From positions 1 to 41,328 of the IMG/VR virus record IMGVR_UViG_3300021425_000069: a stretch of 41,328 bases of DNA, one strand, 5' to 3'. The notes beneath the pieces are model-generated. The model worked only from the letters and a program-made list of their open reading frames with translations. It was not told where the DNA came from and ran no database searches. How positions within the stretch are numbered: position 1 is the stretch's first letter; every line of letters starts with the position of its first letter. Shown here one piece after another: positions 1 through 41,328 of the stretch. A program made the translations under genes and the position numbers. The DNA is from a virus.

Positions 1-77
1 TCAAACTCTTCACTGATACAAACTCTTATGATGATGGATTTGCTGATGGATACATTCTCGGAGAATATGATGACTGA
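1..77 (+). CDS. 3' end of an unidentified small gene (partial)
   Basis: In the frame starting at base 3 there are 24 uninterrupted codons ending at TGA 75-77. The C-terminus is acidic and Gly/Tyr-rich (SYDDGFADGYILGEYDD). The start lies outside the window. The stop overlaps the likely start of the next gene (ATG at 70), the same tight packing seen in the following genes, which favours a real coding end over the alternative frame that opens at base 28. Function unknown. Confidence 0.55.
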   Translation, partial: KLFTDTNSYDDGFADGYILGEYDD

Positions 78-255
78 TACTCAACACCAACTCAGTGTTA
101 AGATTGCTGAAACTCTTGAAAAGTTGCAAGATCTAAATCCTGATCTTTATGGATTTCGCTATAGTCAACTGTATGCACCTTATGGCAATCTTGAGAACTG
201 GACAGTAGAAACACTGCACAAGATTGAACAAGATTTAATCGACAACGCAAAGTAA
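70..255 (+). CDS. small hypothetical protein, 61 aa
   Basis: A 61-residue soluble, probably helical protein (MTDTQHQLSVKIAETLEK...) rich in Leu, Glu and Gln. The frame is open from base 28, but I chose ATG 70: GGAG at 60-63 sits 6 bases upstream, and this start overlaps the upstream gene's TGA (75-77) in the way other genes here overlap. ATG 67 is an alternative. No membrane segment or motif is visible, and I do not recognise the family. It is first in a run of four tiny genes ending at the terminator near 829, so probably part of an early-type operon. Confidence 0.6.
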   Translation: MTDTQHQLSVKIAETLEKLQDLNPDLYGFRYSQLYAPYGNLENWTVETLHKIEQDLIDNAK

Positions 256-264
256 CAACCACAA

Positions 265-414
265 ATGACAAAAACATTCAAAAAGTTCATCTGGAAAGAC
301 TCTAACTCTGACCAAATCAAAACTATCCTAGCAAGGTCAGAATATCAAGCAAGGAAACAAAACTTCGGTAATCTTGCTGGGTATCGTTACTCTCACTCTC
401 TTCCTCTTAACTGA
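265..414 (+). CDS. small basic hypothetical protein, 49 aa
   Basis: ATG 265 to TGA 412-414 encodes 49 residues (MTKTFKKFIWKDSN...), strongly basic with a hydrophilic C-terminus. No Shine-Dalgarno sequence is visible: the leader reads AACCACAAATG, as it does before the gene at 2008. The stop overlaps the next start in a TGATG arrangement, indicating translational coupling. The aromatic/basic N-terminus recalls the FKxF pattern of two late proteins in this window, but that may be chance. Function unknown. Confidence 0.6.
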   Translation: MTKTFKKFIWKDSNSDQIKTILARSEYQARKQNFGNLAGYRYSHSLPLN

Positions 415-545
415 TGTTTACGATTCGCTATTTCACTCCTTATCAACAAGTCTGGAGAACTCAATCATTCTCTACACTTGAAGAAGCAAATCGTATGGTT
501 GACTTCTATCGCTCTTGTGGATCTCCTGCTGAACTGATTAAATGA
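414..545 (+). CDS. small hypothetical protein, 43 aa
   Basis: ATG 414 overlaps the previous stop (TGATG) and the frame ends at TGA 543-545, giving 43 residues (MFTIRYFTPYQQVWRTQSF...). The pattern of a beta-like aromatic N-terminus followed by a helix (TLEEANRMVDFYRSCG) resembles the very small modulators common in T4-like phage early regions. Its stop overlaps the next gene's ATG at 542. No known motif. Assignment as a gene rests on the perfect end-to-start overlaps on both sides. Confidence 0.6.
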   Translation: MFTIRYFTPYQQVWRTQSFSTLEEANRMVDFYRSCGSPAELIK

Positions 546-730
546 ACAACGAACAAAAGGATACAATGATTGCCAACATTCTTCAACAAGTGCAATCTCA
601 AATCTGTTATCTTGTTGAGCAAGATCTAATTGAAGAGTCAATGGCATTGTATAAGGAATGGGAAGAACATTTTGATAATGATATAACTGAAGTAGAGATT
701 ATTACTATCAATGACTTGACGATGATTTGA
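542..730 (+). CDS. small acidic hypothetical protein, 62 aa
   Basis: A 62-residue acidic, predicted helical protein (MNNEQKDTMIANILQQVQ...) with an E/D-rich C-terminus (HFDNDITEVEIITIND). The ATG at 542 overlaps the TGA of the 414 gene (ATGA), so it is probably translated by coupling. It is the last gene before the terminator at 829-856. Function unknown; an interaction or regulatory peptide is possible but not shown by the sequence. Confidence 0.65.
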   Translation: MNNEQKDTMIANILQQVQSQICYLVEQDLIEESMALYKEWEEHFDNDITEVEIITINDLTMI

Positions 731-828
731 TACAGATAGAGAGGAAGGAGTTTGCCTCTATTAAGTAAAGAAAGTGACTCTGTAAAGTGTAGATAATTGA
801 TCTAAAAGTTAGGTGGTTGGATGTATAG

Positions 829-856
829 GAGAGGGAGTGGTTACCCTCTCTTTTTT
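829..856 (+). terminator. intrinsic (rho-independent) terminator
   Basis: A 7-bp perfect stem, GAGAGGG (829-835) with CCCTCTC (844-850), encloses an 8-base loop and is followed directly by six T's (851-856). It ends the small-gene run that starts before base 1. Confidence 0.85.
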
Positions 857-1162
857 ATTGTTTTTATATCAAAATAAGGTAAAAAAGTATTAAAAAAAGT
901 TAAAAAAGCCTTTTTTTAATTAAGCCGAATGTTTTTAATTGCTGATAATAATTATTAACAAACTGTGATAATGATAAGGATTCGTATCACTTAAGACCTG
1001 ATACTTATGAGTTTTTAATGTCTTTCTAGGTCGATTAAGCCCTATTAAATCCTTCTAGACCTTGTTATCTTTGCCTGCAAGCTATCACACATCCGCACAA
1101 ATGTCAAGCACCCCTCGATTTTAGAATCCACACATATACCTCTAAAAAACATAAGCACTCTT
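857..1162. other. non-coding spacer between two transcription units
   Basis: About 380 bases separate the terminator from the next gene at 1238. I see no credible ORF or tRNA. The left half is A/T-homopolymer-rich. A small hairpin, GTATCA (984-989) with TGATAC (999-1004), and an alternative pairing beside it could form. The promoter elements occupy the right end (1163-1210). It is probably a regulatory or transcription-initiation region between early-type operons. Confidence 0.5.
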
Positions 1163-1170
1163 CATAAATA
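1163..1170 (+). promoter_or_regulatory. late-promoter-like box CATAAATA
   Basis: CATAAATA matches the T4/cyanophage late promoter core (gp55-dependent sigma) at seven of eight positions of TATAAATA. It lies 12 bases upstream of a canonical sigma70 -35 box, so the downstream small-gene block could be read both early and late. A single short match in AT-rich DNA can occur by chance. Confidence 0.4.
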
Positions 1171-1181
1171 TCTCACACACC

Positions 1182-1210
1182 TTGACACAAACCTCAAAGC
1201 ATCTTATAGT
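1182..1210 (+). promoter_or_regulatory. sigma70-type early promoter
   Basis: A perfect -35 box TTGACA (1182-1187), a 17-bp spacer and a near-consensus -10 box TATAGT (1205-1210). Transcription would start near 1217, giving a leader of about 20 bases with AGGAG (1226-1230) before ATG 1238. This is the expected form for a phage early promoter read by host RNA polymerase. Confidence 0.85.
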
Positions 1211-1237
1211 AGTCCTATACATCACAGGAGCACACTT

Positions 1238-1411
1238 ATGTCAGTTGCATATCGCCAGGCACAGAGAGTTAAGTATCGTGTAACTCTAGAACTAGAAGTG
1301 TTTGATGATATGAATCCACACCAGATTCAGTGGGACAGAGTATTAGACCTCGAACCTGCTGAGAAGTGTGAGGCATATGTAGAGGACCTAAGTACACCTG
1401 ACCGCTGGTAA
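1238..1411 (+). CDS. small hypothetical protein, 57 aa
   Basis: ATG 1238 is preceded by AGGAG with a 7-base spacer and by the consensus promoter at 1182-1210, so this is the first gene of a strong early-type transcript. It encodes 57 residues: a basic N-terminus (MSVAYRQAQRVKYRVTLELE) followed by an acidic C-terminal part ending in PDRW. A beta-strand then helix pattern is likely. I do not recognise the family. Being promoter-proximal on a host-type promoter suggests an early host-directed role, which is inference from position only. Confidence 0.7.
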   Translation: MSVAYRQAQRVKYRVTLELEVFDDMNPHQIQWDRVLDLEPAEKCEAYVEDLSTPDRW

Positions 1412-1443
1412 TTTGTGCCATTTTATACCAAATAAGGCAGTTT

Positions 1444-1494
1444 AGTTTTGATAGCATAATACGCTAAATATCCAGGAGTTATGCTATCAAAACT
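1444..1494. repeat. perfect 16-bp inverted repeat enclosing the ribosome binding site
   Basis: The arms AGTTTTGATAGCATAA (1444-1459) and its exact reverse complement (1479-1494) flank a 19-base loop (1460-1478). The loop ends in AGGAG (1474-1478). The ATG of the next gene (1495) directly follows the right arm, and its A can extend the stem to 17 bp by pairing with T1443. A six-codon mini-ORF lies within the right arm. No T-tract follows, so it is not a typical terminator. It could be a translational control hairpin, an RNase site or a protein operator. Confidence 0.8.
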
Positions 1495-1498
1495 ATGA
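1481..1498 (+). CDS. possible 5-residue leader peptide (MLSKL)
   Basis: ATG CTA TCA AAA CTA TGA runs inside the right arm of the inverted repeat, and its TGA overlaps the ATG of the next gene (ATGA at 1495-1498). AGGAG is only 2 bases upstream of this ATG but 16 bases upstream of ATG 1495. Ribosomes may therefore load poorly at the mini-ORF and reinitiate. Speculative: it may simply be a by-product of the palindrome. Confidence 0.25.
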   Translation: MLSKL

Positions 1499-1674
1499 GA
1501 CCGCTAAAGTATAGAAATCTAGGGCCTGGCAGTATGATCAGAGTGCCACAACTAGTCATCAGTATTCTACCACAACTGCAAGACGTTATGCAACAGTTAG
1601 AGGAGAATGATCGCGATAGTGTGGAGGCAATAGTTACAGTCCTTGATAACATTCTAGAGACTGTGAGTAACTGA
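1495..1674 (+). CDS. small hypothetical protein, 59 aa, behind a hairpin
   Basis: ATG 1495 to TGA 1672-1674 encodes 59 residues (MRPLKYRNLGPGSMIRVPQL...). A hydrophobic helix (QLVISILPQLQDVMQQLEE) is followed by an acidic helix (SVEAIVTVLDNILETVSN), giving an amphipathic helical protein. The start directly abuts the 16-bp inverted repeat, so expression is probably controlled at translation. ATG 1534 is a possible alternative that escapes the hairpin. A copy of the repeated intergenic element follows 2 bases after the stop. No family recognised. Confidence 0.6.
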   Translation: MRPLKYRNLGPGSMIRVPQLVISILPQLQDVMQQLEENDRDSVEAIVTVLDNILETVSN

Positions 1675-1676
1675 TA

Positions 1677-1723
1677 CTGGGCCCCTGAAAGTGTCTCAGT
1701 AGTATAAGCACCGCACTCAAAGA
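1677..1723. repeat. intergenic direct repeat, copy A
   Basis: This begins CTGGGCCC 2 bases after a stop codon and continues with (T/C)(C/G)AAAGTGTC, AGTAGTATAAG, CAC...CGC and TCA/CAAAGA blocks shared with copy B at 1937-1988. The two copies bracket the gene at 1727-1930. The GGGCCC palindrome and the AGTATAAG block (-10-like) suggest a regulatory element such as a promoter or processing site. No good -35 box is present. Confidence 0.75.
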
Positions 1724-1726
1724 TTG

Positions 1727-1930
1727 ATGAGTTCCGCACTGCAACTGATCGAACTGATTGATCAACTTGAAGAGGCAGGATTGCGTCCTAAAGTAACAGT
1801 CCTGCCTTCTGCAGTTGGTTATACTCGCAAGTCAGCTTTAGGCGTGAAGATGAGAGCATCGCGTCGTCGTGCAGGTAAAGCACAGATGCAGGATTGCAAC
1901 AAGTTCTATCACTCTTCTGGACACAACTGA
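1727..1930 (+). CDS. small basic hypothetical protein, 67 aa
   Basis: I chose ATG 1727; an in-frame TTG at 1724 precedes it. The 67 residues have an acidic helical N-terminus (ALQLIELIDQLEEAGL) and then a strongly basic segment (KMRASRRRAGKAQ) ending in Cys/His (DCNKFYHSSGHN). That is compatible with nucleic acid binding, but no classical fold is evident. There is no clear Shine-Dalgarno sequence. The gene is bracketed by two copies of the same intergenic element, as if it were a cassette. Function unknown. Confidence 0.6.
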   Translation: MSSALQLIELIDQLEEAGLRPKVTVLPSAVGYTRKSALGVKMRASRRRAGKAQMQDCNKFYHSSGHN

Positions 1931-1936
1931 TAATAA

Positions 1937-1988
1937 CTGGGCCCTTCAAAGTGTCCTAGTAGTATAAGGAGCACACCGCTCACAAAGA
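1937..1988. repeat. intergenic direct repeat, copy B
   Basis: This second copy of the element at 1677-1723 starts with CTGGGCCC 6 bases after the stop at 1928-1930. It shares AAAGTGTC, AGTAGTATAAG, GCACACCGC and CACAAAGA blocks with a few small insertions. It contains AGGAG (1967-1971), but that is too far from ATG 2008 to serve as its ribosome binding site. Confidence 0.75.
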
Positions 1989-2007
1989 CTTCTCAAACTA
2001 ACCACAA

Positions 2008-2172
2008 ATGACTAACACTTTCCGAGTTGTAATTCCTACCGCTGATGGTATACAAGTCGCTGGAGAGTTTCCTACTCGCTTGTTTGCAAGTATGTTCCAG
2101 CAAGTTATTCTCACTGATCGCGGCCTTAAGTGTATGATTGAAGAGTTCATTAATGGTCGCTGGATGGACTAA
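2008..2172 (+). CDS. small hypothetical protein, 54 aa
   Basis: ATG 2008 in the leader AACCACAAATG, the same Shine-Dalgarno-less leader as the gene at 265, runs to TAA 2170-2172. The 54-residue protein (MTNTFRVVIPTADGIQVAGE...) looks like beta strands, then a helix (FASMFQQVIL), then GRWMD. Its layout (T-rich strand, V-x-GEFP or VEFP, helix) resembles the gene at 2522, so the two may be distant paralogues. Function unknown. Confidence 0.6.
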   Translation: MTNTFRVVIPTADGIQVAGEFPTRLFASMFQQVILTDRGLKCMIEEFINGRWMD

Positions 2173-2217
2173 ATCCTTCCATTCTCACTTACACTTTTCA
2201 CCTTAACTTTTCCTGAA

Positions 2218-2481
2218 ATGACCATCACTTACCAAGCAAATCTGACCGACACTCAGTATAACGGTTGGACGAATTATGAGACCTGGAATGTAAGTCTCTG
2301 GATTCAGAATGACGAAGGTTATTATGACATTGCTCTGCAGTGTGATGATTATCAGGACTTCGTAGATGCACTGGAAGCAGTTAGTCTTCATGAAGGATCT
2401 ACTCCTGATGGTGTTAAGTGGAGTTCGGAAAAGATTAACACTTTGGAACTCGACGAAATGATTCAAGAACTCAAGGACTGA
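2218..2481 (+). CDS. conserved phage protein with NYETWNV motif, 87 aa
   Basis: This 87-residue protein carries YNGWTNYETWNVSLWIQNDE near its N-terminus. I recall this motif (GWTNYETWNVxLWxxNDE) from a family of small uncharacterised proteins in many T4-like phages of cyanobacteria and other aquatic bacteria. The rest is acidic and helical, ending EMIQELKD. It is the largest and best conserved protein of the left block. The leader (TTTTCCTGAAATG) lacks a clear Shine-Dalgarno sequence. No catalytic residues are evident. Confidence 0.8.
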   Translation: MTITYQANLTDTQYNGWTNYETWNVSLWIQNDEGYYDIALQCDDYQDFVDALEAVSLHEGSTPDGVKWSSEKINTLELDEMIQELKD

Positions 2482-2521
2482 GTTAGTTACACTTAAGACG
2501 CACACACTTACTAACACTCAA

Positions 2522-2683
2522 ATGACTCAATCTCGCACCGTCACTTTCACCAACGTTCAGGACAAAGTAGAGCGTACTGTAGAGTTTCCTAGTTATCAGT
2601 CTGCCTATCAATTTGTCACCAGTTTGCATATCGCTGGTGTGGATGCAGTGATTAACCTTCTTCCTGAAGATATCGCTGCCTGA
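2522..2683 (+). CDS. small hypothetical protein, 53 aa
   Basis: ATG 2522 to TGA 2681-2683 encodes 53 residues (MTQSRTVTFTNVQDKVERTV...). A beta hairpin followed by a helix (SYQSAYQFVTSLHIAGVDAV) and an acidic tail is likely. The V-x-F-P/EFP-S layout is similar to the gene at 2008. The leader is A/C-rich (CACTTACTAACACTCAAATG) with no Shine-Dalgarno sequence. It lies 40 bases after the NYETWNV gene. Function unknown. Confidence 0.6.
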   Translation: MTQSRTVTFTNVQDKVERTVEFPSYQSAYQFVTSLHIAGVDAVINLLPEDIAA

Positions 2684-2751
2684 TATACCTTACTCCTGTC
2701 GTATGAGTATAAACTAGGCACTCACAGTTCACTACACTTTTCTTCTTTATT

Positions 2752-2892
2752 ATGTCCAAGCAAGTTCTCATCTCTCTGCTGGCTCAAGGTAATACTGGTG
2801 CTGAAATCCTTCAGATCCTTGATACTCTGACCGCTGACAATCAGGAGGCAATTGCTTATGCTCAACCGACTGCAGATGTGATCGAGTTCTGA
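2752..2892 (+). CDS. conserved small cyanophage-type protein, 46 aa
   Basis: This encodes 46 residues (MSKQVLISLLAQGNTGAEIL...). The LLAQGNTGxEILxILDT pattern is one I recall from small conserved proteins of T4-like cyanophages. It reads as two helices separated by GNTG, like a short helix-turn-helix-type unit, with an acidic C-terminus. The leader is pyrimidine-rich (CTTCTTTATTATG) without a Shine-Dalgarno sequence. It is the last gene before the hairpin-rich spacer at 2893-3090. Function unknown. Confidence 0.7.
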   Translation: MSKQVLISLLAQGNTGAEILQILDTLTADNQEAIAYAQPTADVIEF

Positions 2893-2901
2893 TACTAACT
2901 G

Positions 2902-2931
2902 TGCGTGCCTTGCTTGACTGTGAGGCACGCA
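2902..2931. repeat. 9-bp stem-loop after the small-gene block
   Basis: TGCGTGCCT (2902-2910) pairs perfectly with AGGCACGCA (2923-2931) around a 12-base loop, 9 bases after a stop codon. The downstream sequence has no long T-run, so it is a weak or factor-dependent terminator at best, or an mRNA 3' stabilising structure. Confidence 0.65.
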
Positions 2932-2958
2932 TATGTTAGACTTTATGCGTATTCTTAT

Positions 2959-2978
2959 TCGGCAGTGTTTTATGCCGA
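2959..2978. repeat. 6-bp stem-loop
   Basis: TCGGCA (2959-2964) pairs with TGCCGA (2973-2978) around an 8-base loop. It is the second of four consecutive structured elements in the 2893-3090 spacer. Confidence 0.45.
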
Positions 2979-2988
2979 TTGTTTATAG

Positions 2989-3000
2989 CGCCGCGCGGCG
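2989..3000. repeat. 12-bp all-GC palindrome
   Basis: CGCCGCGCGGCG is a perfect palindrome of twelve G/C bases within otherwise AT-rich phage DNA. As RNA it could not form a hairpin without losing central pairs, so a protein-binding or restriction/methylation-type target is as likely as a structure. Confidence 0.6.
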
Positions 3001-3040
3001 TTGCGTATATAAAAATCGATAACTACCTTAACCTACAGTG

Positions 3041-3060
3041 TATGTCTTTTTCGAGACATA
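3041..3060 (+). terminator. stem-loop with TTTTCG loop, possible weak terminator or processing hairpin
   Basis: TATGTCT (3041-3047) pairs with AGACATA (3054-3060) around TTTTCG, similar to the UUCG-type stable loops seen in T4 transcripts. There is no T-tract after it, so termination is doubtful. It stands 30 bases upstream of the next gene. Confidence 0.4.
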
Positions 3061-3069
3061 TATCAGTTT

Positions 3070-3089
3070 CATAAAAAAATTTCCGGAAG
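3070..3089 (+). promoter_or_regulatory. leader element, copy 1 (CATAAAAAAATTTCCGGAAG)
   Basis: This nearly exact twin of 3259-3277 combines CATAAAAA, one mismatch from the CATAAATA late box, with a Shine-Dalgarno-like CCGGAAG. Here it sits directly before ATG 3091. It may be a duplicated ribosome-binding leader or a late-promoter variant. Confidence 0.5.
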
Positions 3090-3090
3090 T

Positions 3091-3252
3091 ATGACAACAC
3101 TCAAAAACTGCCGCCATAGAAAACCTTATTGGAATTTTTGGCGAGTGATACTTGCAGGATGGATAATCAGATATCCAAAGAAAATGAGTAGAGCGATACT
3201 AGTTCCTCTTGGGTTTTTGATTGTACTGATATATAATGCAAGTGCAAATTAA
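3091..3252 (+). CDS. small basic membrane protein, 53 aa
   Basis: ATG 3091 follows CCGGAAGT. The 53-residue protein begins with a basic cytosolic-type segment (MTTLKNCRHRKPYW). It has two hydrophobic stretches, roughly residues 16-28 (FWRVILAGWIIRY) and 35-50 (AILVPLGFLIVLIYNA), split by the basic PKKMSR. It is therefore probably an inner-membrane protein with one long or two short helices. A holin-like or membrane-modifying role is possible, but its size and topology alone cannot show this. Its leader is duplicated before the next gene. Confidence 0.65.
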   Translation: MTTLKNCRHRKPYWNFWRVILAGWIIRYPKKMSRAILVPLGFLIVLIYNASAN

Positions 3253-3258
3253 GATTTG

Positions 3259-3277
3259 CATAAAAAAATTCCGGAGA
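3259..3277 (+). promoter_or_regulatory. leader element, copy 2 (CATAAAAAAATTCCGGAGA)
   Basis: This second copy of the 3070-3089 element, with one base fewer, carries GGAG (3273-3276) 11 bases before ATG 3288. See copy 1. Confidence 0.5.
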
Positions 3278-3287
3278 TATTTTTCAT

Positions 3288-3479
3288 ATGGATAAGGTTT
3301 ATCACATCTATGCAAAGGATAGATGTTTACTTCATTCAATAAAAGAAGAAGATTTTCAAGCAACTTGGAATACACTCAATAATATGGTTGGTTTAATGAA
3401 GACTGATTATAGTATTGAAGATTTGTCTTATGAGGAATTATATGTGAGTAAGGAAACGATTTTAAATTCATCACATTAA
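3288..3479 (+). CDS. conserved small cyanophage protein, 63 aa
   Basis: This encodes 63 residues (MDKVYHIYAKDRCLLHSIKE...). It contains WNTLNNMVGLMKTDYSIEDL and ends LNSSH, a pattern I recall from conserved hypothetical proteins of T4-like cyanophages. A compact alpha/beta fold is likely. The start is supported by GGAG in the duplicated leader element, though the 11-base spacing is long. Its stop codon overlaps the -35 box of the promoter for the glycosyltransferase. Function unknown. Confidence 0.75.
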   Translation: MDKVYHIYAKDRCLLHSIKEEDFQATWNTLNNMVGLMKTDYSIEDLSYEELYVSKETILNSSH

Positions 3480-3508
3480 TTGACAATGCATATATAGACT
3501 GTTAAAAT
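3480..3508 (+). promoter_or_regulatory. sigma70-type promoter for the glycosyltransferase
   Basis: A perfect TTGACA (3480-3485), a 17-bp spacer and TAAAAT (3503-3508, five of six consensus bases). The gene at 3533 starts 24 bases after the -10 box. Confidence 0.75.
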
Positions 3509-3532
3509 TTGAACTGAAGGTTTATTTTTCTT

Positions 3533-4303
3533 ATGGCAAAAGGATTTACTGTAAAAGCAAAAGCACCAATTAAATCTGAAGGAACTGAATGGGACTATGA
3601 AGCAATCAAGGAAAGGATGAGAGGCAAGTCAATTGTTTTTTGTCTTCCTGGTCGTGGATGTTCTTTTACTTTTCTAAAAGCATTTGTACAACTTTGTTTT
3701 GATCTTGTACAAAATGGCATGAGTATTCAGATTAGTCAAGACTATTCATCAATGGTTAACTTTGCAAGATGTAAGTGTCTTGGCGCAAATGTACTTCGCG
3801 GACCAAAACAAATTCCTTGGGATGGCAAATTAAATTATGACTATCAATTATGGATTGATAGTGACATTGTTTTTGATTCGAGTAAGTTTTGGCAACTTTG
3901 TGATCTTGCTCTAAATGAAGAAGGTGAAGAAAAGGAAATTGTTGCTGGTTGGTATTGTACCGAAGATGGTCGTACTACATCGGTTGCACATTGGTTGGAA
4001 GAGGAAGAATTCCGTCAGAATGGTGGAGTTATGAACCACGAAACTGTAGAATCGATCAGCAAGCGGCGTAAGCCTTTCACTGTGGATTATACAGGTTTTG
4101 GATGGGTGCTCATTCAAAAGGGTGTCTTTGAGAATCTTGAATATCCTTGGTTTGCTCCAAAGATGCAAGTCTTTGAGTCTGGTGCAGTACAAGATATGTG
4201 TGGAGAGGATGTCTCATTCTGTCTTGATGCAAAAGAAGAAGGGTTTGAAATCTGGTGTGATCCGCGAATTCGTGTGGGACATGAAAAAACTCGCGTAATC
4301 TAA
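3533..4303 (+). CDS. GT-A-type glycosyltransferase, 256 aa
   Basis: The protein looks like a nucleotide-sugar-dependent glycosyltransferase of the GT-A (family 2-like) type found in many T4-like cyanophages. Visible features are an N-terminal Rossmann-like strand (SIVFCLPGRG, about residue 33), a DxD metal/sugar-nucleotide motif D109-S110-D111 within LWIDSDIVFD, the late GEDVSFCLDA motif near residue 224 (typical catalytic/acceptor ED motif), and a closing VGHEK histidine. There is no signal peptide or membrane helix, so it is cytosolic. The substrate is unknown: phage DNA, virion protein or host surface sugar are all possible. It has its own sigma70-type promoter (3480-3508), and its stop overlaps the next gene (TAATG). 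Confidence 0.8.
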   Translation: MAKGFTVKAKAPIKSEGTEWDYEAIKERMRGKSIVFCLPGRGCSFTFLKAFVQLCFDLVQNGMSIQISQDYSSMVNFARCKCLGANVLRGPKQIPWDGKLNYDYQLWIDSDIVFDSSKFWQLCDLALNEEGEEKEIVAGWYCTEDGRTTSVAHWLEEEEFRQNGGVMNHETVESISKRRKPFTVDYTGFGWVLIQKGVFENLEYPWFAPKMQVFESGAVQDMCGEDVSFCLDAKEEGFEIWCDPRIRVGHEKTRVI

Positions 4304-4461
4304 TGAACTATAACGTACTTTATAAAGGACGTAAAATTTATTCAAACCTCAGTGTAGAAGATTGCACTGAGGTTCTTCAAGATCTCGCAGAAAAATTCTA
4401 TTCTGGAGATGATATTGATCCTAATTTAATTGAACTGGAGGAAATTTATGGCACTGAATAA
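4303..4461 (+). CDS. small acidic hypothetical protein, 52 aa
   Basis: ATG 4303 overlaps the glycosyltransferase stop (TAATG). The frame runs 52 residues (MNYNVLYKGRKIYSNLSVED...) to TAA 4459-4461. It has a beta-like start (YKGRKIYSNLS) and an acidic helix (EDCTEVLQDLAEKFYSG), a common layout of small phage proteins. It overlaps the next gene by 14 bases in another frame, and its own 3' codons carry that gene's ribosome binding site (GGAGG at 4437-4441). Function unknown. Confidence 0.7.
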   Translation: MNYNVLYKGRKIYSNLSVEDCTEVLQDLAEKFYSGDDIDPNLIELEEIYGTE

Positions 4462-4582
4462 AACTATTTTTGAACCTAGTGCTCCTAAAAAAACACGTCA
4501 AGGCCGTTCTGCTCGTACACTACTGAGCGCAACCTCTCGTAATGGTAAAAAGAAAAAGTATCGTGGTCAAGGTAAAGGTTAA
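4448..4582 (+). CDS. conserved basic cyanophage protein, 44 aa
   Basis: This very basic 44-residue protein begins MALNKTIFEPSAPKKTRQG and ends KKKKYRGQGKG. I recognise this as a small, highly conserved protein of T4-like cyanophages. The charge and Gly/Arg/Lys tail suggest nucleic acid or ribosome-type binding, but no function is known to me. The start is supported by GGAGG (4437-4441) 6 bases upstream. The gene is closed by the strong terminator at 4592-4624. Confidence 0.8.
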   Translation: MALNKTIFEPSAPKKTRQGRSARTLLSATSRNGKKKKYRGQGKG

Positions 4583-4591
4583 ATAATTTTT

Positions 4592-4624
4592 AGAGTGCTT
4601 AAATAAGTTAAGCACTCTTTTTTT
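4592..4624 (+). terminator. strong intrinsic terminator ending at the next start codon
   Basis: A perfect 11-bp stem, AGAGTGCTTAA (4592-4602) with TTAAGCACTCT (4608-4618), has a 5-base loop and a T-tract (4618-4624). The ATG of the next gene is at 4625, directly after the last T, so a transcript stopped here would exclude that gene. Confidence 0.9.
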
Positions 4625-5122
4625 ATGACAGAAAAAGAACGATTTATTCTTAATTGGATTGCCGAGGTCTCAAAGGTGAGACCAGAATTAAATGGGTTTG
4701 CTATTTGCCCATTCGCAGCAAAGTCTAAATATCGCATCATAGAGTGCTCTGCAAGCGCCATAGAACCCATTCAAGACCTAGATGTGATCATTTACATCAT
4801 AGAAGACTATTTTAAACTAGATGAAGTTCAAGAATGGGTGAATAGATGTAATAAAAAATATCCCGGATGGAAGTTTTTTGAAGATTGTGGTGCATATGAT
4901 ACATTCATTAACGAAATTAAAACAAATAATGGCAAATATAATTTGATTATAGGACAACCAACTCAAAAACTACGTACATTTAGTGAAATTTTATCAAAAA
5001 CATCCTACTATGATATATGGGATGATGAATACTTGAAAGAAATATTGCAAGATGATTATTATATTATTGAAAAACGGGATAGAAACCCCGTAAAAAGTTC
5101 TGATTCTACAAATCAGGAGTAA
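4625..5122 (+). CDS. hypothetical protein with FAICPFA motif, 165 aa
   Basis: This 165-residue acidic soluble protein starts MTEKERFILNWIAEVSKVRP and carries GFAICPFAAKSKYR near residue 26. The CPFA segment followed by alternating strands (LDVIIYIIEDY) loosely resembles the LCPFA motif of DUF1415-type proteins. I would not assign it on that. A C-terminal helix is rich in D/Y (DDEYLKEILQDDYY). There is no Shine-Dalgarno sequence: the ATG follows the terminator T-tract. It has no obvious promoter of its own. It is followed at 4 bases by the next gene. Confidence 0.7.
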   Translation: MTEKERFILNWIAEVSKVRPELNGFAICPFAAKSKYRIIECSASAIEPIQDLDVIIYIIEDYFKLDEVQEWVNRCNKKYPGWKFFEDCGAYDTFINEIKTNNGKYNLIIGQPTQKLRTFSEILSKTSYYDIWDDEYLKEILQDDYYIIEKRDRNPVKSSDSTNQE

Positions 5123-5125
5123 AAA

Positions 5126-5368
5126 ATGACTAAAAAAGTCGATAAAGACCAAAATTTTATGAAAAATGAGTGGGGAACTGAATTTTTATCATCAGAGTAT
5201 GGTTGGGAAGAGAAAATTTCAAAGCAAAGGATGCTTCGAGAGATATCAAATGATGATATTACACCTAAAAAGCATGATTTTGCTATACAAAACGAATTGC
5301 ATTCAAAAATTCGCAATGATCAAGACTATGATGACTGGGAATATGGTACAGAACCTATCTTTGGGTGA
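5126..5368 (+). CDS. small acidic hypothetical protein, 80 aa
   Basis: ATG 5126 is preceded by AGGAG (5115-5119). The product has 80 residues, charged and Asp/Trp-rich with a C-terminus DYDDWEYGTEPIFG, and looks largely unstructured. It sits in an operon with the gene at 4625 (4-base gap). Its TGA overlaps the late promoter box of the gp25 operon. I do not recognise a family. Another frame over the same stretch (from 5166) has less convincing composition and no ribosome binding site. Confidence 0.65.
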   Translation: MTKKVDKDQNFMKNEWGTEFLSSEYGWEEKISKQRMLREISNDDITPKKHDFAIQNELHSKIRNDQDYDDWEYGTEPIFG

Positions 5369-5374
5369 TAAATA
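5367..5374 (+). promoter_or_regulatory. late promoter GATAAATA for the baseplate operon
   Basis: GATAAATA, the phage late sigma (gp55-type) core, lies 22 bases upstream of the gp25 start. It heads the long baseplate transcription unit. Confidence 0.75.
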
Positions 5375-5395
5375 AGATAGAATTAATCCTCTCTG

Positions 5396-5797
5396 ATGCC
5401 AATAGAGCGAGTTAGTAAGCAATTTAAGGATATTAGTTTATCGTTGCAGGTCAATCCTTTAAATTATGACTTAATTGACGTAAAAAATGAAACAGCAATT
5501 GCTCGCTCTATTCGCAATCTTGTGTTTACATTACCGGGCGAAAGATTTTTTAATCAAAATTTAGGATCAAAGATATCAAAAAGTCTTTTTGAAAATATTG
5601 ATGATATATCTGCATCTATTCTTCAAGATGAAATAAAAAATACGATAGAAAATTATGAACCAAGAGTTGATTTAATTAGTGTGGATATTGAACCAAATTA
5701 TGATAACTATGAATTTAATGTTACAATTAGATACTATATTGTTGGTATTGATACCTTACCACAAGAACTCACATTTGCACTACAATCAACACGATAA
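5396..5797 (+). CDS. gp25: gp25-like baseplate wedge protein, 133 aa
   Basis: This is the T4 gp25 homologue, a GPW/gp25 family wedge component that sits at the base of the sheath and starts sheath polymerisation by mimicking a sheath subunit. The length (133 aa) matches T4 gp25 (132 aa). The family's core is visible: AIARSIRNLVFTLPGERFF, then NLGSKISKSLFENID, a helix, and a final antiparallel strand pair (FNVTIRYYIVGI). It is first in the baseplate operon behind the late box at 5367. Its last base is the first base of gp6 (TAATG), as in other T4-like phages where 25 and 6 are coupled. Confidence 0.93.
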   Translation: MPIERVSKQFKDISLSLQVNPLNYDLIDVKNETAIARSIRNLVFTLPGERFFNQNLGSKISKSLFENIDDISASILQDEIKNTIENYEPRVDLISVDIEPNYDNYEFNVTIRYYIVGIDTLPQELTFALQSTR

Positions 5798-7701
5798 TGT
5801 CACTAGTCAATTTTACAAATTTAGATTTTGATCAAATAAAAACTTCTATACGTGACTATTTGAGGTCCAACTCAAATTTTACTGATTATGATTTTGAAGG
5901 CTCTAATATGTCAGTTTTAATTGATATGTTAGCATATAATACTTATATTTCATCATATAATGCAAATATGGTGAGTAATGAAGTGTTTATTGATAGTGCA
6001 ACTCTAAGAGAAAATATTGTTTCTTTGGCAAGAAATATAGGATATACGCCAAGATCAAGAAGAGCGGCAAAGGCAAATATTAGTTTCTTTGTAGAGGTTG
6101 AAAATCCACTTGTAAAAGTAATTACACTAAAAAGAGGTGTAGTGTGTAATACATCAACATTTGGAAGAGATTCATATGTTTTCTCAGTTTTAGATGATAT
6201 AACTGTTCCAGTAATCAACAGAATTGCATCTTTTGATGCAATAGAAATTTATGAGGGATCATATGTAACAACTAATTTTTCAGTCAGTTCCATCCAAAGT
6301 AGTAATCAAAGATTTATATTAGAGAACAGAGGAATTGATACTAGAACATTGAAGGTTTTGGTTAGAGATAATCAAGCATCAACAATTGTAAAGAGATTTG
6401 TTGCTTCAGATAATATTTTGGATGTTACTTCATCATCAAGAGTATTCTTTATTCAAGAAATAGAAGATGAAAGATATGAGTTAATTTTTGGTGATGGTAT
6501 TTTTGGTGAAAAAGTATTACAAAGTAATTACATTGAAGTTTCACATTTAATTTCAAATGGATCTAGTGGCAATGGGTTTTCTTCTTTTAATTTTTCTGGC
6601 ATTTTAGTTGATGATAATAATTCTCCTATTACCGGATCAATATCTCTTATTACAACTAATATATCCTCTTCAGGAGGTTCTGAAATAGAATCTATAAATT
6701 CTATCAGAAATTTTGCCCCAAGATTATATTCTTCTCAAAATAGAGCAGTAACTGCTTCTGATTATGAGACGTTAGTGCCAAAAATTTATCCTGAGGCAGA
6801 TTCTGTAAGTGCTTTTGGTGGAGAAGAGATGGATCCACCCGAATACGGAAAGGTATTCATAATTATAAAACCATCTTTTGGATCTTTCTTATCAAATAAT
6901 ACAAAAGATAATATTAAATTACAATTAAGAAAATACTCAGTGGCAGGCATTGTACCTGAAATTTTGGATTTAAAATATCTTTTTATAGAATTAAATTCTA
7001 ATGTATATTATAATACAAATTCATCACCAAGTAGTGATACAATAAAAACCAAAGTAATTAATAACATAAAAAAATATTCAGAATCTGAAGAATTGAACAA
7101 ATATGGTGCTAGATTCAAATATAGTAAGTATCAAAAACTTATTGATGATAGTGACATTTCAATTACTTCCAATATTACTAGATTGCAAATGAGAAGAAAC
7201 TTATTCGTATCTGAAAATAACTTTACTCAATATGAAATCTGTTTCAGAAATCAATTCCATATAAAAAATAAATCCGGATATAATATAAAATCTTCTGGAT
7301 TTAAAGCCAGCGGCATATCCAATACTGTTTATTTTGGAGATATTCCAAATTCAGATAATAAAATGGGGTCTTTATTTTTATTTTATTTGGAAAATGATAC
7401 TACTCCAAGAATCATCAAGAGAAATATTGGAGTTGTTGACTATATTAACGGCGAAATTAAAATAAATCCAATTAAAATAATATCAACAGAAAAAACAGAT
7501 GGAGGAACACCGATTATAGAAATATCTGCGGTTCCAGAATCAAATGATATTTTGGGAATTCAGGATTTATATTTGAGTATAGATATTAATAAGTTGGAAA
7601 TTACTACAATACCAGATAATATAGAGTCCGGTTCTGATACTTCAGGGTCAAACTATATTATTTCATCAAGTTATTCAAATGGAAATCTAGTAAGAAAGTA
7701 A
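5797..7701 (+). CDS. gp6: gp6-like baseplate wedge protein, 634 aa
   Basis: The T4 gp6 homologue (Baseplate_J-type superfamily; T4 gp6 is 660 aa) forms the dimeric wedge ring that holds the baseplate together. The N-terminal signature is clear: DYDFEGSNMSVLIDMLAYNT, YISSYNANMVSNEVFIDSA and LARNIGYTPRSRRAAKA (residues about 28-90). A J-like beta region with YELIFGDGIFG (about 225) and NRAVTASDYETLVPKIYP (about 313) follows. The C-terminal third is more divergent. Translation is coupled to gp25 by the TAATG overlap, and the 2550-residue gene follows after 3 bases. Confidence 0.93.
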   Translation: MSLVNFTNLDFDQIKTSIRDYLRSNSNFTDYDFEGSNMSVLIDMLAYNTYISSYNANMVSNEVFIDSATLRENIVSLARNIGYTPRSRRAAKANISFFVEVENPLVKVITLKRGVVCNTSTFGRDSYVFSVLDDITVPVINRIASFDAIEIYEGSYVTTNFSVSSIQSSNQRFILENRGIDTRTLKVLVRDNQASTIVKRFVASDNILDVTSSSRVFFIQEIEDERYELIFGDGIFGEKVLQSNYIEVSHLISNGSSGNGFSSFNFSGILVDDNNSPITGSISLITTNISSSGGSEIESINSIRNFAPRLYSSQNRAVTASDYETLVPKIYPEADSVSAFGGEEMDPPEYGKVFIIIKPSFGSFLSNNTKDNIKLQLRKYSVAGIVPEILDLKYLFIELNSNVYYNTNSSPSSDTIKTKVINNIKKYSESEELNKYGARFKYSKYQKLIDDSDISITSNITRLQMRRNLFVSENNFTQYEICFRNQFHIKNKSGYNIKSSGFKASGISNTVYFGDIPNSDNKMGSLFLFYLENDTTPRIIKRNIGVVDYINGEIKINPIKIISTEKTDGGTPIIEISAVPESNDILGIQDLYLSIDINKLEITTIPDNIESGSDTSGSNYIISSSYSNGNLVRK

Positions 7702-7704
7702 TAA

Positions 7705-10700
7705 ATGGAAACTAATAAAATTAAAATAAGTTCAATTGTAGAGAATCAACTTCCTATTTTTATTAGAGAAGAGTATCCTTTGATCTCAGAGCTTCTTACG
7801 GAATATTATAAGTCTTTGGAATCTAAAGGATCTTCATATGATATTTTGCAAAATATTGATAATTATGTAAATGTAAACAATCTAACAAATCTAATAGAAA
7901 CTACTCATTTAACATCAAATATTGGATTTTCAGATTCTACCATTAATGTAAACAGCACTGATGGATTTCCTCATACATATGGACTTATACAAATTGAAAA
8001 TGAGATTATATTATACAAATCAAAGACTTTAACTTCATTTAATGAATGTGTACGAGGATTTAGTGGAGTAGTTAATTATTCTGAATCTGAAGATTTTACC
8101 TTTAATTCCTCAGAAATAGAGGAACATTTTAAAGAAAAACTTATTGATAGTGAAGTAATAAAAACTGAAGTAAAAAATATAAGTTCTCTTTTTCTAAAAG
8201 AATTCTTTAATAAAGTAAAAAAGCAATTTTTGTATGGATTTGAAAATAGAGAACTATATTCAGGGATTAATCAAAATTTATTTTTAAAACAATCTAAAGA
8301 CTTTTATAACTCTAAAGGAACTGATAGATCTTTTGAAATACTTTTTAGAGTATTGTATGGAAAAGATGTTGAAATTATTTTACCTAAAAAATATTTGATC
8401 GAACCTTCAAATGCAATTTATAGAGTTTCAAGAAATTTTGTTGTAGAACCTCTTGAAGGAGATATTAACAACCTTTACAATAAGACAATATTCCAAGATG
8501 AATATGGAAGCATATCAAAGTCATTTGGCACTGTTACCAATATTCAACAATCTTTAGAGAATGGTAAGCAATATTATACATTAATATTGGATTATGATTA
8601 TGATAAAGACATTAGTGTATCCGGATCAATATTTGGAAGTTTAAAAATACATCCAAAGACAATAATTTCAAGTGATGTTAGTATTTCTTCGGATAATATT
8701 ATTGTAGATTCTACAATTGGGTTTCCAAAATCTGGAGAATTAGTAGTCCAAAGTGGAAATAATCAAATAATAATAACATATAAAGAAAAAACAGTTAACC
8801 AGTTCTTGAATTGTAGTGGAATTACGGAAAAAATTGAATCTGGCGAAAGTATTGCTCTTAATACTTATGCATATGGATACGATTCTTCAGGAAATAAAAT
8901 AAAATTTAGGATTACTGGAGTAATTAATGATATTAAAATGCCTCCAAATTCTTTTTATTATGAAAGTGGTGATAATATAAATTTATTAAGTTTAGGATAT
9001 AATAAGGATAATGTTCAAGATAATAACTGGATTTTTAATAAAAGCATAAGATGTGAGGTAAAATCTTTTAATTTGTATAAAACTAATGAAAAAACATATG
9101 TATATAGTGTAGAAACATATGATGATACTGGAATATATCCCGGAGATGAGGTAGAAATAGAATGCTTGATAGATCCCGGTAGCGAACTGGATAGAAAAAA
9201 AATTATTTTAAAGACAGATACCGAAATATCAACAAATTCCAACAAAAAGTTTTTAGTTGAAGTTGATTTCAAAATAAAAAAAATAATATATGTCAAGAAA
9301 TTACTTACAAAATTTTCTAATAAGTATACTTCTGATGTCACAAATGTTTATAGAGATTTTAGGGCCAATAGTTTATATGTAACTTCTCCTTCACTTCCAT
9401 CATATAATTCTAAATCTGAGTCTGAGAAAGTTAAAGATTATAAAATCGTTTTTAGTGGAGAATTCTCAGGGACAACACTTAACCTAGGCGTTAATCATGG
9501 GTTTTTAACAGGAGATTCTGTAACTTATTCTTATGAGAACACAAATAATACATTAGGAATTCAATCTGGAATTTATTTTGTAAAGAAAGAATCGGAAAAA
9601 GAAATAAAATTGTCTAGGAGTAGATCTAATATTCTATCAGAAAAATTTGTTTCTATTGCTACAACAACAGTAACTAATAATATTATTGGATTGACCGAAT
9701 TTGCAAAAAATGATAATATCTATCAAAATATAGATTCTCAAAGATTAATAAAAAAATTAAATCCTCCGGAAAATACAGGAAAAAAATATGAAACAGAAAA
9801 TGGAACAATAGGAATACTTGCAAATGGTGTAGAAATTTTAAATTATAAATCAGATGATTATGTACATTATGGAAAAATAAAAAATATAGATGTAATTTCT
9901 AGTGGCAATAACTATGATATTATTAATCCACCAGAGGTAGAAATATATCCAGAATCTACGGGCCTTGCTGGTGCGAATGCATATTGTTGGGTTGAAGGTT
10001 TTTTGGATAGAATTGACATTATTGATGGTGGATTTAATTATATAGAAGATCCAACGATAACAATTAGTGGCGGTGGAGGAAAGGGTGCTACTGCTTTAGT
10101 TAAAACTATAAGTGTAGAGCATTCTGTCAATTTAAACCCGACAATATCTAACTCTAGAATAAACCTCTCATCTAATATTATAGGATTTTCAACGTATCAT
10201 AAATTTAGAGACGGTGAAGAAGTAATTTATAGTAGTGGAAATAATACACCTATTGGAGGATTAGTAACAGGTGCAAAATATTATGTAAGAGTGATTGATT
10301 CGTTCAATATAAATTTACATAATGTGTTTACAGACTCTATAGTTGGAATTAATACAGTAAACTTATCATCATATGGTGTTGGAAATCAGAAATTTACGTC
10401 TGTAGAATTAAAAAGAAAAATAAATTCAATTGTAGTAAAAGATCCTGGTTCTGGATATAAAAGTAAAAAAATAGCAGTATCTGCTGCAGGTATTAATACT
10501 AGTAGTAATACGATAAGTGTATATGATAATCCATATGATAGTGGTGATGTTATTTACTACTATGGTGGAGAAGAAAATATAGACGGTTTGGATGTTGGAA
10601 AATATATTGTAACAAAGGTTGATGATAAATCTTTTAAACTATCTGGAATTGGTACTGGTTCTACACCATCAAATTTTTATTATAAAACAAACCAATATGT

Positions 10701-13700
10701 TGATTTTAAATCAACAGGATCAGGAAATCATATATTCGATTATGAACCAATCGTGGTAGATATTTTTGGAAAAGTGGGAATATCATCAGAATTTGAATTT
10801 GATATAACAGCAAAAGTTCAACCAATTTTTAGGGGAAAAATAGTTTCTGCATTTGTATATAATGGTGGAGTTGGATATGGATGTTCTACTATTATCAATT
10901 ATAACAAACAACCAAATTATAGATTAAAAGCGGGATATGATGCAGTAGTAACTCCTATAGTTTCAGAAGGAAAAATTAAAAGTGTCGTAGTTAATGATGC
11001 AGGAAAAGAATATAATTCCACACCAGATTTAATTGTAAGAGGATTTGGTTCTGGTGCGATATTAGCACCGATCATTCAGAATGGAGAATTAGTCGAGGTA
11101 AAAGTTATTAACGGTGGATTTGGATATGAGCAAAAAAATACAAAAATTGATGTTTTTACTCCCGGTTCTGGTGCTGAATTTAAATTTAACCCACAAGTTT
11201 GGACAATAAACAGATTTCAAAGGTTAGAGAAAACTTCTAAACTTTCTGCAAATGACGGTGTGATTTTTTCGGGAAAAAATAAAGAATATGGATTACAATA
11301 TACTCATGTGTATCCCCCAAGGCCATTAAGAGAAAAAGTACTTTCACAAAAAATAGAAGATGGCGAATTAAGGTATAAGAGTGATTATGATAATGACTAT
11401 ACTGATAATAAATATCATTCACCTCTTCTTGGATGGGCATATGATGGTAACCCAATATATGGGCCATATGGATATGATTCTCCTTCAAATAAAAAAGTAA
11501 GGCAAATTAGAAGTGGTTATATTTTAAATACAAATATTGAAAACAGGCCAGATGTCAATCTCTTTAATGAAGGATATTTTGTAGAAGATTATTTTTTTGA
11601 AAATAGTGGAGATTTGGATGAGCATAATGGAAGATATTGTGTGACACCAGAATTTCCAAATGGAGTTTATGCATACTTCATGACTTTAGATCAAGAAATA
11701 CAGACAGAAAAAGGAACTTTTTATGGAAGAAAAAAACCAATATTTCCTTATATAATTGGAAATTACTATAAATCAAAACCAATAGATTTTAATTTTGACT
11801 CGATTATTAATCAAACTAATTTTGATTTTGAAAATTCATATTTAGTTAGAAATACAAATGCATACAATACTTTAACCAATAATTCAATATATGAGTATTT
11901 TAATTATCCAAAAAAATTAAAATCAAAAATAAAGAGTACTTATAGTGGAAATATAAATTCAATAAAAATTATAAAAGAAGGCAACAATTACCAGGTTGGC
12001 GATAAAATTATATTCGATAATTCAAATTCAGGAGGATCATCTGCTGCTGCTGAAGTTAGTTTAATAAAGGGAAAAAACATAGTAGGAATTTCATATACTT
12101 CGATCACAATTCCCGACATTGAATTTTATCCTACACAATCAAGGAACCAACTAATAGGATTTTCTACCATTCCTCATAATTTAAATAATAGAGATATTGT
12201 TAATATTGATTCTTTGTCAACCTATGACAAAAATCTTCAAGGTTCTTTTGTTGTTGGAATAAGGACCGATAGGTTCTTACTCACTAAAGATGTAAGCGAT
12301 ACAACTACCACAGGGATAGTAACATATTTTCATGTATCTGGAATATTAGATTATCCCTTTATAAGAGAAAATGATATATTATCAATAAATTCAGAAAAGA
12401 TAAAGGTACTTAATATTGATAAATTGTCGTCCAGAATTAGAGTATTAAGAGAACAGGAATCAACTGTTGGAACATCACATTCTGCATATTCGACCATAGA
12501 AGAAAATCCAAGAAAGTTTTTTATTGAGTTGGAGAATATTGCAGATACACAAAAATACAAATTAAATAAAGAAATATACTTTGACCCTTCAGAATCTTTG
12601 GGAATTGGAACAATTATTGGAGTTGGACATACAATTATATTTTCAAATCCAGTTGCAGGAATAACTTCGATAAAAATCCCAGAGAAAACAATATATTTAA
12701 GAAACCATAATTTAAATACTGGTGATGAACTTTTATACAAAACAAATGGTGGTAGTGGAATAATTGTTTCTGAGGATGGTTTATCTGAATTTACATTAAA
12801 TGATAATAGTATCATTTATGTAGCAAAAATATCAAATGATCTTATAGGAATATCAACAACTAAAGTCACATTGGATTTAAATGGAGAATATGTTGGAATA
12901 TCTCAAACTGCATCAACACTATTTTTCACATCTTTTGGTTCTGGAGAATATCATAGTTTTTCCTCGAAATTTGAAAACAATTCAAAAGGAAATGTATCAA
13001 AAAATATAATAACATTATCAACAGAAGATACACATTTACTACAAAAAGACGATACAGTATTTCTTGAGGTTTTAAGTAAAACAACAAAAAATATTATTGT
13101 AAGGTATAATGATTACCACAGTAAATTGGTTGTAAACCCAAGAGATTTTTCCTCTATCGATACTGTCGATAATTTGATAACAATAGAGAATCATGGATAT
13201 AGAAATGGACAAAAGTTAATTCATACATCATCATCTCCAGCAATTGGATTGGATAATAATGGTGTATATTATGCAATAATATACGATCAAAATAGAATAA
13301 GACTTGCAAAGTCTTATTATGATGCCACTAACTATTTGCCTATTGATATTTTTACATCATCTTTCGGGACACTCTCACAAATAAATCCAAAAATTGATGT
13401 AGTAAAGAACCAAAAAGTTTTAATCGATCTTTCAGACTCCTCTTTATCACAAAAATTATCTGGTAGTGGTACAGATTCTTTATTTGATTTTGATCTATTC
13501 ACTGATGAAAATTTTTCAAACAATTATTTTCCAGTTAAATCGGATGGGACTCAAAAAATATTAAAATTTGGTAACATTGGAGAATCAAATTCTAAAATAG
13601 AATTTACAGTTGACGACCAATTTCCAAAATTCATTTGGTATAATTTAATAAAAAGACGAAATAAAGAATGTATAATAGATGTGGAAGTAGATAAAAATAA

Positions 13701-15357
13701 TGTAATAGAATTTGTTGATAGTAAATTAAATGGTCAGAGGATAGTGACCGGAGTTACATCAAATACATTTAGTTTTAATAACCAATTTAATTTTGATGGA
13801 GAATCATATTCTGTAAATCAAGCAACAATTTCATATTATACTAATTCAAAAAATGAAGTAGGAAAAATAAAAGATATTAGGGTAATCTCTGTCGGAAGAA
13901 ACTATAAAAAGCTTCCATCTATTTCATCAATAAATTCAAAGAATGGTAGTGGAGCAATACTTATCCCACAAAGTGATAATATAGGAAGAATTGCTTCCAT
14001 AGACATTGGAGACATTGGATATAATTACTCTCAAGATCCAACAATTAACCCAAATATCAAATTCCCCACAATATTGAGGATTGAACCTTTATCATCAATA
14101 GAAAAGATTGAGGTTATTTTTGCCGGATCAAATTACAATACATCACCAGACCTAATAGTATTAGATGGATCTACAAATGAAATTGTCAGTGACATTCTAT
14201 TAAACTATGATATTGAAAGCAAGTCTGTTAAAATAATTAAAAATACAAAAGGTCTTTACAACTCAGAACCAAAGATAGTTCCTATTAATAATTCCAATGG
14301 AATTGGTATAAGTTCAGTATCATATGACAATATATCAAAAAATGTTAGAGTATATTTAACGAAAGAATTTAGTGATATTAATACTTTCCCATTCAATACT
14401 GGCGAAAATGTTTTAATAGAAGGTATTTCTGTAGTAGAAAAAGATGGAAAAGGATATAATTCCAAAAATTATAATTATTCACCATTCACAATAGTTAATA
14501 CTCAAGTAAGTTTAAGTGGAGCTGGTGCATATATCGATTATTCTTTAACTGATTATATAAAGGATTCAAACTCTCCTGGAACTTTTGATCCTTCACGATC
14601 TTTTGGACAAATAATTTTAGAAAAAGATCTACCAAAATTCAAAACAACATTAACAAAAAATGTATATATTCCAGGAGAACTAATTACTAACGCTGAAGAA
14701 AGTGAAAAGTATGGAAATGTTTTAAGATTTGATTCTAAAAATGAATTTTTAGTTGTTGATACTATCGATCAATTTTTAACCAATTCTCTAGTAATTGGAG
14801 AAACTTCAAAATCTCAGGCATTTATAAGAGAAATCTTTAGTAATGAGTCTTTTGCGAGTATTGATTCGTCATCAATTGTAAATAATGGGTGGAATACTGA
14901 AACGGGATTCTTAAATAATGATTTGCAAAGAGTTCAGGATAGTGATTATTATCAATACTTTTCATATGCAGTAAAATCAGAAGTTCCGATAACAGAATGG
15001 AATGATGTAGTCAGTAATTTAAATCATACTATAGGATTCAAAAAATTTAGTGATCTTGTTGTAAATTCTTCACCTAGTGTTTCTGGTATTAATACATTAC
15101 AAAATGAAGGTATATTCTCGGCAGTATCCGAATTAAATAGTATGGTAGATGTTGATTGTATTCAAGATTTTGACTTAGTTACTGAAAACAACTTTTATGT
15201 TGATAATACATTATCTTCTAATGAAATTATATTTAATTCGGTAATTCTACAAGATTATTCAGAATCTATTGGAAATAGAGTTTTGGTGATAGATGATATT
15301 AGTGATGAATTTAATACATCAGTAACTAGAACATTTGTAACTTCATTTAATATATAA
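7705..15357 (+). CDS. giant gp7-like baseplate protein with YHYH segment, 2550 aa
   Basis: I infer a much enlarged gp7-type wedge protein, from gene position (6-X-...-8) and two anchor motifs. DFYNSKGTDRSFEILFRVLY (residues 199-218) matches my memory of a C-terminal T4 gp7 segment (DFYSTKG...LFKVLY). Near the C-terminus, DYYQYFSYAVKSEVPITEW (2414-2432) matches the SYYVMKIKSNLPSSRW region of gp7. Between them lie about 2000 residues of repeats. At least ten are GGxGYxxP-type beta units (near 730, 772, 909, 1050, 1094, 1134, 1422, 2061, 2101, 2137), and several are HGFxTGDxVxY units. A YHYH-like segment runs from about 1237 to 1330 (YHSPLLGWAYDGNPIYGPYG). Base composition is extremely AT-rich. 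Confidence 0.75.
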   Translation: METNKIKISSIVENQLPIFIREEYPLISELLTEYYKSLESKGSSYDILQNIDNYVNVNNLTNLIETTHLTSNIGFSDSTINVNSTDGFPHTYGLIQIENEIILYKSKTLTSFNECVRGFSGVVNYSESEDFTFNSSEIEEHFKEKLIDSEVIKTEVKNISSLFLKEFFNKVKKQFLYGFENRELYSGINQNLFLKQSKDFYNSKGTDRSFEILFRVLYGKDVEIILPKKYLIEPSNAIYRVSRNFVVEPLEGDINNLYNKTIFQDEYGSISKSFGTVTNIQQSLENGKQYYTLILDYDYDKDISVSGSIFGSLKIHPKTIISSDVSISSDNIIVDSTIGFPKSGELVVQSGNNQIIITYKEKTVNQFLNCSGITEKIESGESIALNTYAYGYDSSGNKIKFRITGVINDIKMPPNSFYYESGDNINLLSLGYNKDNVQDNNWIFNKSIRCEVKSFNLYKTNEKTYVYSVETYDDTGIYPGDEVEIECLIDPGSELDRKKIILKTDTEISTNSNKKFLVEVDFKIKKIIYVKKLLTKFSNKYTSDVTNVYRDFRANSLYVTSPSLPSYNSKSESEKVKDYKIVFSGEFSGTTLNLGVNHGFLTGDSVTYSYENTNNTLGIQSGIYFVKKESEKEIKLSRSRSNILSEKFVSIATTTVTNNIIGLTEFAKNDNIYQNIDSQRLIKKLNPPENTGKKYETENGTIGILANGVEILNYKSDDYVHYGKIKNIDVISSGNNYDIINPPEVEIYPESTGLAGANAYCWVEGFLDRIDIIDGGFNYIEDPTITISGGGGKGATALVKTISVEHSVNLNPTISNSRINLSSNIIGFSTYHKFRDGEEVIYSSGNNTPIGGLVTGAKYYVRVIDSFNINLHNVFTDSIVGINTVNLSSYGVGNQKFTSVELKRKINSIVVKDPGSGYKSKKIAVSAAGINTSSNTISVYDNPYDSGDVIYYYGGEENIDGLDVGKYIVTKVDDKSFKLSGIGTGSTPSNFYYKTNQYVDFKSTGSGNHIFDYEPIVVDIFGKVGISSEFEFDITAKVQPIFRGKIVSAFVYNGGVGYGCSTIINYNKQPNYRLKAGYDAVVTPIVSEGKIKSVVVNDAGKEYNSTPDLIVRGFGSGAILAPIIQNGELVEVKVINGGFGYEQKNTKIDVFTPGSGAEFKFNPQVWTINRFQRLEKTSKLSANDGVIFSGKNKEYGLQYTHVYPPRPLREKVLSQKIEDGELRYKSDYDNDYTDNKYHSPLLGWAYDGNPIYGPYGYDSPSNKKVRQIRSGYILNTNIENRPDVNLFNEGYFVEDYFFENSGDLDEHNGRYCVTPEFPNGVYAYFMTLDQEIQTEKGTFYGRKKPIFPYIIGNYYKSKPIDFNFDSIINQTNFDFENSYLVRNTNAYNTLTNNSIYEYFNYPKKLKSKIKSTYSGNINSIKIIKEGNNYQVGDKIIFDNSNSGGSSAAAEVSLIKGKNIVGISYTSITIPDIEFYPTQSRNQLIGFSTIPHNLNNRDIVNIDSLSTYDKNLQGSFVVGIRTDRFLLTKDVSDTTTTGIVTYFHVSGILDYPFIRENDILSINSEKIKVLNIDKLSSRIRVLREQESTVGTSHSAYSTIEENPRKFFIELENIADTQKYKLNKEIYFDPSESLGIGTIIGVGHTIIFSNPVAGITSIKIPEKTIYLRNHNLNTGDELLYKTNGGSGIIVSEDGLSEFTLNDNSIIYVAKISNDLIGISTTKVTLDLNGEYVGISQTASTLFFTSFGSGEYHSFSSKFENNSKGNVSKNIITLSTEDTHLLQKDDTVFLEVLSKTTKNIIVRYNDYHSKLVVNPRDFSSIDTVDNLITIENHGYRNGQKLIHTSSSPAIGLDNNGVYYAIIYDQNRIRLAKSYYDATNYLPIDIFTSSFGTLSQINPKIDVVKNQKVLIDLSDSSLSQKLSGSGTDSLFDFDLFTDENFSNNYFPVKSDGTQKILKFGNIGESNSKIEFTVDDQFPKFIWYNLIKRRNKECIIDVEVDKNNVIEFVDSKLNGQRIVTGVTSNTFSFNNQFNFDGESYSVNQATISYYTNSKNEVGKIKDIRVISVGRNYKKLPSISSINSKNGSGAILIPQSDNIGRIASIDIGDIGYNYSQDPTINPNIKFPTILRIEPLSSIEKIEVIFAGSNYNTSPDLIVLDGSTNEIVSDILLNYDIESKSVKIIKNTKGLYNSEPKIVPINNSNGIGISSVSYDNISKNVRVYLTKEFSDINTFPFNTGENVLIEGISVVEKDGKGYNSKNYNYSPFTIVNTQVSLSGAGAYIDYSLTDYIKDSNSPGTFDPSRSFGQIILEKDLPKFKTTLTKNVYIPGELITNAEESEKYGNVLRFDSKNEFLVVDTIDQFLTNSLVIGETSKSQAFIREIFSNESFASIDSSSIVNNGWNTETGFLNNDLQRVQDSDYYQYFSYAVKSEVPITEWNDVVSNLNHTIGFKKFSDLVVNSSPSVSGINTLQNEGIFSAVSELNSMVDVDCIQDFDLVTENNFYVDNTLSSNEIIFNSVILQDYSESIGNRVLVIDDISDEFNTSVTRTFVTSFNI

Positions 15358-15363
15358 ACTAAT

Positions 15364-18300
15364 ATGGCAACTAAAGTTAGAGCAAAGAAATTTTTTCTTA
15401 CAGTAAAGGATACTAGATTTAAAAATAGATTGCAATCTAGTATTGTAACTACTTTAAATGATGGTAATGAATTATTTTTAAATCAGTATGCAAAAATATA
15501 TACGGATGATGAGATTGGAAATTTTGACATTACAAAGATTGACGATAAAGCCGTATTGGATTTTTATCCCATAGATGGAAGAATTAATGAATATAGTTAT
15601 AGTTTTGTTTCATATGACACTAAACAAAATATTCTAGACTATGGATCATATGAGTTTGGAAATACTGTAAGTGTTGCTTCATCATTTTCTAAGGTAGAAC
15701 CTTCTTCTTCTGCTGTCGTATTTCATGTACCAGAAGATTTTACTTCCTCAAAAGTTTTAATAGAATTATCATCACCTTCTAAAAATCACTATGAACTAAA
15801 TGAAGTAAATCTAATATTTGATGGATCTAAAATAGATTTTACAGAATTTGGTAGAATAACATTGTCGAGTGATTCTTATAAAAATTTGGTTGGTATTGGA
15901 ACTTACGGTGTTGTGCCGTCAGATACTGGATCAGGATTGGATGTTATTTTTTATTCAAATCTTGAAGAATCTTTAAATTCTAATGCTATTGCAGTTTCTA
16001 TTGCAAGCACAGATTTTACAGCAACTAGTTCTAGACCATTAAGATATTCTGAGGTTGATTCTAAATCCGTATCCATAGCTTCAACATCAGAACCTGTAGA
16101 AGAACTTGTTGCCTCATATTCATTAAATTATAATTTTGCATATTTTATTGTCCAAGTGACAGATATAACAAATAATAGAATACAACTTTCTGAGATAGCA
16201 ATTATAAACAATGATTTTGATTCATCAATCATAGAGTATGGCAGTGTATATTCAGATGAACCATTGGGTTCTTTTGCATCTACACTTTCATCTGAAGTAG
16301 AACTTCTGTTTACACCAAATCCGAATATAGATGTTTCAGTTACTTTGCTACAACATTCGGTTTCTCTTTTGGATTTTGTTTCTTTTCCAGTTTCTATAAA
16401 CTTCAAAAATGCAGAACTAACTACAGGATTGAGTAAATTTTCTTCGAGTGGTGATTTAGCATTTAAAAAAGATTTTGAATTAAATCATAGACTGAGTAGT
16501 ATTTTTAAAAAAGGGTTTAATGGATCTCAAGAGTATACTACATCTACATTATCTGGAATTGATCTCCAGAGAAATTTAATTTATGTACCCAATCATTTTT
16601 TCAATAGTGGAGAAAAAGTAAAATATAGTTCAGAGTTGTTTACTTTTATAAAATTATTAACTGCTCAAGTATCATCCACTGCAGGAATAGGGACAAACAT
16701 AGTTAATTTAAATTCAACGAAGGGAATTAAAGTAAATGATTATTTTGGGGATTTGTATATACCAATATTGAGGGTAGATTCAAGTTCAGTATATTTGTCT
16801 GCAGCAATCTCTTCACAAATTAATGCAGGAACTGAAGTTTCAATTTATGGATTATTTGATTCTCCAGAGCAACTAGAAACATCAAGTTCAACACTTTCAA
16901 ATATTGTTATAGAAGATACATATATTTCTGGTGTTGGTGTTACTAACAAATTGAGTGGAGATCTTTATGCGTATAAGTATGATGAGAAATTTATTGGATT
17001 ATGCACTTCTGCTATAGATTCTCTTTCAACTCCACCAAAATTAATTAATTTTACTTCAGTTGGAATTGGCAATAACCATAATATAACATCAACAAATCAA
17101 AATTCAAAATGTATTATTCTTATAGACAATGTTATTCAGTCACCGATTATATCAACAGGAGTTACTGCAACCATTCAAAACGATTTAAAAATATTGGACA
17201 CTACATTATATTTTTCTGATGCAAGTTCTTTTTCAAGTGGAGATTTGATAAAGATAGATTCTGAAATTATGAAAATTAACACTGTTGGTGTTGGTAATAC
17301 TAATTTTGTTGAAGTGGAGAGACCATCGATGGGTACTATTTTATCCGAACATCAAAATAATTCAACAGTAACTAAATTGAAGGGAAATTACAATATAGTT
17401 GGAAGTAAAATATATTTCTCAGAGGCTCCTTATGGTCCAATATATGATGATGTAAATGGCAATATAAACATTAGATCATCATTTCAGGGAAGAGTTTTTC
17501 TAAGATCGGGTGTTCCAAATTCAAATGAACAAACATATGAAAAAAACTACATTTTTGATGATATAAGTTCAGAATTTAATGCAGTAAAAAAAGATTTTAT
17601 ATTAAAATCCAATAATCAAGATATAAGTGGAATTTCAACATCCAATTCAATACTACTAATCAATAGCATATTTCAAAGTCCAGAAGATAACTATAATTTA
17701 TCAGAATCTCTTTCAAAAACCGAACTTAATTTTACCGGAACTGCCGTATCAGCACTTTATGATCCCAATAATTCAGGAGTTCCTAGAGGAGGTATTATAG
17801 TTTCTGTTGGATCCACCAATGGATTTGGATATCAACCATTAGTTTCTGCTGGGGGAACATCTATAGTATCTATAGCAGGAACAATTCAATCTATCAGTAT
17901 TGGAAATAGTGGTTCTGGTTATAGAGTAGGAGTTCAAACTAATATTAGAGTAGGAGTTCAAAATCTAGACCTAAATTCAACAATAGAGTATATTGGAATA
18001 GCATCAGTAGTTAGTGGTCATGTTATTGATGTATCAATAACAAATCCAGGATCTGGATATTCGCAAGAAAATCCACCCAAGGTAATTTTTGATCCGCCAC
18101 TATCATATTCAAATCTAAATTTAATACATACACAAAATAGTAGTGGTATTGGTTCTCAAGCAAAAATTGATATTATAGTTGGTCAGGGATCTAGTGTAGT
18201 TGATTTTGAAATTAAAAACTATGGATATTCATATAATGAAGGAGATGTTCTAACTGTAGAAACTGGTGGATTGAGTGGAATACCAACAGATACATCAAAA

Positions 18301-19875
18301 CAATTTGAACCATTTTTATTGACAGTTAAAAGAACTTATAGTGATCAGTTTAGTGGATGGCACATTGGAGAACTTCAAAAAATAGATGATATTGATTCAT
18401 TATTTGATGGCATTAGAAAAGTTTTTCCTATTTCGGATAATGGTGAAAGATTTGCAATTCTTTCTAGAAATGGGGCAAAAATAGATTTGAAATCTACTTT
18501 ACTAATATTCGTTAATGATGTATTACAAGAACCAGAATTGTCTTATACTTTTGAAGGTGGCAGTTTAATTAAATTTACAGAAGCACCGAAAGAGGGAGAT
18601 AAATGTAGGATTTTATTTTACAGAGGAACTCCAAACATTGACGTTGTTGATGTTGATATATTAGAGACAGTAAAATCTGGAGATTCATTAACAGTAGTTG
18701 GTGATCAATATAAACTGATACAAAAAAATAGAGTTGTTACTGATGTTATTTTGCCAGATACTGTTGAAACAAATTTATATAATTCAATAGGAATTTCTTC
18801 TGATTTGGAACTGTTAAGGCCAGTAAAGTGGTGTAAGCAAAAAAATGATACTGTAATTAGCGGGTTGGAAGTGAATAAAGACAGAGTAGGATATGAACCA
18901 AATATTTTTCCAGTTAGTCATATAATTCAATCTGTTGCCATAGGTTCTACTCAGATTTTCGTAGATTCTGTTAAAACACTATTTGACCCAGAAAATGAAA
19001 ATGTTGATAAGAATTTTGTTGATAAAATTGAAATAATAGATAATTCGGAATTGGTAGTGGCAATAGCAACTGCTGTGGTTTCTATTGGAGGGACAATAGA
19101 GAAAATTGATATAATTAATGGTGGGAATGGATACTTAACAAATCCAAATATTTCTGTTCAAAATCCAATTGGAGTTGGAGAAAGTGGAAAATGTAGTCTT
19201 GAATCGTATATAACTTCTGGTATAGTAACTTCTATCAAAGTTTCTTCTCCTGGTTATGGATATACATTCACAAATCCACCTATACTTCTTATTGAACCCC
19301 CAAAAGTTTTAAGAGAATATGTTGAGAATGTTTCTTATTCGGGCGATTTTGGCATAATTAGTGGAATTGCAAAAACAAATGTTGTTGGATTAGCTTCAAC
19401 TGCATTAATATTTGACTTGTATATTCCACAAGATTCTTATTTAAGAGATTTATTTGTCACAAATCCGATTATAAGCGAAAGTCAACTAAAAGAAGGTTAT
19501 TATTTTAAAGTATCAGACTCTCCTGTTGGCAATGGCGTAACTTCATTAAGAACTGATGGATCTATAATTGGAATAGGTACAACTGGAATTGATAATATAT
19601 ATCAAGCAGTTTCAGTTTCTACCGGAACAACTGATGTTTATGGAGTTGGTACTGATACTGTCCTAAAAGTAATAGTCAGTATTTCAGATTACAATGGATT
19701 AAGTGGTATTGGTTATAGTTCTTATTATGGTAAATATAGTTGGGGTCTTATTGAAGATGTTAACGCTAAAAATTCATTTGTTGTCAATAATAACAATGGT
19801 GTTGTTGGATTAAATAGTACTCCTATTGTTAGAAGATATAATAGATTTAATTATAAAAATTATAATGATTTATAA
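15364..19875 (+). CDS. large baseplate/tail structural protein, 1503 aa
   Basis: I know of no T4 counterpart. It is a T4-like cyanophage virion protein by position (between the gp7-like protein and gp8) and composition. The N-terminal about 110 residues look like a distinct attachment domain (MATKVRAKKFFLTVKDTRFK). The rest is beta-repeat. GSGY/GNGY units lie near residues 845, 892, 950, 1249 and 1294. Three ILIDNVIQSP-type units are near 586, 765 and 1050, and an IDSEIMKINTVGVG...VERP unit near 640. An internal 24-base tandem duplication encodes (N)IRVGVQ twice. The protein is probably a baseplate or side-fibre scaffold. The gap to the previous gene is 6 bases. Confidence 0.75.
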   Translation: MATKVRAKKFFLTVKDTRFKNRLQSSIVTTLNDGNELFLNQYAKIYTDDEIGNFDITKIDDKAVLDFYPIDGRINEYSYSFVSYDTKQNILDYGSYEFGNTVSVASSFSKVEPSSSAVVFHVPEDFTSSKVLIELSSPSKNHYELNEVNLIFDGSKIDFTEFGRITLSSDSYKNLVGIGTYGVVPSDTGSGLDVIFYSNLEESLNSNAIAVSIASTDFTATSSRPLRYSEVDSKSVSIASTSEPVEELVASYSLNYNFAYFIVQVTDITNNRIQLSEIAIINNDFDSSIIEYGSVYSDEPLGSFASTLSSEVELLFTPNPNIDVSVTLLQHSVSLLDFVSFPVSINFKNAELTTGLSKFSSSGDLAFKKDFELNHRLSSIFKKGFNGSQEYTTSTLSGIDLQRNLIYVPNHFFNSGEKVKYSSELFTFIKLLTAQVSSTAGIGTNIVNLNSTKGIKVNDYFGDLYIPILRVDSSSVYLSAAISSQINAGTEVSIYGLFDSPEQLETSSSTLSNIVIEDTYISGVGVTNKLSGDLYAYKYDEKFIGLCTSAIDSLSTPPKLINFTSVGIGNNHNITSTNQNSKCIILIDNVIQSPIISTGVTATIQNDLKILDTTLYFSDASSFSSGDLIKIDSEIMKINTVGVGNTNFVEVERPSMGTILSEHQNNSTVTKLKGNYNIVGSKIYFSEAPYGPIYDDVNGNINIRSSFQGRVFLRSGVPNSNEQTYEKNYIFDDISSEFNAVKKDFILKSNNQDISGISTSNSILLINSIFQSPEDNYNLSESLSKTELNFTGTAVSALYDPNNSGVPRGGIIVSVGSTNGFGYQPLVSAGGTSIVSIAGTIQSISIGNSGSGYRVGVQTNIRVGVQNLDLNSTIEYIGIASVVSGHVIDVSITNPGSGYSQENPPKVIFDPPLSYSNLNLIHTQNSSGIGSQAKIDIIVGQGSSVVDFEIKNYGYSYNEGDVLTVETGGLSGIPTDTSKQFEPFLLTVKRTYSDQFSGWHIGELQKIDDIDSLFDGIRKVFPISDNGERFAILSRNGAKIDLKSTLLIFVNDVLQEPELSYTFEGGSLIKFTEAPKEGDKCRILFYRGTPNIDVVDVDILETVKSGDSLTVVGDQYKLIQKNRVVTDVILPDTVETNLYNSIGISSDLELLRPVKWCKQKNDTVISGLEVNKDRVGYEPNIFPVSHIIQSVAIGSTQIFVDSVKTLFDPENENVDKNFVDKIEIIDNSELVVAIATAVVSIGGTIEKIDIINGGNGYLTNPNISVQNPIGVGESGKCSLESYITSGIVTSIKVSSPGYGYTFTNPPILLIEPPKVLREYVENVSYSGDFGIISGIAKTNVVGLASTALIFDLYIPQDSYLRDLFVTNPIISESQLKEGYYFKVSDSPVGNGVTSLRTDGSIIGIGTTGIDNIYQAVSVSTGTTDVYGVGTDTVLKVIVSISDYNGLSGIGYSSYYGKYSWGLIEDVNAKNSFVVNNNNGVVGLNSTPIVRRYNRFNYKNYNDL
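17922..17962 (+). repeat. 24-base tandem duplication inside the 1503-aa gene
   Basis: The 17-bp unit TAGAGTAGGAGTTCAAA occurs at 17922-17938 and 17946-17962. The encoded RVGVQ unit is repeated in frame, so it looks like a recent small duplication. Confidence 0.8.
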
Positions 19876-19879
19876 TACT

Positions 19880-19887
19880 AATAAATA
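19880..19887 (+). promoter_or_regulatory. late promoter AATAAATA before gp8
   Basis: AATAAATA in the 32-base gap before gp8, 21 bases from the start codon (19908). The spacing is like the boxes before gp25, gp13 and the 839-aa gene. Confidence 0.65.
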
Positions 19888-19907
19888 CAAAAAAGTCTAT
19901 AAAGTCA

Positions 19908-21458
19908 ATGTCTGCTATTATAACAGATCAGTTTAGAATATTAAGCGCAGAGAATTTCATAGCATCTGTTGCATCGACCACAAATTCATATTATTCATTC
20001 GTTGGATTAACTAATTCTACGGAATATGCTAATAATTGGGAGCAAACTCCACCTTCACCAATTGATTCATTTGATAACTATCATGATATATGGGATACCG
20101 TAATTGCATTGAAAAAAATAAATTTATCTGATGTAAGACAAATAGTTAGAAAAATAGAATGGAACTCGGGAACAACTTATGATATGTATAGACATGACAT
20201 AAGTAGAAATAATTTATCCAAAGTTTCTAATAGAACAAGTTTATATGAATCAAATTTTTATGTAATGAATAGTGACTATAGGGTTTACATTTGCTTACAT
20301 AATGGAACAGATCCCGAAAATCCAAACGGAAAACCTTCTCTTGACGAACCAACATTTACTGATTTAGAGCCAAAATCTGCAGGTCAAAGTGGCGATGGAT
20401 ATATTTGGAAATATCTTTATACTATCAAACCAAGTGATATTATAAAATTTGATACTATATATTATATTCCAACTCCACAAAATTGGAATACAAATGAAGA
20501 AAATAAATCAGTTAGAGAAAATGCAAATAGCGACTCTAGTGGGCAAATAAAAGTTGCAGTAATAAAAGATAGAGGAGCTGGTTTAGGCGAACCAGAAACA
20601 TACACAAATGTTCCAATTTCAGGTGATGGTTCTGGTGCCGAAGCGACAATAGTTGTTGGAAATGATTCCACAGTAGAATCTATTACAATAACGAATGGTG
20701 GAAAAGGTTATACTTACGCAACAGTTAATTTAAATCTTGCAAAATTTTCAGGAAATTCTCTACCATCATTTGACGTAATTATACCCCCACCAGGAGGTCA
20801 TGGAAAAAATATTTACAGAGAACTAGGAGCAAAAAGTATTCTGGTGTATTCTAGGATAGAAAATGATGATTTAAATCCAGATTTTATTACTGGCAATAAA
20901 ATTGCCAGAATTGGAATTGTAAAAAATCCAACTTTTTTTGACAGTAGTAATTTATTAAATTACAGCAAAGCAAGTAATACTTATGCAATTAAATTGTCTG
21001 GAGATATAGAAACTGCTGTATTTAGCCCTAATTCCACAATTACTCAAACTATTGTTGGAGTTGGAACTGCTGTGGGTAGAGTTGTATCTTATGATAACAG
21101 GACTGGCGTTTTAAAATATTGGCAAGATAGAAGTATTGTTGGATTTGGTACGGGTAGTAGTGAATTGAGAAATACACCCGAGTTTGGGTACGATCTTATA
21201 AAATTTTCTTCTTATGGAGGGATAATTGAAGGAACATTTAGTAGTTTACCAATCGATACAAATTTCGTCGGTTTCGTCACCACTATAGATTCGAATATAA
21301 ATAGTGGTACATATAATCTTGGACAAAATTTTAAAAATGGTTTGTCAAATCCAGAAGTTGAAAAATATTCCGGAGAAATGATTTATATTGACAATAGACC
21401 GTCTATTACAAGATCACAAAATCAAAAAGAAGATATTAAAGTTATTTTACAATTCTAA
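19908..21458 (+). CDS. gp8: gp8-like baseplate wedge protein, 516 aa
   Basis: The T4 gp8 homologue is a wedge protein that dimerises between gp7 and gp10. The C-terminus SGEMIYIDNRPSITRSQNQ...IKVILQF closely follows T4 gp8 (SGEMIYMENRPPI...INILFTF), and GDGYIWKYLYTI (about residue 163) matches GDGYVWEYLFEI. The N-terminal region (FRILSAENFIASVAST) is typical of cyanophage forms. It is longer than T4 gp8 (334 aa). The extra length includes one GGKGY beta unit (near 260) and a VGVGTAVGRVVSYD unit (near 383) also seen in neighbouring proteins. It has its own late box at 19880. Confidence 0.9.
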   Translation: MSAIITDQFRILSAENFIASVASTTNSYYSFVGLTNSTEYANNWEQTPPSPIDSFDNYHDIWDTVIALKKINLSDVRQIVRKIEWNSGTTYDMYRHDISRNNLSKVSNRTSLYESNFYVMNSDYRVYICLHNGTDPENPNGKPSLDEPTFTDLEPKSAGQSGDGYIWKYLYTIKPSDIIKFDTIYYIPTPQNWNTNEENKSVRENANSDSSGQIKVAVIKDRGAGLGEPETYTNVPISGDGSGAEATIVVGNDSTVESITITNGGKGYTYATVNLNLAKFSGNSLPSFDVIIPPPGGHGKNIYRELGAKSILVYSRIENDDLNPDFITGNKIARIGIVKNPTFFDSSNLLNYSKASNTYAIKLSGDIETAVFSPNSTITQTIVGVGTAVGRVVSYDNRTGVLKYWQDRSIVGFGTGSSELRNTPEFGYDLIKFSSYGGIIEGTFSSLPIDTNFVGFVTTIDSNINSGTYNLGQNFKNGLSNPEVEKYSGEMIYIDNRPSITRSQNQKEDIKVILQF

Positions 21459-21467
21459 GTAAAGATT

Positions 21468-24400
21468 ATGCCACAAGAAACAAATCTCAATATATCTCCA
21501 TATTTTGATGATTTTTATGATAATGAAAGAGATTATCATAAGGTCTTATTCAAGCCTGGATATCCAATACAAGCAAGAGAATTAACGACCTTACAATCCA
21601 CACTACAGTCACAAATAGAAAGATTTGGTAATCATATATTTAAAGAGGGATCTAATGTTTCTGGTGGACAAATATCTTATAATGACAAATTAGATTACGT
21701 AATTTTGGAAGATGAATATGCAGGCACAAATGTTGAATCATATTTAACTTTTCTTAATAAAAGCATAATTGTTGGAAGAACTAGTAGAGTAAGAGCAGAA
21801 ATATTATTCTCAATGCCAAGAAAAATTTCCTATTTGGGAAATACAACATTATTTGTGAGATATTTAAGTCCCGGAAATGATGAATTTGAACGTGAGAAAT
21901 TTTTGGATAGTGAAATATTGGAAGTAGAAAATAGTGCATCTGGGAATCCTGAAGGTGTAGTATTTGGAACTATTGGTTCTCAATTATTTTTATCTGCAGG
22001 AGAGGGATTTTGTACAACAAAATCTACAAATTCTACGGGTCTTGCTTCAGAAGTTACATTAGAATCTGGAGTATTTTTTATAAGAGGTCATTTTGTTAAA
22101 GTAGGATATTCAAAAGTTATTTTGGATCCATATGGAAATAAGGGAAACTTTAAAGTTGGTTTAAGAGTAAAAGAAAATATAATAAATTCAGATCAAGATT
22201 CAAATTTAAATGACAATTCCAGTGGATTTTCTAATTATACTGCTCCTGGAGCAGATAGATTTCAAGTTTATGCATTTTTGGATAAAAAAGATTTGAATGA
22301 CAACGAATCTAATGATTTTATCACATTAATTGAAATAAGAAATGGTGTTCAGATTGCAACAAATGATCTTCCAAAATATAATGATATTTCGCAAGAATTT
22401 GCTAGAAGGACATTTGATGAATCGGGAAATTATTATATAAAGTCACCAACTGTTTCGGTAAAAGAAACTGCAAATGATTACAGAGGAAATAATGGACTAT
22501 TTGATGAAGACTCTCTTACTTATAATGGCAATATTGCGGAAGAATCTCTAGGAACATATGTAATATCTCCACTCAAAGCATATGTTATGGGATATGAATT
22601 GTCAACTATTTCTGAGACATATTTAGATTTTAAAAAACCAAGAACATTAAATACACTGAAAAATCAAAGTGTAAATTATTACACTGGCCCAACATTTACT
22701 CTTAATAGAGTTACTGGCGCTCCAAAAGTAGGATTTTCAACTTACTATGTTAGTTTACACTTGGATAGAATAGGTTTGGATGAAAATTCTCCGGGAGGAA
22801 AGGAGATTGGATTAGCAAGAGTGTATGATTTTGCTTTAGAATCTGGATCATATAATACGACATCAAATTCTAAATCAAATGAGTGGGATATTTCTTTATA
22901 TGACATCCAGACTTATACAGAAATAACTCTAAACGAACCAATAAACCTTAGTGTTCCCACACAAGTAAAGGGAAATTATAGTGGGGCAGTTGGATTTTTA
23001 AGATATAATGTAAATGATTCAAATACTATAACAGTATACAATATACGTGGAAAGTTTGCAATCGGAGAAACATTCAGTTTTGATGGTATTGAAAGTAGTA
23101 GAATTTCAACATCAATAAATTCTTATGGAATTGAGCAAGTAAAATCTATTTACGGTTCAGTTGGTGCCGCACAAACATTTACTGGCGATATTAAACAATC
23201 AACATTGTTTGATGCTGGTTTTGTGAATATATCCGCAGAAGATATTGGAGTAGGAATTAGCACCGTAACATCGACCGATTTTATTTTTTCCAATTCAGTA
23301 AAACCCGATATGATTGTATCGTATACAAATCCGGGAAATACTGTTCCAACATACTCAAAAATAGATTCTATAGTAAATTCAAATACTATTAAGATTTCGG
23401 CAATTACTAGTGTTGATGGAATATGTGATGGGGATTTGCCAAACACAAATATTACGCCATCGAACTTCAAAATTTTACAAACAAAATATCAAAATTCAGA
23501 AGATAATACACTTTATACAAAATTACCAAAGTCAAACATATCTTCGGTAGATTTAACTAATTCAAATATTATAATAAGAAAAGAATTTGAGGTAACAATA
23601 ACTTCCGGATCACTTTCCATCAATTCTAGCAAAAACGAATCTTTTCTGCCATTTGATGAGGAAAGATATTGTCTAGTTACTCAAAATGGCATCACTGAGC
23701 AATTAACTCTTGATAAGGTTACTCTAACAAATAACTCGTCCACATTAACTATAAATGGTCTTGACAATGATGGACCGGCAAGATTAATTGCAACATTAAG
23801 AAAAGTTCAAGTTACTCCAAAAGTAAAAAATATAAGTAAAGTAAATTCATTAATAGTAGATAAATCAATATATGAGTATTCTGGAACAGGAGAATCTACT
23901 ATAGATGATGGGTTAATATATGGCAATTACCCATATGGAACTAGAGTTCAGGATAATGATATTTGTTTGAATGTTGCCAATGTAACAAAAATTTTGGGAA
24001 TATATGAGTCCAATGATTCTTTAGACCCAAGTATTCCTAGTACAGTACTGTCTTTTATAAGTGGCGAATCTTCAAATACCAATGATCTTTTAATTGGAGA
24101 AGAATTTGTTGGATCAAATAGCAATTTTAGAGGCATTTTAGTTGAAAAATCAAGTGTATCGGAAATTAATTATGTGCAACTTTCTTCAAACTCATTAGAA
24201 ATTGGAGAAACTGTGACGTTTTTGGAATCTAAAATTACTGCAATAATATCATCAACAGATTCTGGTGATAAAAATATCACTAATGATTATAATTTTTTCA
24301 ATCAGCAAAAAGATACTATAGTAGATTACTCAAGAATAACTAGAAAAAATACAAGCAAAGAACCAAAAAGAAAACTTAGAATTATATTTGAGTGTTCTAA

Positions 24401-26756
24401 CATTTCCGATTCCGGAGATATTGTAGTAGCAAATTCTTATGATCAATTTGATTATTGCAAAATACCACAAATAAGCGGAATAAGAAATACTGATATTATT
24501 GATATAAGACCTATTGTATCAACATATGTTCCATCAGAAAATATTCCATCACCTTTTGAATTTTTGGGCAGGAACATAAGCGAAAATAAAAATTCATCCA
24601 ATTATATCTTAGCATCCGATGAATCTTTTGTAATCGATTATTCTTATTACTTACCCAGAATAGATAAAATTCATTTATCTAAAGATGGAACATTTCAACT
24701 AACTTCAGGGAAACCTTCTGATAATCCACAAGAACCAGCATCAATTGAAAATTGTATAGAAATAGCTTCAATATATTTACCTGCATATCTGTGTAACATA
24801 AAGGATGCCAATATTAAACTCAAGCAATATAAAAGATATAGAATGTCCGATATTAAAATTCTTGAGGATAGGATCAAAAATCTAGAATATTATACCTCAC
24901 TTTCAGTATTAGAATCCGGTACTTCCAGTTTGGAAATTGTAGATGATAGTGGTTTAAATAGATTTAAGAGTGGTTTTTTTGTTGATGATTTTTATTCAAA
25001 ATCATCACAGAAAAAATCTGTATTTTTAAAGAATAGTATAGATATTACAAACTCTGAACTTAGACCTTCCCATTATTCAACTGAAATTGATTTGTTACTT
25101 GGATTAAATATCAGTCCGTCAGAAGATAAAAGATTTGCAGAAAATTTAATTGGATCTAACATTAAAAGATCAGGACAAATTCTTACTTTGGATTTTGAAG
25201 AAGTAGCAGAAATAATACAACCATATTCAAGTGAAGTTGCAAATGTTTCTGCATACTCCTCAGGATACTATTCAGGGTCAATTGAATTATTCCCATCATC
25301 AGACATTTGGGTAGATCAAGTAAGGTTGGAAACAAAAACATATGAAGCGGAAGGAAATTATCAAAGGTTGAGTGAAGATGATGATTTTGATGAACAGAGT
25401 GGATTTGCTCCGTCAGTTTGGAACTCTTGGGAAACAGCATGGACTGGAGAAAGCATTAATAAGACTTCAGAAGAAGTGACTCAAGGTTACACAGTTATTA
25501 GAAATGATTACGAGTCAATAACAAAAACAGGCACTTCAACTAGAACTGGAACAAGAAAAATATTAAAAGAGCAACTGGATAATATATCATTTGGAGATCA
25601 GGTTTTAAATTCCACAATTGTTCCATATTTAAGATCAAGAAATATAGAATTTACTGGAAAAAGATTTAAACCTTTTACGAAAATGTATGGATTTATTGAT
25701 GGAGTTAATATTAATTCATACATATCACCAAAATTATTAAGAATTAGAATGCTGAGTGAAGGAGGAGTATTTGAAGTTGGAGAGACTGTAACTGGTTATT
25801 CAACAAATACATCAGATATAATATCATCTAATGCTTCAAGTTCTTCAACTTTCTTAGATGAAAATGGATTATGTTGCACATTTAGAGTTGCAAAATCAAA
25901 TCATAAGTTTGGAGAATATAATAATCCAATAGAAATATATTCAAGAAATCCATACAATAGAAACGAATTAATTCCAGAAACATATACTTCAACATCATCT
26001 ATATTAAATATAGATACTTATTCATTATCAAATAAAGTTGAAGGAACCTATATTGGAAACCCTACAGTAGGAACAATTTTAAGAGGAGAAAATAGTGGAG
26101 CAACGGCAATTGTAGAGTCGGTAGATTTGTATACCGATGAAATTGGAGATATAATAGGAACTATTTGGATACCAAATCCAAATATAGATACTAATCCAAA
26201 ATTTGAAACCGGCACAAAAGTATTCAGATTAACATCAAATGAAGTTAACAGTTTTATTGATGGGTCATTTTCCAGTTCTGCTGAGCAAAACTTTTATGCG
26301 GAAGGAAAAATCAATACAGTTCAAGAAAATATAATTTCATTAAGAAATGCAAAAATTGATACCGAAAATTTAGTTGAAACTAAAGAATCTGAAGAAGTTG
26401 GACCTAATAATCTAGTTAACAGCACAGTTATAGGATATATTCAAGCACCAGCACCTTCATATTCTCCACCTGCACCTTCATATTCTCCGCCTGCCATCGC
26501 CGCAGCAGCTGCCGTTGTTGTACAACCGCAACCGCAACCGCAACCGCAGCCGGCTGCAACATACCCACCAACAGTCATTAATAAAGGGGGCCCTCCCATG
26601 GGACAACCGGCTGCAGATAGACTCAATAATATATTAGTAACGGCAGGATTACCAGCACGAGCTACTAAAGGCATGAGTAATGAAAAAGCTAGAAATTTAT
26701 TGCGAAGAGCAAATGCTACCAATCCTGAATTTTTTGCTAATGTTTCTTTTAGATAA
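21468..26756 (+). CDS. DUF4815-type structural protein with Pro/Gln-rich tail, 1762 aa
   Basis: The N-terminus (YFDDFYDNERDYHKVLFKPG then YPIQARELTTLQSTLQSQIE) is the DUF4815 signature shared by large baseplate/tail proteins of T4-like cyanophages and other marine myoviruses. The body is beta-rich with GExI/GETxT units (VKGNYSGAVGFLRYN near 505; GENSGATAIVES near 1540). In relatives I recall, the protein continues into a PLAQSF... domain. Here that domain is a separate downstream gene. This protein instead ends in a low-complexity linker (APSYSPP twice, Ala run, PQ repeats, about 1660-1705) and a small basic helical end (KGMSNEKARNLLRRANATNP). The tail's DNA is unusually GC-rich for the region. 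Confidence 0.82.
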   Translation: MPQETNLNISPYFDDFYDNERDYHKVLFKPGYPIQARELTTLQSTLQSQIERFGNHIFKEGSNVSGGQISYNDKLDYVILEDEYAGTNVESYLTFLNKSIIVGRTSRVRAEILFSMPRKISYLGNTTLFVRYLSPGNDEFEREKFLDSEILEVENSASGNPEGVVFGTIGSQLFLSAGEGFCTTKSTNSTGLASEVTLESGVFFIRGHFVKVGYSKVILDPYGNKGNFKVGLRVKENIINSDQDSNLNDNSSGFSNYTAPGADRFQVYAFLDKKDLNDNESNDFITLIEIRNGVQIATNDLPKYNDISQEFARRTFDESGNYYIKSPTVSVKETANDYRGNNGLFDEDSLTYNGNIAEESLGTYVISPLKAYVMGYELSTISETYLDFKKPRTLNTLKNQSVNYYTGPTFTLNRVTGAPKVGFSTYYVSLHLDRIGLDENSPGGKEIGLARVYDFALESGSYNTTSNSKSNEWDISLYDIQTYTEITLNEPINLSVPTQVKGNYSGAVGFLRYNVNDSNTITVYNIRGKFAIGETFSFDGIESSRISTSINSYGIEQVKSIYGSVGAAQTFTGDIKQSTLFDAGFVNISAEDIGVGISTVTSTDFIFSNSVKPDMIVSYTNPGNTVPTYSKIDSIVNSNTIKISAITSVDGICDGDLPNTNITPSNFKILQTKYQNSEDNTLYTKLPKSNISSVDLTNSNIIIRKEFEVTITSGSLSINSSKNESFLPFDEERYCLVTQNGITEQLTLDKVTLTNNSSTLTINGLDNDGPARLIATLRKVQVTPKVKNISKVNSLIVDKSIYEYSGTGESTIDDGLIYGNYPYGTRVQDNDICLNVANVTKILGIYESNDSLDPSIPSTVLSFISGESSNTNDLLIGEEFVGSNSNFRGILVEKSSVSEINYVQLSSNSLEIGETVTFLESKITAIISSTDSGDKNITNDYNFFNQQKDTIVDYSRITRKNTSKEPKRKLRIIFECSNISDSGDIVVANSYDQFDYCKIPQISGIRNTDIIDIRPIVSTYVPSENIPSPFEFLGRNISENKNSSNYILASDESFVIDYSYYLPRIDKIHLSKDGTFQLTSGKPSDNPQEPASIENCIEIASIYLPAYLCNIKDANIKLKQYKRYRMSDIKILEDRIKNLEYYTSLSVLESGTSSLEIVDDSGLNRFKSGFFVDDFYSKSSQKKSVFLKNSIDITNSELRPSHYSTEIDLLLGLNISPSEDKRFAENLIGSNIKRSGQILTLDFEEVAEIIQPYSSEVANVSAYSSGYYSGSIELFPSSDIWVDQVRLETKTYEAEGNYQRLSEDDDFDEQSGFAPSVWNSWETAWTGESINKTSEEVTQGYTVIRNDYESITKTGTSTRTGTRKILKEQLDNISFGDQVLNSTIVPYLRSRNIEFTGKRFKPFTKMYGFIDGVNINSYISPKLLRIRMLSEGGVFEVGETVTGYSTNTSDIISSNASSSSTFLDENGLCCTFRVAKSNHKFGEYNNPIEIYSRNPYNRNELIPETYTSTSSILNIDTYSLSNKVEGTYIGNPTVGTILRGENSGATAIVESVDLYTDEIGDIIGTIWIPNPNIDTNPKFETGTKVFRLTSNEVNSFIDGSFSSSAEQNFYAEGKINTVQENIISLRNAKIDTENLVETKESEEVGPNNLVNSTVIGYIQAPAPSYSPPAPSYSPPAIAAAAAVVVQPQPQPQPQPAATYPPTVINKGGPPMGQPAADRLNNILVTAGLPARATKGMSNEKARNLLRRANATNPEFFANVSFR
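26451..26492 (+). repeat. two 21-base tandem units encoding APSYSPP
   Basis: GCACCTTCATATTCTCCACCT at 26451-26471 is repeated at 26472-26492 with one A-to-G change. It lies in frame in the Pro-rich tail of the DUF4815-type protein. Confidence 0.9.
26523..26552 (+). repeat. CAACCG hexamer microsatellite (Gln-Pro repeat)
   Basis: Four exact CAACCG units (26523-26546) and one CAGCCG variant encode a (QP)n run. The repeat number may vary by slippage without shifting frame. Confidence 0.9.
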
Positions 26757-26774
26757 AATGTTTTATTTCATAAC

Positions 26775-26782
26775 CATAAATA
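26775..26782 (+). promoter_or_regulatory. late promoter CATAAATA before the 839-aa gene
   Basis: CATAAATA lies 19 bases after the stop of the DUF4815-type gene and 19 bases before ATG 26801, giving the downstream gene its own late transcription start. Confidence 0.7.
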
Positions 26783-26800
26783 TTTAATAAAGTATAAAAA

Positions 26801-29320
26801 ATGAAAATATTAAATCCCTTAGCACAATCATTTTATGTTGAGCACAGTAATGGGATGTTTGCAACATCCATAGATCTTTATTTTTACGCTAAGGATGATA
26901 ATCTTCCTGTTACGGTTCAATTAAGACCAATGAAATTGGGTGCACCTACTAGAGTAGTTTATCCATTCAGTGAAGTTGTAATTCCTTCCAGTAAGATTAA
27001 TATTTCCGAAACTGGTTCTGTTCCAACAAGGGTTACATTTCCATCACCAGTTTACTTGGAGGGAAATAAATTTCATTCTATTGTAATATCATCAAATTCC
27101 GAAAGTTATTTAGTGTGGATTTCTGAATTAGGAAATATTGATACTTCATCTCAAAATGAATCAGAGAACTCTGGAAATATTGTTATTGAAAAACAACCAC
27201 TAAATGGTGGATTATTTAAGTCGCAAAATTCTAATACATGGACGGAAGAACCATATCAAGATTTAAAATTTATTTTATATCGAGCAAACTTTGTTTCTCC
27301 TGAAGGAGATGTAAATTTTTATAATCCACCATTAAGTACAGGAAATTCTCAGATTTCGGTTTTACAACCAAATTCGATAGAAATGAATTCAAAAAAAGTC
27401 AAGATGAAACTTGATAAGATTATTACAGATTCTAATATCAAACTGGGAAATACTATACTACAAAATAATTCAAATGCTTCTGGAAATTATGTTGGATTTG
27501 CCGGGTCAGCTTCAGGACCTTTAAATATAATAAACTCAGGTATTGGATATATACCAACTTCAGGTATACAGACACATACCGGAGTAAATTTAGTATCCTT
27601 ATCGGGGAGTGGTGCAAATGCTGTAGCAAATATAACAATAGAAAATGGTGTTGCAATTGCCGCAACGATAACTTCTGGTGGAAGTGGATATTCTATTGGA
27701 GACACACTTTCAATTGAAAGTTTGTCTGGTTCCACTGTTGGTAGAAATTTAATCCTTTCACTATCAGAAATTGGAGGAATAAACCAAATAATAGTTGATG
27801 ATATTCAAGGGGACTTTAAAGTTGGATCTGGATATAGTTTAACGTATAAAGATAATCTCAATAATATTGTTGAGTTGAATCAATCTGATGGTGGAAATGT
27901 ACTAATAGAAAATGATGGAATAATAGATATAAACGATGGTGTTCATGTAAGAATAAATCATAAAAATCACGGAATGCACTCTAAAACTGATAGAGTAGTT
28001 ATATCAAATGTAAGTAGTGATATTAAACCAACAAAACTTTCAGCAGATTTTAGTAAAAATACGAATTCAGATATATTAGTATATTCTACCAAAAATTTTG
28101 AAACGTTTGAGAATCAACCTGTTTCTAACACAAATCCAGGATATATAAAAATTAATGGAGAAATAATTGCATATGAAGGAGTCACATCAACATCTTTGAG
28201 CGGAATTACTAGAGAGATAGATTCAACGAAAATACAAAATCATTACCAAAATGATATAGTTCAGAAATATGAAATTAATGGCATTTCTTTAAGGAGATTG
28301 AATAAAAGTCATTCTCTTCAAGATTCTACTATACAGGATTCTATTGGATTAGATTATTATAATTTAAAAATACAAATGGATAGTGATGGAAAGACAGATC
28401 CACTTCCATATGGACAGACAGATAGAACTATTGATACAACATACCCAAAACTTTATATAAAAGAATCAAAATCAACTGGTGGTGGATATATTAGCGCATC
28501 ACAAAATATACAATACAGTGTTATGAGGCCGGTTATTCAAACTACTACTGTTGCAGGAACAAATATTTCATCAACAATTAGGACAGTTTCTGGAAAAAGT
28601 ATAGATGGTAATGAAGTTTCGTTTGAAGACCAAGGATTTGAACAAATAAACTTAAACTCTAATAATTACTTTACCTCACCAAGAGCAATATTTTCTCCAA
28701 TAAACGAATCAATAGGATTATCAGAAATTGAAGGAAATAAATCTTTAAATTTAAATATTAGATTTTCCAGTGCAGATAATTATGTATCGCCAGTTTTAGA
28801 TTTAGATCGTGTCGGAGTAATTCTCACATCAAATAGAGTAAATAGTAAAATTTTAGATTATAGTAAGGATAATAGAGTTTCATCTCTGACGGAAGATCCT
28901 TCGGCATTTACTTATGCATCTAACACGATTGAACTAAGCATCCCAGCAAATTCATTAAAATTATTATGCACTGCTTATGTAAATACTTTTAGTGATTTAA
29001 GAGCATTTTATTCTATCCAAAAAAATCCATATGAGGATCCAAGTTACTTCCCATTCCCCGGATTTAATAATATAAATGATTATGGACAAGTTATAGATGA
29101 ATCAAAATCAGATGGAACATCTGATAGAAGAGTACCAAAAGTTGATATTCTTTCTAATGGAAGTGAACAAGATATTTTTAAAGAATATGAATTTACGGCA
29201 AATAATATAGAATCATTTAGATATTTTACAATAAAATTGATAGGAACTTCCACAAATCAAGCATTTCCACCTAGGATTAAAGATCTGAGAGTAATTGCTT
29301 TAGGAGGCGATAGTCAATGA
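26801..29320 (+). CDS. structural protein resembling the detached C-terminal half of DUF4815 proteins, 839 aa
   Basis: It starts MKILNPLAQSFYVEHSNGMF and continues SIDLYFYAKDDNLPVTVQLR, PTRVVYPFSEVVIPSSKINI and TFPSPVYLEGNKFHSIVISS. I recall this run from the interior of long DUF4815-type cyanophage tail proteins. The middle holds GSGY repeat units (about 245-300) and a GYIKINGEIIAYEGVTSTSL-type unit with GITREIDSTKIQNHYQNDIV (about 450). The C-terminal 250 residues are beta-rich (VSPVLDLDRVGVILTSN; FRYFTIKLIGTS). It likely acts with the 1762-aa protein as one baseplate component. Its stop overlaps the next gene (ATGA). Confidence 0.78.
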   Translation: MKILNPLAQSFYVEHSNGMFATSIDLYFYAKDDNLPVTVQLRPMKLGAPTRVVYPFSEVVIPSSKINISETGSVPTRVTFPSPVYLEGNKFHSIVISSNSESYLVWISELGNIDTSSQNESENSGNIVIEKQPLNGGLFKSQNSNTWTEEPYQDLKFILYRANFVSPEGDVNFYNPPLSTGNSQISVLQPNSIEMNSKKVKMKLDKIITDSNIKLGNTILQNNSNASGNYVGFAGSASGPLNIINSGIGYIPTSGIQTHTGVNLVSLSGSGANAVANITIENGVAIAATITSGGSGYSIGDTLSIESLSGSTVGRNLILSLSEIGGINQIIVDDIQGDFKVGSGYSLTYKDNLNNIVELNQSDGGNVLIENDGIIDINDGVHVRINHKNHGMHSKTDRVVISNVSSDIKPTKLSADFSKNTNSDILVYSTKNFETFENQPVSNTNPGYIKINGEIIAYEGVTSTSLSGITREIDSTKIQNHYQNDIVQKYEINGISLRRLNKSHSLQDSTIQDSIGLDYYNLKIQMDSDGKTDPLPYGQTDRTIDTTYPKLYIKESKSTGGGYISASQNIQYSVMRPVIQTTTVAGTNISSTIRTVSGKSIDGNEVSFEDQGFEQINLNSNNYFTSPRAIFSPINESIGLSEIEGNKSLNLNIRFSSADNYVSPVLDLDRVGVILTSNRVNSKILDYSKDNRVSSLTEDPSAFTYASNTIELSIPANSLKLLCTAYVNTFSDLRAFYSIQKNPYEDPSYFPFPGFNNINDYGQVIDESKSDGTSDRRVPKVDILSNGSEQDIFKEYEFTANNIESFRYFTIKLIGTSTNQAFPPRIKDLRVIALGGDSQ

Positions 29321-29541
29321 GTCATTTAATTCCAGTCGATGGAGAAAAAAATTTTTACAGAGATCCATTAACAAATGCAATTATTAATACAAATAAAGAT
29401 GAATATGAGTTGTATCTAAAAAAAAGAAATTCTATAAAAAATGAAAGAAAGAAAATAGAACAAATTAAAAATGAAATGAAAAGTGTAAAAAGTGAGTTAA
29501 ATGAGATTAAAACTTTATTGAAGGAGATATTGGAAAAATGA
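29317..29541 (+). CDS. conserved coiled-coil protein, 74 aa
   Basis: An N-terminal motif MSHLIPVDGEKNFYRDPLTN, then NAIINTNKDEYELY and a long Lys/Glu coiled coil (residues about 33-74, heptad-like IEQIKNEMKSVKSELNEIKT). I recall this MSHLxPVxGEKNxxRDP protein as conserved just upstream of gene 13 in T4-like cyanophages. It could be a virion or assembly factor. It is translationally coupled on both sides: ATGA overlaps at 29317-29320 and 29538-29541. Confidence 0.8.
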   Translation: MSHLIPVDGEKNFYRDPLTNAIINTNKDEYELYLKKRNSIKNERKKIEQIKNEMKSVKSELNEIKTLLKEILEK

Positions 29542-29720
29542 ATCCAGACGATATTCAGTTAGAAAATTTAAGTAAGAGTTTTGAATATTTTAAATATTGT
29601 GCAGAAATTGACGAAATTCAAGATATAGAAAAACTAAGAGAAATTGCCAAGTGTTATTTTAAATTATATCTAAAGCAACAAGAAGTTATTTTGGATTTTC
29701 CAACTAAAGGTTTAGAATAA
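29538..29720 (+). CDS. small helical protein, 60 aa (NblA-like layout possible)
   Basis: This 60-residue, two-helix protein (MNPDDIQLENLSKSFEYFKY... then EKLREIAKCYFKLYLKQQEV) seems conserved in cyanophages next to the coiled-coil gene. Its size and helix-turn-helix arrangement, ending in KLYLKQQE, loosely resemble NblA-type phycobilisome degradation adaptors (about 60 aa, LSLEQ...LRE). The resemblance is weak and the late structural-operon context argues for an assembly role. ATG overlaps the previous stop (ATGA). Its stop codon overlaps the late box for gp13. Confidence 0.75.
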   Translation: MNPDDIQLENLSKSFEYFKYCAEIDEIQDIEKLREIAKCYFKLYLKQQEVILDFPTKGLE

Positions 29721-29723
29721 ATA
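29716..29723 (+). promoter_or_regulatory. late promoter AATAAATA before gp13
   Basis: AATAAATA lies 21 bases upstream of ATG 29745, overlapping the previous gene's stop codon. It heads the neck/packaging operon. Confidence 0.7.
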
Positions 29724-29744
29724 CTCAAAGAGGTATAACAAAAA

Positions 29745-30593
29745 ATGGCGCAACCTTCTTCTAGACAAGAGTTAATTGACTATTGTAAGAGAAAACTGGG
29801 AGCGCCAGTTTTGGAAATTAATGTTGCAGATGAGCAAATTGATGACTTAGTTGATGATGCTATACAATTTTTTCAAGAAAGACATTTTGATGGTGTTGGT
29901 CAGGTATATCTTAAGTACCAAATAACTCAAGATGATATTGATAGAGGAAAAGCACCTGCTGGATCTAATCCTTCCGCAGGAATAGCACAAACATCAGCAA
30001 CTGCAAATATTGTTGGAACTGCTACAACTTTTACATACAAAGAGAATAGTAATTTTTTACAGGTTCCTCCATCAATTATCGGAATTCAAAAAATATATCA
30101 CTTTGATGGAACTAACACTACAACAAATAATATGTTCAGTGTTAAGTATCAGTTATTCTTAAATGATATTTACTATTGGGGTTCTACTGAGATATTGACT
30201 TATGCAATGGTAAAGACATACCTAGAAGATATTGATTTCTTATTGACGACTCAAAAACAAATAAGATTCAACCAAAGAATGGATAGGCTATATTTGGATA
30301 TTGATTGGGGAAGTGTTTCTGTGGGAGATTATTTAATTATTGATTGCTATAGAGCTTTAAATCCAAATGATTTTCCTAGAGTTTGGAATGATTCTTTTCT
30401 TAAGTCTTACTTAACATCACTAATAAAAAGGCAATGGGGGCAAAATTTAATAAAATTCCAGGGAGTAAAACTTCCAGGTGGAGTAGAACTTAATGGAAGG
30501 CAAATGTATGATGACGCACAAAAAGATCTTGATATGATAATGGAGAGAATGTCAAATACATATGAATTGCCTCCGCTGGATATGATAGGATAA
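29745..30593 (+). CDS. gp13: gp13-like neck protein, 282 aa
   Basis: The T4 gp13 homologue (309 aa in T4) helps form the neck collar that closes the filled head for tail joining. Signatures are SRQELIDYCKRKLGAPVLEI and VADEQIDDLVDDAIQFFQER at the N-terminus, RVWNDSFLKSYLTSLIKRQW (about 218-237) with GQNLIKFQGVKLPGGVELNG in the middle-to-end, and the C-terminal YELPPLDMIG. AGAGG (29728-29732) precedes the start. The gap to gp14 is 5 bases, so 13, 14 and 15 form one operon. Confidence 0.93.
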   Translation: MAQPSSRQELIDYCKRKLGAPVLEINVADEQIDDLVDDAIQFFQERHFDGVGQVYLKYQITQDDIDRGKAPAGSNPSAGIAQTSATANIVGTATTFTYKENSNFLQVPPSIIGIQKIYHFDGTNTTTNNMFSVKYQLFLNDIYYWGSTEILTYAMVKTYLEDIDFLLTTQKQIRFNQRMDRLYLDIDWGSVSVGDYLIIDCYRALNPNDFPRVWNDSFLKSYLTSLIKRQWGQNLIKFQGVKLPGGVELNGRQMYDDAQKDLDMIMERMSNTYELPPLDMIG

Positions 30594-30598
30594 AGAAT

Positions 30599-32062
30599 AT
30601 GCTAAATCCATTTTTTCAGCAAGGATCTAAAAGTGAACAAGGTCTTATTCAAGATCTTATAAATGAACAACTAAAAATATATGGTGTAGAAGTATATTAT
30701 TTGCCAAGAAAATATATTACAGAGAAAACCATAATAAGTGAGGTAATAGAATCAAAATTCGAAAGTGCATTTCCAATTGAGGCTTATGTTGATACTTATG
30801 ATGGGTATAATGGTCTTGGAACTCTAATGTCAAAATTTGGCATCCAAGAAATGGATGATCTAACAATTACAATATCTAAAGAAAGATTTGAAAATTATAT
30901 TACACCGTTAATAAAAAATATAAGTGATATTGGATTATCAACAAGACCAAGAGAAGGTGATTTAATTTATTTTCCTTTGGGTGATAGATTGTTCGAAATT
31001 AAATACGTTGAACATGAAAAACCATTCTACCAACTGCAAAAAAATTATGTTTATCAGTTAAGTTGCGAACTCTTTAGGTATGAAGACGAAATAATTGATA
31101 CTGACATAGTAGATATCGATGACAATATTAAAAGTGAAGGATATATTCAAACATATAAATTGGTGTCAATTGGAAAAACTGCTGCAGCTTTTTCCACTAT
31201 AGGAAATGGTTCAGTATCTTATATAACAGTTACTAACAGCGGATCAAAGTATACAAGTTTACCAGACGTTACAATATCACAATCTCCATTAGATGGAGGA
31301 ACGGCAATCGGTATTGCAACATTAATTTCTGGACTTGTTGATTATTGTGATCCAATAGAATCTAACTATAGGATTCAAGGCGTCGAACTGGAAAATGGTG
31401 GTTATGGTTATGATTCTCCTCCAATGATTAATTTTGTTGGTGGAGATGGAACAAATGCAGAGGCTATTGCCACAATTGGAGATGGTGTTGTTAATTCTAT
31501 TGAATTGTCTGATGGAGGATCTGGATATGACATTCCACCAACAATATCAATAATAGACACAAATATTAGCAATTTTAATTACACATCAGATAGATCAAAT
31601 ATAACCTCAGATAACACAAATATAACATCAGACGTAGACAGTGTTCCTATTATAAGAGAGGCACAAGCAAGAGCAATTGTAGAAAATCAGACAATAACAT
31701 CTATAAGAATAATTGATGGAGGAGAAGGTTACGTATATCCACCAATTATACAAATTTCTGCTCCAAATTTAGTAGGAATTGGAACATTTATATTGAACGA
31801 AGTAGTAACTGGATTAGAAAGTAACAGTACCGCAAGAGTGTCCGATTGGAACGCAGAAACTTTTGAATTAAAACTCAAAAATTTTGCAGGAGAGTTTATT
31901 GTTGGCGAGCAAATAACTGGATCAGAGTCACAGTCTGTTTATAAGATACTATCAATAAATACTAACAATATAGATGATTCTTATGCACAAAATGAGGATA
32001 TACAAATAGAATCATCATCTATATTGGATTTTACTGAAAATAATCCATTTGGAATTCCATAA
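30599..32062 (+). CDS. gp14: gp14-like neck protein enlarged by repeat modules, 487 aa
   Basis: The T4 gp14 homologue joins gp13 in the neck. The first about 190 residues carry the family core: GLIQDLINEQLKIYGVEVYY, LPRKYI, FPIEAYVDTYDGYNGLG, LSTRPREGDLIYFPLGDRLF and YQLSCELFRYEDEIIDTDI. T4 gp14 is only 256 aa. Here residues about 195-440 add GSKYTSLP, GGYGYDSPP, GGSGYDIPP and GGEGYVYPP beta units. A short tandem (NITSD twice) and a STARVSDWNAE...VGEQITG unit follow. The same units occur in the baseplate proteins upstream. The final DDSYAQNEDIQIESSSILDF may again be native gp14 C-terminus. Confidence 0.9.
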   Translation: MLNPFFQQGSKSEQGLIQDLINEQLKIYGVEVYYLPRKYITEKTIISEVIESKFESAFPIEAYVDTYDGYNGLGTLMSKFGIQEMDDLTITISKERFENYITPLIKNISDIGLSTRPREGDLIYFPLGDRLFEIKYVEHEKPFYQLQKNYVYQLSCELFRYEDEIIDTDIVDIDDNIKSEGYIQTYKLVSIGKTAAAFSTIGNGSVSYITVTNSGSKYTSLPDVTISQSPLDGGTAIGIATLISGLVDYCDPIESNYRIQGVELENGGYGYDSPPMINFVGGDGTNAEAIATIGDGVVNSIELSDGGSGYDIPPTISIIDTNISNFNYTSDRSNITSDNTNITSDVDSVPIIREAQARAIVENQTITSIRIIDGGEGYVYPPIIQISAPNLVGIGTFILNEVVTGLESNSTARVSDWNAETFELKLKNFAGEFIVGEQITGSESQSVYKILSINTNNIDDSYAQNEDIQIESSSILDFTENNPFGIP

Positions 32063-32076
32063 AACATTTAAGAGTT

Positions 32077-33078
32077 ATGTTTCAATATTTTTATCACGAA
32101 ATTTTAAGAAAAACTGTTGTATCTTTTGGTACTCTTTTTAATAATATTACAATAAAGCATAAGAATAATTCTGGCGATATTGTGAGTGAACTAAAAGTTC
32201 CACTTTCATACGGACCTACTCAAAAATTTTTGGCTAGATTAGAACAATCTCCAGATTTGAATAAGCCAACTCAAATGTCACTTCCCAGAATGTCATTTGA
32301 ATTTATTGGACTTAATTATGATTCACAAAGAAAAGTCACTACTACACAAACTTTTATATCGTCTAGCGATTCAAAAGAAAAAAAAGCATATATGCCGGTT
32401 CCATATAATATGGAATTTGAACTTAGTATAATGTCAAAACTAAACGATGATATGCTTCAGATAGTAGAACAAATATTACCTTACTTTCAACCTTCATACA
32501 ATTTATCAATAAATTTGATTGAAGAAATTAAAGAGAAACGTGATGTGCCAATTGTGCTTAATAGTATTTCGATGAATGACGATTATGAAGGAGATTTTAG
32601 TACTAGAAGAGCATTAATATATACCTTAAGATTTACAGCAAAAATATACTTATTCGGACCTGTTTCTTCTGCCTCTGAAGATATTATCAAAAAAGTTTCT
32701 ATTGGTTATCTTGCAGGATCTTCGGACTCAAATACAAAAATTGGCGAGAGAGATTTGCGTTATTCGGTGGAACCAACAGCAGCAAAAAATTATACTGGTA
32801 TAAGTGTAACCAAGTTAACTTATGATATAGAAATTGATGATATAAGTATTGACGTTGATGATCCAGAATTAATTCCAGAAAATTCATATATCTATATTGA
32901 CGAAGAGACATTATATGTCAGGTCTAAGTCAGAAAATAAATTATTAGTTACTAGAGGAGCATATGAAACTAGAAAATCTAAACATGTCTCTGGTTCTTTG
33001 GTCAAAAAAATAACAGAAGATGACAATAAATTAATAGAAATTGGAGATGATTTTGGATTTGATGGAGGATTTTCATGA
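32077..33078 (+). CDS. gp15: gp15-like tail completion/sheath terminator protein, 333 aa
   Basis: The T4 gp15 homologue (272 aa in T4) is the hexameric ring ending the sheath and tube and binding the neck. Clear signatures are MFQYFYHEILRKTVVSFGTL, the exact QIVEQILPYFQP string (about residue 127), NSISMNDDYEGDFSTRRALI and FTAKIYLFGPV. The C-terminal about 90 residues are extra. They include YIYIDEETLYVRSKSENKLL followed by VTRGAYETRKSKHVSGSLV, a unit also found in the giant baseplate proteins. The last bases overlap gp16 (ATGA at 33075). Confidence 0.93.
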   Translation: MFQYFYHEILRKTVVSFGTLFNNITIKHKNNSGDIVSELKVPLSYGPTQKFLARLEQSPDLNKPTQMSLPRMSFEFIGLNYDSQRKVTTTQTFISSSDSKEKKAYMPVPYNMEFELSIMSKLNDDMLQIVEQILPYFQPSYNLSINLIEEIKEKRDVPIVLNSISMNDDYEGDFSTRRALIYTLRFTAKIYLFGPVSSASEDIIKKVSIGYLAGSSDSNTKIGERDLRYSVEPTAAKNYTGISVTKLTYDIEIDDISIDVDDPELIPENSYIYIDEETLYVRSKSENKLLVTRGAYETRKSKHVSGSLVKKITEDDNKLIEIGDDFGFDGGFS

Positions 33079-33524
33079 AGATGTCCAAAAAATACAATAA
33101 GTTGAATGAAGAATTTAATGTCTCAGATGATATTATAAATGCAGAAATAGTTGAAGATGATTCAAATTTAGTGGTTGATGAAAACAATCAAAAATCAACA
33201 TCAATGAAAGATATTGAAAAGGACTATGAATATACTAGAGGTAATCTATATTCACTAATAGAAAAGGGTCAAGAAGCTATTAATGGAATTCTTGAACTTG
33301 CGCAAGAAAGTGAGATGCCTAGAGCATATGAGGTTGCTGGTCAACTTATAAAAAATGTTGCAGATGCGACAGATAAATTAATGGATTTGCAAAAGAAGTT
33401 AAAAGAAGTAGAAGAAGAAAAGACACCAAAAGGTCCAACAAATGTTACAAATGCGCTATTTGTTGGGTCAACGGCAGAACTAGCAAAACTTCTAAAAAAG
33501 CAGTCTAATGAAGAAAACGTTTAA
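33075..33524 (+). CDS. gp16: gp16-like small terminase subunit, 149 aa
   Basis: The small terminase of T4-type DNA packaging (T4 gp16 is 164 aa) regulates the gp17 motor. The central EKDYEYTRGNLYSLIEKGQE and AINGILELAQESEMPRAYEV are the family's signature. It is followed by a long helix (LIKNVADATDKLMDLQKKLK) and a flexible C-terminus. Translation is coupled to gp15 by ATGA. ATG 33081 is an alternative start. Unlike T4, where gene 17 follows directly, four other genes lie between 16 and 17 here. The end overlaps the next small gene by 17 bases. Confidence 0.92.
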   Translation: MKMSKKYNKLNEEFNVSDDIINAEIVEDDSNLVVDENNQKSTSMKDIEKDYEYTRGNLYSLIEKGQEAINGILELAQESEMPRAYEVAGQLIKNVADATDKLMDLQKKLKEVEEEKTPKGPTNVTNALFVGSTAELAKLLKKQSNEENV

Positions 33525-33666
33525 ACAATTTAGAGAAGATTGGAGTAATAAATATAAAAAGAGTATTGATTGCTCAAATCCAAAAGGTTTTTCTCAACGT
33601 GCTCATTGTGCAGCGAGAAAAAAGAGAGCAAAAGGCGAAGAAACTAAATCAAAACCAGTTGAATGA
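33508..33666 (+). CDS. small basic protein with CSNPKGFSQRAHC motif, 52 aa
   Basis: ATG 33508, inside the end of gp16, runs to TGA 33664-33666. The 52 residues begin MKKTFKQFREDW. They contain SIDCSNPKGFSQRAHCAARK, a Cys/His/Lys-rich unit I recall from small phage proteins and as part of larger modular ones, and end acidic-basic (KGEETKSKPVE). Two Cys and one His could bind a metal. Its N-terminus resembles that of the 102-aa gene at 35437. It overlaps the next gene (ATGA at 33663). Probably DNA- or capsid-associated, but unproven. Confidence 0.75.
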   Translation: MKKTFKQFREDWSNKYKKSIDCSNPKGFSQRAHCAARKKRAKGEETKSKPVE

Positions 33667-35435
33667 AGAACCAAAAATTCTCACATAAAACACCACACCT
33701 AAAAGGTAAGCAGCATCAGTTAGATCCAAATTTGGATTTAAAACAGTCTGTTCATCATGCAACTGTTCAGTATGTTGACTGGGACAATGATGGTGATGTC
33801 GATGAATACGATAAGAAACCCAAATTAGTTCCTGATGAAAATCCAAATGCAAACTTTGCGACTACATCTAAAAAATTAATCGCAAAACAAAAGGGAGAAT
33901 TGAAGCATACTAAGAGAGGTATAGCTTATGAAGACTTGAGAAATTGGTTTTCAAAATCACATCCAGAAGGAAATTGGAAAAGATATAATACAAAAGGAGA
34001 AGCAATTGGTCAATGTGCTCGTGAACCTGGAGAACCAAAACCAAAGTGCTTATCCAATGAAAAAGCAGCAAAAATGTCCAAAGATGAAATTGCTGCTGCT
34101 GTAAAGAGAAAGAGAGAAAAAGATCCAGTAGCAGATCGTTCAGGAAAAGGAGGAAAACCAAAAATGGTATCTAATAAAATTGAAGAGCAGTCTGGAGAAG
34201 AAAGATATTGTCCTATGTGCAAAAAAAGAGAGCGCAGAATGGATTGCTCTTATGGACCTGCTATGTGGGACGCTGTGACTATTGGTGGAGTTTCAGAATC
34301 GAAGAAATCAGAACCAGATCATGAACACTCAATGGCAAGATCTGAACTCTCTACTATTGAACGAGCAGTAAAACGTCTCAAATCTAAAATGAAAGGTGAA
34401 GGTAATATTGAAGCATGGGTACAATCAAAAATTACAAAAGCAGCAGATTATATTGATTCGGCAGCAGATTACTTAGATAGTGGTGAACATAATGTTCAAG
34501 GATCAATGGATGAAGCAAAAGGTCCTTGCTGGACTGGATATAAGCAAGAAGGTTTGAAGAAAAAAGGTAATAGAATGGTTCCAAATTGTGTTCCAGAAGA
34601 AGTAGATTTGGAAGAAGAAAACAAACCAACAAATCCAAAACTTTGGGCAAAGTGGAAAGCAAAGGCAAAAGCAAAGTTTGATGTTTACCCTTCTGCTTAT
34701 GCTAATGGTTGGGCTGCAAAAGGTTACAAGTCAGAAGGTGGTGGTTGGAAGTCAGTTTCAGAAGAAACTATTGAAGATGCAAATGGAAATAAATTTGCAG
34801 AAGTCATTGATATTATCAAAGTAGAACCACTAGTTTCTGAAGAGAGTGATAAGGTTTGTGAGGTATGTGGAAAGTCTCCATGCGAATGTTCTCCAAAGAG
34901 ACCAATGGGAGGTAGTTCCGCGAAACCCGGACCAGATAAAAATTATGTAAAACCAATGTCAGAAGCAGTTCGTATTCCTGCAAAAACTGGAAACATTATT
35001 CTAGTTACTTTGAATTGGAGAGGAAAACTATATATGATTAAGTTGTTCTTTCCACAAACATCAAAACCAAATAGACAAGAAATTCAATCTCAAATTGAGA
35101 AGGTTTATCCAGGTTCTAGAGTTCAGTCATATTATGTTTCTGATATCAAACCAGGTGAGCAGTTTCTTCAAGTGGAGGATTGGCAGTCAGTAAATCGTAA
35201 AGATAAGACTGATGGTTTAAGTCAGAAAGCGGTTGATGCATATCGCCGCGAAAATCCAGGTTCTAAACTACAAACTGCAGTTACTGAAAAGAATCCAAAA
35301 GGAAAAAGAGCAGAGCGTCGTAAATCATTCTGTCGTCGTATGAAAGGGATGAAGAAAAGATTAACCTCTGCAGAAACTGCAAGAGATCCAGATTCAAAAA
35401 TTAACAAAGCCCTTCGTCGTTGGAACTGTAACTAA
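33663..35435 (+). CDS. modular protein of several small phage domains, 590 aa
   Basis: A mosaic of short units separated by low-complexity linkers. There is an EF-hand/dockerin-like VDWDNDGDVDEYD (residues 38-50). A DUF5872-like EDLRNWF...GQCAREPGEPKPKCL unit follows (about 87-130). Cys-cluster one is C183-x2-C186...C195. Then come DHEHSMARSELSTIERAVKR (about 218), PCWTGYKQEGLKKKGNRMVP (about 290) and YPSAYANGWAAKGYKSEGGG (about 342). Cys-cluster two is C399-x2-C402...C407-x-C409. Next is a WRGKLY...YPGSRV unit (about 444-506) and finally GLSQKAVDAYRRENPG plus RRKSFCRRMKGMKKRLTSAE. Such units recur in aquatic phage proteins. Position between terminase genes suggests a virion-internal or packaging-linked protein. 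Confidence 0.75.
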   Translation: MKNQKFSHKTPHLKGKQHQLDPNLDLKQSVHHATVQYVDWDNDGDVDEYDKKPKLVPDENPNANFATTSKKLIAKQKGELKHTKRGIAYEDLRNWFSKSHPEGNWKRYNTKGEAIGQCAREPGEPKPKCLSNEKAAKMSKDEIAAAVKRKREKDPVADRSGKGGKPKMVSNKIEEQSGEERYCPMCKKRERRMDCSYGPAMWDAVTIGGVSESKKSEPDHEHSMARSELSTIERAVKRLKSKMKGEGNIEAWVQSKITKAADYIDSAADYLDSGEHNVQGSMDEAKGPCWTGYKQEGLKKKGNRMVPNCVPEEVDLEEENKPTNPKLWAKWKAKAKAKFDVYPSAYANGWAAKGYKSEGGGWKSVSEETIEDANGNKFAEVIDIIKVEPLVSEESDKVCEVCGKSPCECSPKRPMGGSSAKPGPDKNYVKPMSEAVRIPAKTGNIILVTLNWRGKLYMIKLFFPQTSKPNRQEIQSQIEKVYPGSRVQSYYVSDIKPGEQFLQVEDWQSVNRKDKTDGLSQKAVDAYRRENPGSKLQTAVTEKNPKGKRAERRKSFCRRMKGMKKRLTSAETARDPDSKINKALRRWNCN

Positions 35436-35436
35436 A

Positions 35437-35745
35437 ATGAAAAGTTTTAAGCAATTTCTATCAGAGTCAGTAAATATCTCTGGAGATTTCAACGGAAATC
35501 TTTATATCAATAGTTCAGAACCAGAAGTTACTAAAGAATCTTTTATTGCTGATGTTGTTTGGGAAGGAAAAATATACAGAATGGAAATAGAAGGTGCAAT
35601 GATGAATAAAAATGAACTTGCGGAGCATCTTCAAGGAGAATATCCTGGAGCGATTGTTCATAACATCTATCCAGCATCTCAACAAACATCAAAAATTAAA
35701 AACGTACAGAGATATCAACCAGAAAGATTAACTTGGGGTGAATAA
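35437..35745 (+). CDS. possible internal head protein with CTS-like N-terminus, 102 aa
   Basis: This 102-residue protein starts MKSFKQFLSESVNISG. That resembles the T4 capsid-targeting sequence of internal proteins (MKTYQEFIAEA), including an (L/I)-x-E site where the prohead protease gp21 would cut (LSE|S). The rest (VVWEGKIYRMEIEGAMMNKN...LQGEYPGAIVHNIYP) aligns with residues about 444-490 of the upstream 590-aa protein (LNWRGKLYMIKL...YPGSRVQSYYV), so the two share a domain. It starts 1 base after the previous stop. Function is inferred only. Confidence 0.7.
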   Translation: MKSFKQFLSESVNISGDFNGNLYINSSEPEVTKESFIADVVWEGKIYRMEIEGAMMNKNELAEHLQGEYPGAIVHNIYPASQQTSKIKNVQRYQPERLTWGE

Positions 35746-35748
35746 TTA

Positions 35749-37062
35749 ATGGCTCAGTGGAATATAACTACACAAGATTACCTGAATCAAGAGAGAAGTC
35801 TTTTTGAAGTTTTTGGTGCTGCAACTAGAGATGGAAAAATTGTTGATAATCTCAATAGATTTCCAGTAAGTGTAAATCCAGATGCTTTTGGTAGAACTAG
35901 AACATCAGAACCACTTACTCTATTTGACTCATCTCACAGATATAGAGATAATAATCTTTGGGAAGAATCACTTGTAGGAACTGGAGCTACGGTTGGATTT
36001 TCAACTACCGAAGGTTTAGTCAACATTGGTATTGGAACTACTTCTGGTTGCTCTGTAATTAGAGAGACTACAAAGACATTCTCATATCAACCAGGAAAAT
36101 CTTTACTTATTTTAAATACTTTTGTTCCTGCCACACCAAAAGAAAATCTAAGACAGAGAATTGGATATTTTGGTGCTGATAATGGAATGTATTTTGAGAT
36201 TAATGGAACAACACCTTATTTTGTAGAGAGAAGTTTATCTACTGGAACACAAACAGAAATAGCACAAGACGACTGGAATATTGATAAGTTAGATGGAACT
36301 GGTGTTTCTGGTATTACCTTAGATATTACCAAAGCACAAATTCTTTGGATGGATATTGAGTGGTTAGGTCTTGGTACAGTCAGAATGGGATTTGTGATTG
36401 ATGGTAAGTTTGTTCATTGCCACTCATTCCATCACGCAAACTTAATTCAATCAACTTATATCACAACAGCATCACTTCCTTTAAGATATGAAATTGCCAA
36501 CACTGGAATTACTACAAGCAGCAGCACTCTCAAACAAGTTTGCTCTTCTGTAATTTCAGAAGGTGGTTATGAATTGCGTGGATTGCAACAGGCAGTAAAT
36601 ACTCCAATTACAGCACCAGTAGATTTACCTTCTCCTGCGGGAACTTATTATCCAGTTCTTTCTATTCGTCTCAAATCTTCTCCAAATAGATTAGATGCGA
36701 TTGTAATTTTGACTGCACTATCACTATTGGGAACTGGAAATGGTCCTTTTTATAATTGGCAAGTGAGAGCATCAACAACAACTGGTGGTACTAATTGGGT
36801 AAGTGCTGGTGCCGATAGTGCGGTGGAATATAAGATTGGTGGAGGAACTGTAAGTGGTGGAAGAATTCTGGCATCTGGTTTCTTCGCATCAAATAATCAA
36901 TCTTCTGCATCAGTGGATATTCTGAAAGAAGCACTATTTAAGTTTCAGTTAGAAAGAAATGGATTGACTGGAACACCTTATGAATTAACACTGGTATGTG
37001 CATCTAATACTGCTGGTGCAGATGTTTATGCTGCAATGGACTGGGAAGAAATTAGTAGGTAA
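35749..37062 (+). CDS. virion structural protein, FGRTRTSEP family, 437 aa
   Basis: A 437-residue beta-rich protein. The N-terminal helix-like DYLNQERSLFEVFG is followed by FGRTRTSEPLTLFDSSHRYR, a motif I recall from conserved structural proteins of many T4-like marine phages. The middle resembles a lectin-like sandwich (GMYFEINGTTPYFVERSLST; ILWMDIEWLGLGTVRMGFVI). HCHSFHHAN (about 223) is His-rich and could bind metal. The C-terminus is another beta domain ending MDWEEISR. It probably decorates or builds part of the virion. The gap before it is 3 bases and gp17 follows after 6. Base composition is less AT-biased than the baseplate genes. Confidence 0.75.
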   Translation: MAQWNITTQDYLNQERSLFEVFGAATRDGKIVDNLNRFPVSVNPDAFGRTRTSEPLTLFDSSHRYRDNNLWEESLVGTGATVGFSTTEGLVNIGIGTTSGCSVIRETTKTFSYQPGKSLLILNTFVPATPKENLRQRIGYFGADNGMYFEINGTTPYFVERSLSTGTQTEIAQDDWNIDKLDGTGVSGITLDITKAQILWMDIEWLGLGTVRMGFVIDGKFVHCHSFHHANLIQSTYITTASLPLRYEIANTGITTSSSTLKQVCSSVISEGGYELRGLQQAVNTPITAPVDLPSPAGTYYPVLSIRLKSSPNRLDAIVILTALSLLGTGNGPFYNWQVRASTTTGGTNWVSAGADSAVEYKIGGGTVSGGRILASGFFASNNQSSASVDILKEALFKFQLERNGLTGTPYELTLVCASNTAGADVYAAMDWEEISR

Positions 37063-37068
37063 TTCATT

Positions 37069-38712
37069 ATGTCTGATGTTTATTTGGGAAATCCTTTATT
37101 AAAAAAGGCTAATACTCCTATTGAGTTCACACAAGAACAGATTGAAGAGTTTATTAAATGTCAGGATGATCCTGTGTACTTTGCAAACAATTATGTAAAG
37201 ATTGTTACTCTAGATCACGGACTACAGACTTTCAAACCATATCATTTTCAAGAAAAGTTAATTAACAATTTCCACAAACACAGATTTAATATCTGTAAGA
37301 TGCCTAGACAGACAGGAAAATCAACCACTGTAGTATCTTTCCTTCTCCATTATGCAGTATTCAATGATAATGTAAATATAGGTATTCTGGCAAACAAAGC
37401 AGCAACTGCTAGAGAACTATTAGACAGATTGCAGACAGCATATGAAAATCTACCAAAGTGGATGCAACAGGGTATCATCTCTTGGAACAAAGGTTCTCTT
37501 GAACTTGAGAACGGAAGTAAGATCTTGGCTGCTTCTACTTCTGCTTCTGCGGTTCGTGGTATGTCATTCAACATATTATTTTTGGACGAATTTGCTTTCG
37601 TTCCAAATCACATTGCAGATTCATTCTTTGCTTCAGTATATCCAACAATTACTTCAGGCAAAAACACAAAAGTAATTATCGTATCTACTCCTCATGGTAT
37701 GAATCACTTCTACCGCATGTGGCACGATGCGGAGAAAGGAAAGAACGAATATGTATTCACTGATGTTCATTGGAGTGAAGTTCCTGGTAGAGATGAGGTG
37801 TGGAAACAACAGACAATTGCAAACACTTCAGAACAACAGTTTAAAGTTGAATTTGAGTGTGAGTTTTTGGGATCTGTTGATACACTGATTGCGCCATCTA
37901 AACTCAGAAACCTTGTCTATGATCATCCTAAGACACGTAGCGCAGGTTTGGATGTATATATGGAACCTATAGAGAATCATGACTATCTAGTTACTGTGGA
38001 CGTTGCTAGAGGTGTTGGAAACGATTATTCTGCTTTCACCGTTGTTGATATCACTGAGTTTCCGCATAAGGTAGTTGCAAAGTATAGAAATAATGAAATT
38101 AAACCAATGCTTTTTCCAAGTATTATTGATGAAGTTGGAAGAAGTTATAATGATGCATACATTTTATGTGAAGTAAATGATGTTGGTGATCAAGTAGCAA
38201 GTATTCTTCAATATGATTTAGAATATAAAAATTTATTAATGTGCTCAATGAGAGGTCGTGCTGGTCAGATTGTTGGACAAGGTTTTTCTGGAAAGAAAAC
38301 TCAGTTGGGTGTTAAGATGTCCAAAACAGTTAAAAAGGTTGGATGTCTTAATCTAAAAACTATGATTGAGGAAGATAAATTATACCTCAATGATTATGAA
38401 ATTATTTCAGAGTTGACTACTTTTATTCAAAAGCACAACTCATTTGAAGCAGAAGAAGGATGTAATGATGACTTAGCAATGTGTCTTGTGATTTATGCTT
38501 GGTTGGTTGCACAAGACTATTTTAAAGAACTGACTGATCAAGATGTCAGAAAGAGATTATACGAAGAGCAAAGGAATCAGATAGAACAAGATATGGCACC
38601 TTTTGGATTTGTATCAGATGGTCTTGATACAAATAGTTTTGTAGATTCTAGTGGAGATCGTTGGTTTACTGATGAATATGGTGATAGATCTTATATGTGG
38701 GAGTATATGTAA
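37069..38712 (+). CDS. gp17: gp17-like large terminase (ATPase-nuclease), 547 aa
   Basis: The DNA packaging motor and headful nuclease of T4-like phages (T4 gp17 is 610 aa). ATPase: Walker A MPRQTGKST (residues 78-86) and Walker B NILFLDEFAFV with D173-E174. The coupling-motif region STPHGMNHFYRMW is near 205. RNase H-like nuclease: VTVDVARGVGNDYSAFTVVD with D311, then ILCEVNDVGDQ with E368, and CNDDLAM with D467/D468, the expected acidic triad. No intein or frameshift. It acts at the prohead portal with gp16. Its stop overlaps the next gene (TAATG). Confidence 0.97.
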   Translation: MSDVYLGNPLLKKANTPIEFTQEQIEEFIKCQDDPVYFANNYVKIVTLDHGLQTFKPYHFQEKLINNFHKHRFNICKMPRQTGKSTTVVSFLLHYAVFNDNVNIGILANKAATARELLDRLQTAYENLPKWMQQGIISWNKGSLELENGSKILAASTSASAVRGMSFNILFLDEFAFVPNHIADSFFASVYPTITSGKNTKVIIVSTPHGMNHFYRMWHDAEKGKNEYVFTDVHWSEVPGRDEVWKQQTIANTSEQQFKVEFECEFLGSVDTLIAPSKLRNLVYDHPKTRSAGLDVYMEPIENHDYLVTVDVARGVGNDYSAFTVVDITEFPHKVVAKYRNNEIKPMLFPSIIDEVGRSYNDAYILCEVNDVGDQVASILQYDLEYKNLLMCSMRGRAGQIVGQGFSGKKTQLGVKMSKTVKKVGCLNLKTMIEEDKLYLNDYEIISELTTFIQKHNSFEAEEGCNDDLAMCLVIYAWLVAQDYFKELTDQDVRKRLYEEQRNQIEQDMAPFGFVSDGLDTNSFVDSSGDRWFTDEYGDRSYMWEYM

Positions 38713-38942
38713 TGGATTTGGATGGACAAATAAGATTAGGTCATTTACTTTTAAATGATAGAAAATGTAGATCTTGTGGAGAGATAAAAAACTTAATAGA
38801 TGGATTTTATAGAACTAGAAAAAATAGAGGTCCTGTTCCATCTTCATATGCATATGAGTGTAAAGAATGTACAATAAAGAGGGTTATTACAAGTAGAATG
38901 TTGCCTAAAGTCTTAGATAAGTGGGAATATCCTGATTGGTAA
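38712..38942 (+). CDS. small zinc-finger protein, 76 aa
   Basis: I chose ATG 38712, which overlaps the gp17 stop (TAATG); an in-frame GTG at 38697 would add five residues. The protein has CRSCGE near residue 19 and ECKEC about 30 residues later, a four-cysteine zinc ribbon. The RKCRSCGEIKNLIDGFYR...YECKECT layout resembles zinc-binding halves of phage HNH-type endonucleases, but no HNH catalytic histidines follow. So it is more likely a small DNA- or protein-binding finger. Inserted between terminase and sheath genes. Confidence 0.8.
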   Translation: MDLDGQIRLGHLLLNDRKCRSCGEIKNLIDGFYRTRKNRGPVPSSYAYECKECTIKRVITSRMLPKVLDKWEYPDW

Positions 38943-38982
38943 ATGTTCATGCACAGTTTCACTCTTCGAAAAGTATTTTTTT

Positions 38983-38990
38983 AATAAATA
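38983..38990 (+). promoter_or_regulatory. late promoter AATAAATA before the tail sheath gene
   Basis: AATAAATA lies 35 bases before ATG 39026 in the 83-base gap. The gene's leader then carries ACGGAG (39014-39019). It gives independent late expression of the abundant sheath and tube proteins. Confidence 0.75.
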
Positions 38991-39025
38991 TTTTTTAGAT
39001 AAACTGAGATTCAACGGAGAAAAAC

Positions 39026-41230
39026 ATGGCGACTCCTCAATTATCTCCAGGCGTACTCGTCAGAGAAGTTGATCTAACAGTAGGAAGAGCTGAAAATGTT
39101 ATCGATAACATTGGTGCTATTGCTGGACCATTCTCAATCGGGCCTGTAGAAGAACCTATTAATATCACAACGGAGCAAGAGTTAATTAATACCTTCGGCA
39201 AACCACTTTCTACTGATTCTCAGTATGAGTATTGGATGAGTGCATCATCTTTTCTATCATATGGTGGAATTCTTAAGGTAGTAAGAGTTGATGATGACAA
39301 TTTAAAGAATGCTAGAGTTGGTTATAATACTACTGCAACTGTAGACATCAAAAATTTTGATGATTACAATAATCAAGAGACTGGAAGTTACCACTTTGCC
39401 GCAAAGACACCGGGAACTTGGGCAAATGGTCTTAAAGTTTGTGTAATTGATGATAAAGCAGATCAAATTATTGGTATTAATACTGATGACTTGGGTGCTG
39501 CTGGAGCTCAAGTTGGATATGGAGTTACTGTATCTCTTTCTGAAGTTACCGTTGCAGGTGTTGGAACAACTTCAGTGTTTAGTGGATACTTAAAGGGAAT
39601 TATTACTGGAGTAACGACAAGTACTGCAGGCAATTCCACTTTTGATGTAAAAATTGTATCCAGAGTATCTAATACCGGCACGGAAACTCAAATAGATTAT
39701 GCAAAAGGTTCTGATCTTACTTCTATATCTGTAGAGTCACCTTTAACTTTCATAAACAACTCTGGAGTTTCAACTGGAACTGGATCATATACAGCGGTTA
39801 CATCTGTTGATTGGTACGATCAACAAATTCTTGGCCTAACAAACTCCACACTATTCTGGAGATCTATTGCACCAAAACCAGTAACTAATCAGTATGCAGC
39901 ATCGAGAAATGCTAAAAATGATGCATTGAACATTGTAGTTATTGACGACACAGGAGCATTAACTGGAGTACAGGGAAATATTCTTGAGAAGCATATTTCA
40001 GTTTCTAAAGCAACTGATTCTGTTTCTGGAGTAAATTCGCCACAGAAAACTTGGTATAGAAACTATCTTGCAAACTTCTCAAATTATGTTTATTCCGGAA
40101 CAAATTACTATACATCAACCGATTCACTGAATAATATTGTTCCTGTTGCAACTGGATTTACGACATACTCCGGTGTTCCTTCTGCATCCTTCACACCTCT
40201 CGGTGCTGCAAGTGGTGGATGGAATCAAGAGGCACAGGGAACTGTATTTAATGCAATAGGAAATGTAACTTTTGAACTTGCTGCAGGTGCCGATTACTCA
40301 GGAAATGGTGCAAAAGCAACTCTTGGTGCATTAAACACTGCATATGATCTATTTTCAAATTCAGATGAAATTGAAGTTGACTATTTGATTTGTGGTCCTG
40401 GATTGGAATCAAAAGAAGATTCACAAGCAAAGGCAAACAAATTAATCGCAATTGCAGAAAATAGAAAAGATTGTGTTGCAGTTATTTCTCCATATAGAGG
40501 TGCTGTTGTTAATGTAACAAGCACTGCTACACAAACAAATAACATAATTGAGTTTTTTGGTTCCGGCGAGGGTGTTGTGAGTTCTTCTTCATATGCAATA
40601 TTTGATAGTGGATATAAGTATACTTATGATAAATTTAATAATTTATTCCGCTACATTCCTTGCAATGCAGACATTGCTGGATTGATGGCCAGAACTAATG
40701 TAACTGCTTATCCTTGGTTTTCTCCTGCTGGCCAGCAGAGAGGCGTTCTGAATAATGCAATTAAACTGGCATACAATCCAAATAGAGCTCAAAGAGATCT
40801 TCTCTATGGTGCAAGAGTGAATTCGGTAATCAATCAACCCGGAACAGGAATTCTACTCTTTGGTGATAAGACTGCACTTTCATACGCATCTGCATTCGAT
40901 AGAATTAACGTTCGTCGTCTGTTCTTGACTGTTGAGCAAGCACTTCAAAGAGCTGCTCAAGCACAACTTTTCGAATTGAACAACCAAACTACAAGAGCTA
41001 ACTTCGTTAATATTGTTGAACCATATCTAAGAGATATTCAAGCAAAAAATGGAGTCTATGACTTTTTGGTTATTTGCGATCAAACAAATAACACTCCAGA
41101 TGTAATTGATAACAATGAGTTTAGGGCAGACATTTTCCTAAAACCAACAAGATCAATTAACTATATCACACTTACATTTGTTGCTACTAGAACTGGTGTT
41201 TCCTTCGAGGAAGTAGCAGGTAGAGTTTGA
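39026..41230 (+). CDS. gp18: gp18-like contractile tail sheath protein, 734 aa
   Basis: The T4 gp18 homologue (659 aa in T4) forms the contractile sheath around the gp19 tube. The N-terminus MATPQLSPGVLVREVDLTVG and NIGAIAGPFSIGPVEEPINI, then the late region with RYIPCNADIAGLMARTN, YPWFSPAGQQRGVLNNAIKL and NSVINQPGTGILLFGDKTAL, are diagnostic. The C-terminal FVATRTGVSFEEVAGRV is the conserved end that links neighbouring subunits. The extra residues lie in the surface-exposed middle (about 120-330). Strong ribosome binding site (CGGAG) and its own late box. Confidence 0.96.
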   Translation: MATPQLSPGVLVREVDLTVGRAENVIDNIGAIAGPFSIGPVEEPINITTEQELINTFGKPLSTDSQYEYWMSASSFLSYGGILKVVRVDDDNLKNARVGYNTTATVDIKNFDDYNNQETGSYHFAAKTPGTWANGLKVCVIDDKADQIIGINTDDLGAAGAQVGYGVTVSLSEVTVAGVGTTSVFSGYLKGIITGVTTSTAGNSTFDVKIVSRVSNTGTETQIDYAKGSDLTSISVESPLTFINNSGVSTGTGSYTAVTSVDWYDQQILGLTNSTLFWRSIAPKPVTNQYAASRNAKNDALNIVVIDDTGALTGVQGNILEKHISVSKATDSVSGVNSPQKTWYRNYLANFSNYVYSGTNYYTSTDSLNNIVPVATGFTTYSGVPSASFTPLGAASGGWNQEAQGTVFNAIGNVTFELAAGADYSGNGAKATLGALNTAYDLFSNSDEIEVDYLICGPGLESKEDSQAKANKLIAIAENRKDCVAVISPYRGAVVNVTSTATQTNNIIEFFGSGEGVVSSSSYAIFDSGYKYTYDKFNNLFRYIPCNADIAGLMARTNVTAYPWFSPAGQQRGVLNNAIKLAYNPNRAQRDLLYGARVNSVINQPGTGILLFGDKTALSYASAFDRINVRRLFLTVEQALQRAAQAQLFELNNQTTRANFVNIVEPYLRDIQAKNGVYDFLVICDQTNNTPDVIDNNEFRADIFLKPTRSINYITLTFVATRTGVSFEEVAGRV

Positions 41231-41252
41231 TTATTAGATAATTAATCACAAA

Positions 41253-41258
41253 CGGAGG
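41253..41258 (+). promoter_or_regulatory. strong Shine-Dalgarno sequence of gp19
   Basis: CGGAGG at 41253-41258 lies 8 bases before ATG 41267. It is the best ribosome binding site in the window and fits the high copy number of tail tube protein. Confidence 0.75.
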
Positions 41259-41266
41259 TTTAAAAA

Positions 41267-41328
41267 ATGTCTACACTCAGAACAATCACCGGATTTAAAG
41301 AAAGACTTGCTGGCGGTGGAGCAAGACC
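41267..41328 (+). CDS. gp19: gp19-like tail tube protein, 5' end only
   Basis: ATG 41267 opens a frame that runs off the window, encoding MSTLRTITGFKERLAGGGAR. Its position directly after the sheath gene and its N-terminus fit the cyanophage gp19 tube protein. Only 20 residues are visible, so the assignment rests mainly on order (18-19) and the strong ribosome binding site. Confidence 0.85.
   Translation, partial: MSTLRTITGFKERLAGGGAR

Follow-up and report, generated by a model that had tools for sequence, protein, structure and literature searches.

The window, which is the whole stretch of 41,328 nucleotides that was analysed, encodes baseplate, head-tail and terminase genes. Near its left end, an inverted repeat lies between a small gene, called gene A here (1238 to 1411), and a gene for a 59-residue protein (1495 to 1674); both genes, and the promoter elements and arms of the window described below, are on the plus strand. 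The flanks of the repeat resemble marine Synechococcus T4-like phages. Gene A encodes 57 residues, matches PHROG 12516 (E = 7.6e-21) and is a conserved upstream neighbour of the locus. It is preceded by a sigma-70-like sequence, TTGACA-17-TATAGT (1182 to 1210, 11 of 12 matches), which is a candidate early promoter. The same kind of promoter was present at all 22 loci where the start of gene A was located, the window included. Between the end of gene A at 1411 and the palindrome at 1443 no terminator-like site was detected. The palindrome has no T run and was rejected as a transcription terminator.

A late-promoter box, ATAAATA (1164 to 1170), was recognised by its motif 5' of gene A. It stands directly in front of the early promoter, the two together spanning 1164 to 1210, and the relatives of gene A showed the same pairing with a TAAATA-type box ahead of the early promoter. 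Downstream of the 59-residue protein gene, two similar intergenic stretches (1676 to 1712 and 1937 to 1972, ctgggccc..aaagtgtc..agtagtataag) precede small ORFs and resemble a repeated promoter or leader. Which small genes follow (1724 to 2932 in the window, and at the related loci) depends on the contig, and they form a hypervariable gene block.

The repeat consists of two 17-nt arms (1443 to 1459 and 1479 to 1495) that are 100% complementary and enclose a loop of 19 nt. The original prediction had described exact arms of 16 nt, so the complementarity was confirmed and extended by one base. In the 41-kb window this was the only perfect 17-mer inverted repeat with a gap of up to 60 nt, and none was found in 60 first-order Markov shuffles. 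The predicted RNA hairpin has a folding energy of −21.8 kcal/mol, and the A of the ATG at 1495 is the closing base of its stem. The left arm, with the core TTTTGATAGCATAA, comes close to being a palindrome in its own right, with 5 of 7 position pairs matching; the right arm is its inverted copy. The loop contains a late-promoter box, CTAAATA (1464 to 1470), which is kept in the loops of relatives, followed by AGGAG (1474 to 1478), which had been proposed as the Shine-Dalgarno sequence. Within the right arm a leader ORF, MLSKL, starts at 1481 and ends at 1498, its stop codon overlapping the ATG at 1495 as ATGA. AGGAG, the abutting ATG and the leader ORF were all located where the original prediction had placed them. 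No match for the hairpin above the gathering score was obtained in Rfam, the sub-threshold matches being chance matches to microRNA precursors.

Relatives of the locus were found by the dozen, all of them on IMG/VR metagenomic cyanophage contigs. Those that encode the small protein alone, referred to as the stand-alone set, comprise 35 loci with 28 distinct proteins. Neither the small protein nor the palindrome was found in the isolate phages searched, and isolates that have gene A carry a different sequence at the position of the palindrome. The bacterial genomes searched contained no relatives. Exact copies of the arms occur in the window just as the one pair. In six contigs of 76 to 284 kb the arm motif was likewise present solely as this pair, adjoining a single copy of the gene, and a contig with the HNH form of the gene (see below) gave no match to the exact motif. 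On these counts a repeat family or regulon was rejected.

The conserved element of the loop is the T4-type late-promoter box, which was present in nearly all loops, with the variants TATATA and CAAATA in a few. The loop is 19 to 20 nt long in the stand-alone loci (30 nt in L077) and typically reads CCCCCC(C/A)TAAATACCCCCAG or a near variant, and the box is separated from the right arm by 7 to 9 nt. Runs of 5 to 7 C flank the box in these loops, with G instead in L054, L058 and L143. For S-PM2 and other cyanophages the late promoter has been given as NATAAATA (PMC2984593). In the window, the box was found 25 to 42 nt 5' of 6 of the 23 late-region ORFs, where 0.44 were expected, and the ORFs concerned fall among the baseplate and head-tail genes. 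On this sequence evidence, these phages use TAAATA, preceded by A, C or T, as their late-promoter box. Since T4 late boxes are situated about one helical turn 5' of the transcription start (PMC2988020), we infer that the late RNA starts near 1476, inside AGGAG. With its promoter in the loop, the late mRNA would begin there and would exclude the left arm. The hairpin of the original prediction, which needs transcription from upstream of 1460, would then be lost from the late mRNA and be left to RNA initiated further upstream. Such a late start comes near to the condition under which the original prediction itself was to fail.

The original prediction had interpreted the loop, the leader ORF and the stem as a purpose-built translational switch, possibly a thermosensor, a reinitiation control or an RNase III-type site. 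The anatomy is present in the window as described, but it did not recur in the relatives. AGGAG was missing from 33 of the 35 stand-alone loops and, because it is confined to the window and L034, the arrangement with a Shine-Dalgarno sequence in the loop is peculiar to these two. The leader ORF was missing from L032, L077 and roughly half the HNH-type loci; where present, it arises as a by-product of the palindromic sequence. Since neither element is conserved, the thermosensor, the Shine-Dalgarno sequence exposed in the loop and reinitiation via MLSKL were rejected, and the RNase III-type site was dropped along with them. As the late RNA would also be without the left arm, we regard a switch of this design as highly improbable. 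In the comparison that had been proposed as a check, the hairpin was conserved in the relatives, with changes on both sides of the stem.

These changes are concentrated in the arm cores, which read GATAGC, GTTAAC, GATATC or GCTAGC and are identical in both arms. Among 16 distinct sequences, both-sided changes were observed at 2 of the 17 pairs, with three pair types at each and 14 cells concerned. No one-sided or G-U intermediates were found at these two core pairs. The arms follow the protein encoded next to them. EMSII-like sequences at residues 11 to 15 occur with GTTAAC and xG(V/S/A)M(I/V) sequences with the other cores (16:0 and 0:12 for the 28 distinct proteins). Counted for each GxTA half-site in the stand-alone set, x was T with EMSII and A or C with xGVMI in 112 of 112 cases. 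Further loci with EMRII, EMVII and EMNIL proteins have GTTAAC and are consistent with this, and a third type, TTERM with the arm core GTCC, was found in L165-L169. The window and L034 have the same loop and near-identical flanks, yet neither arm nor the protein motif is the same, and the loop type is independent of the arm type. In a tree built from codon 17 onward, both traits switched up to 7 times, at least three times on well-supported branches. On such branches there were 3 independent pairs, and in each of them arm and motif had switched together; these 3 are all the switches that are well supported. Because residues 11 to 15 are encoded only about 30 to 45 bp from the right arm, linkage over 30 to 95 bp adds to the association between arm and protein and is not fully removable from it.

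The 59-residue protein (MRPLKYRNLGPGSMIRVP...) shares its domain with cyanophage HNH endonucleases, which carry it at the C-terminus. This domain or a relative of it forms the C-terminus of an HNH endonuclease in L035, L036, L051-L053, L057, L092, L159, L162, L164 and L165-L169. The nuclease half of these fusions falls into PHROG 4234 (E 6e-22). It is joined in frame precisely where the small protein begins, and the locus is the same; wherever the position was checked, the fusions were located 3' of gene A. In L165-L169 the fusion ends in a different C-terminal domain, GTTERMRVP.... In L143, another small ORF (VTVVFKPKYHTPGVTVRIRVPEYYHDQIASVLERID...) begins about 169 nt after the start of the small gene and resembles the same domain type. 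The HNH catalytic domain is absent from the window protein and was found in the fused relatives only. The HNH loci have a late-promoter palindrome of their own, with the arms 30 nt apart where measured. Their arms often have mismatched cores, and most of these loci carry mismatches that do not pair. Agreement with the own protein type was seen for 18 of 28 HNH-locus half-sites. Mixed half-sites were frequent at the HNH loci, whereas the half-sites matched in all 28 distinct stand-alone proteins (Fisher 2e-8).

Profile searches of Pfam and PHROG with the 59-residue protein or its domain returned no family. An AlphaFold2 model with a mean pLDDT of 80 predicts an extended segment followed by helices at 19 to 38 and 43 to 58. 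Ribbon-helix-helix repressors such as Arc, MetJ and CopG are short proteins with an extended segment before two helices, and they bind near-palindromic sites. The 59-residue protein is similarly short, and its variable, apparently extended segment ends in RVP before the two predicted helices. Unlike these repressors, it gave no sequence or fold match, and its first helix looks long in the model. No ribbon-helix-helix match was obtained among Pfam and PDB sequences, and Foldseek with the moderately confident model gave no match at E ≤ 0.001. Since Foldseek returned no significant match, the ribbon-helix-helix fold is a lead only, and membership in this class was not accepted on the suggestive pattern.

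Apart from pairing with each other, the arms have a symmetry of their own. Across the loci each arm is nearly palindromic (5 to 6 of 7 position pairs). In L032 and L077 the arms deviate so that the stem is broken, and each change raises the symmetry of the arm in which it occurs. The core-to-core spacing is either 19 to 20 or 30 nt, a difference of about one helical turn. In L143 (1100 to 1195), and also in L122, a tandem duplication of the left arm and loop has produced three arms with a 33-bp period 5' of the gene.

A DNA operator, which the original prediction had named as the alternative, proved to be the best supported reading, the arm type tracking the protein motif without exception among the 28 distinct proteins. 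The element is probably an autoregulatory operator pair that flanks the late promoter of the 59-residue protein gene. The small downstream protein, which on its own represents the domain that ends the HNH endonucleases of this locus in other cyanophages, would bind the inverted arms and keep its late expression in check. Each arm (TTTTGxTAyCATAA) may be viewed as a quasi-palindrome of two GxTA half-sites, which would fit one protein dimer. Proteins of the EMSII type would read x = T and those of the xGVMI type x = A or C. This reading is weakened by the linkage described above, by the HNH loci, which depart from the half-site rule, by the variant boxes of a few loops, and by the failure of the protein to match a known DNA-binding family in the sequence and Foldseek searches. 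Since the sites co-vary with the adjoining small protein, a self-controlling gene is favoured over an RNA-only thermosensor or reinitiation switch.

A second layer of control may act on RNA that enters from upstream. With the early promoter of gene A and no terminator-like site behind it, both arms would be present on the early read-through RNA, which could fold into a hairpin up to the start codon. This could silence the gene early in infection, as for T4 gene e and I-TevI. The evidence for such an RNA layer appears about evenly balanced, and any translational effect would be confined to the early read-through RNA.

In T4, I-TevI represses itself via an operator that overlaps its late promoter (Edgell et al. 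2004, reviewed in PMC2988022), and early/late hairpins of this kind are described for T4 e, I-TevI, segB and Aeh1 mobE (PMC3014915, PMC2988022). As in I-TevI, the candidate binding site at our locus flanks or overlaps the late promoter of its own gene, the putative DNA-binding domain is common to a phage endonuclease, here the HNH fusions, and a hairpin could form on early read-through RNA. Unlike I-TevI, the main form here has neither a nuclease nor an intron, and the proposed operator is a near-palindromic inverted pair of arms around the promoter, with arm and protein varying as matching types. In common with T4 gene e, segB and Aeh1 mobE, the late promoter is within the hairpin, so that only RNA initiated upstream is expected to fold. 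The predicted early promoter upstream and the lack of a terminator-like site after it also correspond to the T4-type hairpin switch. However, the T4 gene e, segB and Aeh1 mobE hairpins hide a Shine-Dalgarno sequence, and most members here have none; in the window, the stem reaches the A of the ATG and AGGAG is in the loop. Their arms also differ from ours, which bear a sequence code matched to the protein. Finally, the HNH part of the fusions falls into PHROG 4234, the free-standing HNH homing endonucleases of phages, and as with these its surroundings are small genes of a variable region, whereas the C-terminal domain is outside the tested Pfam and PHROG families and the window protein is that domain alone.

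The same precedents (PMC2988022, PMC3014915) speak for a purely RNA-based control of the type of T4 gene e or I-TevI, in which the arms are kept for pairing and not to bind a protein, the early hairpin blocks initiation at 1495 and the late RNA is free. The late box in the loop, the early promoter upstream with no terminator-like site between, the pairing of the arms at almost every stand-alone locus (14 cells with both-sided changes), and the HNH-type palindromes, which still fold at −11.6 to −22.4 kcal/mol, are all in line with it. It leaves unexplained why arm and protein co-vary, why each arm is nearly palindromic and why the spacing differs by a helical turn. The two covarying pairs lack G-U and one-sided intermediates, most HNH loci carry non-pairing mismatches, and most loops have no Shine-Dalgarno sequence to hide, so we consider an RNA device on its own unlikely. 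The absence of intermediates and the change of the arms in matched blocks are the signature of templated correction, and template switching at replication could keep quasi-palindromic arms perfect with little function while the motif hitchhikes. This may be a mutational route, but the match to the protein would not be explained by it. The identity of the arms persists over divergent proteins and loops, the spacing is fixed, and the motif follows the arm type through several switches, which loop and flanks fail to do. As the main explanation, template switching is very unlikely.

The palindrome could also be a homing or recombination target, cut by HNH endonucleases with the same domain that spread alleles, the match of arm and protein then resulting from co-transfer. 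The HNH domain is fused in frame exactly where the small protein starts, and the gene content near the locus is highly variable; both agree with this, and a nuclease that has to leave its own locus uncut would account for the mixed half-sites at the HNH loci. Against it, L159 is an HNH locus in which all half-sites match the own protein type. Both arrangements have the late promoter at a fixed spacing, which calls for a regulatory reason, and a palindrome kept in the HNH and the stand-alone forms is not simply an empty site. Homing is compatible with the operator reading, yet as the explanation of the element it is doubtful. A combination of the two is a speculative extension that we hold to be rather improbable: the arms would serve both as the operator of the stand-alone domain and as the HNH recognition site, and the gene without a nuclease would act as a self-regulated factor for immunity or compatibility, directed against homing by the related HNH forms. 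Exchangeable compatibility types would then be defined by residues 11 to 15 together with the half-site base (T versus A or C), and HNH loci with mixed half-sites would escape self-cleavage.

We return to the autoregulated late promoter as the preferred reading. It would be a compact, I-TevI-like form of control in which paired operators surround such a promoter. These results suggest that the T4 scheme, with early silencing by a hairpin and a late operator for an autorepressor, extends in a compact version to uncultured cyanophages. The covariation of the half-site base with the protein segment offers a testable DNA-recognition code taken from natural sequences. A locus that occurs both with and without the nuclease fusion may provide a route to study how a homing endonuclease is tamed or how its nuclease is lost.
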